Below are positions 1-64,000 of a stretch of DNA of 64,000 nucleotides, in pieces. The stretch is from the NCBI RefSeq assembly GCF_003003055.1, contig NZ_PVTV01000011.1, forward strand, positions 558,001 to 622,000. The letters are read 5' to 3'. This DNA is from Jezberella montanilacus. GTDB lineage: Bacteria; Pseudomonadota; Gammaproteobacteria; Burkholderiales; Burkholderiaceae_B. The notes beneath the pieces were generated by a model, which was given only the letters and a program-made list of their open reading frames with translations, did not search any database and had not been told where the DNA came from. Position numbers and translations under genes: made by a program. Numbering within the stretch: position 1 is the stretch's first letter; every line of letters begins with the position of its first letter.

Positions 1-1118
1 GCATGCTGGATGCGATTGTCACGACCACCATCGCCCTGCACGATATCAAACGCCCGGCCAATCAGACCATCTGCAACTCGCGCACTGGGTCTGTCTATAT
101 CGTCAAACCGAAAATGCACGGCCCTGCCGAAGTTGCGTTCGCTAACGAGTTGTTTGGCCGCGTTGAACAATTACTTGGTCTGCCTGCCAATACAGTCAAA
201 CTGGGCATCATGGACGAAGAGCGTCGCACCAGCGTCAACTTGAAGGCGTGTATAAATGAAGCAACGGCTCGGGTCGCGTTCATTAATACTGGCTTTCTGG
301 ATCGCACAGGCGATGAGATGCACACCGCCATGAAGGCCGGCCCCATGATTCGCAAAGGCGACATGAAGAGCAGCGAGTGGTTAGCTGCCTATGAGCGCAG
401 CAACGTGCTGGTCGGCTTGTCGAGCGGCCTGCGTGGTCGAGCACAAATTGGTAAAGGGATGTGGGCGATGCCCGATTTGATGGCTGCGATGTTGCAACAA
501 AAAATTGCTCATCCCAAGGCTGGTGCGAATACCGCTTGGGTACCATCGCCCACTGCTGCAACGCTGCATGCTCTGCATTACCATCAGATCAATGTTGCAG
601 CGATTCAGCAAGAACTCGAAAAACTTGATGCCACGACAGAGATCGAAAAGCTCTTAAATGGGATCTTGCAAGTGCCTGTTGCAACTAAAGCCGCACAGGC
701 TGCTTGGACTGCGGCCGACATCGCTCAAGAGCTCGATAACAATGCCCAGGGTATTCTTGGCTATGTCGTTCGCTGGATTGATCAGGGAGTCGGTTGTTCA
801 AAGGTCCCAGATATCCATAACGTGGGCTTGATGGAAGATCGCGCAACCTTACGCATCTCAAGCCAGCACATTGCTAATTGGTTGTTGCACGGCATTGTGA
901 CTGAAGCACAGGTCAAAGAGACGTTCGAGCGCATGGCTAAAGTCGTTGATGACCAGAACTCGGATGATCCTCATTACACGCCGATGGCACCAAACTTTAC
1001 GAGCTCGTATGCGTATCAAGCTGCGCTGGATCTCGTGCTAAAGGGGCTCGTCCAACCGAGCGGTTATACCGAACCTCTGCTACACGCGTGGCGTCTAAAG
1101 GTGAAAGCCCGGGGTTAG
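1..1118 (+). CDS. glcB: Malate synthase G, C-terminal part (cut by window edge)
   Basis: Condenses glyoxylate with acetyl-CoA to malate in the glyoxylate/glycolate pathway (cytoplasm). The reading frame is open from the first base, so the gene starts upstream. About 371 residues are visible of the usual ~725. Family signatures are present: GIMDEERRT (the catalytic glutamate region), [12 protein letters not shown] (magnesium-ligand aspartate), [10 protein letters not shown], the redox-sensitive cysteine in [10 protein letters not shown], and [13 protein letters not shown], which holds the catalytic-base aspartate of the E. coli enzyme. The C-terminus is complete and ends at a TAG. The next genes are on the opposite strand, so this is the last gene of its unit. 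The family assignment is secure; only the N-terminal half is unseen. Confidence 0.95.
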
Positions 1119-1140
1119 GCAAAGGACTTGGAGCAGTCTG

Positions 1141-1392
1141 TTACCGGGTGGCTTGTTCAAGGTCACCCAACCATTTGAGCGCGTACTCGCGACTGTGACC
1201 GCACATGTCAGGCGACGGTTTGAGGCCCGCACAAAAGGCGGGTCGCCTTGGATCGTTAAAGATCGCGCAGCTCATATCATCAAGCAACTGCACGCATGCC
1301 GTGCCGGCGGGTTTGCCTTTTGGCATACCGGGAATAGCGGAAGTAATGGATGGGGCGATGCAACAGGCCCCGCAACCAGTCCGACAGTTCAC
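1141..1392 (-). CDS. YkgJ-family cysteine-cluster protein
   Basis: An 83-residue protein with a dense cysteine pattern: NCRTGCGACC at the N-terminus and further single cysteines near residues 33, 42, 54 and 64. This is the pattern of the YkgJ/UPF0153 family, thought to bind zinc or an iron-sulphur centre; its role is unknown. Its ATG overlaps the TGA of the upstream DUF1178 gene by four bases (ATGA), so the two are probably translationally coupled. No membrane segment or signal peptide is seen. The family call is good; the function is unknown. Confidence 0.8.
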   Translation of the reverse strand: MNCRTGCGACCIAPSITSAIPGMPKGKPAGTACVQLLDDMSCAIFNDPRRPAFCAGLKPSPDMCGHSREYALKWLGDLEQATR

Positions 1393-1898
1393 TGCAGTCT
1401 GTCGGCATCCAGAAACTCAGGTAACGCAACGATAGCGATACCCTCTTCGATCAGCTCACGCTGCTCGTCAGGGCTGGCAACACCCCTGATGGGACGTTCA
1501 ACCGCGTCACCTTCGTGAATGGCGCGAGCCTCTTCGGCAAAACGAGTACCAACATTTTCGGTTTTTCGAACATACTCACGCATCTGTTGCATCACGGCAG
1601 CTTGCAATTGCATGATCTCATTCGAAATCGGCATAGGCGCCATCACTTGCCGAATATCTTGCCCGCCAGCATGCGTGACCTCAGCCTCGCGCCGGTTACC
1701 ACCTTGCTTGGCATCTTCGTGAAAATGCCCAACATTGAGACGAGGAGCAGAGAGCTTTTTGGTGATTTGATCATTCTGGCACATGGGACACGTCACCAGG
1801 CCACGGCTCTGTTGCGTGTCGTATTCTTCGTGCGAACCAAACCAACCCTCAAAGACGTGAAGATTGCCGCACTGTAAATCGAAAACTTTTAGTCCCAT
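1389..1898 (-). CDS. DUF1178 family protein
   Basis: A 169-residue protein beginning MGLKVFDLQCGNLHVFEGWF with a downstream CPMC pair. This cysteine/histidine plus CxxC arrangement is the N-terminal zinc-ribbon-like signature of DUF1178 proteins, common in alpha- and betaproteobacteria and of unknown role. A charged middle follows (HEDAKQGGNRREAE), then a helical C-terminus with the conserved EEARAIHEGDA stretch. It is the first gene of a two-gene unit with the YkgJ-like gene and overlaps it by four bases. The family call is confident; no function can be assigned. Confidence 0.85.
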   Translation of the reverse strand: MGLKVFDLQCGNLHVFEGWFGSHEEYDTQQSRGLVTCPMCQNDQITKKLSAPRLNVGHFHEDAKQGGNRREAEVTHAGGQDIRQVMAPMPISNEIMQLQAAVMQQMREYVRKTENVGTRFAEEARAIHEGDAVERPIRGVASPDEQRELIEEGIAIVALPEFLDADRLQ

Positions 1899-1967
1899 GG
1901 TTCAGGTATTGGGGCGAAGGCGAAAAAGACAAGAGGGCTAGTATACCCCTCAAGAGGCCTAGTCCCA

Positions 1968-4900
1968 TCAAGCAAAGCTCAGACGAGGGACGGCCGCGAG
2001 CAAGGTCCGGGTCAGCTCGTGCTTGGCGTGATGCAGCACTTCGTCTGCCGAGCCGACCTCTACCAGTCGACCAGCATCCATCACAGCGACTCGATCGGCC
2101 ATGTATTCAACCACACCAAAGTTGTGAGTAATCAAGATGTAAGCCATCCCGGTCTCACGCTGCAAATCTTTCAAGAGATCAAGTATCTGAGCTTGTACTG
2201 AAACGTCTAGCGCTGAGGTTGGCTCGTCCAGTACCAGTACTTCCGGCTCGACAGCCAGCGCTCTTGCAATAGCGATACGTTGCCTTTGACCACCTGAAAA
2301 CTCATGTGAGAAACGCATCCCGGCATCTTCGGGCAGCCCCACGCGCGCCAGTAAATAATCAACACGGAGTTGTCTCTGACTGACGGACCATTCTGGTCGC
2401 AGGGCTTCAATGCCTTCCATGAGGATTTCTGTTACCCGCATGCGCGGATCGAGTGAGGCATAGGGATCTTGGAATACGATCTGGATTTTCTGTCGCAAAG
2501 CCGCTAATTGCGAGCGATTCGCCAACGTGATCGACTGATCATGAAGCTTGACGTCTCCGCCGACATAAGCACTCGGGTCGATTAGGCGTAACAAAGCTTT
2601 AGCAACGGTCGTCTTGCCGCAACCCGAGCCACCCACCACTGCGAGGGTCTCGGCCTTGCGCAAATCGAAACTCACCTCTTGAACGACTTTTGTCCAGCCA
2701 ACGGTGCGCTGTAAAAAGCCTGCACGCAAGCGATAGTGAACTTGTAAGTCTTGCACTGACAACACGATGTCTTGAACGGGCTGGCGATCAAGTTCAGATC
2801 CGCTCAGAGTCTGATTACTTGAGTTTCCGGACAAACGCGACAACGGCTTACCTCGCTTGGAATAGGTCGGGATTGCATCAAACAGCTCTCGTGCATAGGG
2901 ATGTTTCGGGGAAGCGAAGAACTCGTCAGCGGGCGCCGTCTCGACAATTTCACCATGCCGCATCAACGCGACAGTATCGGCCACACCTTTAACCACCGCC
3001 AGATCATGCGTGATCAACAGCACGGCCATACCCAGCTCGCGTTGAATTTCTGCGATCAGCGCTAGCACCTGAGCCTGCACCGTCACATCGAGTGCTGTCG
3101 TCGGTTCATCGGCGACGAGCAGAGTCGGCTCTGCAGCGAGCGCAATCGCAATCATGATGCGTTGCTTCTGCCCACCTGAAAACTGAAAAGGATAATCATC
3201 GATTCGCTTCGCCGCATCGGGGATACCGACTCGATCCAGCCATTGCAAGGCTCGAGCTCTGGCCTTTTTGCCGCGTAAAGAGGTGTGGTGCTCAATTGGC
3301 TCGATAATTTGATCGCCAATCCGCATGACAGGATTCAGGCTGGTCGCAGGCTCTTGGAAGATCATGCCAATGCGTCCACCACGAACGGAGCGCATCTGCG
3401 CCTCGGATAGTTGATTCAAATCCTGACCGTCCAGCACAATCTGGCCAGCTGTGACTTTCAAGGCATCGGGCAGCAAACGCATCAGGGCAAAGGCAGTCAT
3501 GCTCTTGCCGGATCCCGATTCGCCCACCAACGCAAACGTCTCCCCTCGTTTGACAGTCAGGGCGAGTGCTTTGACGGCGTAACGCAATTCATCATCAGCA
3601 TCAATACCGATTTCAAGGGCCTTTAATTCAAGTAACGAGGTTGCGTCAGGGTTAGGCCAAATGCTCTTGGCGCTGCTTGTCGCAAGCGTTGCCTCACTCA
3701 CGCCAGCCAACACAGGTTTGATGAACCGTCGTGGTCTGAACAAACGCGATTTGGGATCAAAGGCATCCCGCACCCCGTCTGAAAACAAATTGGCTGACAA
3801 GACTAAGGCCAACATAAACGTAAAAGCAGAAAAAAGGCTCCACCAGATCATCGGATCACGTGACATTTCGAGCCGAGACTTTTCGATCATCGAGCCAAAG
3901 GAGTTCATGGTCGGATCGACACCGATACCAAGATAAGACAACACCGCCTCGTAAAGCACCAAGCTTGAAAACTCTAAAACCACCGTAATCAAAACAATGT
4001 GCATGACATTAGGCAACAGATGTCTGAGCATGATGCGCCAGTGCGAGATGCCAAAGGCCTTAGCTGCCTGAACATATTCAAGCTCTCTGAGCTTGAGAGA
4101 CTCTGCCCGCAACAATCTGCATAGGCCTGACCAGCCAGTCAAACCTAAAATCATGCAAAGGGTGAATAAGCGGATGTCAGCGCGCTGGGCAGCCGTGGGA
4201 AATGAAGTGGCGTGGGTATCGATAAATACTTGCATCATCAAGACGCACGCGGCAATCAGCAGCACACCTGGGATTGAAGTCAGGGTGCTATAGATGTACT
4301 GAATGACATCGTCAATCCAGCCTTTGAAATAACCTGAGGAAATCCCAAGCAACAAGGCCAGAGGCAGCATCGCAACGGTGGTCAGACTACCAATCACCCA
4401 AGCGGTCCTGACGCTCTTTAAAGCTTGCCAGAGCACATCGTTGCCAGTGCCATCTGTACCGAGGACATGATAGCCCGACGACAGTCCAATAATCGCTCCC
4501 AGCACTAAAGACATTAAGACCATTGTTGTCAACATGGCACGCCAAGGCAAGACGCTATCCTTTGCTTTACGCCAGAGCAAACCAGCCAAGACCCCCGCGA
4601 CTATCGCACCAGCGGCAAGCCCACCCAAAGCACGTTTCCAGACGTCAGCCAACCACTGAGTCTCTGGTTCGCTAAGATGACTACCGCCAAACTTAAGGCG
4701 CGGAAACTCGCGAACCGCCTCTCCTTTGGCGTTAAACAATGACTCTTTAGTGAACTGTTGAAAAGCGAGCGGACGGGAATAGGTTTTCTCAGGTTGGACA
4801 AAAGCAGTATCTACCAGGAAACCATCCAGCAGCGAGACAAGCTTGGGTGCATAAACGATGGGGGCATCTGGGGCAGCACCCTTCAATGGCGGCAGACGAG

Positions 4901-5108
4901 GCTGGTAATGAAGTGAGTCAACCAGCCCGATCACGACAAAGAAACTGAGGACCACACCTGAGCACATTGCTGGTGCACTGCGCGCAACCCGCATCCAAGT
5001 CGATTTCAAAGTCCGAGATCGCGAGACACGCCATGCATAGAAGCCAACCAGCAATACCAACGCGAATAAAGCAAGGTCAGTCCACAAGAGCACAATTTTC
5101 GGCATCAT
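1968..5108 (-). CDS. yejEF: Fused peptide ABC transporter: YejE-type permease plus YejF-type double ATPase
   Basis: One uninterrupted 1046-residue frame carries an inner-membrane permease followed by two ABC ATPase domains. Residues ~1-455 are a DppC/YejE-type permease: membrane segments near 10-27 and 46-65, a long extra-cytoplasmic stretch, and the EAA-like loop AAKAFGISHWRIMLRHLLPN. ATPase 1 has Walker A GESGSGKS near residue 529, signature FSGGQKQR and Walker B LLVADEPTTALD. ATPase 2 has Walker A GGSGCGKT near 827, signature FSGGQRQR and Walker B VLVLDEPTSALD. In E. coli, YejE (~340 aa) and YejF (~530 aa) are separate. It follows the yejB-like gene with a two-base gap and shares its strand. 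Expected role: import of peptides or peptide-like compounds (YejABEF is known for microcin C). The fusion is seen; the substrate is inferred. Confidence 0.92.
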   Translation of the reverse strand: MMPKIVLLWTDLALFALVLLVGFYAWRVSRSRTLKSTWMRVARSAPAMCSGVVLSFFVVIGLVDSLHYQPRLPPLKGAAPDAPIVYAPKLVSLLDGFLVDTAFVQPEKTYSRPLAFQQFTKESLFNAKGEAVREFPRLKFGGSHLSEPETQWLADVWKRALGGLAAGAIVAGVLAGLLWRKAKDSVLPWRAMLTTMVLMSLVLGAIIGLSSGYHVLGTDGTGNDVLWQALKSVRTAWVIGSLTTVAMLPLALLLGISSGYFKGWIDDVIQYIYSTLTSIPGVLLIAACVLMMQVFIDTHATSFPTAAQRADIRLFTLCMILGLTGWSGLCRLLRAESLKLRELEYVQAAKAFGISHWRIMLRHLLPNVMHIVLITVVLEFSSLVLYEAVLSYLGIGVDPTMNSFGSMIEKSRLEMSRDPMIWWSLFSAFTFMLALVLSANLFSDGVRDAFDPKSRLFRPRRFIKPVLAGVSEATLATSSAKSIWPNPDATSLLELKALEIGIDADDELRYAVKALALTVKRGETFALVGESGSGKSMTAFALMRLLPDALKVTAGQIVLDGQDLNQLSEAQMRSVRGGRIGMIFQEPATSLNPVMRIGDQIIEPIEHHTSLRGKKARARALQWLDRVGIPDAAKRIDDYPFQFSGGQKQRIMIAIALAAEPTLLVADEPTTALDVTVQAQVLALIAEIQRELGMAVLLITHDLAVVKGVADTVALMRHGEIVETAPADEFFASPKHPYARELFDAIPTYSKRGKPLSRLSGNSSNQTLSGSELDRQPVQDIVLSVQDLQVHYRLRAGFLQRTVGWTKVVQEVSFDLRKAETLAVVGGSGCGKTTVAKALLRLIDPSAYVGGDVKLHDQSITLANRSQLAALRQKIQIVFQDPYASLDPRMRVTEILMEGIEALRPEWSVSQRQLRVDYLLARVGLPEDAGMRFSHEFSGGQRQRIAIARALAVEPEVLVLDEPTSALDVSVQAQILDLLKDLQRETGMAYILITHNFGVVEYMADRVAVMDAGRLVEVGSADEVLHHAKHELTRTLLAAVPRLSFA

Positions 5109-5110
5109 GG

Positions 5111-6088
5111 CTAATCGAACCTTACCCGTGGATCAGCAAGCGTGTAGGACACATCAGCCAGAATCAATCCCACAACGTATAGAGCAGATCCTAAAAACAC
5201 CATCGCTCGGACGATAGCAAAATCCTGCGCATTAATAGCGTCTAGCGTAAAGCTGCCGAGGCCGGGGATCCCGAAAAAGGATTCAGCAATCAGACTTCCC
5301 ATAAACAATAACGGGAGAGCGGATACTGTGCCAGTCAGAATGGGCAGCATGGCATTACGCAGCACGTGACGAAACAGGATGACGTGTTCACCCAAACCTT
5401 TTGCGCGCGCCGTGCGAACGTAGTCCTTACCAATCTCTTCTAAGAAAAGGCTTCGATAGAATCGCGCCTCTGGCCCCAACCTTGCACATACTGCCACGAT
5501 CACAGGCAGCGCAAGAAACTTCACCACATCCACCCCACCTGAAAACCCCGAATAAGGAACCAATCTAAGCATTTTTGAAAACAACCATTGCCCTGCAATG
5601 ATGTAAAACAAGCTTGAGATGGAAAGCATCACTACACAAATCACGACCCCCCAGAAGTCAAGTCGGGTGGTTCTGAAAAAAATCAAAGTTAGTGCAAAGA
5701 CAATGCTTGCGATTAAACCCAGAAAAAAAGTGGGCACAGCAAGCGCCAGACTAGGCCCCATCCGCTCGCTGATTTCTCGGTTGATATCCCGACCGCCATC
5801 AGAATCACCAAAATCAAATATCAGCAGGCTGACTGAACGTTGATAGAAGATCGTGTCTGTGTATCGCTCCGTTCCACCCTTTGAAGCGTTCACAAACAAG
5901 GGCTTGTCGTAACCGTGTTGGACTTTCCATTTCTCAATTGCATCGGCGCTGACCCGCTGGCCCCCGATTGACAAACGCGCCATATCGTCAGGCGTGTTGA
6001 CTGCAAAAAACAAAATGAACGAGATTAAATTGACCCCGAGCAGGATCAAGACACCGTAAAGCAAACGTCTCACCACATACGCAATCAT
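5111..6088 (-). CDS. yejB: Peptide ABC transporter permease, YejB/DppB type
   Basis: A 325-residue inner-membrane permease. It starts with the typical MIAYVVRRLLYGVLILLGV first helix and has about six membrane segments, and the EAA-type cytoplasmic loop contains RTARAKGLGEHVILFRHVLRN. The insert after helix 1 (about residues 35-100) matches the longer first periplasmic loop of YejB proteins rather than short DppB. Its ATG overlaps the TGA of the binding-protein gene (ATGA), and the fused permease-ATPase follows two bases after its stop, so the three genes form one tight transporter operon. It should pair with the permease half of the downstream fusion. YejB over generic DppB is favoured by the context and the dual-ATPase partner. 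Confidence 0.9.
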   Translation of the reverse strand: MIAYVVRRLLYGVLILLGVNLISFILFFAVNTPDDMARLSIGGQRVSADAIEKWKVQHGYDKPLFVNASKGGTERYTDTIFYQRSVSLLIFDFGDSDGGRDINREISERMGPSLALAVPTFFLGLIASIVFALTLIFFRTTRLDFWGVVICVVMLSISSLFYIIAGQWLFSKMLRLVPYSGFSGGVDVVKFLALPVIVAVCARLGPEARFYRSLFLEEIGKDYVRTARAKGLGEHVILFRHVLRNAMLPILTGTVSALPLLFMGSLIAESFFGIPGLGSFTLDAINAQDFAIVRAMVFLGSALYVVGLILADVSYTLADPRVRFD

Positions 6089-8319
6089 GGCGAAGCCTCA
6101 CCGAATGCGGTCTGCTTGTCCTGCTGCCGCAGCGCGCGCCAAGCAGACCAAATCATCAGCAAAATAAAAAATATTATTATGCCAACAGGCCACCAACGAG
6201 GCGGGTTCCATTCGTCAATTTTTTGTTGCCGAACGTCCGTATTAAGTTTGATGTATTGCAGGGTGTTTCTGACCATTTGCGTGGGCTTTGCATTACCAAC
6301 CCACAGTTGAAAGGCGCCCGCCGATTTGGGGAAGGCACCAAACATCCACGGCGCGTCTTGCCTGAGGATGTCGGTCATCTTCCAAATGACGGCTTCTTTT
6401 GCAGCGCCGTCGGGGAGATCGCGCATTTTCTCAAACAACACATCGTACTCAGGATTACTGTAATTACTGGCGTTTTCGCCGCCTTGTTCAGCCTTGACGT
6501 TGGGACCGTAAAAAAGAAACAAAAAGTTCTCGGCATCGGGATAGTCGGCATCCCAACCCCACATATACATTTGAGCCACGCCGCGTGCCATCTTGTCCTG
6601 AAAGCGGTTGTAATCCGTCACGCGGATATCGAGCTGGATCCCGAGCAAGGCAAACTGCCTTCTCATCCAGTCAAGTTGTGGGTTGGCTCCACCGCTGGAC
6701 GCAGAATCAAAATGCAGCACGAGCGGTTCGCCAGTTTTGGCGTCCCGACCATCTGGGTAGCCCGCCTCTATCAGCAATTTTTTTGCCCCTTCAACGGATT
6801 TTCTGCTGGGTTTACCATCCACTAAGTCGTATACCAGCGGGTTATAGCCCGCGGGGAGGGCTTGATATCCCAAAATGCCGGGCGGAATCGGGCCATGCGC
6901 CACTTGAGCCTGATTATCCTTAAAGATCGTGACGTATTCTTCCCAATTAAAAACGATACTCAAGGCCTGACGAAGCTTTCGATTACGCACTTGTTGCTCA
7001 GGGCTATCGCCACGTCCAACAACAGGATCTCGCCAGTTAAAACCAAAATACTGGATTTGTGCTTCAACGGTCGTTGGCAATTTAATGCCATGCTCGGCGT
7101 ACAGGCTGGCTTTATCGACAGAATCACTCGCAGCCACCAGCATGGCCACCCCGTAATCACCCCGGTCTACTTGAGGGATGTCGTAATAGCCCTGCATAAA
7201 CTTGCCTTGCAAGGGTATCGCCTCTTTCTCCATGTTGAAAACAATCTGGTCAATAAATGGAGTCAGTTTCCCGCAATCCTCTAGCAAGCCACTGGGGGCA
7301 TCGCTCGGTTCACCTTCGCAAGGATAAGGTTCGCCACGAAAATTAGGATTCCGGCTCAAGACATGTCGTCGATTCTGAGTGGACTCGGATAAAAAATAAG
7401 GACCAGTACCCACTGGCCAGTTGTTAAGCGATAAATTGTGCTTGGCCATCCCTGGCTGACTGTAGAAGCGCTCGGCCTCCCAGGGGACGGGCGCCGCGAA
7501 CGTCATTGCCAGCCAATATTTGAACTGTGGATACACGCCTTTCACGCGAATGCGCAAGGTGTAAGGATCAACGGCCTCAATCCCTGCAAACCCGATTGAT
7601 CGTAGATCTAACCACGGGAGATCACTCGCTCCAGGCGTAACGTCTTTGCGCAACTCGGTATCGATTTCGCGAAGTCTTTTGCCATACTCCCTGAAGCCAA
7701 CGATATGCTCTGCTAGGGTTGAAAAAATAGGGGATGCAATCCTCGGGCTGGCGAGCCTGCGCAGCCCATACAAATAGTCGTTTGCCGTTAGCTCACGAGT
7801 ACCAGTCTGCTCAAAATCAGTGACCGAAAATTTGTCTTTTAAACCCGCTTGGCTAATCGGGTAATAAACAAATTTTGCCTCAGCATCTCTTGCAAATGCC
7901 GGGTGCGGTTGAAACAGAATTCCCTGACGGATCTTGATATCGTAAACACTCTCGGCAACCTCAGCCAATGCAGCATCATCCTTGAGCACTCGTCCCTGCT
8001 TATCCAAAAAAACGGGTTGCGCGACGGACTCAGCCACTCTGGGGATCAACTCGTAAGGACGTTTTAAATAATGGTATGCATAAAGCGGTTCGTAAATATT
8101 GTAGGTGTAGGGGGTTTCATCTGAGGAATAAGACCGTGCCGGATCCAGCGTCTTGGGCGAGCGCTGCGAAAAGGCTGTATAAAGCGTGTTGCGTTGCTCC
8201 GCAGCTTGGGCATAAGGACTGTTAATCGGCGAAGCCGCTGCCCTGCCTTTTGGCTCACCAACCTCAGGACGACATCCCACCAACAGGATGCACAGCAGCA
8301 CGAGTCTGACTATCAACAC
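6085..8319 (-). CDS. yejA: Family 5 extracellular peptide-binding lipoprotein, YejA-like, with C-terminal membrane helix
   Basis: Solute-binding component of the Yej-type transporter, ~744 residues. The frame is open further upstream, but a GTG at 8317-8319 with GGAAG eight bases before it gives a proper lipoprotein signal (LVLLCILLVGC) and overlaps the stop of the nuclease gene by only a few bases, so that start is chosen. Family 5 features include the SKTLDPARSYSSDE-like N-terminal region (here SPKTLDPARSYSS), NWPVGTGPYFL and the ALSIVFNWEEY region. Longer than DppA/OppA (~530), as expected for YejA-like proteins. Oddity: after the binding domain comes GIIIFFILLMIWSAW, a clear membrane helix followed by a basic tail, so the protein may be held at both ends. 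Confidence 0.88.
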   Translation of the reverse strand: MLIVRLVLLCILLVGCRPEVGEPKGRAAASPINSPYAQAAEQRNTLYTAFSQRSPKTLDPARSYSSDETPYTYNIYEPLYAYHYLKRPYELIPRVAESVAQPVFLDKQGRVLKDDAALAEVAESVYDIKIRQGILFQPHPAFARDAEAKFVYYPISQAGLKDKFSVTDFEQTGTRELTANDYLYGLRRLASPRIASPIFSTLAEHIVGFREYGKRLREIDTELRKDVTPGASDLPWLDLRSIGFAGIEAVDPYTLRIRVKGVYPQFKYWLAMTFAAPVPWEAERFYSQPGMAKHNLSLNNWPVGTGPYFLSESTQNRRHVLSRNPNFRGEPYPCEGEPSDAPSGLLEDCGKLTPFIDQIVFNMEKEAIPLQGKFMQGYYDIPQVDRGDYGVAMLVAASDSVDKASLYAEHGIKLPTTVEAQIQYFGFNWRDPVVGRGDSPEQQVRNRKLRQALSIVFNWEEYVTIFKDNQAQVAHGPIPPGILGYQALPAGYNPLVYDLVDGKPSRKSVEGAKKLLIEAGYPDGRDAKTGEPLVLHFDSASSGGANPQLDWMRRQFALLGIQLDIRVTDYNRFQDKMARGVAQMYMWGWDADYPDAENFLFLFYGPNVKAEQGGENASNYSNPEYDVLFEKMRDLPDGAAKEAVIWKMTDILRQDAPWMFGAFPKSAGAFQLWVGNAKPTQMVRNTLQYIKLNTDVRQQKIDEWNPPRWWPVGIIIFFILLMIWSAWRALRQQDKQTAFGEASP

Positions 8320-8879
8320 TGTTGATGCTTCCAGCAACGATAGCGCCAGACCCAGGGCGGGATGGCATTGGGCTCTGTCCAAAGACCTTTTTTATCGGTC
8401 TGGGCTTGTTTTTGCAACGCCGGAAGTGCCTTGTCGCGCAAATACTTACCCCCGGCTTGCTGATTGGCCCACGCGTAGCCGCTTTGGACCAGCATACGAT
8501 TAGCGGTCGTGGCATCAACTGGAACGTCACACACTTCACGGCCGTACTGGTCATGCTCAAAACAAGTCAAGGTCAATACCTTGCCGGCAACGAGGCTGGA
8601 TAAATACTTGCCCGCTGCCTCACCGAACGGCTGGCCTGGCTTGTCGCTACCGTGGGATGTCTCAGGGGCATCAATGCTCGCCAGGCGAATTCGGTGTTGT
8701 TGCCGATTAACAAGAACCGTGAGGGTATCGCCATCGGCCACCTTCACGACTTTTCCGGACAAGCTATAAGTCGATGCGGTCGCGACGCCACAGGTCAAGA
8801 GGGCGATCGTTGCCACACAAAAGATCGCAAGTAGTCGTTTGGGGATGCTGGCTAGCCTGTCATCGCTCATGCTGATCAT
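8313..8879 (-). CDS. Secreted staphylococcal-nuclease-like (thermonuclease) protein
   Basis: A 188-residue protein with an N-terminal hydrophobic signal (LLAIFCVATIALLTCGVATAS) and one SNase domain. The known active-site elements are there: KVADGDTLTV, then RIRLASIDAPET, which supplies the arginine, aspartate and glutamate, then YGREV for the second arginine. Expected activity is calcium-dependent phosphodiester cleavage of DNA or RNA outside the cytoplasm. Two or three N-terminal methionines make the exact start uncertain by a few residues. Its stop overlaps the preferred GTG start of the downstream binding-protein gene, so it may be the first gene of the transporter unit, though a functional link is not evident. 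Confidence 0.88.
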   Translation of the reverse strand: MISMSDDRLASIPKRLLAIFCVATIALLTCGVATASTYSLSGKVVKVADGDTLTVLVNRQQHRIRLASIDAPETSHGSDKPGQPFGEAAGKYLSSLVAGKVLTLTCFEHDQYGREVCDVPVDATTANRMLVQSGYAWANQQAGGKYLRDKALPALQKQAQTDKKGLWTEPNAIPPWVWRYRCWKHQQC

Positions 8880-9064
8880 CTCACTTATATCAGAGACCCA
8901 ACTTTAACAAATAACCGCAGTCCTGCCGCCGGGCTCGAATTATTTTGGATTGGCGGGCAAGTTGAAGGTTCCCGCTACGATTGTGAAACGTGCTACCTTG
9001 GATAGTTACTGGGTGTACTTAACACACAAATTTACCCTGAACCCGGCTTTTAAAATCGACCACC

Positions 9065-10015
9065 ATGACGAAGATTGTATTTTTAGATAGCGACACGATG
9101 CCCGAGCACTTACCTGTCCCCTCTTGGGCTGATGAATGGATTAATTGCCCGGCTACCCCGTCTGACACAGCATCGGCAGTCAAGGCTTTGGCGGACGCGA
9201 CCCTATGCATTACCAATAAAGTCAAAATCACTGCGGCCATTTTGCAGAAATCACCCAAGCTGCGATTCGTCTGCGTGGCTGCAACTGGTTACGACTGTAT
9301 CGATTTACAAGCTTGCAGAGAACATGGTGTAACGGTCTCGAACGTACCCGGCTATTCAAAGCAAAGCGTGGCTGAAGGGGTCATCGGTTTGATTTTCGCC
9401 TTGCGACGTTCTATGACTCATTATCAGACTCGCGCGCGACAGGCCTGGTCAAATTCGAAGATCTTCTGTGTGCACGGCGCGCCTATTCTCAATATCAGTG
9501 GCGCGACCTTGGGGATTTTTGGTCATGGTGCAATTGGCGGCGAAGTCGCTCGGCTAGCGAAAGCCTTGGGCATGAATGTGCTCTTCGGTGAGCATCGAGG
9601 CCGCCACGATATTCGTGAGGGCTACGTTCGTTTTGAAACCCTGCTGGCTCAAAGTGATGTGATCAGCTTGCATTGTCCACTGACAGAAGCAACCCGGGGC
9701 ATGATCGGTCACGCGGAAATCGCTCACATGAAGCCGGGCGCCTTGCTCATTAACACGGCTCGTGGGCCGCTCATCAATGAAGAGGCGGTCCTCGACGGTT
9801 TGAAAAGCAAACATCTCGGAGGCGTCGCCTTAGACGTACTCGCTCATGAACCACCCGCTGCAAAACATCCGCTCATGGACTACGATCAAGACAACTTAAT
9901 CATTACTCCTCACGTGACCTGGGCCAGTGAAAGTGGGGTCAATAATCTCAAACAAGGTATTTTGGCTAACTTGGAGGCCTTCAAACGGGGGCATCCTATT
10001 CATGTGGTGAGTTGA
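9065..10015 (+). CDS. D-2-hydroxyacid dehydrogenase (glycerate/hydroxypyruvate type)
   Basis: A 316-residue NAD(P)-dependent dehydrogenase of the D-isomer 2-hydroxyacid family. The Rossmann motif GIFGHGAIGGEVARLAKALG is present. The catalytic arginine lies in INTARGPLINEEAV, the glutamate in LDVLAHEPP and the histidine in NLIITPHVTWAS. Sequence style (GYDCIDLQACREHGVTVSNVPGY, split here by eye) suggests glycerate/hydroxypyruvate reductase, but the substrate is not fixed by motifs. It heads a plus-strand run with the AtuA pair and a Bug receptor (3-base gap to AtuA), so it probably acts on a product of that uncharacterised pathway. The 185-base upstream gap separates it from the divergent nuclease gene; no strong promoter or ribosome site was recognised there. 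Confidence 0.88.
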   Translation: MTKIVFLDSDTMPEHLPVPSWADEWINCPATPSDTASAVKALADATLCITNKVKITAAILQKSPKLRFVCVAATGYDCIDLQACREHGVTVSNVPGYSKQSVAEGVIGLIFALRRSMTHYQTRARQAWSNSKIFCVHGAPILNISGATLGIFGHGAIGGEVARLAKALGMNVLFGEHRGRHDIREGYVRFETLLAQSDVISLHCPLTEATRGMIGHAEIAHMKPGALLINTARGPLINEEAVLDGLKSKHLGGVALDVLAHEPPAAKHPLMDYDQDNLIITPHVTWASESGVNNLKQGILANLEAFKRGHPIHVVS

Positions 10016-10018
10016 GCG

Positions 10019-11377
10019 ATGACCTCAAAAAATCTCTTTGTTGGTTGTGCAACTGGATTTTCAGGCGATCGAACCGACGGCACAAAACCAGTGGTTGAAA
10101 CCTTGATTGCGCTGGGCGGTGGCGTCCTGACTTTCGAAACATTAGCCGAACGAACGCTGGCGCTTGCGCAAATTGAAAAACGTAAAAATCCACTCTCTGG
10201 TTACGAACCATTGCTAGATGATCTGGTCGGCCCTGTCTTGCGTCGTTGCCTGGATCACTCTATCAAAATCGTCAGCAATTTTGGCGCGGCCAACCCGCAA
10301 GCTGCAGCACAGAGAATTTATGCGCTCGCTCGAGCACAAGGGCTAAGAGCACCGCGAATTGCTGTTGTGCACGGCGACGATCTAACCCAGCCAGAGCAAT
10401 TGCAATATCTGCTTAAGCGCCTGAGCTCAAACATCGACCCGGCGCGCATCGTCAGTGCCAACGCTTACCTGGGTGCTCAACAAATCAGTGAAGCACTGCA
10501 AGAGGGTGCAGACATCGTTGTCACTGGTCGAGTGTCTGACCCCTCCCTGACGCTGGGGCCCGCCTTGGCTCACTTCGGTTGGTCTCTGGACGATTGGCAC
10601 AGACTGGGTTGCGGTACGATGGCCGGACACATGCTTGAATGTGGCACACAAGTGTCGGGCGGTTACTTTTGCGTACCGGGCCAGAAGCCTGTTGAAGGGA
10701 TGGATCGCCTTGGTTTCCCGATCGCAGAGATTGACAGTCAGGGTAACTTCTCTGTCTTTAAGGCCGCCAATACTGGTGGTCGAGTTGATTTGCGAACCGC
10801 AAAAGAACAATTACTTTACGAAGTGCATGACCCTGCCAAGTATCTAACGCCAGATGTGACGGCCGATATCACCAACGCGACCATTACTGAAACGGCGAAA
10901 GATCGCGTGCGCCTTGACGGGATCACCGGCCACGCCCGACCACCAGAACTTAAAGTCAACGTTTGCTATGACAATGGCTGGATCGGCGAGGCCGAGATCT
11001 CTTACGCAGGCTTCAAAGCCAAAGAGCGCGCAATGCTGGCGGGTGACACCATCCGCAAACGTATTGGTCATCTGATTGATTTGCGTGTCGACATTATCGG
11101 GGCCTTGAGTATCTTTGGGGATGACGCCGGTGAATTAGCCGCACGGGGTTTGAACACCTCGGCGAATGATGTCAGATTACGTGTCGCGGGTGTCCATATG
11201 CAAAAGGAAATCGCGGAGAAGGTTTCACGAGAAGTCTTAGCGCTCTATTGTTGCGGCCCTGCCGGCGGTGGCGGCGTGCGTACATCGCTTAAGCCACGGC
11301 TCGATACCTTATCCTGCACCATACCCCGTGAGTCGGTGGATGCAGGATGGACCATTGCAGGGGAGGAGCGCTCATGA
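10019..11377 (+). CDS. AtuA-domain protein (DUF1446), large part
   Basis: A 452-residue cytoplasmic protein of the AtuA/DUF1446 family, named from acyclic terpene utilisation in Pseudomonas; the biochemical activity is not established. Family features seen: the N-terminal GCATGFSGDRTDG segment, SNFGAANPQAA, DIVVTGRVSDPSLTLGPA, GCGTMAGHMLECGTQVSGGYF and the glycine-rich CCGPAGGGGVR. In many genomes this domain is fused to a ~100-residue C-terminal domain. Here that domain is a separate gene, starting at the ATGA overlap with this gene's stop. Neighbours (hydroxyacid dehydrogenase, Bug receptor) point to uptake and catabolism of an organic acid, which is an inference from context. Confidence 0.88.
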   Translation: MTSKNLFVGCATGFSGDRTDGTKPVVETLIALGGGVLTFETLAERTLALAQIEKRKNPLSGYEPLLDDLVGPVLRRCLDHSIKIVSNFGAANPQAAAQRIYALARAQGLRAPRIAVVHGDDLTQPEQLQYLLKRLSSNIDPARIVSANAYLGAQQISEALQEGADIVVTGRVSDPSLTLGPALAHFGWSLDDWHRLGCGTMAGHMLECGTQVSGGYFCVPGQKPVEGMDRLGFPIAEIDSQGNFSVFKAANTGGRVDLRTAKEQLLYEVHDPAKYLTPDVTADITNATITETAKDRVRLDGITGHARPPELKVNVCYDNGWIGEAEISYAGFKAKERAMLAGDTIRKRIGHLIDLRVDIIGALSIFGDDAGELAARGLNTSANDVRLRVAGVHMQKEIAEKVSREVLALYCCGPAGGGGVRTSLKPRLDTLSCTIPRESVDAGWTIAGEERS

Positions 11378-11739
11378 TTCGCGCCATGACAGAAGTACCT
11401 CTGCACCAGTTAGCACACGGACGCGCCGGTGATAAAGGCAATACCTCTAATATCAGTCTCATTGCTTGGGATACGGAATGCTTTCAGGTATTACTTGAGC
11501 AAGTCACCGAGGTAAGCGTCGCGGCCTGGTTCGGGCATCGACATCCGACTAAAGTGACCCGATATGTTTTACCTAAAATCGCATCCATGAACTTTGTGCT
11601 TGAAGGCATTCTTGATGGTGGCGTCAATGACGCACTAAATCTTGATACCCACGGCAAAGGCCTGTCCTTCTGGCTACTCGATATGCCGATAAAAGTATCG
11701 CCTGCGCTAGCAGATCGTCTCAGCAATCAAACCTATTAA
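11374..11739 (+). CDS. AtuA-associated small protein (usual C-terminal domain as separate gene)
   Basis: A 121-residue protein. The ATG at 11374 is chosen because it overlaps the AtuA stop (ATGA) and has GGGAGGAG five bases upstream; an in-frame ATG at 11347 lacks such a site. Characteristic residues are LAHGRAGDKGNTSNISLIA and a C-terminal LDTHGKGLSFWLLDM, which match the ferredoxin-fold-like domain found after DUF1446 in longer AtuA proteins. It is probably the second subunit of an AtuA complex. The function is unknown; the pairing is strongly supported by the overlap. Confidence 0.85.
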   Translation: MIRAMTEVPLHQLAHGRAGDKGNTSNISLIAWDTECFQVLLEQVTEVSVAAWFGHRHPTKVTRYVLPKIASMNFVLEGILDGGVNDALNLDTHGKGLSFWLLDMPIKVSPALADRLSNQTY

Positions 11740-11757
11740 TTTTTAGCATCACCGCAC

Positions 11758-12726
11758 ATGAAACTTCTTAAAGCACTGGCAATCAGCCTCATCACCCTGC
11801 TTAGCTTCAACGCCACAGCAGCTGAAACCTATCCTAGCAAGCCGATCAAACTGATTGTGCCTTTTCCTCCTGGTGGGGCCACTGACATCATCGCCAGAGT
11901 GGTTGCACAACGCCTCAGCATCGACATTGGGCAGACCGTCGTTGCAGAAAATCGTGCAGGGGCCGCTGGTGTAATTGGTTCGGATCTGGCGGCGCATTCG
12001 GCGCCTGACGGTTACACCATCGTCATGACGACTTCGAGCACACACTCTATTGGTCCTCTGCTAAATCCTGGTATCCCCTACTCACCCACTAAGGATTTCA
12101 CGCCCATCATCTATTTGGCCTCGTCACCACAAGTGCTGATCGTGCCGCTCTCGGCTCCATACAAAACCGTGCAAGAGTTGATCGATTTTGCCAAGAAAAA
12201 TCCGGGTAAATTGAATTACAGCTCTGCTGGGAATGGTGGGATTCCGCACCTGTCAGCCGCTCGTTTCGCAGCTGCTGCAGGTATTCAATTGACCCACGTC
12301 CCATACAAAGGGACTGCGCTTGCAATCCCGGATTTGATGGCTGGGCGAATCGATTTGATGTTTGACAGCATGTCCTCAGGGTCACCGCACGTCATGGACG
12401 GCAAAGTCAGGGCATTAGCGGTAACTTCACCAATCCCGTCACCTGTGTTGCCTGCAGTGCCTCCAATTATCCAGACAGTGCCGGGTTACGAATCGCTGAC
12501 ATGGTTTGGTGTGTTCGGGCCTGCAGGGATGCCAAAACCTATTGTTGAAAAATTAAACAAGGCCTTGAATCAAACCCTGAAAGATCCAGCCGTGCTTGCA
12601 CAACTACAAAAGCTTGGCTTTGACGCCGGCGGTGGCACACCTGAGGACTGCGCAGAAAAAATGGCAAAAGATACAGCGGCATGGAAGAAGGTTATCGAGG
12701 ATGCTCACATCACGATTGATCAGTAA
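11758..12726 (+). CDS. Bug/TctC-type periplasmic solute-binding protein
   Basis: A 322-residue receptor of the tripartite tricarboxylate transporter family, very numerous in Bordetella and relatives. It has a cleavable signal peptide (LLKALAISLITLLSFNATAA), then the standard mature start YPSKPIKLIVPFPPGGATD, the ENRAGAAGVIGSDLAA loop and the SAPDGYT motif. No tctA or tctB membrane genes lie nearby, so it is an orphan receptor, as most Bug proteins are. Position after the AtuA pair suggests it binds the organic acid consumed by that cluster, but the ligand cannot be read from sequence. Confidence 0.93.
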   Translation: MKLLKALAISLITLLSFNATAAETYPSKPIKLIVPFPPGGATDIIARVVAQRLSIDIGQTVVAENRAGAAGVIGSDLAAHSAPDGYTIVMTTSSTHSIGPLLNPGIPYSPTKDFTPIIYLASSPQVLIVPLSAPYKTVQELIDFAKKNPGKLNYSSAGNGGIPHLSAARFAAAAGIQLTHVPYKGTALAIPDLMAGRIDLMFDSMSSGSPHVMDGKVRALAVTSPIPSPVLPAVPPIIQTVPGYESLTWFGVFGPAGMPKPIVEKLNKALNQTLKDPAVLAQLQKLGFDAGGGTPEDCAEKMAKDTAAWKKVIEDAHITIDQ

Positions 12727-12765
12727 TTTCACAGCATACTTTGATAAACTGCGTGCCTTGAATCC

Positions 12766-12786
12766 AGTGTACTTGGTGCGTACACT
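12766..12786. promoter_or_regulatory. Perfect inverted repeat, probable operator of the ring-cleavage operon
   Basis: Half-sites AGTGTAC (12766-12772) and GTACACT (12780-12786) are perfect inverted copies separated by seven bases. The repeat lies 41 bases before the BadI-like start, in the only gap (101 bases) ahead of the ten-gene operon. Geometry fits a dimeric TetR-, GntR- or MarR-like repressor site. No regulator gene is adjacent, so the protein partner is unknown. Confidence 0.5.
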
Positions 12787-12827
12787 TAGGTCACATTAAG
12801 GTTAAAAATAATTCAAAGAGAGACAAG

Positions 12828-13607
12828 ATGCAATTTGAGACAATCCTCTATCAGGAAGACGGCCCGGTCGGCACACTCACGCTTAACCGTCCTGAGAACG
12901 GCAATATGTTTAATCACACTATGTGTCACGAAATTCGCGATTGCATCAACGCAATTCGTCGTGAAACCAGGACGAGAGTCATTATCCTGACTGGTGCGGG
13001 AGATCGTTTTTTTTGTCTCGGCGGCCGAAAAGATGACATGGAAGATACGCAACTTTATGCGGGAGTATTGCCCACACTTGAAATGTATGAAAGCATCGAT
13101 CGCCTGCAAAAACCTGTGATTGCTGCGGTCAATGGGTTTGCTGTCGGTGGTGGTAATGTTTTGCAAATGATGTGCGACCTCACGATTGCGGGGGATAACG
13201 CCATGTTCAGACAAGTAGGCCCCATGGTGGGAAGTTTTGACGCAGGCTACGGCACCTGGTATTTAGAAGACCTTGTCGGTAAAAAGCGGGCTAAAGAGAT
13301 GTGGTACTCGAATCCCAAAATTTCACCTCAAACGGCGCTCGACTGGGGCTTGATCAATCGAGTTGTGCCCGCGGCCGAACTGCGCCAAGCTGCTCACGCG
13401 TGGGCACTGGAAATTGCCGATCGCGGCGCGTTCGCACTAGCCTCCGTCAAGGCCGCCTTCAATGTGCGTCACGGTGGAGTCAGTGGTTTATCCCGAATGG
13501 CACATGACTTGTTATTGCGTGGCTATCTTGATACGGCCGAGCATGACGAACTGGCCGCATCGTTTGCCGAAAAACGCAAACCAGACGGGTCGACGTTCGG
13601 CCATTAG
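12828..13607 (+). CDS. BadI-like 2-ketocyclohexanecarboxyl-CoA hydrolase (MenB-family crotonase)
   Basis: A 259-residue crotonase-fold enzyme of the MenB/BadI branch, not a standard hydratase. It has the oxyanion segment FAVGGGNVLQMMCDLTIA, then FRQVGPMVGSFDAGYGTWYL. The catalytic FDxGYG aspartate is typical of MenB and BadI, and the two glutamates of enoyl-CoA hydratases are missing. It keeps the BadI-style KAAFN and C-terminal EKRKP elements. BadI hydrolytically opens the ring of 2-ketocyclohexanecarboxyl-CoA to pimelyl-CoA. MenB (naphthoate synthase) is the main alternative, but no other menaquinone genes are near, while a ligase, dehydrogenase, hydratase and SDR are. First gene of the operon; GAGAGA precedes the ATG. 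Confidence 0.75.
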   Translation: MQFETILYQEDGPVGTLTLNRPENGNMFNHTMCHEIRDCINAIRRETRTRVIILTGAGDRFFCLGGRKDDMEDTQLYAGVLPTLEMYESIDRLQKPVIAAVNGFAVGGGNVLQMMCDLTIAGDNAMFRQVGPMVGSFDAGYGTWYLEDLVGKKRAKEMWYSNPKISPQTALDWGLINRVVPAAELRQAAHAWALEIADRGAFALASVKAAFNVRHGGVSGLSRMAHDLLLRGYLDTAEHDELAASFAEKRKPDGSTFGH

Positions 13608-13623
13608 CAGCAGATTCCTTCAC

Positions 13624-15303
13624 ATGCTGACCTTACATGACCCCCTCCACACGCAGGAGCAATACGCTGTGGGCGCTTGGCAGGGCGACACGTTTTTTTC
13701 ACTGCTTGCAAAACATGCCCTGGAGCGCCCCAACGACATCGCATTGCGGGATGTATCAGCTACGCTAACTTGGGTTGAGACGCTTACTCAAGTCGAGAAT
13801 ATCGCCAGTGCTTTATCGGCACTAGGCCTGAGCCAGGGCGACCGGGTCGCGATTTGGTTGCCAAGCCGTGTAGAGAGCGTGATTATTTTTCTGGCCTGTT
13901 CTCGCAATGGCTATGTTTGCTGCCCATCTCTGCATCAAAGCTATACGGCTGACGAAGTGATCACCTTACTGCAGCGCATTCGCTGCAAAGCTTTTTTTAC
14001 GCAACCAGGTTACGGTTCAGATAGTAAAACCAACTCGGTGTTCGATCGGCTGGACAAGGTCAAGACCTTGCTGGGTGCTTATGTCCTTGGCCCGCATTTC
14101 GGGGCATCCGTCCCAGAAATGCCAGCCGCATTGACGTATCCAACCCAACGCGACCACGCTCAGCATCTTGAGGCTTTCGTCAACAACCCAGACAAGATCG
14201 TTTATCTCGCTTTTACGTCAGGCACCACCGGTTTGCCCAAAGGCGTGATGCACAGTGACAACACGCTGCTGGCCAACGGCAGAGCCATGGTGCGCGACTG
14301 GCACCACAACAGCAACACAATCTTGTTAACACTGAGCCCGTTGAGCCATCATATTGGCACCGTTGCGATCGAGCAATGGCTTGCCGCAGGTCTACAACTT
14401 GTGATCCACAACTTTGCCGCGGGCAAACCTGCACTGGATTGGATCGTCGAGAGTCAGGCAACCTATGTCATGGGGGTCCCCACCCACGCGATGGATATTC
14501 TGGATGATTTCAAGCGATGCAACTTAACTGCTCTGGGCAAGGTCAAGTCTTTTTATATGGCGGGCTCACCGATCCCGCAAGAGGTTGCCGAACAATTTTT
14601 GAAGATAGGCATCACTCCTCAAAATGTTTACGGCATGACTGAGAACGGCTCTCACCAATACACCCTACCCACCGATTCAACGCAAGTCATCGTCTCGACC
14701 TGCGGACGCGCGGCGTTGGGTTATGCCGTCAAAATATTTCATCCAGAGCGAACCAATGAAGAGTTGCTACGTGGCGAGATCGGCGAACTCGGCGGTCGCG
14801 GTGGTCTCTTGATGCTTGGATACTACGATGACCAACAAGCAACCGAAGACTCGTTCAATCGAGATGGATGGTTCATGAGCGGTGACCTCGGTGTGATGGA
14901 CGAAGCCGGCTGCGTCCAGATAGTCGGACGAAAGAAGGATCTGATCATCCGAGGTGGCCATAACATCCATCCTGCTCACATCGAAGACCTGGCGCATCGA
15001 CACCCTAATATTGCCAAAGCCGCTGCCTTCCCAATCGCGGATGACCGACTGGGTGAAAAGGTATGCCTGGCCATTATTCTGAGAGACGGCGGCAATATCG
15101 AGGCCCTGGAGGTATTGAGGCACTTGCATCGAGTAGGACTATCAAAGTTCGATATGCCAGAGTTTTTTATTGTTCTTGATCGATTTCCGCTGACCGCGAG
15201 CGGCAAAGTCCTGAAGCGCGAACTGGTTCTTTGGGTGAAGGACAAAAAAATCACACCAGAACCTGTCCGCTGGAAAGCATCGGAGCAATCCCATGAGCAT
15301 TGA
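13624..15303 (+). CDS. Acyl-CoA ligase, AliA-like (AMP-forming)
   Basis: A 559-residue acyl-adenylate-forming enzyme that activates a carboxylic acid to its CoA ester. The frame is open well upstream into the BadI-like gene, but the ATG at 13624 (MLTLHDPLHTQEQY) avoids a long overlap and gives the normal family length. Motifs: the P-loop FTSGTTGLPKGVMH, YGMTENGS (A5), GWFMSGDLGVMD (A7), GRKKDLIIRGGHNIHP (A8) and the C-terminal ASGKVLKREL with the catalytic lysine. In an ali/bad-type operon this would be the cyclohexanecarboxylate-CoA ligase. Specificity is inferred from neighbours; other alicyclic or fatty acids remain possible. Confidence 0.85.
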   Translation: MLTLHDPLHTQEQYAVGAWQGDTFFSLLAKHALERPNDIALRDVSATLTWVETLTQVENIASALSALGLSQGDRVAIWLPSRVESVIIFLACSRNGYVCCPSLHQSYTADEVITLLQRIRCKAFFTQPGYGSDSKTNSVFDRLDKVKTLLGAYVLGPHFGASVPEMPAALTYPTQRDHAQHLEAFVNNPDKIVYLAFTSGTTGLPKGVMHSDNTLLANGRAMVRDWHHNSNTILLTLSPLSHHIGTVAIEQWLAAGLQLVIHNFAAGKPALDWIVESQATYVMGVPTHAMDILDDFKRCNLTALGKVKSFYMAGSPIPQEVAEQFLKIGITPQNVYGMTENGSHQYTLPTDSTQVIVSTCGRAALGYAVKIFHPERTNEELLRGEIGELGGRGGLLMLGYYDDQQATEDSFNRDGWFMSGDLGVMDEAGCVQIVGRKKDLIIRGGHNIHPAHIEDLAHRHPNIAKAAAFPIADDRLGEKVCLAIILRDGGNIEALEVLRHLHRVGLSKFDMPEFFIVLDRFPLTASGKVLKRELVLWVKDKKITPEPVRWKASEQSHEH

Positions 15304-16075
15304 ATTAAGTATCCGCGACCAGCTAGGATTTGTTCGACTCGACCGGCCCGAAGCGCTCAATGCGCTTAGCTTTGCTATCCTCGATCAACTCGGCGCGATC
15401 ATCGACCAAATTGAAGCTGGCATCGAAGCTGGCCAGGTCCGTGGCGTAATCTTTACTGGTGCTGGCAATAAGGCGTTCTGCGCGGGTGCGGACATCACCG
15501 AACTCATCGGTCGCAGCACGCTACAAGAACACGCTGGGGCTGGCATCGGCCAAGCCGTGTTTTCAAGAATAGCGGCCCTGCCCGTGCCAACGGTATCGGT
15601 GATTCACGGTTATGCATTCGGTGGAGGACTCGAACTTGCGTTAGCGTGTAACTTTCGTATTGGCACAGCCAAAGCAAAGATGGGTTTACCGGAGGTGAAA
15701 CTTGGCCTCATCCCTGGCTATGGGGGCACGCAACGCTTGCCGAGGTTAGTGGGTGAAGGTCGAGCGCTTGAGATCATCATGTCGGGACGCACCATCGATG
15801 CTAGCGAGGCAGAAAGAATCGGCTTACTCAACAGTCTCGTGGACGACGGCGATCCGACTGCACTAGGCGTGCAGTTTTTAGGCCCTATGCTAAAACAAGG
15901 CCTCCCTGCACTTGAGTTTGCCAAGCAAGCCGTGATACGTGGGATGCAAACCACACTTGAAGAAGGTCTTCGCATCGAGCGTGATCTCTCAACGCTTGCT
16001 TACCAGACTGCAGACGCGAAAGAAGGGATGCAAGCTTTTTTAGGTAAACGTCCCGCTCAATTCAAGGATCAATAG
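15293..16075 (+). CDS. Enoyl-CoA hydratase, BadK-like
   Basis: A 260-residue crotonase with both catalytic glutamates of true hydratases: one in GGGLELALACNF and one in MGLPEVKLGLIPGYGGTQRL. The CoA-binding NKAFCAGADI segment is present. It overlaps the ligase gene by 11 bases. In the ali/bad scheme it would hydrate cyclohex-1-ene-1-carboxyl-CoA to the 2-hydroxy compound. It could also serve ordinary beta-oxidation of the opened chain. The hydratase call is firm; the ring substrate is inferred. Confidence 0.88.
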   Translation: MSIELSIRDQLGFVRLDRPEALNALSFAILDQLGAIIDQIEAGIEAGQVRGVIFTGAGNKAFCAGADITELIGRSTLQEHAGAGIGQAVFSRIAALPVPTVSVIHGYAFGGGLELALACNFRIGTAKAKMGLPEVKLGLIPGYGGTQRLPRLVGEGRALEIIMSGRTIDASEAERIGLLNSLVDDGDPTALGVQFLGPMLKQGLPALEFAKQAVIRGMQTTLEEGLRIERDLSTLAYQTADAKEGMQAFLGKRPAQFKDQ

Positions 16076-16077
16076 TC

Positions 16078-16824
16078 ATGAGCAAAGGCTGCATTATTGT
16101 CACCGGCGCAAGCAAAGGTATTGGCGCAGCGATCTCGTCTCGTCTCGCTGCCAGTGGCTATCAAGTGGGCTGTCTTTCGCGGTCAGGAAGTATGCCAGCC
16201 GCTGAGACAGCAAGTGCCAACATTCAGGCAAACTGCTTTGCCATCAGTTGCGATGTCAGTGACGAAAATCAACTTCAGACAGCCTTCGCTGCGACGGCTG
16301 AGCACTTCAAACAACCCCTCATCGGCCTTGTCAACAACGCTGGGGTTCACTCGCAAGGCAAAACTGAAACGCTCCACGCGGATGAGTTCAGACGAGTGAT
16401 GGACATCAATGCGGTCGCTGTTTTAGCGGCAAGCCAGACGATCTATCCTTACTTCATGAGACAGGCTGGTGGCCTGATCGTTAACATCGGCTCATTTTTT
16501 GATAAGCTTGGCATCAAACAACACGTGGCCTATTGCGCCGCCAAGGCAGCTGTGGGTGCCATGACACGGTGCATGGCCGTTGAGTGGGCCAATAGAGGCA
16601 TCAGGGTTCTTAACGTGGCCCCTGGCTACATCATGACAGACATGAACCGCGAAGCCATGCAAACAGGTCCGCTGGCGGACTACCTTGCCAAGCGAATCCC
16701 TGGTGGCAAGCCTGGTCAGGCCGATGACGTTGCCAAGCTGGTTGAGTCACTGTTTTTAATGGACAACGCTTTCATGACTGGTGAGACCATTTATATTGAC
16801 GGTGCCCATGGCATGTTAGGTTGA
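16078..16824 (+). CDS. Short-chain dehydrogenase, BadH-like
   Basis: A 248-residue SDR. The cofactor motif is TGASKGIGAAI, followed by NNAG (VNNAGVHSQG) and the catalytic YCAAK (tyrosine and lysine) preceded by the NIGSF serine. The expected reaction in this operon is oxidation of 2-hydroxycyclohexanecarboxyl-CoA to the 2-keto compound that BadI opens. It starts two bases after the hydratase stop, and the next gene starts inside its stop codon. The fold and catalytic residues are certain; substrate assignment depends on the operon context. Confidence 0.85.
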   Translation: MSKGCIIVTGASKGIGAAISSRLAASGYQVGCLSRSGSMPAAETASANIQANCFAISCDVSDENQLQTAFAATAEHFKQPLIGLVNNAGVHSQGKTETLHADEFRRVMDINAVAVLAASQTIYPYFMRQAGGLIVNIGSFFDKLGIKQHVAYCAAKAAVGAMTRCMAVEWANRGIRVLNVAPGYIMTDMNREAMQTGPLADYLAKRIPGGKPGQADDVAKLVESLFLMDNAFMTGETIYIDGAHGMLG

Positions 16825-18038
16825 GCGAAAGCACAGCAACAATTAGCCTTAATTATCCGGACACCACTATGCATGTACTTGAAAGACTCGACGCCGATCA
16901 GAAATGGAACAACGAAGAGAGCATGTTGCTCGAGTCCGTGAAAATCCTGGCACGAGAAAAAATCGCACCCCGCGCTGCCCACTACGATAAAACGGGTGAT
17001 TTCCCCTGGGACAATGTGCAGGACATCAATCACCTTGGCTTGAATGCCATGTTTATCCCTGAGGAGTATGGTGGCGCGCCGATGTCTTACGCCAGCTACT
17101 TGGCCTGTGTGCGTGAAATCAGTCAAGCCTGCGCATCGACGGGGATTATCTGGGCAACCAATTTCCACGCCATCAAGCCTCTGATCGATTTTGGAAATGA
17201 AGAGCAAAAACAGCGATTGCTGCCGCGGATAGCCGAAGGCGGCCTCGCAGCCCTGGTGATCACTGAACCATCGGCTGGCTCCGATGCAACAGGAATGAAA
17301 ACCAGTTTCACCGAAGATGGCGATGACATCATCATCAACGGAAGCAAAATCTTTATCTCGAATGGCGATGTCGCGGATATCTATTTAGTGTTCGGCAAGT
17401 GGGCTGGCATCGCAGGCGCGAAAGAGGCGATCACTGCGGTCATCCTCGAAAAAGGCACAGTCGGCCTCAGCGTAACGGGAATTGAAGACAAAATGGGTAC
17501 TCGCGCCTCTGGCACAGCATCCCTGTCTTTCGAGCACTGCCGCATCCCTCGGGCTAACCTTTTACAAAACCCTGGCGACGGACTAAAAATCCTGCTGGGT
17601 TCGTTAAATAAATCTCGCCCGAGTGTGGCGGCACATGCCTTAGGCATTGCACGTGCTGCGTTTGAAGACGCTGTCGCCTACATGAACGAGCGTCAACAAT
17701 CAGGCAAAAAGCTGCTTGAGTTTCAAGGTTTGCAATTCAATCTGGCCGACCTTGCTGCAGAACTGGTGATGTGTGAGTCTTGGCTCTGGCGTGTCGCAGA
17801 AATGATCGAAGGGGGCGCCAGCAACATCGGAATTGAAGCCTCGATTTTGAAACTCAAGGCAACAGATCTCGCCATGAGAATGGCAACCGATGCCGTACAG
17901 TTTCTCGGAGGCTATGGTTACTGCAAGGATTATCGGGCCGAGCGCTTGATGCGCGACGCAAAGATCACGCAAATCTGGGAAGGCACCAACCAGATTCACC
18001 GTCAGTTGATTGGACGCAGTTTTCTGAAAAAAGGTTGA
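16821..18038 (+). CDS. Acyl-CoA dehydrogenase, AliB-like
   Basis: A 405-residue FAD enzyme that forms the alpha,beta double bond of an acyl-CoA. Family segments: ITEPSAGSDATGMKT (FAD/substrate loop), GSKIFISNGDVAD, FLGGYGYCKDYRAERLMRDAK and the C-terminal IWEGTNQIHR, whose glutamate is the usual catalytic base. The TTG at 16821 overlaps the previous TGA (TTGA); an ATG at 16869 would give 389 residues and is also plausible. In an ali/bad-type route it would oxidise cyclohexanecarboxyl-CoA. Electron transfer flavoprotein genes are not in the window. Confidence 0.88.
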   Translation: MSESTATISLNYPDTTMHVLERLDADQKWNNEESMLLESVKILAREKIAPRAAHYDKTGDFPWDNVQDINHLGLNAMFIPEEYGGAPMSYASYLACVREISQACASTGIIWATNFHAIKPLIDFGNEEQKQRLLPRIAEGGLAALVITEPSAGSDATGMKTSFTEDGDDIIINGSKIFISNGDVADIYLVFGKWAGIAGAKEAITAVILEKGTVGLSVTGIEDKMGTRASGTASLSFEHCRIPRANLLQNPGDGLKILLGSLNKSRPSVAAHALGIARAAFEDAVAYMNERQQSGKKLLEFQGLQFNLADLAAELVMCESWLWRVAEMIEGGASNIGIEASILKLKATDLAMRMATDAVQFLGGYGYCKDYRAERLMRDAKITQIWEGTNQIHRQLIGRSFLKKG

Positions 18039-18044
18039 TAAGTG

Positions 18045-18920
18045 ATGAATGAAAACACGACGGTAGGAATTGTTGGTTGCGGCACGATGGGCACAGGGAT
18101 TGCCATTGTCTGCGCACGAGCGGGTTTCGTCACACGTGTTTACGACCAGCGCGAAGAGGCGCTGAACAATGCCAAAGCGCAGGCGGTCGCCTTTCTAAAA
18201 AAATCAGTCGAGCGCGGCAAACTCGCCGCTGGCGATGATTCACGCATCATGGCTCAGTTCAGTACGACCACAACCATGGCAGATCTGAGCGACTGCGATT
18301 TCATTATTGAAGCCGTATTTGAGGATTTAAAAGTAAAACACACCCTCTTTAGCGAGCTCAACAAGATTTGCCCGGCCCACACCATTTTTGCCTCAAACAC
18401 GTCAACCATTTCGATCACTGAAATCGCGGGAGGCAGCGGCCGCGACGATCGAGTCGTGGGTATGCATTTCTGTCTGCCCGCGCAATTGATGAAACTGGTC
18501 GAGATGTCTCCCGGCATATCCACCTCAGACGAAACGTTCGCAAAAGCGTGGCAATTTTGTGAAAAACTAAACCAAAAGCCTGTCAGAACACGAGATACCC
18601 CTGGCTTTGTTTTGAATTACTTTCTCATCCCCTTTAACAACGACGTCATCAATATGGTGGATCAAGGGGTTGCCTCGGCCGCTGACATTGACCTTGCCAT
18701 CAAAACCGCGCTCGGCTACCCGCTTGGACCACTTGAGTTGTTAGACATGGTGGGCATGGATACTCAACTACTTCTGTGCGATGCCATGCACGGGCTAACC
18801 AATGAGCCCAGGGCCGCCTGCCCACCGCTCGTCAAGCGGATGATCGGCGCCAAGCATCTGGGCCGCAAGACTGGACGTGGTTTTTATCAGTACGACGACA
18901 ACAAAATCTTCGGAGCCTGA
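18045..18920 (+). CDS. 3-hydroxyacyl-CoA dehydrogenase
   Basis: A 291-residue NAD-dependent enzyme with an N-terminal Rossmann fold (VGIVGCGTMGTGIAIVCARAGF) and one C-terminal 3HCDH domain (TPGFVLNYFLIPFNND, then ALGYPLGPLELLDMVGMD). The catalytic histidine sits in VVGMHFCLPAQLMKLVEM; the usual HFFNP is altered to HFCLP. ATG at 18045 is preferred to the GTG three bases earlier. Likely oxidises 3-hydroxy intermediates, such as those from the opened pimelyl chain. The next gene supplies a second, cofactor-less half, so the two together resemble a split version of the ~500-residue PaaC/PaaH type. Confidence 0.88.
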   Translation: MNENTTVGIVGCGTMGTGIAIVCARAGFVTRVYDQREEALNNAKAQAVAFLKKSVERGKLAAGDDSRIMAQFSTTTTMADLSDCDFIIEAVFEDLKVKHTLFSELNKICPAHTIFASNTSTISITEIAGGSGRDDRVVGMHFCLPAQLMKLVEMSPGISTSDETFAKAWQFCEKLNQKPVRTRDTPGFVLNYFLIPFNNDVINMVDQGVASAADIDLAIKTALGYPLGPLELLDMVGMDTQLLLCDAMHGLTNEPRAACPPLVKRMIGAKHLGRKTGRGFYQYDDNKIFGA

Positions 18921-18922
18921 CT

Positions 18923-19576
18923 ATGACCTATCAAATCATCTCTGCAGGTGTCAGTCGATCGTTTCCAGATACGCATCCTTTCATCGAAGCCGCGCAGCAA
19001 TCAGCCGAAAACGCTGTCATCACTGGCCCTCAGGCTGGTACGGCCTTCCAAGAGCTGGCACCGCAGTTTCGCTCAGCACGTTTCGTCGCACTGGAGCTGG
19101 GTACTGAATGCCTGGGCGTTCACCTTGGTGACGACGACGGACCAGACAACGTGGTGGGATTCGCCCGTTTTCGACTGGGTGATGCTGCCCCGACTAACTT
19201 GATCGAACTCGTCTACAAGACCTACACTGCCCCCGCTGCGATCGAGTGTGCGCAGGCTGCGTTCGAAGCTGGCGGTTTTAAAGTAGCAGTCTGCGGCGAT
19301 TTCCCTGGCCGAATTGTGGATAGACTTGTGCGCCCTTATTACAACGCAGCGCTCAGGCGACTTGATGAAGGGCTCGCGAGTGCCAATGATATGGACATGA
19401 CACTCAGACTGGGTCTCGGCTACCCGGAAGGCCCCATCGCATTGTTGAACCAGACTGGGCTACATCACCACTTCGAAGTCACGCGCGACTTATACGAGCA
19501 GTTGGGCCAAGAGGCCTATGCCCCTGCACGCCGTGCGCGCACCGCCTGGATTCGCCAAAAGAAGCAAAGCGCATGA
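18923..19576 (+). CDS. Stand-alone C-terminal half of a 3-hydroxyacyl-CoA dehydrogenase
   Basis: A 217-residue protein. Residues ~115-205 form a 3HCDH helical domain (FPGRIVDRLVRPYYNAAL, then LRLGLGYPEGPIALLNQTG). Residues 1-110 resemble a degenerate nucleotide-fold segment with no GxGxxG, so it should not bind NAD. It starts two bases after the complete dehydrogenase and overlaps the CoA-transferase start by four bases. Frameshift of one longer gene is unlikely, because both partners have sensible starts and ends. Probably a structural or dimerising partner of the preceding enzyme. Confidence 0.75.
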   Translation: MTYQIISAGVSRSFPDTHPFIEAAQQSAENAVITGPQAGTAFQELAPQFRSARFVALELGTECLGVHLGDDDGPDNVVGFARFRLGDAAPTNLIELVYKTYTAPAAIECAQAAFEAGGFKVAVCGDFPGRIVDRLVRPYYNAALRRLDEGLASANDMDMTLRLGLGYPEGPIALLNQTGLHHHFEVTRDLYEQLGQEAYAPARRARTAWIRQKKQSA

Positions 19577-20694
19577 GTCACCAGCCATTACACAACGTCA
19601 AGGTACTGGATTTCAGCACGCTCCTGCCAGGGCCGATGTGTACGCTTCTTCTTGCTGAGGCTGGGGCTGAGGTCATTAAAATTGAACGACCAACAGGTGA
19701 CGAGATGCGGGGCTACGAGCCGCGGCTCGGGACTGACAGCGTCAACTTCGCATTGCTCAATCGAGGAAAAAAATCCCTCGTCGTTGATCTGAAAGACCCA
19801 AAGGTACGCGAACAGATTGAAAAGCTCATTACCGAGGCTGACGTCCTGGTTGAGCAGTTCAGGCCTGGTGTCATGGATCGATTAGGTCTCGGTTATCCTG
19901 ACGCAAGCCAAATTAACCCCAGACTGATTTACTGCTCGATCACTGGTTATGGCCAAACAGGACCGGATGCAAGCATCGCGGCTCATGACCTTAATTATCA
20001 AGCCAAGAGCGGCATGCTCAGTCTCACCGCAGACAGGCACGGCAAACCTCTCGTCCCTAACAGCCTGACGGCAGATCTTGCTGGAGGCGCCTATCCCGCC
20101 GTGATGAATATTTTGCTCGCCTTGCGACAACGGGATCAGACAGGACAAGGTTGTCAGCTCGATATTTCGATGGCCGACAATCTCTTCCCTCTGATGTACT
20201 GGGGTTTGGGTAATGGCTGGTCAAACGACGCTTGGCCAGAACCAACGATGGATCTGGTAACAGGCGGAAGTCCTCGCTATCAAATTTATGAAACCTCAGA
20301 TAAACAGTTTCTTGCCTGCGCACCACTTGAAGAAAAATTCTGGCTCAATTTCTTAGCACTGATCGGCGCACCTGAGCTCGAATCCGCGATTTTAGGCCGA
20401 GAAGCAATCGATCAAGTCGCACAGATCATTGTCGGTCAACCAATTGCTCATTGGCTCAAAGTCTTTGACGGTAGTGACGTCTGTGTCAATCGAGTCGTCA
20501 GCTTGCAAGAAGCCGCGCAAGATCCGCATTTTAAAGCCAGAGGATTATTTGATCGCACGACCACAAGCTTCGGGAGTCAATCGATTACTGCCTTACCGAC
20601 CCCTATTTGTTCGGGTTTTCTCTCATCTGCACAAGATGCAATAAGCCCGGCCTTAGGGCAACATACGTCAGAAATGCTCAGCAAGTCTAAATAA
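19573..20694 (+). CDS. Class III (CaiB/BaiF) CoA-transferase
   Basis: A 373-residue family III CoA-transferase, moving CoA between acyl groups. N-terminal signature VLDFSTLLPGPMCTLLLAEAGAEVIKIERP (quoted in part: LLPGPMCTLLLAEAGAEV), then LNRGKKSLVVDLKD and QFRPGVMDRLGLGY. The active-site aspartate lies in LDISMADNLFPLMYW. Its ATG overlaps the preceding stop (ATGA), placing it in the ring-cleavage operon, where it could activate the acid from another CoA ester instead of ATP. The donor and acceptor cannot be read from sequence. Confidence 0.88.
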   Translation: MSHQPLHNVKVLDFSTLLPGPMCTLLLAEAGAEVIKIERPTGDEMRGYEPRLGTDSVNFALLNRGKKSLVVDLKDPKVREQIEKLITEADVLVEQFRPGVMDRLGLGYPDASQINPRLIYCSITGYGQTGPDASIAAHDLNYQAKSGMLSLTADRHGKPLVPNSLTADLAGGAYPAVMNILLALRQRDQTGQGCQLDISMADNLFPLMYWGLGNGWSNDAWPEPTMDLVTGGSPRYQIYETSDKQFLACAPLEEKFWLNFLALIGAPELESAILGREAIDQVAQIIVGQPIAHWLKVFDGSDVCVNRVVSLQEAAQDPHFKARGLFDRTTTSFGSQSITALPTPICSGFLSSAQDAISPALGQHTSEMLSKSK

Positions 20695-20734
20695 AAACAC
20701 AAAATTTCAATCAGCAGTCGTGAGGAGATATCAC

Positions 20735-21961
20735 ATGAAATACCGTAACACAGCGCTCACCAAGGTTGCAAAAGCCTGCCTGTTGGTGGCAGGTTTTTGG
20801 GCAGGAATAAGCAGTGCAGAGGATGCCAAGCCTTTTCGAATCGGCGCACTGGTAGACATGTCAGGTGTTTACTCGGCACTCGGGGGACAAGGATTAGTCA
20901 ATGCCGTGAAGATGGCTGCAGAGGATTTTGGCGGAAAAGTATTAGGTCGTCCGATCGAAATTCTCTCAGCCAACTATCAGAACAAAGTAGATATCACCTC
21001 AGCCCGTGCACGCGAATGGTTTGATCGCGACGACGTCAATATGATCATTGAATCAACTGATTCCGGATCCGCCCTGGCCTTGCAAAAAATTGGACTCGAA
21101 AAGAAACGCATCACCATTTACTCAGGTTCAGCAAGTTCGGCCCTGACTAACACTGAGTGCACACCCTATGGCATTCATTACACTTACGATACCTATGCGT
21201 TAGCCCATGGCACTGGGGCTGCCGTGACCAAGGCTGGTGGTGACACCTGGTTTTTCATCACGGCAGATTACGCTTTTGGGGCGGCGCTAGAAAAAGACAC
21301 CAGTGAAGTGGTGGTCGCCAACGGAGGCAAGATACTCGGCGGCGTTCGGGCTCCGCTCACGACCCCCGATTTCTCGTCTTTCTTATTGCAAGCACAGGCT
21401 TCTAAAGCAAAAGTCATTGGCCTAGCGAATGCAGGCACCGATACGCAAAACTCAGTGCGTCAAGCAGCTGAGTTCGGTATTACCCAGAGCGGTCAGCAAC
21501 TCGCAACCCTTCTCATGTTTATTACAGACATTAAGGGAATGGGTCTACAGATTGCTCAAGGCCTCACATTTACAAACGGTTTTTATTGGGATAGAACTGA
21601 CGCCACCCGTGAATTTTCGAAGCGCTATGGTGAGCGCAACGGCGGCAACATGCCTTCTATGGTGCAAGCAGGTGCCTACTCGGCCACCATGCACTACTTG
21701 AAAGCGGTCGCCGCAGCAGGGACGGCAGAGGCGGACGCCGTGTCAGCAAAAATGAAAGAAACAGAAATCAATGATTTCTTTGCAACCAAAGGCAAAATTC
21801 GCGCTGACGGCAGGATGGTTCACGACATGTATCTGGCTCAGGTCAAAAAACCATCGGAGTCCAAAGGTCCTTGGGATCTGCTCACCATCAAAGCGATCAT
21901 TCCCGGGGATCAGGCTTTTAGACCCGTATCCGAAAGCGTTTGCCCACTATTCAAAAAATAG
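20735..21961 (+). CDS. LivK-type (Peripla_BP_6) ABC substrate-binding protein
   Basis: A 408-residue periplasmic receptor. The ATG at 20735 is preferred over an in-frame GTG at 20720 because GAGGAG lies eight bases before it. Signal peptide KACLLVAGFWAGISSAE; the mature part opens with FRIGALVDMSGVYSALGGQG, the usual branched-chain amino-acid/aromatic-acid receptor start. The INDFFATKGKIRADGRMVHDMYL region is typical of receptors for hydrophobic or aromatic acids in this family. It ends the operon, without permease or ATPase genes, and ends one base before the converging radical SAM gene. Likely binds the acid degraded by the operon (inference). Confidence 0.88.
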   Translation: MKYRNTALTKVAKACLLVAGFWAGISSAEDAKPFRIGALVDMSGVYSALGGQGLVNAVKMAAEDFGGKVLGRPIEILSANYQNKVDITSARAREWFDRDDVNMIIESTDSGSALALQKIGLEKKRITIYSGSASSALTNTECTPYGIHYTYDTYALAHGTGAAVTKAGGDTWFFITADYAFGAALEKDTSEVVVANGGKILGGVRAPLTTPDFSSFLLQAQASKAKVIGLANAGTDTQNSVRQAAEFGITQSGQQLATLLMFITDIKGMGLQIAQGLTFTNGFYWDRTDATREFSKRYGERNGGNMPSMVQAGAYSATMHYLKAVAAAGTAEADAVSAKMKETEINDFFATKGKIRADGRMVHDMYLAQVKKPSESKGPWDLLTIKAIIPGDQAFRPVSESVCPLFKK

Positions 21962-21962
21962 G

Positions 21963-23915
21963 CTAGCTTACTTGCAGCGCTCTCTCAATTCGCTGTGATG
22001 AAACGGTCGTGCGCGGCACTTTAAAATCGAACCAGCTGCGCACGTCCTCTTCTAACCCGATGCCGTGCATGAAGTTATAGATCGCTTTCTTTAACCCAAC
22101 GCCGAGGGCCGCGTGATCCACACCGGTCGGGTCGATAAAGCCAATGTCATTTTTGGCAAACGTGGTTGGCGGTAACGGGATCAAGTCCACACCATAATCC
22201 TGCGGTGCAAGTCCCACTGGTGAATGCACCGTACAGGTAAACCGGTGAAAAAATCCGCTTTGAATACAACCGTTAGCGAATAATTGTCTAACGTATTCGA
22301 GCGCATCGACCGTATCCTGCACAGTTTGAGTAGGAAACCCGTACATCAAATACGCATGCACCATGATCCCAGCATCGGTAAAAGCGCGAGTGACTCTCGC
22401 GACTTGATCAACCGAAACACCTTTTTTCATCAGCTTAAGCAAACGATCTGAAGCGACCTCTAAGCCGCCGGATACGGCAATGCAGCCGCTCTCTGCAAGC
22501 AAATCGCACAGATCTGGTGTAAAGGTTTTTTCAAAACGAATATTGCCCCACCACGATATATTGGTCTCACGGGCAATCAACTCGGTCGCAAGGGCTTTTA
22601 GCGATTTTGGAGGTGCGGCTTCATCGACAAAATGGAAACCTGTCTGACCTGTTTCTTTCACGATCGCGTCAATCCGATCAACTAATACTGTCGCAGAAGC
22701 TGCTTCGTACCGCCCGATATAGTCAAGACTGACATCACAAAAGCTACATTTCTTCCAATAACATCCATGCGCAACAGTGAGCTTATTCCATCGACCGTCG
22801 CTCCAGAGGCGATTCATCGGGTTCAGCATATCAAGCAATGACAGATACTGATCCAGAGGCAAGCCATCCCATGTGGGCGTACCGACAGCTTCAAAAGGCA
22901 CATCAGGTTCGACAAAGTTGATGTATCTAACGACAGCGTGGTTATCCGTCGAAGGGCGTTCTGATGACGAGTTGTCTGATGCATGATCCTCGCGCAAAAA
23001 TGTTCTGACTAGTCGTTGCTTTGAACGGTTGCCGACCAGGTATTCAAACAAAGCCAATAAAGGTCGCTCGCCCGAATCAAGCGTCACATAATCAAAGTAA
23101 TCAAAAACGCGAGGATCTTTAAGTTCACGCAACTCGGTGTTAACGAAACCGCCTCCTAATAACGTGACCATAGCCGGATACTTTGCTTTGATCGCTTGCG
23201 CGATTCGAAACGCGCCGTAGACCGAGCCGGGGAATGGCACCGACAGCAACACAACAGTGGGCTCATGTCGCGCCACCGCTGCGAGTGCAAGCTCAGACAG
23301 AATCTCATCAACCAAATTGAAGTCTGCAGACAAAGCCTGCGCAAGCGGATCGAAGGTGGCTTGGCTGGCAGAGATCGACTCCGCATAACGAACAAACTCA
23401 AAGCGACTATCCACTGAATCGCGAATCACATCGGCTAGGTCATTCAAATAAAGTGTCGCCAGATGCTTAGCTCTATCGTGTAAGCCCAAAGCACCAAATG
23501 CCCAACCAAGCGGATCACCGCCCTCTTCGTCGACGTAAACATCAAGCGTGGCAAAACGCGGCCCTTCTGGCAGATAATGTCGGCTCATGATTCGATGTGC
23601 CAGAGTCGGATCCCTGCCTTGCAAGAAAGCGATAACGCCATCGACCGTTACTGCGTATTTTTTTCGATGCTCAGCAAAGAAGCTGACAGAGTCGGATTGT
23701 TGTGACAAGGGCAATGCGTCAACGCAAGCTTCAATACGCTGTAAACCATCAACAGACAGCAACCTCAACACCAGGGCAAGCGCCAAGTCTTCTTGCACCG
23801 CGTGGATTTTTCGCGAGCGCAAAAAACCCGTCAGGTAAGCGGTTGACGGATAGGGGGTATTTAGCTGGGTCATCGGTGGGATGACCGATAAGACTCGAAG
23901 ATTTAGATTCGACAT
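21963..23915 (-). CDS. B12-binding-type radical SAM protein
   Basis: A 650-residue protein. The N-terminal third has the LSVIPPMTQLNTPYPST opening of B12-binding radical SAM proteins and LLGGGFVNTELRELKD. The radical SAM domain holds the cluster cysteines C385-x4-C390-x2-C393 (GCYWKKCSFCDV), one residue wider than the standard CX3CX2C, a variant seen in some B12-type subfamilies. Later comes SGGLEVASDRLLKLMKKG, which fits the substrate/SAM region, and AYLMYGFPTQT. The reaction is unknown; methylation or carbon-skeleton chemistry are typical. It lies 19 bases behind an acyl-CoA ligase on the same strand, so the pair may act together. Confidence 0.85.
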   Translation of the reverse strand: MSNLNLRVLSVIPPMTQLNTPYPSTAYLTGFLRSRKIHAVQEDLALALVLRLLSVDGLQRIEACVDALPLSQQSDSVSFFAEHRKKYAVTVDGVIAFLQGRDPTLAHRIMSRHYLPEGPRFATLDVYVDEEGGDPLGWAFGALGLHDRAKHLATLYLNDLADVIRDSVDSRFEFVRYAESISASQATFDPLAQALSADFNLVDEILSELALAAVARHEPTVVLLSVPFPGSVYGAFRIAQAIKAKYPAMVTLLGGGFVNTELRELKDPRVFDYFDYVTLDSGERPLLALFEYLVGNRSKQRLVRTFLREDHASDNSSSERPSTDNHAVVRYINFVEPDVPFEAVGTPTWDGLPLDQYLSLLDMLNPMNRLWSDGRWNKLTVAHGCYWKKCSFCDVSLDYIGRYEAASATVLVDRIDAIVKETGQTGFHFVDEAAPPKSLKALATELIARETNISWWGNIRFEKTFTPDLCDLLAESGCIAVSGGLEVASDRLLKLMKKGVSVDQVARVTRAFTDAGIMVHAYLMYGFPTQTVQDTVDALEYVRQLFANGCIQSGFFHRFTCTVHSPVGLAPQDYGVDLIPLPPTTFAKNDIGFIDPTGVDHAALGVGLKKAIYNFMHGIGLEEDVRSWFDFKVPRTTVSSQRIERALQVS

Positions 23916-23934
23916 GTATGGAGCAGTTTAAGCG

Positions 23935-25482
23935 CTAGTCGAGCTTCTTGAGTTCGGGATATGCCCCGTCAATGAGCTGATACTGGCTGAGCACTGCTGC
24001 CCTGACGGCACGACGGCTCACTTTACCCTGGGGATTGCGTGGTAATTCAGCAAACGACACGTAAAGTCTGGGTCGCTTATGTTTGGATAACGCCGTGACC
24101 CGCCCTTGACTTGCCTCGACCCAGCCGGCTTGTGTTTGCTCACCAACGGCGATGATGATCTCACCCCAGTAGTCGGATGCCAGAGCCGTGACACAAATGT
24201 GCCCCGTTAAGGGCAGTCCGGCTAAGGTGGCTTCTATCTCATCTGGGTTGACTCGATAGCCGCCTGTTTTAATCACGTCTGCGATACGTCCGGTCAAAAC
24301 CAGTCGCCCCTGATGATCAACATAACCAAGATCACCCGTGGCATGCCAACCGTCGTTGTCATGCGGGATCAAACCCTCAGGCGACAGTAACGTGGCGGAC
24401 ATCTGAGGCGCACGCAACAGAACTTCACCGTCAGGGATTTCATCCTCACCAGTCGCCAGAGCAGGATCTGCAATACGGATTTCAACGCCTGGAGCAGGCC
24501 AACCAACACAGGCACCCGGCCGCGCTTGATCCTCAGAAGTAAAAAAAGCCTGCGTGCTAGCCGCATCAAGTACGGTAATGGGGTTCACGCACTCTGATTT
24601 GCCGAAGGTCACACGCACCACAGGCCCAAACATCGCCTCGGCTTTTTGATAAAGACTCAAGGTGAGCGGTTGAGTGCCTGTAAAAATGCATCGCACCCCT
24701 TCAAACCGCTTACCGGCGAAGGCTGTCGTGATTTTTGCCAATACCGTGGGCGGTGCAAAAATGGCAGCTAGCTTGCTTTCATTTAACAAGGGCGTCAGAC
24801 GCTCGAGGTCTACACCATTTAGCAGCACGACTTCACCGCCAAAATCGCACCAGGCGTAAGTCAATAACGAAGCGCCATGTATGAAGGGCGTCATCAGTGC
24901 GATGCGCTCACCTGGCCGCGGCATAAAAGGAAAAGTCGCTTTTTGTAATTGCTCGCCAGCCACTCTCGCGCCGTGGGTATATAAAACCCCTTTAGGTTTG
25001 CCTGTGGTACCTGAAGTAAACATCAGGCGCCCCCAGGCACCTGCCTCAACCGGAGCGATTACCCGTCCCTCTTCTTGCTTCGACTGCTGGAGGATGTTTT
25101 GAGGCAGTAACACCTTAAAGCCCATTGATACGAGTAGTTCATGCTTTTCTGGTGAAGCAATGATCCACTTGAACCGAGCAACTTGAGCAAACCAATCCAG
25201 CTCTTGCGCAGTGCTGTTAAAAGCCAGGGGGGTTTCGCAAGCGCCATGCAAACGGAGGCCATAAGAGACCCAAACTGCCTCGCAGCTGTTCTTCAACAGC
25301 ACAGCGACAGGTTCGCCTGCGGTCAAACCCAATGTATTGAGGTAGTTGGCTAGCCGATGCGCGCAGGCATCGAGTTGCCGATAGGTCAGACTCTGATCTG
25401 ACCCTTCAGTGACAGCACTGCTGTCACCAAACCTTTGTCCCAACGTACGTAAATTAGCCGACCAGGGGACAGGATTTGACAA
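23935..25482 (-). CDS. AMP-dependent acyl-CoA/acid ligase
   Basis: A 515-residue adenylate-forming enzyme. Motifs: FTSGTTGKPKGVLYTHG (P-loop), TFGKSECVNPITV (A5 position, atypical), GWHATGDLGYVDHQGRL and GRIADVIKTGGYRVNPDEIE, and the catalytic C-terminal NPQGKVSRRAVR. The start at 25482 is a TTG behind a G-rich stretch, so it is not certain. Gene order DUF945 - ligase - radical SAM with gaps of 24 and 19 bases suggests co-transcription. It probably activates an acid whose CoA or AMP ester feeds the radical SAM enzyme, or is independent. Substrate unknown. Confidence 0.85.
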   Translation of the reverse strand: MSNPVPWSANLRTLGQRFGDSSAVTEGSDQSLTYRQLDACAHRLANYLNTLGLTAGEPVAVLLKNSCEAVWVSYGLRLHGACETPLAFNSTAQELDWFAQVARFKWIIASPEKHELLVSMGFKVLLPQNILQQSKQEEGRVIAPVEAGAWGRLMFTSGTTGKPKGVLYTHGARVAGEQLQKATFPFMPRPGERIALMTPFIHGASLLTYAWCDFGGEVVLLNGVDLERLTPLLNESKLAAIFAPPTVLAKITTAFAGKRFEGVRCIFTGTQPLTLSLYQKAEAMFGPVVRVTFGKSECVNPITVLDAASTQAFFTSEDQARPGACVGWPAPGVEIRIADPALATGEDEIPDGEVLLRAPQMSATLLSPEGLIPHDNDGWHATGDLGYVDHQGRLVLTGRIADVIKTGGYRVNPDEIEATLAGLPLTGHICVTALASDYWGEIIIAVGEQTQAGWVEASQGRVTALSKHKRPRLYVSFAELPRNPQGKVSRRAVRAAVLSQYQLIDGAYPELKKLD

Positions 25483-25506
25483 AGCGACCCCGCCCCCTGC
25501 TGAACG

Positions 25507-26775
25507 TTAATCGAACAGGTTTTGAGTCAGGATGTGACTCATGACTTCTTGAGCAGCCGCGAGCTCTTCGTCGATATCAATCGTCTGGCCATTGAAAGAC
25601 AATTTGCCATTAGCAAGCTCGTATCCTGCTTTGACACCGTCTGGTGTCTCTGACAGCATGCCCGACATCAAGGCTAAGCCTTTGTACTGTGGATCCAGAT
25701 TTTTAACGGCAAGCTGGCCAGACGAATGCACCAACTTAATTAAATTGAAGTCTGCCGGATTAGTGGTCGTGCTTTTTGCAAGCTCAACCGAAAAGTTACC
25801 GTCAATAGCACCTTGTTTTGATGTCGCGACCAGCTTAGGCATCCCTATCGTAAAGCCTTGATAGATCAAATCTCGTGCCGCTGTTTGCAAATCTTGCTTT
25901 TCTTTAGCAGTCAGGTTTGTGATTGTCGAGTTATTAAGGATTGCAGAAATAGTCTTAATGCTCTTAGCATCAAGATCTTTATAAACAAAATCCATGGATG
26001 CATCGGTAACCGTTATGCCTTCATATGACAAACTTTTAATCGAAGGAGAGATGGCCAGATCAACCCGATCATTTTGCATTGTCGACCCTACCTTGACCGC
26101 CACACCCGCGACGGTCGCCTCTTTCGTGTTGATTTCGTCAACCGACAGCTGACCGTTGTACATGCCAGACGCAAGATCTTTGGCATCGACCTGGTAATTT
26201 AATTTTTTTACATCAACGACAGCATCTTCGTCCTTGAACAAAATCCGACCGATCGTCATATCAGCTGACAACGTATTGTTGCCACCACTAATCAAGCCAC
26301 TGATCGGACCAAACTCAAATGACTCAGCACCCTCTTTGGTAGCAAGCGTTGGCATGGCAATCGTTGAGCTGATTTTTTTATCGAATCCCATCTTTGCTAC
26401 ACCCTCTAGGCGGGCGTTATCACCAAACATATTGGCTATATCTTTTGCATGCTCACCGGCTGGTTTGATCTTCCAGGTAACTTTGCTCAGTGAGTCGGGC
26501 TGAATGAAATGCGATGCTTGATAATCTGCAGCCATGACAAGACTGGTAGCCGTGCTTGGATCATTGACCACTATCGTGAACTGACCCGTGGTAGACAAAA
26601 ACCCACTGTCCTGTTTGAGATCTTTTACCGCGACAACGGGATTGGCAGACAGCTTGTCGGTCGCCTCTTTAACCTGGGCTTGAAACGTTTTTTGTGCATA
26701 CATACCAGCACCCACCCAAGCAGCGCCAGCGCCAAGGATGATGACGGCCAAAGAAATGCCAATTTTTGCTTTCAT
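25507..26775 (-). CDS. DUF945 (YdgA-like) family protein
   Basis: A 422-residue exported or membrane-anchored protein. The ATG at 26775 (MKAKIGISLAVIILGAGAAW) has AAAGG upstream and begins directly with a membrane/signal segment; the longer frame adds 17 residues without support. The rest is a long low-complexity beta-rich repeat-like body with YQGFTIGMPKLVATSKQG and FSVELAKSTTTNP segments, as in YdgA/DUF945 proteins of the E. coli envelope, whose role is not established. Followed by the ligase and radical SAM genes; behind it lies tRNA-Arg on the same strand. Family call fairly good, function unknown. Confidence 0.8.
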   Translation of the reverse strand: MKAKIGISLAVIILGAGAAWVGAGMYAQKTFQAQVKEATDKLSANPVVAVKDLKQDSGFLSTTGQFTIVVNDPSTATSLVMAADYQASHFIQPDSLSKVTWKIKPAGEHAKDIANMFGDNARLEGVAKMGFDKKISSTIAMPTLATKEGAESFEFGPISGLISGGNNTLSADMTIGRILFKDEDAVVDVKKLNYQVDAKDLASGMYNGQLSVDEINTKEATVAGVAVKVGSTMQNDRVDLAISPSIKSLSYEGITVTDASMDFVYKDLDAKSIKTISAILNNSTITNLTAKEKQDLQTAARDLIYQGFTIGMPKLVATSKQGAIDGNFSVELAKSTTTNPADFNLIKLVHSSGQLAVKNLDPQYKGLALMSGMLSETPDGVKAGYELANGKLSFNGQTIDIDEELAAAQEVMSHILTQNLFD

Positions 26776-26881
26776 GCCTATGCCTTTATTATCTGATCGC
26801 TGAAAAGAGTATATAAACTTCAACAAACCTTATCTTCGTGGCGTGCATTCTATACGATGAAGTGTGCATTAAAGGTACATC

Positions 26882-26921
26882 TAAAAACGACAAAAGGCTA
26901 CAGATCGGAATCTGTAGCCTT
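26882..26921 (-). terminator. Rho-independent terminator of tRNA-Arg
   Basis: On the minus strand a perfect 12-base-pair stem (AAGGCTACAGAT paired with ATCTGTAGCCTT, 26894-26921) with a four-base loop is followed by a T-rich tract (TTGTCGTTTTT). It lies ten bases beyond the encoded CCA of the tRNA. Confidence 0.85.
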
Positions 26922-26930
26922 CTGGTTTAT

Positions 26931-27007
26931 TGGTGCGCCCGGCAGGATTCGAACCCACGACCCCTTGGTTCGTAGCCAAGTACTCTATCCAACTGAGCTA
27001 CGGGCGC
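26931..27007 (-). tRNA. tRNA-Arg (anticodon ACG)
   Basis: A 77-base cloverleaf reading GCGCCCG...CGGGCGC-A-CCA on the minus strand. Acceptor stem of 7 pairs, D-loop AGTTGGATAGA, anticodon stem CTTGG/CCAAG with loop TACG, T-loop GGTTCGAATC, and genome-encoded CCA. ACG (read as ICG) decodes CGU/CGC/CGA arginine codons. It is followed by its own terminator. Confidence 0.97.
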
Positions 27008-27057
27008 TGCAAAGCACAAGACTATAGCATATTTTTCTAGCTACCGACAAACGCTTG

Positions 27058-27984
27058 TCATCTCATGACTTTGATCGCTGCTTCAAAAACATCTGACGCT
27101 TCAATCGATTTGATATCTTTATTGGCGAACATTGGCACAACAGAGGCAGTGTCGCTTCGTCGCCAGAACCATTCAAGATTGGTCTCGTGAAATACCCCAA
27201 CGTAGGGCACACCAGCAAACTGCCCATAATGACAAGGCCCACAATCATTCGCAACAATCAATTTCGCTTGTAGCGTCAACCAGGCGAGTTCAGATAAGGG
27301 GCGATTGGCAAATAAGACGAAATCATCTCGATTGAGTGATTGCAACCATTGATACTCGCGTTGCTCGTCGGGGCCAAGCACGAAGCAAAACTTTATGTCT
27401 GCTCCCATCCGCGGGCCTAACAGATCCGCAAGCTCCACATAGCGCTCGACTGGCCACCGCTTGTAATCCCCTGCACCGCCGCCAGGCATGAACACGACAT
27501 CGGCTAGGTCCGGATTCGAGGTCCGCTGCGCGGCGATCGCTGTCACACAGGCTCTTGCAGCGGTCGCGATATCAAACGATCGGTAGGCCGCCAAAAGCTT
27601 AAGATTGGCGACACCCATGTACTCGGAATAATCTTTTTTGTAGCGATGCGTCCAGAAGACATCGGTGACGCGACCGTTACGGAAGCCGATCCTCGTTTTA
27701 ACGCCTTTGAGCAGACTCACCAGTGAGAACTGCTCACTGGCAAAGTGCAGCGCAATCACGAGATCTGGCTTATTCAGCGCCAGAAAATTTTGCTTCAGGC
27801 GATTGGCCCTGACGTAGTCATCGACCCAAGGCAAAGACTCATAATACTGTGCGAGGTCATCCTGTCCGACAACTCGCAAATGGCAATCCGGCCAGAATTG
27901 TTTGATCTGATAAAGCAGGGGGAAAGCGACGATCTGCGTACCCAGAAACACCATGCTGCGGATGTAGACGACGACTTCTTTCAT
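27058..27984 (-). CDS. Glycosyltransferase family 9 (heptosyltransferase-like)
   Basis: A 308-residue cytoplasmic transferase of the ADP-heptose:LPS type. The frame is open into the FeoB gene, but ATG at 27984 (MKEVVVYIRSMVFLGTQ) avoids a 200-base overlap. GT9 features: MPGGGAGDYKRWPVERYVELA and the C-terminal VANDCGPCHYGQFAGVPYVGVF, the nucleotide-sugar-binding loop. Probably adds a sugar to lipopolysaccharide or another envelope glycan. It follows feoB after 28 bases on the same strand, perhaps only by read-through. The exact sugar and acceptor are unknown. Confidence 0.8.
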   Translation of the reverse strand: MKEVVVYIRSMVFLGTQIVAFPLLYQIKQFWPDCHLRVVGQDDLAQYYESLPWVDDYVRANRLKQNFLALNKPDLVIALHFASEQFSLVSLLKGVKTRIGFRNGRVTDVFWTHRYKKDYSEYMGVANLKLLAAYRSFDIATAARACVTAIAAQRTSNPDLADVVFMPGGGAGDYKRWPVERYVELADLLGPRMGADIKFCFVLGPDEQREYQWLQSLNRDDFVLFANRPLSELAWLTLQAKLIVANDCGPCHYGQFAGVPYVGVFHETNLEWFWRRSDTASVVPMFANKDIKSIEASDVFEAAIKVMR

Positions 27985-28012
27985 GCCTGATCGCTTGTCG
28001 GTAAAGAGCGCG

Positions 28013-29905
28013 CTAGAGCAGCGCCGTTGCAACGCGAAAAGTAATAAACGACGCGAGATAGGCCAAAGCAAAGAGATAGACCAACACGAGCAACGGCAAT
28101 TGCCAGCTGCCACTTTCACGGCGAATCGTTGCAATAGTTGATAAACACTGCGGGGCAAACACATACCAGGCCAGCAATGACAAGGCGGTGGGCAGGCTCC
28201 ATTGTTGAGCAATCAATGGCCCTAAAGACTGGGCGACCTCAGTGGTCGTCGACAAAGCATAGACCGTGCCTAGTGAACTGATCGCTACTTCGCGAGCGGC
28301 TAGGCCTGGCACCAAGGCGATTGCAATCTGCCAGTTAAAACCAATCGGTGCGAGCACCACAGCCAAAGCGTGGCCAATCATGCCCGCTATGCTGTATTCA
28401 ATTGGCGAACCAGCAGCGCCTGCTGGGGCACTGGGGAAACTCGCCAAAAACCAAAGTGCCAGCGTCAGCACCATGATCACCCCGCCTACCCTACTCATAA
28501 ACAGTTGCGTCCGCTGCCACAGACCGATCAGAATATTACGGACCACCGGCAGGCGATAAGGGGGTAACTCCATCATCAGGGGACGAATCTGTCGACCAGA
28601 GGCGGTGAAACGCTTCAGCACCCAAGCCACACCCATGGCACCCAGAATGCCTGCAAAATACAAAATGAAGATGATGAGGCCTTGCAACTCGAACAACCCC
28701 CATATCTTGGTTTGAGGAATGAAGGCACTAATCAATAAAGCGTAAACCGGCAGCCGCGCAGAGCACGTCATCAGCGGCGCGATCAGCATTGTCACCCATC
28801 TGTCCCGCTGATTCGGTATGGTTCTCGTTGCAATGATGCCGGGTATCGCGCAGGCAAAGCTAGACAACAAGGGGATAAATGATCGGCCTGATAAGCCCAC
28901 TGATCCCATCAGGCGATCCAGCAAATAGGCCGCCCGGGGTAGATACCCGGATTCTTCAAGTATCAAAATAAAAGCGAACAGAATCAAAATCTGAGGCAAA
29001 AACACCACGACGGAACCGGCCCCTTTGATCACGCCATCCACAATGAGACTTCTCATCCAGTTATCAGGCAGAAGATCCGCGACCAGGACTGCAAGATGAT
29101 CCGACATATCTTTGATGAAATCCATGGGCACCTGAGCCCAGCTGAACATCGCCTGGAAAATCATGAAAAGTAAGACAACCAGAGCAACTGGCCCAAAAAC
29201 CGGATGCAACAAGAACCGGTCAAGCCTTTCGGTTTTCAAATCAGGAACAAGGTGATCGAGTTTGAGTTTGCGCAAAATTGCTTGAACACGCTCGTGATCA
29301 GTGTGGGTCTGTTGCCCCCCCGGGTCGGCCGTATCGTTCACAGCTGCGGGCCCGGCCTTCAATTGCAGAATAGCAGGATCATCAAGCATTTTACGGAGCG
29401 CGCTCTCCCCACCTACCGCAGTGGCTACTGTCGAGACAACCGGTATACCCAGTTCGACGGATAGAGCTTGCTCATCGATATGGATACCTCTCAGACGAGC
29501 CTCATCCGACATATTCAAGGCAACAATGCATGGCAAGCCTTGCCGCTGCACGGCCAGTACCAAGCGCAAGCTGCGCCGCAGATTGGTCGCATCGACTACA
29601 CATACTGCCAAGTCAGGCCTTCTTTCGCCTTGAGCTCGACCAGCGAGGACATCGCAGGTTACTCGCTCATCGAGAGATCGGGGGTAAAGACTGTAAGTAC
29701 CAGGCAGATCAAGAATCCGCAGCGCAATATGAAGAGAGGTAATTAGCCGACCTTCTTTGCGTTCAACTGTGACCCCAGCGTAGTTAGCGACTTTCTGGAA
29801 GCTACCGGTCAGGCGATTGAACAGCGCCGTCTTGCCACAATTGGGATTACCCACTAAGGCAATCAGCGGACCAGACGGATGGAAATGGATTTTTTCGTCA
29901 CGCAT
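28013..29905 (-). CDS. feoB: Ferrous iron transporter FeoB
   Basis: A 630-residue inner-membrane Fe(II) transporter with an N-terminal GTPase domain: G1 GNPNCGKTALFNRLTG, G3 DLPGTYSL, and G4 NMSD. The membrane part has two Gate motifs, including the conserved cysteine regions (SFACAIPGIIATR and TCSARLPVYALLISAF). It is shorter than E. coli FeoB (773 aa), a size common in betaproteobacteria. feoA lies two bases upstream in the same unit; feoC is absent. Regulation by iron is suggested by the Fur-box-like site over the promoter. Confidence 0.96.
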   Translation of the reverse strand: MRDEKIHFHPSGPLIALVGNPNCGKTALFNRLTGSFQKVANYAGVTVERKEGRLITSLHIALRILDLPGTYSLYPRSLDERVTCDVLAGRAQGERRPDLAVCVVDATNLRRSLRLVLAVQRQGLPCIVALNMSDEARLRGIHIDEQALSVELGIPVVSTVATAVGGESALRKMLDDPAILQLKAGPAAVNDTADPGGQQTHTDHERVQAILRKLKLDHLVPDLKTERLDRFLLHPVFGPVALVVLLFMIFQAMFSWAQVPMDFIKDMSDHLAVLVADLLPDNWMRSLIVDGVIKGAGSVVVFLPQILILFAFILILEESGYLPRAAYLLDRLMGSVGLSGRSFIPLLSSFACAIPGIIATRTIPNQRDRWVTMLIAPLMTCSARLPVYALLISAFIPQTKIWGLFELQGLIIFILYFAGILGAMGVAWVLKRFTASGRQIRPLMMELPPYRLPVVRNILIGLWQRTQLFMSRVGGVIMVLTLALWFLASFPSAPAGAAGSPIEYSIAGMIGHALAVVLAPIGFNWQIAIALVPGLAAREVAISSLGTVYALSTTTEVAQSLGPLIAQQWSLPTALSLLAWYVFAPQCLSTIATIRRESGSWQLPLLVLVYLFALAYLASFITFRVATALL

Positions 29906-29907
29906 TG

Positions 29908-30168
29908 TTACAGAGCACTGTCACAGAGTGTGACTTGAACGCATGCCGCCTCAGCTAGACGCAAAGCAAAAGTCGATACGCCTATCCGAACCACGAGTGG
30001 GTCAGACCCTGGCATCGTCCGTCGCAACAGGACAATGTGCTCATCAGGCAGAAACCCCAGCTCGCTAAGCTGACGCGCACAATCTGGCATCTGAGCGCAT
30101 TGATTAACTGAAACGATACGAGCAAGCTGGCCGATCGGGATTTGACTCAAAGACTGCGTAGGGTGCAT
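29908..30168 (-). CDS. feoA: Ferrous iron transport accessory protein FeoA
   Basis: An 86-residue SH3-like cytoplasmic protein with IGQLARIVSV, the RQLSELGFLPDE segment and GSDPLVVRIGVSTFALRLAEA, all typical FeoA. It is thought to interact with and stimulate FeoB. First gene of the feo operon; the feoB start follows two bases after its stop. Confidence 0.93.
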   Translation of the reverse strand: MHPTQSLSQIPIGQLARIVSVNQCAQMPDCARQLSELGFLPDEHIVLLRRTMPGSDPLVVRIGVSTFALRLAEAACVQVTLCDSAL

Positions 30169-30226
30169 AGGGGCACTTAGTTGTAAGACCTTATCAGTCT
30201 TAGTTTCAAAAATTTATTTAAAACTT

Positions 30227-30272
30227 AATGATAACTATTCTTATTATAGTTACATTTTTCAAGTGTCGGCAA
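30227..30272 (-). promoter_or_regulatory. feoAB promoter with overlapping Fur-box-like site
   Basis: On the minus strand TTGCCG (30267-30272) and TATAAT (30243-30248) are 18 bases apart. An AT-rich imperfect palindrome at 30227-30249 (AATGATAACTATTC followed by TTATTATAG on the plus strand) covers the -10 box and resembles the GATAATGATAATCATTATC Fur consensus. Position before feoA fits iron repression. The Fur assignment is by similarity only. Confidence 0.55.
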
Positions 30273-30301
30273 ATACGCGAGGATTAACCCGCGTCTGGGC
30301 A

Positions 30302-30922
30302 TCAGGTTAAAGGATCCATGCACCACTTTTGAAAAGCAGGTCGCTCACAGATTGAGGCATACCAACGATCCAGATTAGGTAAAGGTGGGCGGGCGATAGC
30401 CAGGTTGTACCAGCGAAAAGCCCCTACTGCGACTGGGATATCACCCATCGTGAAGGTGTTACCTGCCACAAAGTGATGTTTAGCCAGCTGCGCGTCAAGC
30501 AACTCAAAATTAGCCGTCAGTGCCTTAACGGATAGCTCGATTGCCTGCATATCCCGTTTTTCGGGTGGTGTTCTGACCAAGCCCCAGAAAACAGGACGCA
30601 AATTGATCCACATCGTTGTTGCAAACCAATCCATCCAGCGTTCGGCATCGGCAGCCACTTGCAGGTTATCGGGGCACAATTTACCCAAGCCGCTTTTACG
30701 CGCAAGATAGCGTACGATGACGTGAGACTCCCACAACACGAAATCCCCGTCTTTCAAGACCGGCACCAGGCCATTTGGGTTCATGGCTTTGTATTCTGGC
30801 GTATTGTTCACACCGAAGGCCAAACCCGCATCAATGCGATCAAAGTCTAAACCCAGCTCGTCGCACGCCCAGAGGACTTTCTGAACGTTGATCGAATTTT
30901 TACGGCCCCAGATAGTTAACAT
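30302..30922 (-). CDS. Glutathione S-transferase-like protein
   Basis: A 206-residue thioredoxin-fold plus helical GST. The ATG at 30922 (MLTIWGRKNSINVQKVLW) has AAGGGG upstream and is preferred to a farther one. N-terminal domain with NGLVPVLKDGDFVLWESHVIVRYLA (the cis-proline VPVL and glutathione-binding ES), then a helical domain with FTMGDIPVAVGAF, the conserved N-capping box. RKNSINVQK places it near the bacterial GSTs in which serine (SxNxxK) replaces the tyrosine as activating residue. Substrate unknown; it is the last gene before feoA's upstream region, and transcribed separately. Confidence 0.88.
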   Translation of the reverse strand: MLTIWGRKNSINVQKVLWACDELGLDFDRIDAGLAFGVNNTPEYKAMNPNGLVPVLKDGDFVLWESHVIVRYLARKSGLGKLCPDNLQVAADAERWMDWFATTMWINLRPVFWGLVRTPPEKRDMQAIELSVKALTANFELLDAQLAKHHFVAGNTFTMGDIPVAVGAFRWYNLAIARPPLPNLDRWYASICERPAFQKWCMDPLT

Positions 30923-31165
30923 CCTTTGTCCCCTTGTATGCGAAAGTCGAATGATCTTCTGTACGCGCAATTACTGCGTGCTCAGACCCAAGATAAGTTA
31001 ATCCCTGAACATTACCTCAATTCGCTAAAGCTTACATTTGAGAAAGACGATACGTCTTGACGAGCCGTGCCGAATCTCACCAAAATAGAGCGAAAGCAGT
31101 TCACGCAGAGGCATTTACCCATAGAATCGGCTGTATACAGAAGAACAGAACAGGAGACTCCATCT

Positions 31166-31954
31166 ATGCCCATCAGCATCAATAAGGCTCAGACCACCGA
31201 AAACCGCCATTACTATCAGTTGCCAAACGGCACAGATACTTGGATCACGTCGTTTATCGGAATGAACTCAGTCGAGCGGCGCGCTAAAAACGTGGGGCCC
31301 CGTGAACCAGTTGGATTCCCGCCGCCACTTGAGCCCATTGCCTACCTGGTCGAGCAGGGGTCCAACATGACCAACCCAGGTCATTACCACCAAGCTGACC
31401 AGTTTCAAGTGTTTTTGTCGCAGGGCGGCAAGTTTGGCGTAAAACCGATCGATATGCTGACGGTCCATTACGCTACGGCTTTTTCGCCCTATGCCCCGAT
31501 CCAGGCTGCAGAGGAAAAAGTCGTCTACCTAACTTTGCGTAACGGCTGGGATCCAGGCGCGCGATGGATGCCTCAGTTTAAGGAAGAGCTCAAAGCCAGC
31601 AAACTGCCCCACCGCTCTGGTGTGGGTAAAAAACCAGCCGTATTTGGTGAAACGGGAGGGATAGCGGAACTCACCACGCTTGACCAGCAAGAGATCATCC
31701 CCTCGAGCGAAGATGGCATGGCCTCAACACTATATCAATGCCCTGCCGGGACTCAGATCACAGGCCCTGAGCCCAGCTCAGGCGCTGGCCAATACTGGCT
31801 GGTCGTCAAAGGCGAATGCGACTTTGGTGGCCGCAAACTTGAGCATTATGGCTTGAGTTTTGTCGCGCCGAGCGAGCAAGCAGTGGTGATTCGCGCAACA
31901 GATCAGCCAGTTGCTATTTTGATGATGCAATTTGCAAAACGGCTGAGCGCTTAG
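31166..31954 (+). CDS. Cupin-like protein, function unknown
   Basis: A 262-residue protein. ATG at 31166 is chosen for its AGGAGA ribosome site; a longer frame begins at 31067. Residues ~70-95 (PGHYHQADQFQVFLSQGGKFG) look like a cupin metal-binding first motif (HxH...), and ~225-255 (GECDFGGRKLEHYGLSF) like a second beta-barrel half, so a double-barrel cupin is likely. I do not recognise a specific family. Next to a RidA-type gene and a Bug receptor. Could be a dioxygenase-like or storage-type cupin; no reaction is claimed. Confidence 0.6.
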   Translation: MPISINKAQTTENRHYYQLPNGTDTWITSFIGMNSVERRAKNVGPREPVGFPPPLEPIAYLVEQGSNMTNPGHYHQADQFQVFLSQGGKFGVKPIDMLTVHYATAFSPYAPIQAAEEKVVYLTLRNGWDPGARWMPQFKEELKASKLPHRSGVGKKPAVFGETGGIAELTTLDQQEIIPSSEDGMASTLYQCPAGTQITGPEPSSGAGQYWLVVKGECDFGGRKLEHYGLSFVAPSEQAVVIRATDQPVAILMMQFAKRLSA

Positions 31955-31972
31955 TTTGTATGGCTTGGATGC

Positions 31973-32350
31973 TTAACGCACAGGTTTCTCTGCCACCAGC
32001 TGAATTTCAACCAAAAAACCGTGATGTAGCTCAGGGACGGGCACGACTGCCCGCGCTGGGCGGTGTTCACCGAGTATCTCTTTATAGATCCTGTTGAACT
32101 CAGGCCAATTGGCGACGCCAACGATGTACGCAGTTGTTTGTACGACATGATCAAACGAGCAGCCAGCTTCTGTCAAAATTGCTAAACAATGTTTTAGCGT
32201 CGCGCGGACTTGCCGCTCAAAATGGTCAACCTCGCCTTCAGCAGGTTTACCAGGCAACACACCTGACACAAAGACTAAGCCGTTAGACTCAACAGCATGA
32301 GAGTAATGACCACCAGGTGGTGGAGCGGCGGTAGCGTTAATAATTTTCAC
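31973..32350 (-). CDS. RidA/YjgF-family enamine/imine deaminase
   Basis: A 125-residue RidA-like protein. A GTG at 32350 with AAGGAT six bases upstream gives the normal family length. Conserved pieces: GHYSHAVESNGLVFVSG, LPGKPAEG, LKHCLAILTEAGCSFDHVVQTTAYI, and the catalytic arginine in RPARAVVPVPEL. RidA proteins hydrolyse reactive enamines/imines formed by PLP and flavin enzymes. A nearby FAD-dependent amino-acid dehydrogenase (34.7 kb) makes such imines, but co-function is only suggested. Converges on the cupin-like gene with an 18-base gap. Confidence 0.88.
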   Translation of the reverse strand: MKIINATAAPPPGGHYSHAVESNGLVFVSGVLPGKPAEGEVDHFERQVRATLKHCLAILTEAGCSFDHVVQTTAYIVGVANWPEFNRIYKEILGEHRPARAVVPVPELHHGFLVEIQLVAEKPVR

Positions 32351-32459
32351 GAATATCCTTTTAGACTTATGATGATGATTCTTTTTAGAACCTAAGCTAA
32401 ACACTGCCGATCTGCCAACCGGCAAGATCCCCCAGTCATGCTGACAAATTGAATCATAT

Positions 32460-33437
32460 ATGAACTTTTATTTTGTAAAACAAGTGTCAACGATGGCCGC
32501 CGGTCTGTTGATCGGCCTGGCGTCAATTTCTGCCACAGCTCAAACACCCTGGCCAAATAAACCGATCAAGTTCGTTGTCCCTTTCGCGGCCGGTGGCGCA
32601 AATGACCTCTTGGCCCGTGCCGCGGCAGAAGGGGCTTCAAAAGAGCTCGGGCAACCCATCATTGTCGAGAACAAGCCTGGGGGTGGCACAACCATCGGGG
32701 CGGATTCGGTCGCGCGCAGTGCGCCGGATGGTTACACGTTTTTGATCAGCGCCGCCGGTGTCATTTCAAACAGCATGATCAAAAAAACCATGCCGTATAA
32801 AGATGAGGCGCTGGTGCCAGTCGTGATGATTGGTTTGGCGCCTTCTGTGATCTTAGTCAATGCATCCTCGCCTTACAACACACTAAAGGAATTCATTGAA
32901 GCCTCTAAAAAAGGCAACGGCTTTAACTGGGCAACCGCCGGTACGGGCAGCACACCCCATTTTGTAGCAGGCGTCTTGCAGACAAACTACGGCGCCAAGC
33001 TTGACATCATCCCCTACAAGAGTGGCTCTGAGTCCGTCACGGCTGTGCTGAGCAAACAAGTCGATGCCACCTCAGAGGCAAGTATTGTTGCCATCCCCCA
33101 CCTTAAGAGCGGTCGCCTGAAAGCACTGGCAGATACCTGGACGAGCCGGATCTCAGCCTATCCGGACCTCTCAACGGCTAAAGAACAAGGCTATCCCGAA
33201 CTGCGTATCGCCCATTGGGCTGGTTTACATGCACCAAAAGGCACCCCGGACGCAATCATGGATAAGCTTGCTGCGGCAGTTGATAAAGCCATGAAAAACC
33301 CCGCGATTTCGGAACGTCTAACAAGCGTGGGGATAGAACCAATCGGCGGCACGAGAGCTGGGTTCAATAAATTTGTAGCAGAAGAAAGAGCTCAACAAGC
33401 CGTGATTGTAAAAGCCACACACATGCAGGAAGACTGA
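32460..33437 (+). CDS. Bug/TctC-type periplasmic solute-binding protein
   Basis: A 325-residue receptor. Signal peptide TMAAGLLIGLASISATAQ, then WPNKPIKFVVPFAAGGAND, ENKPGGGTTIGADSVA and RSAPDGYTFL, the ordered landmarks of Bug proteins. The aspartate/glutamate-type binding loop is not conserved enough to predict the ligand. No transporter membrane genes are adjacent. It diverges from the RidA gene across 109 bases and converges on the EamA gene. Confidence 0.93.
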   Translation: MNFYFVKQVSTMAAGLLIGLASISATAQTPWPNKPIKFVVPFAAGGANDLLARAAAEGASKELGQPIIVENKPGGGTTIGADSVARSAPDGYTFLISAAGVISNSMIKKTMPYKDEALVPVVMIGLAPSVILVNASSPYNTLKEFIEASKKGNGFNWATAGTGSTPHFVAGVLQTNYGAKLDIIPYKSGSESVTAVLSKQVDATSEASIVAIPHLKSGRLKALADTWTSRISAYPDLSTAKEQGYPELRIAHWAGLHAPKGTPDAIMDKLAAAVDKAMKNPAISERLTSVGIEPIGGTRAGFNKFVAEERAQQAVIVKATHMQED

Positions 33438-33507
33438 GCACGGCAAATCATCCTAGCGCAGCTAGGCAGTTCAAAAATTGGAACAACGGCCTGCAATATT
33501 TAGATTT

Positions 33508-34398
33508 TCATGATGCAGGTCGTTTTGCTCCGATTAATCCCCTGGCACTAAAGCCAGTCACCAAGGCAGTGCCAACGAGAATAATCAGCATCCCCACAAT
33601 GGTCCTCAGCGTGACAATCTCGTGCAAAAAAATCACCCCAAAAAGCATACTGAAGACCGGGATCAGAAAGCTGACTGTCAAAGCCGATGAGGCACCGACA
33701 TTCTTAATTAATTTGAAATAAATCAAGAAGGCGATGCCACTGCAGACAATGCCAATAGCCAATGTCGCCAAGACGACCGTTGTTGTTACCACCCCCCTGA
33801 TTGGCACAAAAAACAGAGTCGGCAGCAAAATAAAAGAGGCCATCCACAGACTGCCCAAGGCATTGTGAAAGGGTTCTAAACCTTTTACGGCTTTGGTGTA
33901 GCTGGTGGCGATACCGTAAGCAAATGACGCGCCCGTTGCCATCAACACAGAGGCAATATCCGCAGCGCCACCGGTCGAATCCAAGTTACCAAACAGCACT
34001 GCAACACCCAGGATGCCCAATAACAAGCCGATGGCCCGCTTCGACTCGAGCTTGTCAGTGCGCATTACCAAGCCAATCACAAAGGCAAATAAGGGAGCCA
34101 AGGCGTTGATAATCGATAATTGCGCGGTGGTGAGCTTGAGTGCAGCCTGACCAAACAAATACCACGGCAAGGCGCAATTGAATAAACCCATGATAAAAAA
34201 ATGTTTCCAATGCTTAAAGATCTCGTGACGTTTTTTCAGCACAAGTGCAAGCACCAGTAAAAAACTTGCTGCAAAAAACACCCGGCCTTCCATCAAAAAT
34301 GCGGGCCCCAGGACGGGAGCGGCAACTCGCATAAACAGAAATGATCCACCCCAAATTGCAGCCAAGGACAGTAGTCGAACGGTGTCAGCAAAAGACAA
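33508..34398 (-). CDS. EamA/DMT-family exporter
   Basis: A 296-residue inner-membrane protein with about ten helices and two EamA halves (AAIWGGSFLFMRVAAP at the start; LATLAIGIVCSGIAFLIYFKLI in the second). The open frame reaches into the glycine riboswitch, so the start must be lower: a TTG at 34398 preceded by GGGG six bases upstream keeps the first helix whole and is the best candidate. DMT exporters move metabolites, including amino acids, outward. It diverges from the riboswitch/dadA unit, so an amino-acid link is tempting but unproven. Confidence 0.82.
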   Translation of the reverse strand: MSFADTVRLLSLAAIWGGSFLFMRVAAPVLGPAFLMEGRVFFAASFLLVLALVLKKRHEIFKHWKHFFIMGLFNCALPWYLFGQAALKLTTAQLSIINALAPLFAFVIGLVMRTDKLESKRAIGLLLGILGVAVLFGNLDSTGGAADIASVLMATGASFAYGIATSYTKAVKGLEPFHNALGSLWMASFILLPTLFFVPIRGVVTTTVVLATLAIGIVCSGIAFLIYFKLIKNVGASSALTVSFLIPVFSMLFGVIFLHEIVTLRTIVGMLIILVGTALVTGFSARGLIGAKRPAS

Positions 34399-34425
34399 AA
34401 GAAACCCCAAAAATTTAATCGCCTG

Positions 34426-34434
34426 TGCGATAAT
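34426..34434 (+). promoter_or_regulatory. Possible extended -10 promoter for the riboswitch transcript
   Basis: TGC-GATAAT reads as an extended -10 element about 20 bases ahead of the first aptamer; the -35 region is poor. It would start the transcript near 34441, leaving room for the full riboswitch. Confidence 0.35.
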
Positions 34435-34454
34435 TCTGCGTAAGTTAACCCAGA

Positions 34455-34664
34455 TCGGGAGAGACCGTAGAAGACCCAAGTCTTGTGCGGCGCCGAAGGA
34501 GCAACCGCCCCGGAAACTCTCAGGCAAAAGGACCGATGGGCGCAGTGAACTCTGAAGAGCTGCCGAGTTTCGTCACTCGGCACACCGCAGGAGCAAACGA
34601 TTGTCGAACCACCAGCTGGTGCGACGGGTCGTGAATCTCTCAGGTACCAAACAGAGGGGGCGTG
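34455..34664 (+). ncRNA. Tandem glycine riboswitch
   Basis: Two glycine aptamers in series. Aptamer 1 (~34455-34541) carries CGGGAGAGACC, CGCCGAAGGAGCAA and ACTCTCAGGCAAAAGGACCG, the hallmark conserved strings. Aptamer 2 (~34543-34664) carries ACTCTGAAGAG, CGCAGGAGCAAACG and ATCTCTCAGGTACCAAACAGAGG. The strings are in the known order and the linker is short, as in cooperative gcvT-type switches. It precedes a DadA-type gene rather than gcvT. A hairpin over that gene's ribosome site follows, suggesting glycine controls translation (inference; it is usually an ON switch). Confidence 0.95.
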
Positions 34665-34687
34665 TTGAAGCCGTGATGTGCTTCACA

Positions 34688-34710
34688 CCAAACCCCTTTG
34701 ACGTTTGGAG
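34688..34710 (+). promoter_or_regulatory. Hairpin that can mask the dadA ribosome-binding site
   Basis: CCAAAC (34688-34693) pairs with GTTTGG (34703-34708), and the second arm overlaps the GGAG (34707-34710) that lies eight bases before the dadA ATG. There is no T-tract, so control of translation rather than of termination is the simpler reading. Likely expression platform of the riboswitch; inferred. Confidence 0.5.
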
Positions 34711-34718
34711 CCCAACTC

Positions 34719-35948
34719 ATGAAATCAATCGCTGTTATTGGCGGTGGCATCACAGGTGTCACGACAGCCTACGCCTTAGCTAAACGGGGTTATGCCGCGA
34801 CCTTGTTTGAGAAACACCGTTATTCAGCCATGGAGACATCCTTCGCTAACGGTGGCCAACTATCAGCCTCTAATGCCGAGGTCTGGAACCATCATTCAAC
34901 CATCATCAAAGGCCTGAAATGGATGTTAAAGAGCGACGCCCCGCTACTTGTCAATCCTAAACCAAGCTGGCATAAATTATCCTGGTTTGCCGAATTTATC
35001 GGCAATATCCCGAATTACCGCACAAACACGATTGAGACGACTCGTCTGGCGATTGCTGCCCGGCAGCATTTGTTTGCCTGGGCTGAGGCCGAAGGCGTCG
35101 AATTTGATCTAAAGAAGCAAGGCATTCTGCATATCTATCGCGATAAAAAAGGCTTCGACCATGCTGGCGAGGTATCTAAATTGCTGGCCGAAGGTGGTCT
35201 GCCCCGTCGCGCAGTGACCCCCGACGAAATGAAAGCCATCGAGCCCACCTTGGCTGGTACCTATTACGGCGGTTACTTTACTGAGAGCGATTCAACTGGC
35301 GACATCCATAAATTTACGGTTGGGATGGCCGCTGCTGCCGAACGGTTAGGCGTTAAAACCCTCTATGGGCGCGAGGTGACTGCACTGGCCAGTGACGGCA
35401 CACAGGCGAGCGTTGCACTTAAAGCAGGCGACTACGACGACACAATAGAAACCTTACAGTTCGACGGCATGGTTGTGTGTGCTGGCGTTGCAAGCCGCCA
35501 ATTTGCCGCCCAGCTTGGCGATCGCGTCAACATCTACCCTGTCAAAGGCTATTCAATCACCGTCAATTTATTGGATGCGCAAAGCCAAACTTCAGCGCCC
35601 AACGTCAGCCTGCTGGATGACGAAACAAAATTAGTCACGAGCCGCTTAGGTATCGATCGCTTCCGGGTGGCGGGGACCGCAGAATTCAACGGCTACAACA
35701 AAGATATTCGCGCGGATCGGATTCGTCCTTTGATTGACTGGGTTGAACGATGCTTCCCTGGTGTGAACACGCGCCAGGTTATCCCCTGGGCCGGTCTTCG
35801 CCCCATGATGCCCAATCTGATGCCTCGTGTCGGTAGGGGTCAGCAGGCTAATGTGTTTTACAACACCGGGCACGGCCATCTTGGCTGGACTCTATCCGCC
35901 GTGACGGCTGATATGGTGAGTGGGGTGATTGATCAGGCAAGTCAGTGA
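34719..35948 (+). CDS. dadA: D-amino-acid dehydrogenase-type FAD oxidoreductase (DadA-like)
   Basis: A 409-residue flavoenzyme. N-terminal FAD motif IAVIGGGITGVTTAYALAKRGY, then FEKHRYSAMETSFANGGQLS, the typical DadA substrate/FAD segment, and C-terminal NTGHGHLGWTLSAVTADMVS. DadA oxidises D-amino acids to 2-oxo acids and ammonia, passing electrons to the respiratory chain. ATG at 34719 has GGAG eight bases upstream. It is the gene under the tandem glycine riboswitch, so glycine, which has no chirality, may be a physiological substrate or signal. No alanine racemase (dadX) is adjacent, unlike the usual dad operon. Confidence 0.88.
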   Translation: MKSIAVIGGGITGVTTAYALAKRGYAATLFEKHRYSAMETSFANGGQLSASNAEVWNHHSTIIKGLKWMLKSDAPLLVNPKPSWHKLSWFAEFIGNIPNYRTNTIETTRLAIAARQHLFAWAEAEGVEFDLKKQGILHIYRDKKGFDHAGEVSKLLAEGGLPRRAVTPDEMKAIEPTLAGTYYGGYFTESDSTGDIHKFTVGMAAAAERLGVKTLYGREVTALASDGTQASVALKAGDYDDTIETLQFDGMVVCAGVASRQFAAQLGDRVNIYPVKGYSITVNLLDAQSQTSAPNVSLLDDETKLVTSRLGIDRFRVAGTAEFNGYNKDIRADRIRPLIDWVERCFPGVNTRQVIPWAGLRPMMPNLMPRVGRGQQANVFYNTGHGHLGWTLSAVTADMVSGVIDQASQ

Positions 35949-36000
35949 AGGCTTCGGGCGAAGCAATGACGGGATACATTTTCTAGAATGAGATAAAGAC

Positions 36001-36059
36001 AATAAACGCTAGCAAGGCAAGCCATTGCCTGGTTCGCCGCCAGTTAAACTAGGTTTATT
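36001..36059. repeat. Long imperfect inverted repeat with inner hairpin
   Basis: AATAAACGCTAG (36001-36012) pairs with CTAGGTTTATT (36049-36059) with one bulged base. Inside it AGGCAA (36015-36020) and TTGCCT (36025-36030) form a perfect six-pair hairpin with a GCCA loop. It lies between dadA and the aspartoacylase-like gene. It could be a structured leader, a terminator-like element of dadA, or a protein site; none is proven. Confidence 0.45.
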
Positions 36060-36087
36060 CCTTTAACTTGCGCGAATATCATTAAAC

Positions 36088-37110
36088 ATGTCGCTTCCCT
36101 CTCACGCGTTAACAGCACTGCCAGAAAACATCCCGCTCGCCGACGAAAGACCCTTTCAAACAATCCAGTTTGCGAGCCCTCTGCCAGGTCCTCGCATCCT
36201 GATCACTGCCGCAGTTCACGGCAACGAAACCCACGGGACGTTTGCGATCAATCGCCTGAAAGATCAAATAGAAGCAGGCGAAATCAAACTGGAAAGGGGT
36301 GTTTTAACCATGGTGCCGGTTACAAACCCTAAAGCCTATCGCCTGAAAAGACGGATGGGCGATAGAAACCTCAATCGTCGCCTGGCACCGACGGATCACC
36401 CCAAGCAATTCGAAGATCACATTGCCAACTGGCTTTGCCCAATCCTCGCTCAACACGATGGTTTGCTTGATTTGCACTCATTCCAGACGGGCGATGCCCC
36501 ATTTGCGCTGTTTGGTCCTGAAAACAATCAGGGCAGCCTAGAACCGTTCAGCCAGGCAAGTGTAGAAGAAGCGCTGGTGCAGCGATTAGGGTGCTCACGT
36601 TATGTCTATGGCTGGCTATATACCTACGCCAAAGGAATCGCCCGACGACAAAAAGAAGTTGAAGCCGGCCGTTTCTGCTCGCAAAACGTAGACACTGATC
36701 CCTCGTATGGCGTGGGGACAACCGAATACATGCGCTCAAAAGGCGGTTGGGCAATCACGCTTGAATGTGGGCAACACGACGATCCCAAGGGACGAGAGGT
36801 GGCCTATCAAGCCATGATCAACACACTCATTTATGTGGGGTTAATCAAGGGCAATGCTCCCGAGGTTGCAAAAAATCCTCAGGTCTTGGGTTTGTACGAT
36901 GTGTTTGATCGTCATCATGCAGACGATCAATTTGACAAACAATGGAAGAGCTTTGATGTTATACGTGAAAACGAGCTAATTGGTACACGTGCGAATGGTA
37001 CAAAAATTTTTGCCGAGCGAGATTGTTTTATTGTTTTCCCTAATGTAAAGTCCCAAGCAGGACAAGAGTGGTTTTATTTAGCTAGTGTTGGCAGAAGAAT
37101 GAGTGACTGA
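36088..37110 (+). CDS. Succinylglutamate desuccinylase/aspartoacylase-like zinc hydrolase
   Basis: A 340-residue member of the M14-type AstE/AspA group. The zinc site is visible as AAVHGNETHGT (HxxE) plus the distal histidine in GLLDLHSFQTGD. RRMGDRNLNRRLAP is the substrate/arginine region of this group. The predicted reaction is hydrolysis of an N-acyl amino acid or a similar amide in the cytoplasm. Start by frame; the region before it holds the inverted repeat. It follows dadA on the same strand after 139 bases and may have its own promoter. Exact substrate unknown. Confidence 0.85.
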   Translation: MSLPSHALTALPENIPLADERPFQTIQFASPLPGPRILITAAVHGNETHGTFAINRLKDQIEAGEIKLERGVLTMVPVTNPKAYRLKRRMGDRNLNRRLAPTDHPKQFEDHIANWLCPILAQHDGLLDLHSFQTGDAPFALFGPENNQGSLEPFSQASVEEALVQRLGCSRYVYGWLYTYAKGIARRQKEVEAGRFCSQNVDTDPSYGVGTTEYMRSKGGWAITLECGQHDDPKGREVAYQAMINTLIYVGLIKGNAPEVAKNPQVLGLYDVFDRHHADDQFDKQWKSFDVIRENELIGTRANGTKIFAERDCFIVFPNVKSQAGQEWFYLASVGRRMSD

Positions 37111-37172
37111 AATGGCATCCGAAACTAAAGATCATTGATGAACGATGCAAACCTCTTTTTATCTCAAAGGCC

Positions 37173-37188
37173 ATTGCGTTCGCGCAAT
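37173..37188 (+). terminator. UUCG hairpin, possible terminator
   Basis: ATTGCG-TTCG-CGCAAT forms a six-pair stem with the very stable UUCG loop, 63 bases after the hydrolase stop and 33 bases before the sensor kinase start. The downstream stretch TTTCAGAATC is only weakly T-rich, so it may instead be a leader structure. Confidence 0.35.
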
Positions 37189-37220
37189 TTCAGAATCGCA
37201 TGATGGATGAAACCTGACCG

Positions 37221-39560
37221 ATGTCGCCAAATCAATATTCGAGCTATCAAATGCTTAGAGACAGCAATTTATTTGAGTTGCTCACTGACGACGAATTACA
37301 GCTCCTCGTCTCGCGTGCGACTGAAATGCAAGTCCCTGCTGGTACAAACTTGCTCACCGAGGGTGAAACCTGCAGCCATATCTTCTGGCTGATTGCGGGC
37401 ACGGTCAATGTTCTAGCTCAGGGCGAAACAATAGCGCAAGTTGATAGTGTGCAATGTTTTGGTGAACTTCCTTGCTTGTCCCCAGGTACAGCGTGTTCGA
37501 CCACCGTTAGCGCAATCACTCCTTGCAGGGTACTTCGCATTGATCGCGCATCCTTTCTTGAAGTTCTGAATACTGTTCCTAAGCTATGGCAAATCCTTTT
37601 TAGTCAAACAAGTGAGCGGCTCAGTTCATCAAACAAGCCGCTAAGCGAAGAAAGTAAACGCCTTCGCGATTTGCTCAAAAGCACCGGACTACTTAAAGAC
37701 CTCACCGACAAGGAGTTGGGATTTTTAGCTACTCGCACGACCGAGAGTCGCACAGCAAGTGGCACCAATCTGTTGGTGCAGGGCCAGCCAGCCAGCAATG
37801 CATTTTGGCTGATATCTGGATCAGTTCATGTCATCGTGAACGGCGAGATCATTTCGCAAGTCAATACGCCCCAATGCTTCGGCGAGATGTCGTGTCTAGT
37901 GCGTGGCAGCACCTGCTCCGCCACCATTATGACCATTGACGAATGTGTCATTCTGACGATCGATCAGGCCAGGTTTGTCGAAGTACTGAATGCGGTCCCC
38001 CGGATGTGGGAGACATTTTTTGTGCAATCCAGTAAAAGATTAATGGCATCCAATCAGCGTATGAGCGAAGTACTTGCTCACGTGCCTCAGGGATTCATGA
38101 AGCTGGACAGATCAGCGCGGATTACTCAAGAGTACTCAGCAAAATGCTTACGATATTTTCATGAAATGAACTTGTCTGGCAAGGAGTTCACCCAACTCCT
38201 TAAAATGGATGATCTCCACGAGCTCGAGTCCTGGATGGAAATCTACGAAATGCTGTTTACGGATAGTTTGGTGCCCTTCAATGACTTAACTGCCTTGCTC
38301 ACCAGCCAGCACAGAGTGGAAGAAGATGGTAAAGCAACTGACTTTTCGTTCACGTACCATCCCTCAGTGGATGCTCGAGGCCAGATTATCGCGATCGACA
38401 TCGGTATCGAGGATGTCACTGAGCTGCGCAAACTTGAGCTTGCAAATGCCGCCATGCAATATGAGCAAAATGTGCTTGGTCGTATTTATGGCGACCCTGA
38501 GACCTTCTTAAGTATGCTTGAACTGATGGGTATGGCAATAACAGACTGTCAAGATCTTTGCGACTCAAGTAATGCTTACGAAGTCGCCAGCTTTGGACGA
38601 CAGATAGAAATCACCATGAGATCTGTGCACAGCTTAAAAGGCTTAGCGGGGGTATTCGGATTAGATTCAACTTCTCGCTGTTGTGACGAAATGGCTCACC
38701 AAATCCGGGAGCTTGAAGAGCAAGTAACGAAATACAGCGCCAATGAGGTGCAGCCTTTGCTCGCCGGGTTTGTAGAAGATTTCAACCGATCGATCGAGCA
38801 ACTGAAACACGAAGCGGCGAAAGCCAATGCATTAGAGAAGAAAATTGGTGCGACATTACTGAAGCGGCTAAAAGGGGTCGTGTTCTCTCAGACAGACTTC
38901 GCAGCCCTGAAAGATCATGTCAAATCAGGCCGCTCGCCTCAGGCTATTGCGTTGATTGCCGCTGCTGAAGCGAGAGATCCATTGCAACTTTTCAATAATT
39001 GGGCTGTGCAAGTCGATTTAGCTGCCAGGACACTCGGTAAAAAAGCTCGGTTTGAATTGACTGGCACAGGTGGTGCAATCGACAAAGATCTATTCATTGA
39101 GCTGAGCAGTCTGCTTGTGCATGTCATGAACAATGCAGTTGATCATGGGATCGAACCGCCTGACGAGCGAGAGGACAAAGGTAAACCCCGCGAAGGCGTA
39201 CTCAAAGCACATGTCTTAGTCGAGAATGGCCTGCTTTCGGTTGAGATCACCGATGATGGTCGAGGGATCGACTGGGTTCGCTTGCCTGAACTGGCACGGA
39301 ATAAACCCAACGTCGATCAGCAAGCGGTCAGCAATTATGAACAGAGCGGCGAGCTCTGGAGGATTTTGTTACTGCCCGGTTTCACGACCTCATCACTGGT
39401 CACGCGTTATTCGGGCTACGGGGTGGGGCTGGACTCAATCAATCAAATGGTGCTCGACAAAGGCGGGATTCTCAATATATATAGTGTGCCAGATAACGGG
39501 ACGACCATTTCAATCAAGATCCCATCATCGGCCAACTCTGAGGTCGCTCATGTTTCCTAA
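37221..39560 (+). CDS. CheA-like histidine kinase with two cNMP-binding-like domains
   Basis: A 779-residue cytoplasmic protein. Residues ~18-130 and ~150-275 are two cyclic-nucleotide-binding-like beta-barrels (FGEL and FGEM cassettes). ~290-405 is a PAS-like linker (VPQGFMKLDRSARITQ at its start, DIGIEDVTELRKLE at the end). An Hpt domain has the phospho-histidine at 470 (SVHSLKGLAGVFG). The HATPase domain has the N-box HVMNNAVDHGIE near 634, G1 DDGRGI near 678 and the GYGVGLDSI lid near 732, as in CheA. No CheW-like or receiver domain. It overlaps the receiver gene by 11 bases, so the receiver is the likely phosphate acceptor. In both cNMP domains the phosphate-binding arginine is replaced by cysteine. 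Confidence 0.8.
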   Translation: MSPNQYSSYQMLRDSNLFELLTDDELQLLVSRATEMQVPAGTNLLTEGETCSHIFWLIAGTVNVLAQGETIAQVDSVQCFGELPCLSPGTACSTTVSAITPCRVLRIDRASFLEVLNTVPKLWQILFSQTSERLSSSNKPLSEESKRLRDLLKSTGLLKDLTDKELGFLATRTTESRTASGTNLLVQGQPASNAFWLISGSVHVIVNGEIISQVNTPQCFGEMSCLVRGSTCSATIMTIDECVILTIDQARFVEVLNAVPRMWETFFVQSSKRLMASNQRMSEVLAHVPQGFMKLDRSARITQEYSAKCLRYFHEMNLSGKEFTQLLKMDDLHELESWMEIYEMLFTDSLVPFNDLTALLTSQHRVEEDGKATDFSFTYHPSVDARGQIIAIDIGIEDVTELRKLELANAAMQYEQNVLGRIYGDPETFLSMLELMGMAITDCQDLCDSSNAYEVASFGRQIEITMRSVHSLKGLAGVFGLDSTSRCCDEMAHQIRELEEQVTKYSANEVQPLLAGFVEDFNRSIEQLKHEAAKANALEKKIGATLLKRLKGVVFSQTDFAALKDHVKSGRSPQAIALIAAAEARDPLQLFNNWAVQVDLAARTLGKKARFELTGTGGAIDKDLFIELSSLLVHVMNNAVDHGIEPPDEREDKGKPREGVLKAHVLVENGLLSVEITDDGRGIDWVRLPELARNKPNVDQQAVSNYEQSGELWRILLLPGFTTSSLVTRYSGYGVGLDSINQMVLDKGGILNIYSVPDNGTTISIKIPSSANSEVAHVS

Positions 39561-39978
39561 AAACACCCGTGTTCTGGTTGTTGATGACATGCCTAAAATG
39601 CGAGAAATTGTCAGCAGTCAAGTTGCAAGTCTTGGCTATACGGACATCCTAAAAGCAAGTAACGGTCGTGAAGCGTTAGACCGGCTTAACCGAGAGTTCG
39701 ACTTTGACAATCCGATCGGTTTGGTATTTTCAGATTGGAACATGCCCATCATGCCAGGCATTGAACTACTGAGCGAAGTCAGGAAATCTGCCAAATTGCA
39801 GAATTTACCTTTCATCATGGTCACTGCCGAGGGGCAACGCGAGCAAGTGATGGAGGCCATCAAGATCGGCGTGTCGAACTACATTGTGAAGCCGTTTCCC
39901 GCTGTGCAACTTGAGCTCAAAATCAAAGCTGTGTGGGATAAACTCTCTGCAAAAGCAAATGCTATGACAAGCAGTTAG
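39550..39978 (+). CDS. CheY-like single-domain response regulator
   Basis: A 142-residue receiver. The ATG at 39550 is used; a longer frame in this register is just the shadow of the kinase. Acidic pocket VLVVDDMPKMRE, phospho-acceptor D62 (LVFSDWNMPIMPG), the threonine in FIMVTAEGQ and the lysine in VSNYIVKPF are all in place. There is no output domain. It overlaps the upstream CheA-like kinase by 11 bases and ends 36 bases before the converging phosphodiesterase-like gene. It probably carries the kinase's signal to an unknown target. Confidence 0.88.
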   Translation: MFPKNTRVLVVDDMPKMREIVSSQVASLGYTDILKASNGREALDRLNREFDFDNPIGLVFSDWNMPIMPGIELLSEVRKSAKLQNLPFIMVTAEGQREQVMEAIKIGVSNYIVKPFPAVQLELKIKAVWDKLSAKANAMTSS

Positions 39979-40014
39979 CTGGTTCAGATTAGAGAGCCTG
40001 CTTGACGAATAGCA

Positions 40015-40791
40015 TCAAAAGCTAAGAATCTGACCCGCCACCAAGGCTCTTGGCTCAACTCGGCCAATACGGTCGAGATGGTTTAACTCAGCCATGATTT
40101 GCTCGCCTTGTCCGGGTTTTAAGTGAGAAATCCAGATCTGAGTACTGGGACTCACGGGTTTCATCGAGTTAGCGAGTGACACGGGGCAGTAATGTTGGGA
40201 CAAGTCAGCCAAAAACTCATCGTTATCAGTGAAGGACGTCTCAATCAACAGATGTTTCAGCTTATCGATCTTTTGAACTTCATCCCAGAAGTCTTGACAA
40301 GGCCCACTATCACCGCTGAACGCGATGGTCGAACCGTTTGAACTAATGGCATAACCTACGCCGTCTACTGTATGCAAAGCAGGAAGAGCACGAATGGAAC
40401 GGTTGCCCAAGCAGACAACATCGCCTGTTTTCAGAGTAGACATCGTCATAAAAGGCTTTTCAGCACTCGGGATGACCGAAAAATCAGGCCAAATTTCCCC
40501 GTTAAAGATGTGCTTTTTTAGCGTAGCAATGGTTGCTGGCAAACCATATACATGCACCGGCTTACAGCGCTTAGCACCAACGGAATCAAGTAAAAGCGGT
40601 AAACTCAGAATATGATCGAGGTGGCTATGAGTCAGAAACACAAAATCAATTTTTGTCATGGCGTCAAGCGACAAGTCGCATACGCCAGTCCCAGCGTCGA
40701 TCAAAATATCATCATCAAGCAGCAATGATGTTGTGCGCAGGTCTCCGCCTATTCCCCCGCTACAGCCCAAAATCTGTAGTTGTGCTGCCAT
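40015..40791 (-). CDS. Metallo-beta-lactamase-fold, class II cyclic-nucleotide phosphodiesterase-like
   Basis: A 258-residue hydrolase of the MBL fold. The motif FLTHSHLDHILSLPLL matches the signature of class II cAMP phosphodiesterases (HxHLDH). Further metal ligands lie in ALHTVDGVGY, FSGDSGP and the C-terminal ISHLKPG histidine. LLIETSFTDNDEF is also typical of that family. ATG at 40791 is used; a TTG 12 bases upstream is possible. Expected to hydrolyse cAMP or cGMP, though other MBL esterases share the fold. It faces the cNMP-domain kinase and regulator from the opposite strand. Confidence 0.75.
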   Translation of the reverse strand: MAAQLQILGCSGGIGGDLRTTSLLLDDDILIDAGTGVCDLSLDAMTKIDFVFLTHSHLDHILSLPLLLDSVGAKRCKPVHVYGLPATIATLKKHIFNGEIWPDFSVIPSAEKPFMTMSTLKTGDVVCLGNRSIRALPALHTVDGVGYAISSNGSTIAFSGDSGPCQDFWDEVQKIDKLKHLLIETSFTDNDEFLADLSQHYCPVSLANSMKPVSPSTQIWISHLKPGQGEQIMAELNHLDRIGRVEPRALVAGQILSF

Positions 40792-40814
40792 TCGAATCGT
40801 CAATCCTTAAACCA

Positions 40815-41222
40815 ATGAAAAACGCCATTATTTGCGCAATTGTATCCCTTATGTGGGTAAATTTGGCAATAGCAAAAGCCAATCCAGAAGACTTTGCAGC
40901 TGCCGCAAAGCTAGGTAAACCGCTCGTCATCTGCAAAACCAAAGATGAGGCGCAGCAGTGCAGCGCAACTTGTAAACCGTTGGCGCCACTTGCGTTAAGC
41001 GTCGACGTCGATCTTAAAGAAGCAACGGTGGCTAAACGTATTTTTAAGGGAGAAAACCAGATTCAAGATACTAACTTGCGCCGCTGTAAAGTGACTGACC
41101 AAGACAATTGGTCTTGTAGTAACTTAGATGAGGATGCGAACTACCTGGAATCCATGAGCGACGGTAAGTATTTTTACATGATGGAAATTGATCAAAGTTC
41201 TTTCTACATGTGTAGCAAATGA
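40815..41222 (+). CDS. Small secreted cysteine-rich protein, unknown
   Basis: A 135-residue protein. ATG at 40815 starts a clear signal peptide (MKNAIICAIVSLMWVNLAIAKA). The mature part has cysteines in VICKTK, QQCSATC, RRCKV, WSCSN and YMCSK, an even number if one counts those after cleavage, so disulphides in the periplasm are likely. I do not recognise the family. It diverges from the phosphodiesterase-like gene across 23 bases and is opposite to the secreted phosphatase-fold gene. Possibly a ligand or partner of the neighbouring sensors; that is a guess. Confidence 0.65.
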   Translation: MKNAIICAIVSLMWVNLAIAKANPEDFAAAAKLGKPLVICKTKDEAQQCSATCKPLAPLALSVDVDLKEATVAKRIFKGENQIQDTNLRRCKVTDQDNWSCSNLDEDANYLESMSDGKYFYMMEIDQSSFYMCSK

Positions 41223-41268
41223 CGACTGACTTTGCTCATACTCCAGCATACGGTGACACTTTCTAAAT

Positions 41269-41802
41269 TTATTTTTTTGGTAGTTTTTCGAGCACCAGAG
41301 GGATCAATTCACTAATCTGCTTAAAGACCTTGTCATAAAAAGCAGAGTTCTGGCCATAGGCATCGAGCACTTCAGTGGGCGTACCGGTTGCAAACTCAGC
41401 CAACAAATGCACTTTGCTTGCGGCATCAGGATAGTCAGTCAAAATACGCTGACGGTGGCTCGGGCTCATCACAAAAATATAATCTGAAAAGCTAATCACG
41501 CTTTTGTCAATCTGCGCGGCACGATGATTTGACACGTTAATACCAAGCGGCTTCAAAAGTCGCACAAAATCAGGCTCTGGCGTCACATTGTAGGGATTCA
41601 TGTTGACCGCCCTCGAGATGATGGCAATGTTTGCGTGATGCTTCACGACCCATTGCTGAGCCAGTGCAGCAGAGGTCATACTGCGACCAGTATTGCCCGT
41701 ATCCACAAACGCGATCCTCAGGGGATCTGCAGCCAAAGCATTCGTCATCAAAGTCATCGCAATCAAACCAGTTTGTACTGCTCTTAAAACAAGTTTCAAC
41801 AT
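41269..41802 (-). CDS. Secreted LMW-phosphatase-fold protein without the catalytic cysteine
   Basis: A 177-residue protein with an N-terminal signal segment (LVLRAVQTGLIAMTLMTNALAAD) and a low-molecular-weight protein tyrosine phosphatase/arsenate reductase-like body. The family P-loop VCxGNxCRSP is present as FVDTGNTGRSM: the catalytic cysteine is D34 while R40 is kept. The downstream NVSNHRAAQI and the LDAYGQNSAFYDK acid-loop region also fit. It should bind a phosphate-like anion but not form the cysteine intermediate. Its ATG directly follows the stop of the sensor kinase gene (zero gap). Probable role: periplasmic sensing partner (inference). Confidence 0.7.
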   Translation of the reverse strand: MLKLVLRAVQTGLIAMTLMTNALAADPLRIAFVDTGNTGRSMTSAALAQQWVVKHHANIAIISRAVNMNPYNVTPEPDFVRLLKPLGINVSNHRAAQIDKSVISFSDYIFVMSPSHRQRILTDYPDAASKVHLLAEFATGTPTEVLDAYGQNSAFYDKVFKQISELIPLVLEKLPKK

Positions 41803-43635
41803 CTACGTTACCTCTGCAGCAAGAGTTGGAATATAAAAGTAAAAAGTCGAGCCGCGATCTTCTTCTGAATGCACACCGATTTCACCACCGTGCAGTTGCA
41901 CAAGATTTTTTGTGATGGCAAGCCCCAAACCGGTGCCTTCACCCTTGTTCGTATATTCGTTACCCAACTGTTTGAACTGCTCAAATATCTGAGCCTGGTT
42001 TTCAGGTGCAATACCGATGCCAAAATCTTTGATCTCAAAGTTCGTTCGATCTGCCTGTTGAAAATACGATATCAATACCTTCCCTTCAGGAAAGCTGAAT
42101 TTCACAGCATTGGTTAGTAGATTAACAATGATTTGTTTCAGCCTTCTTTCATCTGCGCTGATTGATAACGATGTTGAATTATCATTAAAAACAATTTCGA
42201 TACCTTGAGCATCTGCGCGTGCTTTAACTAGCATAATGGCTTGCTCAACAAGTTGATGAATATTAAATTGAGTGATATTTAATTCAAGCTCGCCCGCTTC
42301 AATTTTAGAGACGTCTAATACATCGTTGATCAACGCCAGCAGATGTTTACCAGAGCGATGGATATCTGAAACATATTCTTGCTGTTTGTCATTCAGCTCG
42401 CCGAAGTATTTACCGAGTAGGATTTCTGAAAATCCGATCACCGCATTTAACGGCGTTCTTAATTCATGCGACATATTCGCTAAAAAGTCTGACTTGTGCT
42501 TGTTGGCGACTTCAAGTTGAAACGATTTTTCAAGCAGCTCTTTGGTTCGGTTTTGAACGCTTCGTTCCAGTACTAAGCGAGACGTACGAAGCTGGTCAGA
42601 CATCAAATTAAAATCAATCGCTAGCTCATGAAGCTCCGTGATCGTGCCAAAATAAACTTCTTCAGGAAAGTCTTCGCTCGCGATTCGGTGCGCAGCTTCT
42701 TGAATGGCGTGTATCGGCTGTGACATTTTTCTTGAAAAATATAGTCCCGCCAAAATCGAACAGAGAAAACCCACGCTAATCAGGATTGCCGTTCTGATGA
42801 TTGCTGGATTTAGCGCTGCATAAATTTCGCTATCAGGCAGCTCAACTAACACCTTCCAACCGAGCGGTACGACAGTCGCGAAGGTGGTGAGCGTACGGGT
42901 GCTATTCTGATTATTAAGCATAACGCTTTCCATCTCGTTATCTCGAGAAGCGAGCGCTAGCGTGACAGCGGCAGTCTGCGACAAGTTCGTCTGTTTGAGC
43001 ACGGCACTGGTATCTGGGCTTGCGATCAAATCTCCGAGCGTATCAACGACATACGCATACCCGGTTTCACCAATTTTTAATCGTCCGATGACCTCATAGA
43101 TGAACTTGAGATTGATATCCGCGACGACAAAGGATGGATTTCTGCCCGCTGACAAAAGTGAGATTTTGATGTACGGCTCGGTTTCTTTGAGATAAAAAAC
43201 CGGGCTGTACCAAACCTTACCTGTTCTCGTCTCAGTAAAAAAAAGTTCGCCTGACCGATCTGTATTCTTATCAAGATGATCAAGCGCTAGGCGTGACACA
43301 GAGACCTTTTCAATGCCATGACGATCAATCACCTGTATGTCCGTCACCGCTGGAGCAACGCGCAGAACCTTTAACAAAGCCAGCTTTTGTTGCTGAGCAT
43401 CGTCGCCGCTGGTTGCAGAGAGACTTGCGACAAAAAGATATTTTTCGATCTGAGAGAAAAAGTCATGAAGCTGGGTTGCAGCCAATTTTGCTTTTTCAAC
43501 TTGTATTTTTTTTTGCGCTTCAAGGTTTTCTTGGTAAGAAAAATACAAACCCAAGCCGCTACTGACGCCGACCACTCCGCACACCAAAAGCATGATGGGT
43601 ATGCAGTAAGACCAGAATAGTGCTTTTCTCTTCAC
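41803..43635 (-). CDS. Membrane sensor histidine kinase with Cache-type periplasmic domain
   Basis: A 610-residue kinase. First helix CIPIMLLVCGVVGVSSGLGLYF, a periplasmic Cache-like domain (~33-285, with VIGRLKIGETGYAYVVDTLG and TFATVVPLGWKVLVELPD), a second helix (ILISVGFLCSILAGLYF), HAMP, coiled coil, HisKA with His390 (SHELRTPLNAVIGFSE), and HATPase (N-box NLLTNAVKFS, FGIGIAPENQ, GEGTGLGLAITKNLVQLHGG). No receiver domain. It lies head-to-head with the Tat-exported binding protein and REC-cyclase pair (72-base gap), so D54 of the cyclase's receiver is the likely partner. A secreted phosphatase-fold gene follows with no gap. Confidence 0.9.
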   Translation of the reverse strand: MKRKALFWSYCIPIMLLVCGVVGVSSGLGLYFSYQENLEAQKKIQVEKAKLAATQLHDFFSQIEKYLFVASLSATSGDDAQQQKLALLKVLRVAPAVTDIQVIDRHGIEKVSVSRLALDHLDKNTDRSGELFFTETRTGKVWYSPVFYLKETEPYIKISLLSAGRNPSFVVADINLKFIYEVIGRLKIGETGYAYVVDTLGDLIASPDTSAVLKQTNLSQTAAVTLALASRDNEMESVMLNNQNSTRTLTTFATVVPLGWKVLVELPDSEIYAALNPAIIRTAILISVGFLCSILAGLYFSRKMSQPIHAIQEAAHRIASEDFPEEVYFGTITELHELAIDFNLMSDQLRTSRLVLERSVQNRTKELLEKSFQLEVANKHKSDFLANMSHELRTPLNAVIGFSEILLGKYFGELNDKQQEYVSDIHRSGKHLLALINDVLDVSKIEAGELELNITQFNIHQLVEQAIMLVKARADAQGIEIVFNDNSTSLSISADERRLKQIIVNLLTNAVKFSFPEGKVLISYFQQADRTNFEIKDFGIGIAPENQAQIFEQFKQLGNEYTNKGEGTGLGLAITKNLVQLHGGEIGVHSEEDRGSTFYFYIPTLAAEVT

Positions 43636-43707
43636 TATGGTGCGCGCTTCAAAAGTCCTATAGTATGGTATCCATCATACCTAATTACCTTCAATTGGCG
43701 GTAAAAA

Positions 43708-44682
43708 ATGCAACGTCGCGAATGGTTCAAGCTCATTACGGGTGGATTCACGCTCGCCGCGTGGCGTTCAGCAGGATCGGCTGAAATAGTCAGAAAAATT
43801 GGGCTGCTGATCATCAATGCTGGTTATGAAAATGAATGGGATGCGCTGCTAAAACGTCTAGCTGGTTTAGGCTGGGAAGACGGCAAAAACATAAAGATCA
43901 TTTACAAGTACGCACAGAATGATATGTCAAGAATCCCACAGCTGGCACAGGAACTGGTAGCTGAGAAAGTTGAATTAATTGCAGCTCAGTCGACGATTGG
44001 GGCACTCATTGCAAGCAAAGTTGTCGGTGGCCTACCCATCGTCGGGGTGGGTATGTTTGACCCGATTGCCAGCGGTGCAGTCACGAATCTTGCCAAACCC
44101 GGCGGGTACATCACGGGCACCTCTTACCTGGCAAACGACATCACGTTAAAAACGCTTGAACTCGTCAGGCTGGTCCTGCCAGAGGCAAAAAATATTGCCA
44201 TATTGATCAATCCTAATGGCACCATGCGTAACTATTTAGTTGATCTTTTCGACCAGCAATCCCCAAGTTTGGGCTTCCAAAACACGAATTTTTTTGCAGG
44301 CACCGAAAGTGAAATTACTGACGCGTTCGGTAAGATGGCAGTTGGTCAGTTCGATGCAACCGTTATCTGTCAGAACCCTTTTTACGCACAGCAAAGATTA
44401 CAACTGGCCGATCTCGGTATCCGACACAAATTGCCGACCTTTGCACAATGGGGTCGCTATGTTGAAGACGGCGTGTTGGCGAGTTATGGCAACGACATCA
44501 CATCCACCTATCCTGAAACGGCTAAGTTTATCGATCAAATTTTGCGAGGTGGCTCAATCGCTAACATGCCTATCGAGCAATCCTCGACATTTGAAATGGC
44601 CATTAATTTAAAGACTGCAGATAAACTAGGGGTCACCATCAGCAGTGAGCTAAAGTTGCGAGCGAACAAGTTGATTCAATAG
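43708..44682 (+). CDS. Tat-exported ABC_sub_bind (TrpX-like) solute-binding protein
   Basis: A 324-residue periplasmic binding protein of the PF04392 type. The N-terminus MQRREWFKLITGGFTLAAW has the twin-arginine export pattern. The body has IGLLIINAGYENEWDALLKRLAGLGWEDG (first lobe), LPIVGVGMFDPIASGAV and AILINPNGTMRN. No permease or ATPase accompanies it. The REC-cyclase gene follows after 12 bases on the same strand and the sensor kinase is divergent, so it is more likely a ligand-presenting receptor for signalling than part of an importer. Ligand unknown. Confidence 0.85.
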   Translation: MQRREWFKLITGGFTLAAWRSAGSAEIVRKIGLLIINAGYENEWDALLKRLAGLGWEDGKNIKIIYKYAQNDMSRIPQLAQELVAEKVELIAAQSTIGALIASKVVGGLPIVGVGMFDPIASGAVTNLAKPGGYITGTSYLANDITLKTLELVRLVLPEAKNIAILINPNGTMRNYLVDLFDQQSPSLGFQNTNFFAGTESEITDAFGKMAVGQFDATVICQNPFYAQQRLQLADLGIRHKLPTFAQWGRYVEDGVLASYGNDITSTYPETAKFIDQILRGGSIANMPIEQSSTFEMAINLKTADKLGVTISSELKLRANKLIQ

Positions 44683-44694
44683 AGCGGATAATCC

Positions 44695-45822
44695 ATGCAG
44701 ACCACACGTATTCTGGTTATCGATGACACGGTTGTCAATCTGAAGTTAATGGCCGCTTTGCTTGAAAGCAAAGGATATGAAGTAGCGCTTGCGGCTAGCG
44801 GACTAGAAGGCCTTGAAAAAATAAAGGCCCAACAACCAGATCTGATTCTTCTAGATGTCATGATGCCTGAAATATCGGGCTACGAGGTATGCCGCAGGCT
44901 TAGGGCGCAGTCGGAGACGAGCCTGTTACCCATCATTATGGTGACCTCGCTTGACGAGACCGAGCGTATCAAAGGGCTCGAAGTTGGAGCAGATGATTTT
45001 CTAACCAAGCCAATTAATCAGGCTGAATTATTCGCTCGCGTCAAATCGTTGCTGCGCATCAAACATCTTCAGCAACAGATCGTCGAACAAAACCAGCAAT
45101 TAAGCGAGCTCAACGCCTCACTCTCACAGCAAGTTGAAACGCAAGTGCAAGAGATTGAGAAAATGGCCAGTCTGCAGAGGTTTTTACCTGAGCAAGTTGC
45201 GGACAGGGTCATGCAAGATGGTGACGAGTCGATCTTCAGGCCACACCGCAGAGAAATAACTGTTGTCTTTATCGATATCAGAGGCTTCACGACCATGGTT
45301 GACTCGACAGAGCCCGAAGAAGTCATGGAGGTGCTTAGCGCCTATCACGACAGAATGGGACGCTTGATCATGAAGCACAATGGCACCCTTGAACGCTTTG
45401 CGGGAGACGGGATCATGATCTTTTTTAACGATCCGATCAATCTGCCAGAGCATAGTACGGTTGCGGTCGCTCTGGCCATCGAAATGCAACAAGCCTTCGC
45501 CGAGCTTCAGAATCAATGGCGAAAAATGGGTTTGCAACTCGGTTTTGGGGTGGGCATTGCCAGAGGTTATGCCACGCTCGGTATGATTGGTTTTGAGGGC
45601 CGTCGCGACTACGCCGCGATTGGTAGTGTGACGAACGCATCCGCCAGGCTGTGTGAGCAAGCCAAAGATGGCGAAATCCTGATGGATTTGAAAACCTTCG
45701 CCAGAATGTCGCAGCAAGACAAAAGTGAAAAGGTCGGCGATATAACACTCAAAGGGTTTATCCGACCCTTCGAAGTGTATAAAATTGATCGCACAACCTT
45801 ATTGCGCGACCCCGACGTCTAA
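44695..45822 (+). CDS. Response regulator with class III nucleotide cyclase output
   Basis: A 375-residue protein. Receiver domain at 1-125 (VIDDTVVNLKLMAALL, D54 in LILLDVMMPE, TSLD, FLTKPINQAELFARV). A coiled-coil linker with glutamines (QQQIVEQNQQLSELNASL) follows, then a class III cyclase catalytic domain (~190-360). Metal aspartates D194 (VFIDIRGFT) and D238 (AGDGIMIFF) are 44 apart, as in active cyclases. The purine-selecting positions are unusual: R234 in place of the usual lysine and S311 in IGSVTNASARL in place of aspartate, so adenylate versus guanylate cannot be told. Likely phosphorylated by the divergent kinase. Confidence 0.85.
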   Translation: MQTTRILVIDDTVVNLKLMAALLESKGYEVALAASGLEGLEKIKAQQPDLILLDVMMPEISGYEVCRRLRAQSETSLLPIIMVTSLDETERIKGLEVGADDFLTKPINQAELFARVKSLLRIKHLQQQIVEQNQQLSELNASLSQQVETQVQEIEKMASLQRFLPEQVADRVMQDGDESIFRPHRREITVVFIDIRGFTTMVDSTEPEEVMEVLSAYHDRMGRLIMKHNGTLERFAGDGIMIFFNDPINLPEHSTVAVALAIEMQQAFAELQNQWRKMGLQLGFGVGIARGYATLGMIGFEGRRDYAAIGSVTNASARLCEQAKDGEILMDLKTFARMSQQDKSEKVGDITLKGFIRPFEVYKIDRTTLLRDPDV

Positions 45823-45823
45823 G

Positions 45824-46855
45824 TTAACTCAGCCCCATTTCTTTGCTGAGCAAATCGGCCCCTGCCGCTAAAGCCTGAAGTTTAGCTGTCGCAATCGCTC
45901 GGCCTAAGGGGACGAGACCACAGTTGGTGCACCCATAGATATGTTTGATATCGGCGTATTTCGTCGCTTCGCGCAGCACGTTAGCGACCTGCTCTGGAGT
46001 TTCGATCTGATTGTTTGCCACATCAATGGCTCCAACCAAAACATCTTTACCGCGCAACAATTCGATTAATTCCATCGGAACGCGCGAGTTGATGCACTCT
46101 AAGCTCACTTGATCAATCTTGCTCGCGGCAAGCAAAGGGAATACATGCTCGTATTGACGCCACTCTTCACCCAGCGCATTTTTCCACTTTATATTTGCTT
46201 CGATACCATAACCATAACAAATGTGTACTGCCGTTTTACAAGGCAAACCGGCCGCTGCAACCTCGAGGGTTTTAACGCCCCAGTCCTTCACTTCATCAAA
46301 AAACACATTAAAGGCGGGCTCATCGAACTGAATAATATCGACACCAACTGCAGCCAATTCCCTGGCCTCTTGATTTAAGAGTTCAGCAAATGCCAAGGCT
46401 AATTTTTCCCGGCTTTTATAATAGTCATCGTAAAGGGTGTCGACCATGGTCATCGGACCTGGCAGCGTGAACTTGATCGGGCCTTTAGTCAACGCACGCA
46501 AACGCTTCGCGTCTTCGACAAAAACTGACTTTGGCCGCGTGACACGATCAACCACCACTGGCACGTCCGCGTCGTAACGATTGCGAATCCTGACGGTTTT
46601 TCGATTAACAAAATCGACGCCCGACAGGCTTTCGATAAAAGTCGTGACAAAGTGCTGCCGGGTCTGCTCCCCGTCACCGATCACGGTGATACCTGCTCGC
46701 AACTGGTCGTCGACCGCAAGCCGCATGGCATCAAACTTGGCTTGTTCTAAGGTTTCACCTGACAGGTGCCAAGGTGCCCAAAGTTTTTCAGGCTCTGCCA
46801 ACCACGCAGGTTTAGGTAAGCTGCCAGCGATGGCTGTTTTGATTTTCTGACTCAT
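45824..46855 (-). CDS. Core-MetE methionine synthase (C-terminal domain only)
   Basis: A 343-residue enzyme matching only the C-terminal catalytic barrel of cobalamin-independent methionine synthase. It starts AIAGSLPKPAWLAEPEKLW, has DGEQTRQHFVTTFIE, LPGPMTMVDTLYDDYY and DIIQFDEPAFNVFFDEV. Zinc ligands are in VHICYGYG (histidine and cysteine) and GCTNCGLVPLGR (cysteine). Full MetE has ~750 residues. The style matches the oxygen-dependent MesD group, normally paired with DUF1852 (MesX), which is absent from this window. The YkuK-like gene is the same-strand upstream neighbour (25-base gap). Methyl donor unproven. Confidence 0.85.
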   Translation of the reverse strand: MSQKIKTAIAGSLPKPAWLAEPEKLWAPWHLSGETLEQAKFDAMRLAVDDQLRAGITVIGDGEQTRQHFVTTFIESLSGVDFVNRKTVRIRNRYDADVPVVVDRVTRPKSVFVEDAKRLRALTKGPIKFTLPGPMTMVDTLYDDYYKSREKLALAFAELLNQEARELAAVGVDIIQFDEPAFNVFFDEVKDWGVKTLEVAAAGLPCKTAVHICYGYGIEANIKWKNALGEEWRQYEHVFPLLAASKIDQVSLECINSRVPMELIELLRGKDVLVGAIDVANNQIETPEQVANVLREATKYADIKHIYGCTNCGLVPLGRAIATAKLQALAAGADLLSKEMGLS

Positions 46856-46880
46856 TTTTTTATCCCATGACCACTAAGAA

Positions 46881-47357
46881 CTAAATTACCTCAGCCAGCA
46901 CGAACTTCATGCGATCAGCCGCGTTAGACGCAGCAAAAGCGTTCGGCTTGACGACGGGCACCACATTGCACATCCCACGAATATACCCGATGGCCTCGTT
47001 CACGACACAAGAGCTGCCATGTGCTTCATCAGGATTGATATCGAGATGTACCGATACCTCTCGGCCTGCCAATACGTCTTTGAGCTTTTGATAAAGTTCG
47101 GCGATTTTATAAGCTTCGTTCATTAAGCGCATGCGAGGCTTATCTTGCTTGGCATCAAAGTCACGCTCTCGCTGAACTTCGCCAAATAATTTGCAACCAT
47201 TGTTGCCGTTGATATGGACAACCACTGCCAACGTGTAGTCGGCAAACCACTCTTTGCCGATCGCAAAGCGCTCTGAGTCACATCCTATGTAAATCTTTGT
47301 CGCTGGCCCTTGAGCATCAATAAATGCTCTCACTTCATTGACATCAATTTTTCGCAC
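46881..47357 (-). CDS. YkuK/DUF458-type RNase H-like protein
   Basis: A 158-residue protein with the RNase H-like signature of DUF458: IYIGCDSERF at the start, a central LAVVVHING strand, and SVHLDINPDEAHGSSCVVNEAIGYIRG near the end, giving acidic residues on neighbouring strands. Bacillus YkuK and relatives have no firmly established role. Located just upstream of the core-MetE gene on the same strand. There is no signal peptide. Family call reasonable, activity unknown. Confidence 0.75.
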   Translation of the reverse strand: MRKIDVNEVRAFIDAQGPATKIYIGCDSERFAIGKEWFADYTLAVVVHINGNNGCKLFGEVQRERDFDAKQDKPRMRLMNEAYKIAELYQKLKDVLAGREVSVHLDINPDEAHGSSCVVNEAIGYIRGMCNVVPVVKPNAFAASNAADRMKFVLAEVI

Positions 47358-47457
47358 GCTTAATCCCAGTTGAAAATTAACTGCAGACAGATAACGCTAC
47401 GTGACTATATTAAGCCATCTTTTGACGTTTCGTCTGAGTACCATCAGTGGAGTCACA

Positions 47458-48150
47458 CTAAGGAACGAAGCGGTAACCGACTCCTGTTTCAGTGAGCACG
47501 TGTGAGGGTTGAGCCGGGTCAATTTCTATCTTTTTGCGCAGGGCGCCCATAAAAATTCGTACATAATGAGTACTTTCTATGTCGTTCGGGCCCCAGACCC
47601 CCAATAGAATCTGTCGGTGAGTGAGCACCGTATTGGAATGAGTGATGAGAAATGTAAGCAATCGGTACTCGGTTGGTGTCAGGTGCAAAAGTTCACCGTC
47701 TCGCTCAACCAGTCTTCTGGTTAAATCGACACTCATACGACCAAATTTAAAAGTCGTCTCGCCTTTCTCCGATACCATTGACCGTCTGCGCAACTGGGCT
47801 CGTACTCTTGCCAGTAATTCGCCAGGACTGAAGGGTTTGGTCAAGTAGTCATCTGCCCCTATGTCGAGTGCTGCAATTTTGTCAGTTTCTTGGCTACGCG
47901 CGGACACAACAATAATAGGTACATCAGACCAAGCTCGAATTTTGTCGATGACCTCTGCCCCTGATCCGTCAGGTAAACCCAAGTCGAGCAGAACAACATC
48001 TGGTTGCCGAGTGCGTGATTCGATCAGGCCTCGTGCGACAGTGGCGGCCTCAAAGACCACGAAGTCAGCTGACTCAAGCGACTTTTTAATCATCAGACGA
48101 ATATTTGGCTCGTCTTCGATGATTAAGGCGACAGGATATAGCTGAGACAA
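47458..48150 (-). CDS. kdpE: KdpE response regulator
   Basis: A 230-residue OmpR-type regulator: receiver LIIEDEPNIRLMIKKSL, phospho-acceptor in DVVLLDLGLPDGSG, the DYLTKPFSPGELLARVRAQLRR switch end, and a winged-helix C-terminus (HLTPTEYRLLTFLITH, ESTHYVRIFMGALRKKIE, TETGVGYRFVP). It activates kdp under potassium limitation. Start at 48150 is 26 bases below the KdpD stop. A matching KdpE-like site precedes the operon. Confidence 0.93.
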   Translation of the reverse strand: MSQLYPVALIIEDEPNIRLMIKKSLESADFVVFEAATVARGLIESRTRQPDVVLLDLGLPDGSGAEVIDKIRAWSDVPIIVVSARSQETDKIAALDIGADDYLTKPFSPGELLARVRAQLRRRSMVSEKGETTFKFGRMSVDLTRRLVERDGELLHLTPTEYRLLTFLITHSNTVLTHRQILLGVWGPNDIESTHYVRIFMGALRKKIEIDPAQPSHVLTETGVGYRFVP

Positions 48151-48176
48151 GTTATGCCTTTAAGATCGAACTTGGC

Positions 48177-50876
48177 TTAATGATCATGATCCATCAAATC
48201 CACTTTGGGAGGACGACCTATCGGCAATATGAAGCTGAATCTTGCCCCCCCCTGTTTGGTTGTCTCACCACGGATTTTCCCATTGTGAGCTTCGATAATC
48301 GCCCTGCAAATTGTCAAACCTAAGCCAACTCCCACGATCGCACTCTCCTTTTGTCCACGTTCAAACTTCCTGAAGATGGCTTCCTCTTTACCCGCCGGCA
48401 GACCAGGACCGTCATCTTGCACCCAGACTTCGACCTGATTGGGTGAGATTACAGCGCCACCAATCGACACTTTGCTAGTCTTGCCTGTGTATTTGTATGC
48501 ATTTTCAAGCAGATTGACAAATACTCGTTCCATTAGGACCGGATCTAATTTGAGTAGCGGGAAGTCAGCGGGCAAGTCCACCGAAACGCGCCTGCCCTCA
48601 CTCATTGGCTCGGCTGCTTTGATAGATGTACCGATGACTTCTTCAATCGGCAACCACTGTTGATTCAGTCTCACTGCGCCGGACTGGAGGCGGGCCATAT
48701 CCAACAAGTTGCCCACCTGCGAGCTCATTTTTAACGCTTTTTCGCGTAAGATCGCCGTGATCTGGCGTTGCTCATCGCTCAGTGGTGCATCGAGCATTTC
48801 CAGCGCGTCGGCCAACCCTACTAATGCTGTTAAGGGTGTTCTCAAATCGTGTGAAATCGCGGACAACAACGAGTTTCTTAATCTCTCAGATTCAACTTGT
48901 ATTGAGGATTGTTGAGCAACCGTCACATAATGAATGCGTTCAATCGATATCGCGAGCAAGCGCGCGAACGTATCTAATAGACGCCTTTGTTCAGGGGATC
49001 TCAACCTGGTCGTACTGGGAGAGTCAATCACCAACACGCCCCGCGTTCTCATTGGTGCTCTGAGAGGGATATAGAGAAGGGGCACACCAGGCAAAGAATC
49101 TGTACCGTTGCCGGCCTCCTTGTCGTGATCAAATGCCCATTGGGCAATCGACATGTCCAGTCCAATGTCATCAGGCATCACACTTGAGACATGCTCCAGT
49201 TGATTATCATCATCTGCCAGCAGTAATTTAGACCTCGCCTTAAACTCAACAGCCGCAAAGTGTTGGCTTATCTCTGCAACTTTTTCTCGAACCAGCGCAC
49301 CGGATAAGTCACGCGACATTTCGTATAAAGATTTGACGCGTTGCTCACGTCGATTGGCTATCTTTGCCTGATATGTCAAACCAGTTGTCAGTTTGGCAGT
49401 AATCAGGCCAACAACAAACATGACAATAAACGTGAACACGTACTGAACATCAGATACCGCAAATGAGAACCGCGGGGGTACAAAGAAATAGTCAAATACC
49501 AGAACGTTCACCAGTGACGCCATGAGTGAAGGTCCCAAGCCGTACTTCACTGATACAAGCACGACAGCCAACAAAAAAAACATGGCGATATTCGGCAATT
49601 CAATCAGTGAATTTAATGGTGCTGCTATCAAACCAGTCAGTCCACAAATGAGCAAGCTCAGCGCAAACGAATGCCAGGGCGCTCGCAATTGCGTCAGCCA
49701 CGTCTCATTGTCATAGACCTCCTCAGTCGTCTTGCGACTAGCCGAACCTCTAGCAATTTTCATTAGGTCCAGATCGGGCGCATGACGAGCAACCGCATCC
49801 AAGAATGTGGTCTGCCAAAAATACCAATTATTTTTAACGCTTGATCCTACAACTAATCGAGACAGATTTTGCTCTCTGGCATAGGTCGCGACAGTCTCAG
49901 CGGCATCGTGACCACCAATCGTGACTGCGCGTGCACCCATCTCTTCGGCCAACGCAATAACTTTCAGCACCCTTTCACGATTCTTCTTTGGCAAACGCTG
50001 CAGAGCCGGGGTCTCCACATAGACCGCGTGCCACGGTACTTGAAGTTGCCCAGCGATTCGGGCTGCGCTGCGGACCACTTTTTCAGATTCATCACCAGGA
50101 CCGATACAAGCAAGGATTGATTCGCGCGTTTGCCAAACGTTAGATACCGCGTTGTCTTTGCGATATTTCAGCACCTCGTGATCCAACCGATCGGCAGAGC
50201 GGCGCAGCGCAAGCTCTCTCAACGCGATCAGATTACCTTTACGAAAGAAGTTTTGAGAGGCTCTCTCCGCCTGCTGGGGCAAGTAGACCTTTCCATCCTT
50301 TAGCCGCTGAAGCAATTCATCAGGCGGCAGATCAACCAACACCACTTCGTCAGCAGAATCGAACACATGATCGGGCACGGTTTCCCAAACACGCACCCCT
50401 GTGATCCCACCCACGACATCGTTGAGTGTCTCTAGATGTTGAACATTGATCGTTGAGTAAACATCAATGCCTGCCGAGAGCAAGTCATCGACATCTTGCC
50501 AGCGCTTCGGGTGTCTCGACCCTGGGACATTGGAATGTGCCAATTCATCCATCAGGATCAGATCGGGCTTTTCAAGCAAAGCCTGATCCAGGTCAAATTC
50601 TTTTAGTTGCCGACCTTTATATTCGACTTCTTTCAAAGGAAGGATTTTTAACCCTTCAACGAGCGCAAGGGTTTCTTTACGGCCGTGAGTCTCAACAATA
50701 CCGATCAGAACATTTTTGTCTTTTTCTTGTTGGTGTGCTGCCGACAGCATCGCGTAGGTTTTACCAACACCCGCCGTCGCGCCGAAAAATATTTTAAGCC
50801 GACCACGACCTGACCCGATCTGTTCACGCTTGATTTGAGCGAGGAGCTGGTCAGGATTAGGTCGAGAATCGATCAT
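48177..50876 (-). CDS. kdpD: KdpD sensor kinase
   Basis: An 899-residue sensor. The N-terminal KdpD domain holds IFFGATAGVGKTYAMLSAAHQ (Walker A) and LPEKPDLILMDELAHSNVPG-like residues (quoted part LILMDELAHSNVPGSRHPKR). A USP-like segment follows, then four membrane helices (FALSLLICGLTGLIAAPLN onward), a GAF-like region, HisKA with the histidine near 675 (SAISHDLRTPLTALVG) and HATPase (NLLENAYKYTG, VGVGLGLTICRAIIEAHNG). Its start overlaps the kdpC stop by four bases. Senses potassium/turgor and phosphorylates KdpE. Confidence 0.95.
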   Translation of the reverse strand: MIDSRPNPDQLLAQIKREQIGSGRGRLKIFFGATAGVGKTYAMLSAAHQQEKDKNVLIGIVETHGRKETLALVEGLKILPLKEVEYKGRQLKEFDLDQALLEKPDLILMDELAHSNVPGSRHPKRWQDVDDLLSAGIDVYSTINVQHLETLNDVVGGITGVRVWETVPDHVFDSADEVVLVDLPPDELLQRLKDGKVYLPQQAERASQNFFRKGNLIALRELALRRSADRLDHEVLKYRKDNAVSNVWQTRESILACIGPGDESEKVVRSAARIAGQLQVPWHAVYVETPALQRLPKKNRERVLKVIALAEEMGARAVTIGGHDAAETVATYAREQNLSRLVVGSSVKNNWYFWQTTFLDAVARHAPDLDLMKIARGSASRKTTEEVYDNETWLTQLRAPWHSFALSLLICGLTGLIAAPLNSLIELPNIAMFFLLAVVLVSVKYGLGPSLMASLVNVLVFDYFFVPPRFSFAVSDVQYVFTFIVMFVVGLITAKLTTGLTYQAKIANRREQRVKSLYEMSRDLSGALVREKVAEISQHFAAVEFKARSKLLLADDDNQLEHVSSVMPDDIGLDMSIAQWAFDHDKEAGNGTDSLPGVPLLYIPLRAPMRTRGVLVIDSPSTTRLRSPEQRRLLDTFARLLAISIERIHYVTVAQQSSIQVESERLRNSLLSAISHDLRTPLTALVGLADALEMLDAPLSDEQRQITAILREKALKMSSQVGNLLDMARLQSGAVRLNQQWLPIEEVIGTSIKAAEPMSEGRRVSVDLPADFPLLKLDPVLMERVFVNLLENAYKYTGKTSKVSIGGAVISPNQVEVWVQDDGPGLPAGKEEAIFRKFERGQKESAIVGVGLGLTICRAIIEAHNGKIRGETTKQGGARFSFILPIGRPPKVDLMDHDH

Positions 50877-51451
50877 GAGTGCTCTTTAGCATCCAATGCA
50901 AGATTAAGCATTAAGACGTTAACACGCGGTTCACCGAAAATCCCCAGTTGCCTGGCGTGTGTGTGTTGAGCGATCAGGGCCATGACCTGATCTTCATTGA
51001 TTTTTCGCAGTTTTGCAATGCGCGCAGCTTGGTACTTGGCAGCTGCGGGACTGATTTCAGGATCCAAACCACTTGCGGAGCTCATCACGAGATCTGCTGG
51101 AATAGTTTGCTTATTGTCGGGATCCACCGCGTGCAACGCCTCCACGCGCCCCTTGACCGCGTCAACCAGTGCAGGATTCAACGGCCCCTGATTTGATCCT
51201 CCTGACGCCACACCATTATTTGGCTGTGGCGCAGTGGCTGATGGGCGTCCCCAAAAATATTTTGGATCAGTAAAATTTTGCCCAATCAGTTCGGATCCAA
51301 TGACCTGATCATTCTTGTAGATCAGACTGCCAACTGCCTGCTTGGGGTAAGCAAGTTTGGCCAAACCAGTCACCGCAACAGGGTAACCGATCCCGGTGAT
51401 GACAGTCAGCAACATAAACAAACACAAACAACTTCTAAGCATAGTTTTCAT
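50873..51451 (-). CDS. kdpC: KdpC, potassium-transporting ATPase C chain
   Basis: A 192-residue protein with one N-terminal membrane helix (LCLFMLLTVITGIGYP) and a periplasmic domain with IGQNFTDPKYFWGRPSATAP, DLVMSSASGLDPEISPAAAKYQ and VNVLMLNLALD. ATG at 51451 has GAGGAT upstream and fits the family; the longer frame adds 11 residues. Stabilises the KdpFABC complex. Ends inside the kdpD start (ATGA). Confidence 0.94.
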   Translation of the reverse strand: MKTMLRSCLCLFMLLTVITGIGYPVAVTGLAKLAYPKQAVGSLIYKNDQVIGSELIGQNFTDPKYFWGRPSATAPQPNNGVASGGSNQGPLNPALVDAVKGRVEALHAVDPDNKQTIPADLVMSSASGLDPEISPAAAKYQAARIAKLRKINEDQVMALIAQHTHARQLGIFGEPRVNVLMLNLALDAKEHS

Positions 51452-51480
51452 ATCAATATCCTCGGCATGGGTTGGAGCAA

Positions 51481-53556
51481 TCAAATCATCGCAATAAGCA
51501 TGTCAATCAACTTGATGCCAATAAACGGGGCGATCAGACCGCCCAGACCATAGATCGTCATATTTCTTCGCAAGAGCGCCGCTGCACCCAATGGCTTGTA
51601 GGCGACACCTTTCAAAGCTAGCGGAATCAAAAACATGATGATGAGCGCGTTAAAAATGACTGCGGACAAAATCGCCGACGAAGGGCTCGTCAACCGCATA
51701 ATATTCAAGGCTTCAAGCTGTGGATAGGTTGCAACGAAAGCAGCGGGGATGATTGCAAAGTATTTTGCAACATCATTGGCAATGCTGAATGTAGTGAGGG
51801 ATCCGCGAGTCATCAACATTTGCTTGCCCGTCTCGACAACCTCAATGAGCTTAGTCGGATTCGAGTCAAGATCGACCATATTGCCTGCCTCTTTAGCCGC
51901 TTGAGTGCCAGAATTCATTGCAACGGCGACATCAGCTTGTGCCAAGGCAGGTGCGTCGTTTGTGCCATCCCCAGTCATGGCAACCAAGTGTCCCTCTGCC
52001 TGATGTTTGCGGATCAACGCCAATTTATCTTCAGGGGTTGCCTCCGCCAGAAAATCGTCGACGCCTGCTTCCGCTGCAATGGCTGCGGCGGTCAGGCGGT
52101 TATCGCCTGTGATCATGATGGTACGAATACCCATCTGACGCAACTCGTTGAATCTTGCTTTGATCCCCCCTTTGACAATGTCTTTTAGCTCAACGACACC
52201 CAAGACACGTTGACCCTGCGACACCACCAACGGAGTGCTTCCACGACGTGACACGTCATCTACAATTTTCAGAACCTCTTTGGGGAAGTCGCCGCCAATC
52301 GCTTCAATGTGCTTCTGAATCGCAAGCGCCGCGCCCTTGCGCACTGGTATACCGTTTAAATCAACACCGCTCATTCGCGTTTGCGCTGTGAACGGCACAA
52401 AGCTAGCTCCCATCTCGCCAAGATCGCGCTCACGCATGCCAAACTTCTGTTTAGCCAGGATGACAATACTTCTGCCTTCCGGGGTTTCATCTGCCAGCGA
52501 TGCTAATTGCGCGACATCCGCCAATTCTGCTTCAGTCACCCCAGTAGCCGGGAAAAAATCGGATACCTGACGATTACCGAGCGTGATGGTTCCCGTTTTA
52601 TCCAGTAGCAAGACGTCAACATCCCCTGCTGCCTCGACCGCACGACCCGAGGTCGCGATCACGTTCGCCGCCATCATCCGGCTCATCCCTGCAACACCGA
52701 TTGCAGATAATAAGCCTGCGATCGTGGTTGGTATCAAACACACCAGCAAGGCAATCAGCACGGTGATCTGGATAGGTGCACCACTCTCATTCGCCGCAAC
52801 ACTGAACAGGGAGAATGGGAGCAAGGTGGTCACCACCACCAGGAAGACGATCGTCAGTGCGACCAGCAGAATCGTCAGCGCGATTTCATTTGGTGTTTTT
52901 TGACGTTTCGCGTTTTCAACCATCGAAATCATGCGATCGATAAAGGTCTCACCGGGGTTAACTGAGACGCGCACGATGATCCAATCCGATAGCACGCGGG
53001 TGCCACCCGTGACTGAGGAGAAATCTCCTCCCGACTCACGAATCACCGGGGCAGACTCGCCCGTAATCGCAGACTCATCTACCGAGGCGACCCCTGCGAT
53101 CACTTCGCCGTCAGCGGCAATCACGTCATTGGCTTCCGCAATAAAGAGATCGCCTTTACGCAATAGTGTTGCTGACATTAATTCGGCCTGAGGCTTAGTC
53201 TCCCAATTATCTAAGGTGTTGCTGCTCTTGATTTTTTTGGCCCAGGTTTCTTTCTTGAGACCTCTGAGTGAGGCGGCTTGGGCTTTACTTCGACCTTCTG
53301 CCAGCGCTTCGGCAAAATTGGCGAACAACACAGTAAACCAGAGCCATAACATGACACCGAGTATGAATCCGGATGATGCCTCGCCCTGACCCAGTAGTGA
53401 CTGTATCCAGAGCATCGTGGTCAAAATACTACCCACATACACCACAAACATCACAGGATTACGCCATTGAATCGCAGGATTGAGTTTTCTGAAACTATCG
53501 ATAATCGCTGGTTTAATTAGCTCGATAGCGAACATCCCTAATTTTCTTTTGCTCAT
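51481..53556 (-). CDS. kdpB: KdpB, potassium-transporting P-type ATPase
   Basis: A 691-residue P-type ATPase. ATG at 53556 ([18 protein letters not shown]) has GGAG seven bases upstream; a TTG four codons earlier is less likely. Phosphorylation site D319 ([14 protein letters not shown]), actuator [10 protein letters not shown], nucleotide site [11 protein letters not shown] and the hinge [17 protein letters not shown]. It drives high-affinity potassium uptake with KdpA. Separated from kdpA by 18 bases and from kdpC by 29. Confidence 0.96.
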
Positions 53557-53574
53557 GATTTTCTCCAATCGCGC

Positions 53575-55362
53575 TTAGTTAGCCAGGCCAAGCATCAAAT
53601 GCTCAACGACTGGGCCCAACGCTAATGCTGGGACATAATTCAGCGCACCAACCAAGATGACCGTTCCAGCGAGCAATACGATAAATAGAACGCCATGGGT
53701 AGGCATCGTGCCAGCATTGACCGCTATTTTTTTCTTGGCAGCAAAGGCGCCAGCAAGTGCCAACACGGGGACAATCACACCGAAGCGCCCAAACCACATG
53801 GCGATGGCAAGCAAGGTGTTGTAAAAAGGCGTGTTGGCCGACAAGCCAGCAAAGGCGCTGCCGTTATTGTTTGCCGCTGACGTGAAGGCATACAGAATTT
53901 CTGAAAAGCCGTGCGCCCCCGGATTTGCTACGCCGACCGTACCATCTGCACTCAGGACGGCGATTGCCGTGCCTGCAAGGGCAAGAACCGGTGTGACCAG
54001 AATCGCGATAGCCACCATTTTCATTTCATAGGATTCGATTTTTTTACCCAGATACTCCGGGGTTCGACCGATCATTAATCCTGCAATGAAAACGGCAAGA
54101 ATGGCAAATACGAGCATCCCGTATAAACCAGTACCAACACCACCGAAGACCACTTCACCAAGCATCATGTTCCACATGGGAATAAAGCCACCCATGGGAC
54201 TGAATGAATCGTGCATGGCGTTGACAGCACCGCATGATGCAAGTGTCGTGATACTGGCGAAGATGCTGGAGTCATCGATCCCGAAACGGGTTTCCTTACC
54301 CTCCATATTGCCAGCTGCACCGTCTACGCCGAGCGTCGTTAAGAGCGGATTAGCTTGATGCTCAAAATAAACCGCAGCAAAGGTAACCACTAAAAAAATC
54401 AGCAACATGGTTACTAAAACAACCCAACCTTGTCGCTTGTCCCCCACCATACGACCAAAGACAAAACACAAGGCTGCAGGAATCAGAAAGATCGAGATGA
54501 TCTGAACAAAGTTGGACAAAGGCGTGGGATTCTCAAAAGGATGGGCAGAGTTCGCATTGAAGAATCCTCCTCCGTTGGTGCCCAGCATTTTGATCGCCTC
54601 TTGCGAGGCGACAGGCCCCATGGGCAGAGTCTGTTGATCAGTCGTGGCGGGCTCTGTGATAACCACACCTTTATCGTCTTTTAGGGGCTGTCCATCTGTA
54701 CCCAACTTGGGGTTATCAAATTGTGTAATCTCAAGGGTTTGAGCTGCCTGATAGGAATCGAAATTCTGAATAGAACCTTGACTCACCAAGAAGATGGAAT
54801 AAGCCATACAAAGCGGGATCAGTGCATACAGAGTAATTCGTGTCAGATCAACCCAGACGTTACCGATGCTCTTCACGCTATGACGGGCGAAGCCACGAAT
54901 CAAAGCAAAAACAACAACTATTCCGGTTGCTGCAGACAGGAAATTCTGTGTGGTGAGACCAAGCATTTGCGTCAGGTAACTCATGGTGCCTTCACCCGCA
55001 TAACCCTGCCAATTGGTATTGGTCGCAAAACTAATCGCCGTGTTAAAGGATGAGTCGGCCGAGATGTTTGCCAGTCCTTGCGGATTCAGAGGCAACCAGC
55101 CTTGAAAGATCTGCAGTGCGTATACAAATAAGACGCCAACGGCATTGAACAATATGAGTCCGAAGGCGTAACTCAGCCAGGTCATCTCCACTTGCACGTC
55201 AATCCCACAAATTTTATAAACAATTTTTTCTGCAAACAAAAAGGGGTTAACGATGACTGATTTACCGTTCATCACTTGGTCAAGAAAAATGCCGAGTGGA
55301 TAGGACAGCAGCAACAAAACGCCGATAAATACAGCGATGGTCAACAGGGCATGAGTGCTCAT
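53575..55362 (-). CDS. kdpA: KdpA, potassium channel-like subunit
   Basis: A 595-residue inner-membrane protein with about ten helices and the four pore-loop repeats of KdpA. Segments include FNTAISFATNTNWQGYAGEG, LGTNGGGFFNANSAHPFENP, TLASCGAVNAMHDSFSPMGG and ALAYAFTSAANNNGSAFAGL-like residues (here ILYAFTSAANNNGSAFAGL). It binds and translocates potassium. Its ATG overlaps the kdpF stop (ATGA). Confidence 0.96.
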   Translation of the reverse strand: MSTHALLTIAVFIGVLLLLSYPLGIFLDQVMNGKSVIVNPFLFAEKIVYKICGIDVQVEMTWLSYAFGLILFNAVGVLFVYALQIFQGWLPLNPQGLANISADSSFNTAISFATNTNWQGYAGEGTMSYLTQMLGLTTQNFLSAATGIVVVFALIRGFARHSVKSIGNVWVDLTRITLYALIPLCMAYSIFLVSQGSIQNFDSYQAAQTLEITQFDNPKLGTDGQPLKDDKGVVITEPATTDQQTLPMGPVASQEAIKMLGTNGGGFFNANSAHPFENPTPLSNFVQIISIFLIPAALCFVFGRMVGDKRQGWVVLVTMLLIFLVVTFAAVYFEHQANPLLTTLGVDGAAGNMEGKETRFGIDDSSIFASITTLASCGAVNAMHDSFSPMGGFIPMWNMMLGEVVFGGVGTGLYGMLVFAILAVFIAGLMIGRTPEYLGKKIESYEMKMVAIAILVTPVLALAGTAIAVLSADGTVGVANPGAHGFSEILYAFTSAANNNGSAFAGLSANTPFYNTLLAIAMWFGRFGVIVPVLALAGAFAAKKKIAVNAGTMPTHGVLFIVLLAGTVILVGALNYVPALALGPVVEHLMLGLAN

Positions 55363-55451
55363 GAAAAGTCCTCCGGGTTGAATAACGCAGCGATGAGGTA
55401 TACGAGCAGGCCGATAGCAACAAAACCGCTGACGATCTGTATGAGTGTCAT
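55359..55451 (-). CDS. kdpF: KdpF, small stabilising subunit
   Basis: A 30-residue peptide, one membrane helix: begins MTLIQIVSGFVAIGLLVYLI and ends in the typical LFNPEDFS. Length and ending match KdpF. Its stop overlaps the kdpA start and its start overlaps the stop of the next peptide (both ATGA). It stabilises the KdpABC complex. Confidence 0.9.
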   Translation of the reverse strand: MTLIQIVSGFVAIGLLVYLIAALFNPEDFS

Positions 55452-55540
55452 TTTTTGTCCTTCAAACGCGCGCAACCATTGGCCATCCCCACCGTCAAGG
55501 CAAAGAACAGCGCGATACATAACAGGAAAATTAAATTCAT
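55448..55540 (-). CDS. Small membrane peptide upstream of KdpF
   Basis: A 30-residue open frame with a strong ribosome site (GAGG, six bases before the ATG). It begins MNLIFLLCIALFFALTVGMA and ends in a basic KDKK tail, so a single membrane helix is predicted. Its stop overlaps the kdpF ATG (ATGA), the same coupling as between kdpF and kdpA. Similar short frames precede kdpF in other proteobacteria as I recall, but its function in the pump is unknown. Confidence 0.75.
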   Translation of the reverse strand: MNLIFLLCIALFFALTVGMANGCARLKDKK

Positions 55541-55583
55541 AAGAACCTCGAATTAGCTGAGACGAGGTAATCTTAAGAAAAAA

Positions 55584-55602
55584 GGTGTAAAAACCTTATA
55601 AA
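55584..55602 (-). promoter_or_regulatory. Probable KdpE-binding site
   Basis: On the minus strand TTTATA and TACACC are separated by seven T-rich bases, closely matching the E. coli KdpE site in element and spacing (as I recall it). It lies 43 bases before the first small gene of the kdp operon. Confidence 0.6.
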
Positions 55603-55660
55603 GATTTTGAGCGTTCGACTGGTGACAAACTTTTTTGCTTACAGGAGAAGCAAGATAAGA

Positions 55661-56440
55661 TTAAGTACGCTTTGTTTTGTGCTCGAGAAACTTGCCCATG
55701 TATTGCTGCGGCTCACCGGTGTTGAAGGCGCTGCCAAACTCTGTGATGCTATTGAAAATTGAGGTCTCCAGTGGTTCGTCCTCCCACTCGCGCAGCAGCC
55801 GTTTTTGCTGAGCCAAGACCTGAGGGCCGAGCGCGACCAAGCCGTTGGCAACGCGGGCCACTTCCTGATCCAAATCGGTCGCTTCCACGACCTTATCCAG
55901 CATGCCCCAGGCAAGACCTTGCTCGGCATCAATGACTTCGCCTGTCAGCAACAACCAAGCCGTGCGCGACTTACCAATCAACCGAGGCATGAGCGATGCA
56001 TGAATCACAGAAGGAATCCCGACGAGCACTTCAGGCATACCTAGGCGCGCGGCCTTTGAGGCAATTTTTATGTCACAACACAAGGCGAACTCAAGGCCCC
56101 CACCTAAAGTCCAACCCGGGAGCCTTGCAATCACAGGAATGGTTAGCTGCCTGACCGCCTCGCAGAGCTGGCGTAACTTATCGATAAACACCATTGCAGT
56201 TTGTTGATTGAGCTTGGCCATTTCTTTTATGTCAGCGCCGCCTATGAAAGCTTTTTCGCCTTCGCCTCGAACGATCAAGACCCGAGCTGCAGAAGTTTCG
56301 GCAATCCACTCGAGGGCTTCAAGTAACGCATCGATGACCGGGGTGCCCAGAATATTCATGCTACCCGCGTTGCATATCATGAGCGTTGCAATGTTGTCTG
56401 CTGCAACGGTCGCCACAGCATATTTGTTTTCAAAAATCAT
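55661..56440 (-). CDS. Enoyl-CoA hydratase/isomerase-family protein
   Basis: A 259-residue crotonase. CoA-binding KAFIGGADIKEMAKL, oxyanion WTLGGGLEFALCCDIKIA, then LGMPEVLVGIPSVIHASLMPRLIG. Both glutamate positions are kept (GLEFAL and MPEV), but GIPSVIHAS replaces the usual GxxGGTQR, so a variant substrate is likely. It stands alone, divergent from the ABC importer operon across 175 bases in which I see no clear regulatory element. A non-beta-oxidation role is possible. Confidence 0.83.
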   Translation of the reverse strand: MIFENKYAVATVAADNIATLMICNAGSMNILGTPVIDALLEALEWIAETSAARVLIVRGEGEKAFIGGADIKEMAKLNQQTAMVFIDKLRQLCEAVRQLTIPVIARLPGWTLGGGLEFALCCDIKIASKAARLGMPEVLVGIPSVIHASLMPRLIGKSRTAWLLLTGEVIDAEQGLAWGMLDKVVEATDLDQEVARVANGLVALGPQVLAQQKRLLREWEDEPLETSIFNSITEFGSAFNTGEPQQYMGKFLEHKTKRT

Positions 56441-56615
56441 CGTGGAGCCTCAGGTGTCTCTTGGTTTTTGTGGTGTGGTCGTGATGGGCTTTGTGCTGTT
56501 AAAAGCCAAACAGAGCGAAGCCGAGACTCATGGCACAAAATTTGCTTTGAGTCTAGGGACGAGAGCCACTCACCTCTATCCGACCAATAATCTCTTGTTC
56601 TGTCCGGAGCTCATT

Positions 56616-57659
56616 ATGCATCAGTCTAGTGCAGTTTTTGTTAAAGACTTAAATTTTTTCGCTCGTACCGTCGCGCTAATGATGGTGATGTTATTGAACG
56701 TCTTTCCCAACGTCGTTCAAGCCGAAACTAACCCCAAGGTCAAGCTGGCTTATGCCAAATGCGCTCATTGTCTATCTATGGCAATGGTGCCGGGGCTAGC
56801 CCAAGGCGTGGATATCGAAGCGATTAATTTCACGTCGGGCAACGATGCGCTGACTGCACTCGTGTCCAAAAGCGTAGACATCGCTCAAGTCACTTATCTT
56901 CACTACGTCACCGGCTTAGATAAAGGCATGGATTTGGTCGCCATCTCAGGGCAAGTCAATGGTGGCTCTGAGCTTGTGGTTGCTGCTGATTCCCCGTTGA
57001 AAGCCGATGACTGGGCAGGATTGAAAAAAATGATTGAAGACTACAAGGCGCAAGGCAAACCATTTCGGATTGCTGCGTCTCGTGGTAACGCGCAAGATCT
57101 GCATATGCGCGGTGAGTTCCTAAAATATGGGATCAACCCGGCCAAAGATGTTCAGTTCGTCAATATTCCTAACCCCGCTGATCACCAGGCCGCTTTGCAG
57201 CGCGGCGAAGTCGAGTTGATCGGCACGGTCGAACCTTTTGCCACACAAATCCGGGTGAATGGTGTCGGTAAGCATTTTAATTTCCCTTACGATCAGGCTG
57301 CCGGGAACTTGACTAATCTGATCGTGACACGGTCCGACGTGATAGCTAGTCAACCGGTCGCTGTGCAACAAACCGTCACCGCGGTTGTCAGTCTTGTGGG
57401 CTCTCTCAAAAAAGATAAACAGGCCTGGATTGCCAGTATTGTCAAAGGCACCGGACTCGATCCAAAAATTGCTGCAGGCGCCTTGGACAATGCTTTTCCG
57501 GATTACGACATGCACCGTGCGTCGACACTAGCCATCGCAGACATGATGAAAGAGTTGAAGTACATTTCACGTGATGTGTCAGCAGATATCACCAAAAATA
57601 TGAATTACAGTTTTCTTGAAAAAGCGACTGCTAAGACAGCGAAAGACTTGGGTTACTAG
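56616..57659 (+). CDS. NitT/TauT-type ABC solute-binding protein
   Basis: A 347-residue receptor. ATG at 56616 (GGAG seven bases upstream) starts just before a signal segment (VALMMVMLLNVFPNVVQAE); the longer frame runs into the opposite gene. The mature part starts VKLAYAKCAHCLSMAMVPG with an uncommon CxxC, then FTSGNDALTALVSKSVDIAQ and RIAASRGNAQDLHMRG, as in SsuA/TauA/ThiY-like receptors. Permease and ATPase genes follow on the same strand. Ligand likely a pyrimidine, hydantoin or related compound given the downstream enzymes; inferred. Confidence 0.88.
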   Translation: MHQSSAVFVKDLNFFARTVALMMVMLLNVFPNVVQAETNPKVKLAYAKCAHCLSMAMVPGLAQGVDIEAINFTSGNDALTALVSKSVDIAQVTYLHYVTGLDKGMDLVAISGQVNGGSELVVAADSPLKADDWAGLKKMIEDYKAQGKPFRIAASRGNAQDLHMRGEFLKYGINPAKDVQFVNIPNPADHQAALQRGEVELIGTVEPFATQIRVNGVGKHFNFPYDQAAGNLTNLIVTRSDVIASQPVAVQQTVTAVVSLVGSLKKDKQAWIASIVKGTGLDPKIAAGALDNAFPDYDMHRASTLAIADMMKELKYISRDVSADITKNMNYSFLEKATAKTAKDLGY

Positions 57660-57667
57660 GATTCATT

Positions 57668-58489
57668 TTGATCAAGTTGCTAGCCATGCAAAGCCGGACT
57701 GCTGCGTCGCGATTTTATTTCCCAGCGCTGCTGCTGCTTTTATGGGAGTCCTTTTCGCGTCTGGGATATTTGCCCCCGGCACTCCTACCAGCCCCGTCAC
57801 GAGTATTGTTAACGTGGGGAGACTGGATTTTTGGGTATGACGAATCGGCTCAAGATATTTCTGGCCGCTGGCTTGGCGACGCGCTGGCAAGTTGCTTGCG
57901 GGTGTTTACTGGTTATTCGATTGCAGCGCTCATTGCCGTTACATTGGGCGTGGCAATTGGCTGGTGGCGCTGGGTAGAAAAAACCATTGAACCAACCATT
58001 CAAATGTTGCGTCCTGTGCCTCCCGTATCCTGGATACCGTTGGCCATTATCTGGTTTGGTATTGCCAACAAACCAGCTATTTTTCTGGTTTTTCTAGGTG
58101 CTTTCTTCCCTATCCTGATGAACACGATACATGGGGTCAAAACCGTCAATCGTGACCTATTGCGGGCAGCAGCCATGTCAGGCGCAAGACAATCTCAACT
58201 CTTACGCTTCGTGGTACTGCCAGCGGCCATGCCAAGTATTTTCGCTGGTTTGCGCATCGGGGTCGGTAGCGCATGGATGTTGACTGTGACGGCTGAAATG
58301 GTGGCTGTCAAAAGCGGGCTAGGCTATTCGCTTTGGGATTCGTATTATTTTTTACGTTATGACTTAGTCATCGCAAGCATGATTAGTATCGGCCTACTTG
58401 GGTTTCTAACCGACCTTTTGGTTAAAACATTGATGGGTCGCTTACTCCGCTGGCAGCATACATTAACTGTGCAAGGGGCACGATCATGA
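57668..58489 (+). CDS. NitT/TauT-type ABC permease
   Basis: A 273-residue inner-membrane permease with about six helices and the EAA loop LLRAAAMSGARQSQLLRFVVLPAAMPS (quoted in part: AMSGARQSQLLRFVVLP). TTG at 57668 with AGGA six bases upstream is preferred; an ATG six codons later is an alternative. SsuC/TauC-like sequence (VSWIPLAIIWFGIANKPAIF). Lies between the receptor and ATPase genes. Confidence 0.9.
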   Translation: MIKLLAMQSRTAASRFYFPALLLLLWESFSRLGYLPPALLPAPSRVLLTWGDWIFGYDESAQDISGRWLGDALASCLRVFTGYSIAALIAVTLGVAIGWWRWVEKTIEPTIQMLRPVPPVSWIPLAIIWFGIANKPAIFLVFLGAFFPILMNTIHGVKTVNRDLLRAAAMSGARQSQLLRFVVLPAAMPSIFAGLRIGVGSAWMLTVTAEMVAVKSGLGYSLWDSYYFLRYDLVIASMISIGLLGFLTDLLVKTLMGRLLRWQHTLTVQGARS

Positions 58490-58529
58490 TACGTTTGAGA
58501 ATCGTTATGAAGCGGTCAAGGCTCAGCTG

Positions 58530-59327
58530 ATGTCATTCATCCAACTGAACAATATTGTCAAAACTTTCAACGATAGCCAGCGGCAAACCGAAACGCTGGC
58601 GATCGACGATATTTCACTGTCATTAGAAAAAAAAGAATTTGCTTGCTTGCTTGGGCCATCGGGTTGCGGCAAATCGACTTTGCTCAACATGGTGGCTGGG
58701 TTTGAATATCCCACTCTCGGCAGTGTAAAAATAGAAAACAAAGTCATTACAGGGCCTGGCGCCGATCGAGGCATGGTATTTCAACAACCTAATCTGATGC
58801 CCTGGTTGCCAGTCTGGGACAACGTTGCTTTTTCTCTTAAGCTACAAGGCGTTGGTAGAAAACAGCGTCAGGATGCAGCCCAACAATACATCGACGCGGT
58901 TAACTTGACTGGGTTTGAACAACATTTTCCTGGCGCTTTGTCAGGCGGTATGGCTCAACGGGTCGGGATTGCACGAGCCTTACTACAAAACCCCGCCGTC
59001 ATATTGATGGACGAGCCCTTCGCCGCTTTGGACGCACAGACCAAACTGGAGATGCAAGAAGAACTCGTGACCATCTGGCAAAAGTACAATAGCACCATTC
59101 TGTTCGTCACCCACAGTGTCGATGAAGCGCTGATCCTGGGTTCACGAGTGGTGATCATGACGCATCGTCCTGGGAAGATCAGGGATGACATCAAAATCGA
59201 CCTGGAGCGGCCGCGTGATGTGACCTCCAATCAATTCAACGAGCTTAAGCGCTACGTTCTCGACGTTATTCGGGAAGAAGCCAAACTGGCGCACGAAGCT
59301 CAACAAACACCGACTATTTCGCACTGA
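58530..59327 (+). CDS. NitT/TauT-type ABC ATPase
   Basis: A 265-residue ATPase. Walker A GPSGCGKSTLLNMVAG, Q-loop QQPNLMPWLPVWDNV, signature LSGGMAQRVGIARAL, Walker B VILMDEPFAALD, H-loop FVTHSVDEAL. SsuB/TauB type. It energises the importer formed with the two preceding genes and is followed 10 bases later by the Asp/Glu-racemase-fold gene, tying uptake to the downstream enzymes. Confidence 0.93.
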   Translation: MSFIQLNNIVKTFNDSQRQTETLAIDDISLSLEKKEFACLLGPSGCGKSTLLNMVAGFEYPTLGSVKIENKVITGPGADRGMVFQQPNLMPWLPVWDNVAFSLKLQGVGRKQRQDAAQQYIDAVNLTGFEQHFPGALSGGMAQRVGIARALLQNPAVILMDEPFAALDAQTKLEMQEELVTIWQKYNSTILFVTHSVDEALILGSRVVIMTHRPGKIRDDIKIDLERPRDVTSNQFNELKRYVLDVIREEAKLAHEAQQTPTISH

Positions 59328-59337
59328 GACCATCCTT

Positions 59338-60078
59338 ATGCAAACTTCATCCACACCACGAGTTCTTCTGGGTATGCTCACGCCCTCGTCCAACACGGTT
59401 CTGGAGCCAGTCACGACTAAACTGATTACTGAAATCCCCGAGGCGAGTGCACATTTTGGCCGCTTTAAGGTGACGGAAATCGCCCTGTCCGACAGAGCGC
59501 TATCGCAATTCGATACGACTGAATTACTCGTTGCTGCAGATCTTTTGTCGCACGCAAAAGTTCAGAGCATCGGTTGGAGCGGAACGTCTGCGGGCTGGCG
59601 TGGCTTTGAATCCGACGAAGTCCTGTGCGAACAAATTACGTCACGCACTGGCATCCCTGCTTGCACGTCAACGCTTGCACTGAATGAAATCCTTGCCATG
59701 ACTGGGGTGACAAAAATCGGTTTCGTGACACCGTATGCAATAAGCGTTCAAACAAAAATCATCGAGAACTACGCCAAGATCGGGATCAGCACAGTTGCTG
59801 AAGCGCACTTGGATCTGACCGACAATTTCAGTTTCTCTGAGGTAAGCGCAGAGCAACTCAGGCACATGGCGCGTCAGGTTGCAGCAAGCAAACCAGAGGC
59901 GATCTCTATCTATTGCACTAACCTGGCAGGGGCGCCGCTCGCAGCAGAGCTTGAGGCCGAACTGGGCATTCCTGTCTACGACACCATAGCAACCGTCACC
60001 TGGAAAGCCCTCAGACAAGCCAAGGTCGATACCCGCCGTATCAAAGGCTGGGGCAGACTATTTACCGAGGTCTATTGA
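59338..60078 (+). CDS. Asp/Glu racemase-fold enzyme, single-cysteine (arylmalonate-decarboxylase-like)
   Basis: A 246-residue member of the aspartate/glutamate racemase superfamily (maleate isomerase, hydantoin racemase and arylmalonate decarboxylase group). N-terminal LLGMLTPSSNTVLEPVTTKL. Where two-cysteine racemases and isomerases carry the first cysteine there is G82-T83-S84 (GWSGTSAGW); the second cysteine, C193 (SIYCTNLAGA), is present. This single-cysteine arrangement is that of arylmalonate decarboxylase (Gly74/Cys188). Located between the importer and the hydantoinase. Racemase activity therefore seems less likely than decarboxylation or another single-base reaction. Confidence 0.8.
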   Translation: MQTSSTPRVLLGMLTPSSNTVLEPVTTKLITEIPEASAHFGRFKVTEIALSDRALSQFDTTELLVAADLLSHAKVQSIGWSGTSAGWRGFESDEVLCEQITSRTGIPACTSTLALNEILAMTGVTKIGFVTPYAISVQTKIIENYAKIGISTVAEAHLDLTDNFSFSEVSAEQLRHMARQVAASKPEAISIYCTNLAGAPLAAELEAELGIPVYDTIATVTWKALRQAKVDTRRIKGWGRLFTEVY

Positions 60079-60079
60079 T

Positions 60080-61519
60080 ATGTCAACGCACGCTTTTGAG
60101 CTGGTGATACGGAACGCCTTGGTAGCCACGGCCTCCGACACGTTTATGTCAGATATCGGCATCAACAACGGCGTGATTGAACAGATGGGTAGGCGACTCG
60201 GACCTGGCCGCAGAGAGATTGACGCTGCAGGCAGAACCGTTACCCCCGGAGGCATCGATAGCCACTGTCATTTAGATCAGCCTATGGCACCGCCAACAAA
60301 GATGGCGGATGACTTCGACACGGGCACACGTGCCGCAGCTTGCGGCGGCACAACCATGGTGATCCCGTTTGCTTGTCAATTCAAAGGACAATCTCTTAAG
60401 GCAGCAGTCGCAGACTATCACCAGCGGGCAAATGGTAAAGCTCACGTTGATTATGCTTTTCACCTGATCGTGAGCGACCCGACTCCCGAGGTTTTAAACA
60501 ATGAGTTGCCTGAACTCATTGCACAAGGGTACTCGTCGTTCAAAATCTACATGACCTACGACGATCTCAAGCTTAACGATGGTGAGATCCTGTCTATCCT
60601 TGACTGCGCGAAACAACACAATGCGCTGGTGATGGTTCATGCCGAGAATTCAGACTGTATTGAATGGTTGACCCGCAAGCTAGAGGCTGCTGGCAAGACT
60701 GCACCACGTTTTCATGCGCAGTCGAGACCGATGCTGGTTGAGCGTGAAGCCACCCATCGAGCGATTGCTTTATCCGAGCTCATCGACGTACCCATTTTGC
60801 TGGTCCACATCTCTGGTCGTGAGGCGGTTGAGCAAATTCGCTGGGCGCGCGGACACGGCTTAAATATCTTTGCCGAGACCTGCCCTCAATACCTCTTTCT
60901 GACTGCTGACGATCTCGGCATCGACGATAGCTACCTCGGCGCAAAATGTGTTTGTAGCCCTCCGCCTCGTGACAAAGGCAATCAAAGCGTGATCTGGGAT
61001 GCTCTGGCCGAAGGCTTATTTACCGTGTTTTCATCAGACCACGCGCCGTTTAAATACGACAGCCCACAGGGTAAGAAACCAGACGGCAAGGAAGTCGATT
61101 TCAAGTACATTCCCAACGGTATCCCCGGCATCGAAACGCGTATGCCGCTTTTGTATTCAGAGGGCGTACTGAAAGGCCGTATTACTTTAAACAAATTCGT
61201 GGAACTGACGTCAACCAACGCCGCCAAAGCCTATGGTGTCCATCCCCGCAAGGGAACAATCGCGATTGGCGCTGATGCCGATCTGGTCATTTGGGATCAC
61301 AAACCGGTTGAAATTAAAAATAGCATGCTGCACCACGAGCCCGACTACACGCCCTATGAAGGGATGGAGCTCTTAGCCTGGCCGGGCATCACGATTTCAG
61401 CGGGCGAAGTTGTCTGGGACGGAACCAACTTCTATCCCCGCAAAGGACAAGGTCGCTTTATTCAGTGTGATGCACCGACACTACTGCCTCGTCGAGTTAC
61501 CGCATCACAAAGGGATTAG
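60080..61519 (+). CDS. Hydantoinase/dihydropyrimidinase
   Basis: A 479-residue amidohydrolase that opens dihydropyrimidine or hydantoin rings. Binuclear zinc ligands: GIDSHCHLDQP (HxH), the carbamylated lysine in SSFKIYMTYDD, VMVHAENSD, LLVHISGRE and the FSSDHAPF aspartate. The AKCVCSPPPRD and PNGIPGIETRMPLL loops are standard. It starts one base after the preceding stop and ends the five-gene operon. The importer probably supplies its substrate. No N-carbamoylase is seen nearby. Confidence 0.92.
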   Translation: MSTHAFELVIRNALVATASDTFMSDIGINNGVIEQMGRRLGPGRREIDAAGRTVTPGGIDSHCHLDQPMAPPTKMADDFDTGTRAAACGGTTMVIPFACQFKGQSLKAAVADYHQRANGKAHVDYAFHLIVSDPTPEVLNNELPELIAQGYSSFKIYMTYDDLKLNDGEILSILDCAKQHNALVMVHAENSDCIEWLTRKLEAAGKTAPRFHAQSRPMLVEREATHRAIALSELIDVPILLVHISGREAVEQIRWARGHGLNIFAETCPQYLFLTADDLGIDDSYLGAKCVCSPPPRDKGNQSVIWDALAEGLFTVFSSDHAPFKYDSPQGKKPDGKEVDFKYIPNGIPGIETRMPLLYSEGVLKGRITLNKFVELTSTNAAKAYGVHPRKGTIAIGADADLVIWDHKPVEIKNSMLHHEPDYTPYEGMELLAWPGITISAGEVVWDGTNFYPRKGQGRFIQCDAPTLLPRRVTASQRD

Positions 61520-61584
61520 CTGTTGCCCTCTGAGCAAAGGGGTGCTTTCATTTTTTTCAGTCGTCTGCGTTTCATATGTCTCAC

Positions 61585-62571
61585 CTAATTGACCGAAATA
61601 TTCGCCTCTTTAATGATTCGACCGTACGTGGCGCCATCACGTTTAATCAGCTCACCAAATTCAGCTGGTGAACTGGGATCAGCAATAAAGCCCGCGTTCA
61701 AATATTTTTGCTGAACATCAGGGTCGTTTAACACTGCGCGAATTTCAGTCGCCATCTTATCAACGATGGCAGGTGGTGTCCCTTTGGGAGCCATGACGCC
61801 AGTCCAAGAGCCCATATCAAAACCGGGGAAGCCTGATTCAGCCATCGTGGGGATTTGTTGTTCAGTTGGCCATCGCTTGGCCGACGTCACCGCAAGCACA
61901 CGTAGCTTGTTTTCTTTAACCTGTGGCATGAAGACAACCATCGTGTCGAAGCAAAATCCCAGCTCACCGCTCAACAAGTCAGCCAAAATCGGCACGCTGC
62001 CCTTATAGGGAACATGTTGAGTCTGTATGCCACCGAGCAGGCTGAAATTAACCCCAGTCATGTGTGCGCTAGAGCCTGTGCCGCTCGAAGCGTAATTCAG
62101 CTTGCCCGGGTTGGTTTTGCCGTAGGCGATCAGCTCCTGCACACTGTTGACTGGCAAGGATTTGTTGATGAATAAGAATAGTGGCAAGGCTGCAAGCTTG
62201 GTGACAGGGACGAGATCTTCGGGCGCAAAAGGCATCTTGTACAAATGCGGGTTAACCGAATAGGCCGCTAGAACACTCACAAAGGTGTAACCGTCTGGAT
62301 CTGAGCGTGCGGCAAGCGTTGCCCCTACGTTGCCATTGGCGCCAGGCCGGTTCTCAACGATGATGCTTTGTTTGAGTCTTTGCGAAAGCTTATCCATGAC
62401 GACGCGAGCCGCCACATCGGTTGAACCGCCGGGTGTGTAAGGAACGATCACTTTGATCGGTTTGGATGGCCAATCAGCGATGGTTTCTGCTGTGGCCAGC
62501 GTGTTTGTCGCCATCGCGATGGCGCACAGCACGACTTTCAAGTCCGTTAAAAATATCTTAATTTTTATCAT
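61585..62571 (-). CDS. Bug/TctC-type periplasmic solute-binding protein
   Basis: A 328-residue receptor. A hydrophobic signal (VVLCAIAMATNTLATAE) precedes WPSKPIKVIVPYTPGGSTD, then ENRPGANGNVGATLAA and RSDPDGYTFV. The third orphan Bug protein of the window. It converges on the hydantoinase gene (65-base gap). Its ligand and membrane partners are not evident. Confidence 0.93.
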   Translation of the reverse strand: MIKIKIFLTDLKVVLCAIAMATNTLATAETIADWPSKPIKVIVPYTPGGSTDVAARVVMDKLSQRLKQSIIVENRPGANGNVGATLAARSDPDGYTFVSVLAAYSVNPHLYKMPFAPEDLVPVTKLAALPLFLFINKSLPVNSVQELIAYGKTNPGKLNYASSGTGSSAHMTGVNFSLLGGIQTQHVPYKGSVPILADLLSGELGFCFDTMVVFMPQVKENKLRVLAVTSAKRWPTEQQIPTMAESGFPGFDMGSWTGVMAPKGTPPAIVDKMATEIRAVLNDPDVQQKYLNAGFIADPSSPAEFGELIKRDGATYGRIIKEANISVN

Positions 62572-62719
62572 TTTGTCTCACTCCTGAGTAGTTATCACCT
62601 TGACAATCAGCACTCTGAGCTTCAGGTGCCACCGAAGTAGCAATCGCGAATATTGTCTGAGAGCTTTATACCACCAAGGCAAAATCACTCATCTGGCGCT
62701 TGGTCAGCCCTAAAATATA

Positions 62720-62748
62720 TTGACACAGTCTGTAAAAAAGCTTTTAAG
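62720..62748 (+). promoter_or_regulatory. Likely sigma-70 promoter of the second Tat-exported receptor
   Basis: TTGACA (62720-62725), a 17-base spacer and TTTAAG (62743-62748; four of six consensus bases). It sits about 57 bases before the receptor start, in the 233-base divergent gap. Confidence 0.5.
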
Positions 62749-62804
62749 ATGCGACTATCAAGAAAAGCCAGCACCGTTAGCCGCCGCGACAACTCGGTCC
62801 TTGT

Positions 62805-63809
62805 ATGGATATTTTTAAAATGAGCAGACGCGTATTTTTGCAAAATCTAACTGTGATTGCAGCTTCGGCTTCAATACAGGTAGGATCTGCGCTCGCAGCT
62901 AATCCAGACAAGATCAGGAAAATCGGTTTTTTAGTACCAGGCGAAGGCTACGAAAGTGCTTGGGATCAACTCATTTTCAGTTTGCATAGCCTCGGTTGGT
63001 CACAAGGCAGGAACCTACAGATCCTGACGCGCAAAACTTACAGTCGCACCGAAGACACTGCGGGACTCTTTAAAGAGCTCATTGCGGCAGGCATCGAGCT
63101 GGTTGTCACGACTGGAGCCTCCGCTGCCAGAGAGGCGTTGAAGGTTCAAACAAGTATTCCTATTATTTCAGCTGGAATGGTCGATCCTTTGGCTGCTGGT
63201 CTTGTCACGAGCCTAGCGCAACCTAACGTCAATCTTACGGGCGTTTCAATTCTGTTTGACGACATTGCGCTCAAGTTACTGGAATTGGTAAAAGTGCTAG
63301 ACCCCACCGTAACGAAAATCGCAACCTTAAGTAACCCAACGAGTACGACAGCTTCTAGAGTGCCCGCGAAATTAACCACAGCTGCCGCTGAAATGGGCAT
63401 CAGCAATCAGGTATTCCAGGCCCGTGATTTACCGGCGATTTCCGCCGTTTTCGATCAAATGATCGCGAATGAACAGAAGTGTCTGCTTGTGCTTCAGTCT
63501 CCCTACTTTGTATCTGTTTGCAAGGAGATTGCCCAGATCGCCATTGAACACAAGATTATGTGCGTTGGACAAGTTGAGACTTGCGTACAAGGTGGTTTCA
63601 TTGCCAGCTATGGGGTCAACTACACAAAGATATTTGCTCAATCAGCAAACTACGTCGATAAAATCCTCAAGGGCAAAGCCGTCAATCAGCTACCAATAGA
63701 ACAAGCGGGTGAAATGGCAATCGCGTTGAATCGAAGTACATTCAAGGCACTCGATCTGGACATACCCCCGAATCTTGAAGCGATTGCAGGCAAGGTGATC
63801 GAAGGTTGA
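62805..63809 (+). CDS. Tat-exported ABC_sub_bind (TrpX-like) solute-binding protein
   Basis: A 334-residue periplasmic binding protein of the same PF04392 type as the one at 43.7 kb. The twin-arginine signal is MSRRVFLQNLTVIAAS; an ATG at 62820 would begin exactly there and is as likely as 62805. Body: IGFLVPGEGYESAWDQLIFSLHSLGW, IISAGMVDPLAAGLVTSLAQP and ATLSNPTSTTA. Orphan: no permease, ATPase or kinase within the window beside it. Paralogy with the 43.7-kb receptor is visible (GYExxWDxL, LGW, VDPxAxG). Confidence 0.85.
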   Translation: MDIFKMSRRVFLQNLTVIAASASIQVGSALAANPDKIRKIGFLVPGEGYESAWDQLIFSLHSLGWSQGRNLQILTRKTYSRTEDTAGLFKELIAAGIELVVTTGASAAREALKVQTSIPIISAGMVDPLAAGLVTSLAQPNVNLTGVSILFDDIALKLLELVKVLDPTVTKIATLSNPTSTTASRVPAKLTTAAAEMGISNQVFQARDLPAISAVFDQMIANEQKCLLVLQSPYFVSVCKEIAQIAIEHKIMCVGQVETCVQGGFIASYGVNYTKIFAQSANYVDKILKGKAVNQLPIEQAGEMAIALNRSTFKALDLDIPPNLEAIAGKVIEG

Positions 63810-63915
63810 TGGCATTCAAATCAGATAATTTGTGGGCTGCAATCACATATTTTTTTAGGCTGAAGACGCTGTTACCGTTTTACTGTCGCGTTGGTCAATT
63901 GTTCTCGCGTTCTAA

Positions 63916-64000
63916 TCAGAACGCCTCAAGTATTTTTTCCTGCATCGTGAACCTTGCGGTTAGCCGGCCCCACTGGCGTATTTTATCTGGCGAGATAGGT
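63916..64000 (-). CDS. Possible C-terminal end of a minus-strand gene running off the window
   Basis: An open minus-strand frame of about 28 codons extends from the window edge to a TGA at 63916-63918, ending in TMQEKILEAF. It has protein-like composition but is too short to identify. Could be chance. The 106 bases before it, back to the receptor stop, hold nothing I recognise. Confidence 0.25.
   Translation of the reverse strand, partial: PISPDKIRQWGRLTARFTMQEKILEAF

Follow-up and report, generated by a model that had tools for sequence, protein, structure and literature searches.

The window analysed here is a stretch of 64,000 nucleotides from the Jezberella montanilacus genome, within which a block of 8.6 kb carries a series of genes for signalling proteins (Table 1). 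All of the genes named in the original prediction (a kinase, a CheY-like receiver, an MBL-fold enzyme, a Cache kinase, a binding protein, a REC-cyclase, and two small proteins) were found as ORFs, and their coordinates hold. Since the ORFs are long and the family matches significant, the gene set is not a product of chance. The genes are referred to below as module A, which comprises a CNB-PAS-Hpt-HATPase kinase, a CheY whose gene overlaps that of the kinase, and a class II-type MBL phosphodiesterase encoded convergently, and module B, which comprises the binding protein, a dCache histidine kinase, and a REC-class III cyclase.

Table 1. Features of the signalling block and related genes of the same genome.
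Feature	Position	Strand	Basis or remark
Module A kinase, 779 aa	37221..39560	+	Pfam, AlphaFold2 model, Foldseek
Kinase CNB1	~37245-37640	+	PF00027
Kinase CNB2	~37665-38060	+	PF00027
Kinase PAS-like region	~38091-38414	+	AlphaFold2 secondary structure
Kinase Hpt helical region	~38496-38837	+	Pfam / AlphaFold2 model
Kinase HATPase_c	~39045-39524	+	PF02518
Module A stand-alone CheY-like receiver	39550..39978	+	Pfam; solved relatives
Module A MBL-fold class II-type phosphodiesterase	40015..40791	-	PF02112; 4ojv match
Small protein, 135 aa	40815..41222	+	signal-peptide-like start
LMW-phosphatase-like protein, putatively exported	41269..41802	-	PF01451; alignment to YwlE
dCache-HAMP-HisKA-HATPase sensor kinase	41803..43635	-	Pfam
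ABC_sub_bind binding protein	43708..44682	+	PF04392
REC-class III nucleotidyl cyclase	44695..45822	+	PF00072 + PF00211
Second ABC_sub_bind protein	62805..63809	+	~17 kb from block
dCache-HAMP-cyclase fusion	G000:C1:622377-624137		just beyond window, after second ABC_sub_bind protein

Both small proteins appear, in our reading, to have signal-peptide-like starts. The 135-aa protein matched no family in Pfam, NCBIfam, or PADLOC. The other is a homologue of LMW phosphatases in which the catalytic Cys is replaced by Asp, as judged by alignment to YwlE, and the ATG of its gene directly follows the stop codon of the Cache kinase.

The GC content of 1-kb windows is 0.43–0.50 in the block, 0.49–0.54 to its left, and 0.47–0.49 to its right, a contrast too weak to serve as an argument for transfer. 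Promoter- and terminator-like patterns did not exceed their counts in shuffled sequences, and the repeats, which were scored without a shuffle control, are limited to short families with two or three members each and to inverted pairs that are likewise short.

The CNB kinase and its receiver

CheA is the five-domain (P1–P5) kinase of chemotaxis. The module A kinase had been described as CheA-type, and this description stands in part: Pfam recognizes an Hpt domain (PF01627, E 2.3e-5) and HATPase_c (PF02518, E 1.3e-10), where the CheA models of NCBIfam also align, under their cut-offs, but neither CheW (PF01584) nor H-kinase_dim (PF02895) was matched in the window kinase or in the five relatives scanned. 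The CheA encoded in the same genome (L002) has two CheW stretches plus H-kinase_dim by Pfam. The phospho-accepting His of Hpt is kept in all eight aligned rows that cover the site, with the motif HSLKG in six rows and HNAKG in the two from Bdellovibrionia. Foldseek matches of the kinase model include the CNB pairs of PKA-R and PKG as well as the P3P4 portion of Thermotoga maritima CheA (rank 45).

CheW is reported to be present in all of 13,673 CheA sequences (Berry et al., PMC10782961), and the same source cautions that a divergent P3/H-kinase_dim can escape HMMER. Judged by its predicted domains, the module A kinase is not a CheA as surveyed there, because it is without CheW. What it shares with CheA, besides the structural match, is Hpt, a CheA-type HATPase core, and a partner CheY; what sets it apart is the lack of CheW/P5 and, by Pfam, of H-kinase_dim, and the presence in front of PF00027 in two stretches (E 9.8e-28) followed by a PAS-like fold. 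PF00027 as a kinase input domain is also known from the cNMP_binding histidine kinases of two Azospirillum strains (PMC4618731). That survey set Che-type proteins aside, and the available part of it mentions no CNB-PAS-Hpt-HATPase protein with its own CheY. The kinase family is rare, and tblastn at E 1e-60 found no copy among 72,556 plasmid records.

The CheY gene starts inside the kinase gene, at an ATG seen in the sequence, with an overlap of 11 bases. Its product has CheY proteins (3to5 and 4hns) as best solved relatives, with DWNMP, TAE, and KPF aligned. A receiver gene directly follows the kinase in six of the seven distinct loci with a readable next gene, the window included. In another genome of the same genus (G009), an MBL gene (66%) and CheY are convergent at one contig end, while the kinase (60–62%) lies at the end of another contig; we infer the contiguity of this three-gene unit, since it is split by contig ends.

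More distant relatives have other surroundings. In SAR324, the kinase-family ORF overlaps an MCP ORF by 4 bases, and in a member of the Bdellovibrionia (L032) it lies ~2.3 kb from an MCP-CheA cluster (MCP and CheA by Pfam), in the vicinity of genes that, by ORF reading only, look like CheW and CheR-CheB. Beside the betaproteobacterial members, no chemotaxis gene was recognized, again from the ORFs alone. The two former loci make it doubtful, for the family, that CNB domains stand in place of chemoreceptors, as had been suggested.

The phosphodiesterase and the cyclase unit

Class II cyclic-nucleotide phosphodiesterases include yeast Pde1, Bacillus YhfI, Apyc1, and mycobacterial Rv1339. The MBL-fold protein resembles them in its match to PF02112 (PDEase_II, E 1.6e-18) and in carrying the class II motif HxHxDH (PMC9117128), present as THSHLDHI, and its best solved match is 4ojv, a 3',5'-cyclic-nucleotide phosphodiesterase 1. 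Unlike them, it is a predicted enzyme that scores 45.9 bits against the NCBIfam equivalog NF041851 (cyc_nuc_deg_phdiest), under the cut-off of 400. The ORF could begin at 40803, although a start at 40791 is more likely; it is convergent to CheY. A CHASE2-type cyclase adjoins members of the MBL subfamily in 10 of the 13 loci examined, which supports the cyclic-nucleotide role originally assigned to the protein.

Binding-protein-linked sensor kinases are a known class. Module B is like them in that, in the window, the binding-protein gene lies beside the Cache kinase gene with no permease gene between; it is unlike them in having a cyclase as its output and in the tandem occurrence of one to five binding proteins. 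The binding protein, with what is presumably a twin-arginine-like start, is encoded divergently from the Cache kinase, with 72 bp separating the two ORFs, and its gene ends 12 bases before that of the REC-cyclase. The module B order is found, on one strand, in two of the six REC-cyclase loci read, both in genomes of the same order: one has three SBPs, HK, REC, and REC-cyclase (G062), and the other five SBPs, HK, and REC-cyclase (G082). These loci, together with the SBP and dCache-cyclase fusion of the same genome, favor the proposal that binding protein, Cache kinase, and REC-cyclase constitute one sensory unit. The one genome would thus hold two wirings of binding protein to cyclase, namely two-component and direct fusion.

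The closest solved relative of the REC-cyclase is CyaB (3r5g), which has Thr at the second substrate position, a variant of adenylyl cyclases. As in CyaB and other class III cyclases, the two metal Asp and the transition-state Asn and Arg are kept (PF00211, alignment). Adenylyl cyclases are reported to have Lys and Asp at the two substrate positions, and guanylyl cyclases Glu together with a residue that varies and can be Ala or Gly (PMC4215837). In contrast to the ATP-specifying Lys and Asp (or Thr), the window cyclase has Arg and Ala, and all seven members of the subfamily have Arg, His, or Gln at the first position and Ala or Gly at the second. The receiver-cyclase, which had been proposed to make the nucleotide, keeps the catalytic residues but not the ATP-specifying ones, and the altered residues make the product of the subfamily worth measuring.

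The CNB pocket and the working of the block

Kinase-family CNBs resemble those of PKA-R, PKG, and PycTIR in fold and in the FGE or GE pocket motif, FGE being kept in the kinase family. They differ at the Arg that contacts the cyclic phosphate, a role ascribed to R97 of PycTIR (PMC11224242). This Arg is present in five of six comparison CNBs and in PycTIR, but in none of ten aligned CNB domains from nine kinase-family proteins. The window kinase has Cys at this position, and its relatives have Cys, Ala, or Val there; an Arg does occur near the site in the CNB of G009 (one residue earlier) and in window CNB2 (four residues earlier). Conservation of the two cysteines in CFGE-SC is not claimed here, because the contig scan selected loci by that motif. 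A fourth CNB protein of the same genome (Crp/Fnr-like, L106) was left out of the comparison. CNB1 and CNB2 of the window kinase are identical at 64 of 138 positions, whereas the other eight aligned members have a single CNB; the pair seems to have arisen by duplication within the lineage.

The missing Arg, although an indirect argument, weakens the claim that the kinase reads a nucleotide, and a reading of module B's cyclic nucleotide by the kinase is unsupported. Because the phosphate-gripping residue is missing in every aligned member, the barrels probably either sense something that is not a canonical cyclic nucleotide or have a structural or protein-contact function. Should its ligand prove to be something else than a cyclic nucleotide, the kinase would be a case of a bacterial CNB domain repurposed as another kind of sensor, and would show how CheY can be driven in the absence of CheW.

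From the sequence evidence, it is rather likely that the block consists of two independently inherited signalling modules, A and B, that abut. The original prediction had instead joined the genes into a single circuit, in which B makes the nucleotide, its binding to the kinase CNBs controls phosphotransfer to CheY, and the signal is reset by the MBL enzyme. Such a circuit is consistent with the adjacency of all parts, the tie of the MBL subfamily to class III cyclases, the retained FGE motif, and the layout of kinase, CheY, and MBL, which G009 shares within the limits set by its contig ends. It is only partly supported, however, because the kinase sensor is without the nucleotide-gripping residue, and the substrate residues of the cyclase are non-canonical. 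Moreover, none of the six other kinase loci has MBL, cyclase, binding-protein, or Cache-kinase matches in its available flanks. Module A has other neighbours in G009 than in the window. A single circuit therefore seems improbable. A Pycsar-like anti-phage system, in which the effector would be the CNB protein and the cyclase would supply a cyclic pyrimidine, is barely credible. Among the PADLOC models, those of TIR effectors do match the CNBs (best E 1.2e-37, with PycTIR at 6.1e-37), and PycC matches the cyclase (E 3.2e-21), but these domain-level matches span only the CNB and cyclase domains, whereas a Pycsar system pairs a pyrimidine cyclase with a CNB effector bearing TIR or TM. The kinase has no TIR domain by Pfam, the cyclase is an output protein with a REC domain, and the Arg missing from the kinase is retained in PycTIR.

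Two further readings concern the kinase itself. Its pocket may have been adapted to a different small ligand. Trypanosome PKA offers a precedent: this Arg is replaced there too, and purine nucleosides are bound instead (PMC10959531). Trypanosome PKA-R (6flo, 6hyq) is among the Foldseek matches, and the aligned family retains FGE but not the Arg; yet in place of the ribose-contacting glutamate of the trypanosome protein the family has Ser, with Pro in window CNB1, and we regard this reading as somewhat unlikely. Alternatively, the kinase could be a chemosensory accessory that works with a chemoreceptor array or flagellar motor via CheY, its CNB/PAS region sensing internal state. The resemblance of its CheY to that of known chemotaxis systems, the MCP overlap in SAR324, the setting of L032, and the CheA of its own genome would fit, but a CheW domain for receptor coupling is lacking and no chemotaxis gene was recognized from the ORFs at the betaproteobacterial loci, so this too is doubtful. 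Tentatively, and at less than even confidence, we propose a rare soluble CheA-like kinase in which a re-tooled, Arg-less CNB-PAS region replaces CheW/P5, an internal ligand sets CheY phosphorylation, and a class II phosphodiesterase was recruited alongside in one genus.

Gene order, domain content, the recurrence of the units, and the residue changes are read directly from the sequences; under the two-module reading, the ligands, phosphotransfer partners, enzyme activities, and output that we infer would be as follows. In module A, the soluble CNB-PAS-Hpt-HATPase kinase would autophosphorylate at the Hpt histidine and pass the phosphate to the overlapping CheY, and the convergent MBL enzyme would hydrolyse a cyclic mononucleotide. 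In module B, which probably senses an extracellular molecule and makes a cyclic nucleotide, the periplasmic binding protein would load its ligand and present it to the dCache-HAMP histidine kinase, which would phosphorylate the cyclase receiver and so set cyclic-nucleotide output. Module B thus offers a path, open to experiment, by which a solute outside the cell could control a cyclic nucleotide. A plausible link between the modules in the J. montanilacus genome is metabolic: the MBL enzyme could degrade what B makes.

A literature search covering titles and abstract openings found no description of a cNMP-gated CheA-type kinase, of a CHASE2-cyclase-PDE cluster, or of a binding protein-kinase-cyclase module. 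Some points count against the two-module reading. The module B order occurs in no more than two of the six REC-cyclase loci read. G009 has counterparts both of A and of the REC-cyclase plus a kinase, located on different contigs, but module B is incomplete there, since the binding protein had no match at E 1e-20. Modules A and B are adjacent in the window and could be used jointly even if inherited apart, and the MBL gene that adjoins the kinase keeps a possible cyclic-nucleotide link.

Two modules in one block

Pfam placed every element named by the original prediction where it had been described, within a block in which module B (Cache kinase, binding protein and REC-cyclase) was proposed to make a cyclic nucleotide, the CNB domains of the module A kinase to read it, and the MBL phosphodiesterase to reset it. 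We conclude that A and B are two modules, side by side in this genome. Module B and the MBL enzyme are probably connected through a cyclic nucleotide, and the reading of that nucleotide by the kinase is the least supported step.

Features of the two modules and their surroundings
Feature	Coordinates	Strand	Remark
Glycine riboswitch	34446-34545		Rfam RF00504; upstream of the next gene
FAD amino-acid dehydrogenase-like gene	34698-35948		By sequence reading
CNB-PAS-Hpt-HATPase kinase	37221-39560	+	Module A
CheY	39550-39978	+	Module A; overlaps kinase
Class II-type MBL phosphodiesterase gene	40015-40791	-	Module A; convergent
LMW-phosphatase-like exported protein	41269-41802		Begins right after the Cache kinase stop codon
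dCache-HAMP-HisKA-HATPase (Cache kinase)	41803-43635	-	Module B
ABC_sub_bind binding protein	43708-44682	+	Module B
REC-class III cyclase	44695-45822	+	Module B
Second ABC_sub_bind protein	62805-63809		17 kb rightward; then a dCache-HAMP-cyclase fusion

A receiver gene directly follows the kinase in six of seven readable distinct loci (the window, L028, L030, L031, L032 and L035) and is absent after it in the seventh, L034; L029 and L033, in which the sequence stops within the kinase, are outside this count. In the congener G009, the MBL gene (66%) and CheY are convergent like those of the window. They lie at the end of one contig and the kinase at the end of another. We infer that the three are contiguous there; the genes past module A differ from the window's. 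Six other kinase loci can be read downstream of the kinase gene. None of them gave a match to the MBL enzyme, the cyclase domain, the binding protein or the Cache kinase, and the REC-cyclase query matched receivers only. The flanks covered were ~1.3 kb upstream and 3.3 kb downstream for L028, and 10 kb per side for L030, L031, L032, L034 and L035.

Module B was followed through the best six non-self of 25 REC-cyclase matches (L086, L087, L088, L090, L091 and L092, from five genomes). All six have a histidine-kinase core no more than ~2 kb from the cyclase, and two have binding protein(s), Cache-type kinase and REC-cyclase in that order on one strand, with three binding proteins in G062 and five in G082. 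L091 has an NMT1-type binding protein in that place and a kinase that matches over the kinase core alone; in L090, a binding protein and a Cache protein lie ~10 kb off on the opposite strand, and L088 and L092 gave no binding-protein match at the cyclase locus. At E 1e-20, just 6 of 61 genomes, including its own, encode a relative of the binding protein, and none was found in G009.

The kinase and its CNB domains

Full-length relatives of the kinase are rare. Among 101 genomes (its own plus 100 relatives, 31 of these in the window's genus), 65 matched the kinase query; among the matches listed, the CNB-PAS part was covered only in its own genome, G061 and G009, and the other 62 matched via the ATPase or CNB domain. 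Beyond its own genome, a CNB-PAS profile (cut-off E 1e-40) found 0 of 368 genomes in the class, 0 of 397 in the phylum and 2 of 398 in the order (G061 and G958, both of one genus), in draws that overlap. Scanning named genomes yielded eight kinase loci: a Rhodoferax MAG, three beta-/Betaproteobacteria-titled records, two Bdellovibrionia, one SAR324 and L031. The record of L031 is titled Klebsiella pneumoniae MAG, probably wrongly; its kinase sequence is the same as G061:C10, which belongs to a genome assigned to the same order as the window.

CheW is reported in every one of 13,673 surveyed CheA sequences (PMC10782961), and neither CheW nor H-kinase_dim had a Pfam match in the window kinase or five relatives scanned. 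Lacking the CheW that all surveyed CheA carry, the kinase, as predicted from its domains, is not a CheA by definition. The main text of that survey has no mention of "cNMP" or "cyclic nucleotide". A cNMP_binding input domain is not new in itself for histidine kinases, being listed in an Azospirillum survey (PMC4618731). The proposal that such domains gate the kinase instead of chemoreceptors does not hold generally, as the kinase lies near MCP genes in SAR324, where the two ORFs overlap by 4 bases, and in Bdellovibrionia. In L032, of the latter, MCP and CheA genes (Pfam) lie ~2.3 kb upstream of the kinase, as do genes resembling CheW and CheR-CheB by sequence reading; L035 looks alike in this region by ORF reading.

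In an AlphaFold2 model (9-row alignment; mean pLDDT 81.6, pTM 0.36), the predicted secondary structure indicates a pair of CNB barrels, then a PAS-like domain at residues 291-398, an Hpt region made of helices, and the ATPase; confidence is good for most residues but not for relative domain placement. In Foldseek, PKA-R and PKG CNB pairs take its top ranks; T. maritima CheA P3P4 comes at rank 45. Among the family members aligned, only the window kinase has tandem CNB domains; these are identical at 64 of 138 positions, and the single CNB of G009 is about equally near both (76/137 for CNB1, 81/139 for CNB2).

In CRP-type CNB domains, an Arg grips the cyclic phosphate. In PycTIR, this residue is R97 (PMC11224242) and is present in our alignment. 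The phosphate-holding Arg is absent from all ten CNB domains of nine kinase-family proteins in the alignment, its position being Cys in G009 and both window CNBs, Ala in L028, L029, L032, L034 and L035, and Val in L030 and L031. A nearby Arg, one residue earlier in G009 and four earlier in window CNB2, is not conserved. Five of six comparison CNBs carry the Arg: those of the own MscS-type channel, of a Ser/Thr-kinase fragment in G062 and of three CNB-rhodanese proteins. The exception is the own NhaP-type antiporter; channel, antiporter and kinase were named by reading sequences. Trypanosome PKA offers a precedent for Arg loss with nucleoside binding (PMC10959531). At L086 (2-727), a fragment that looks like the end of a Ser/Thr kinase continues into a CNB domain that has the canonical Arg; it sits at the end of the contig, next to the G062 binding protein-kinase-cyclase module.

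Cyclases and the MBL enzyme

MBL matches occur in 21 of 61 genomes, including the window's own (E 1e-20). Neighbors were counted at 13 loci of relatives (L038-L050, same-order genomes), with seven further matches left out. A CHASE2-type class III cyclase directly adjoins the MBL gene in ten, all but L044, L046 and L048. L041, one of the ten, supplied the cyclase query and has CHASE2 by Pfam; the other nine cyclases were assigned from their 46-54% identity with that cyclase. Among the evidence for action of the MBL enzyme on cyclic mononucleotides, this pairing of genes is the strongest. The 13 loci also gave matches to a GAF-MshEN-T2SSE ATPase (9/13) and CNB-rhodanese (3/13). The window's genome has four class III cyclases, two of them without a Pfam scan, and no CHASE2-cyclase was seen among these by sequence reading.

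The strongest argument for the Cache kinase as input to a cyclase is the second binding protein and the dCache-HAMP-cyclase fusion paired with it in the same genome. Over 364 aligned residues, the fusion's sensor part and the Cache kinase are 37% identical. The REC-cyclase and six relatives retain both metal Asp residues, the Asn and the Arg. Their first substrate position (Arg, His or Gln) differs both from adenylyl cyclases, which have Lys, and from guanylyl cyclases, which have Glu there, and the second (Ala or Gly) is within the range reported for guanylyl cyclases (PMC4215837). In the dCache-HAMP-class III cyclase fusion that follows the second binding protein (L094), the substrate positions are occupied by Lys and Asp, and a further binding protein lies past it on the opposite strand.

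In the exported LMW-phosphatase-like proteins of the window, L112 and L113, the catalytic Cys is replaced by Asp (FVDTGNTGRS); L114 keeps the Cys. At E 1e-15, this protein had matches in its own genome and, of 199 other genomes in the order, in 3.
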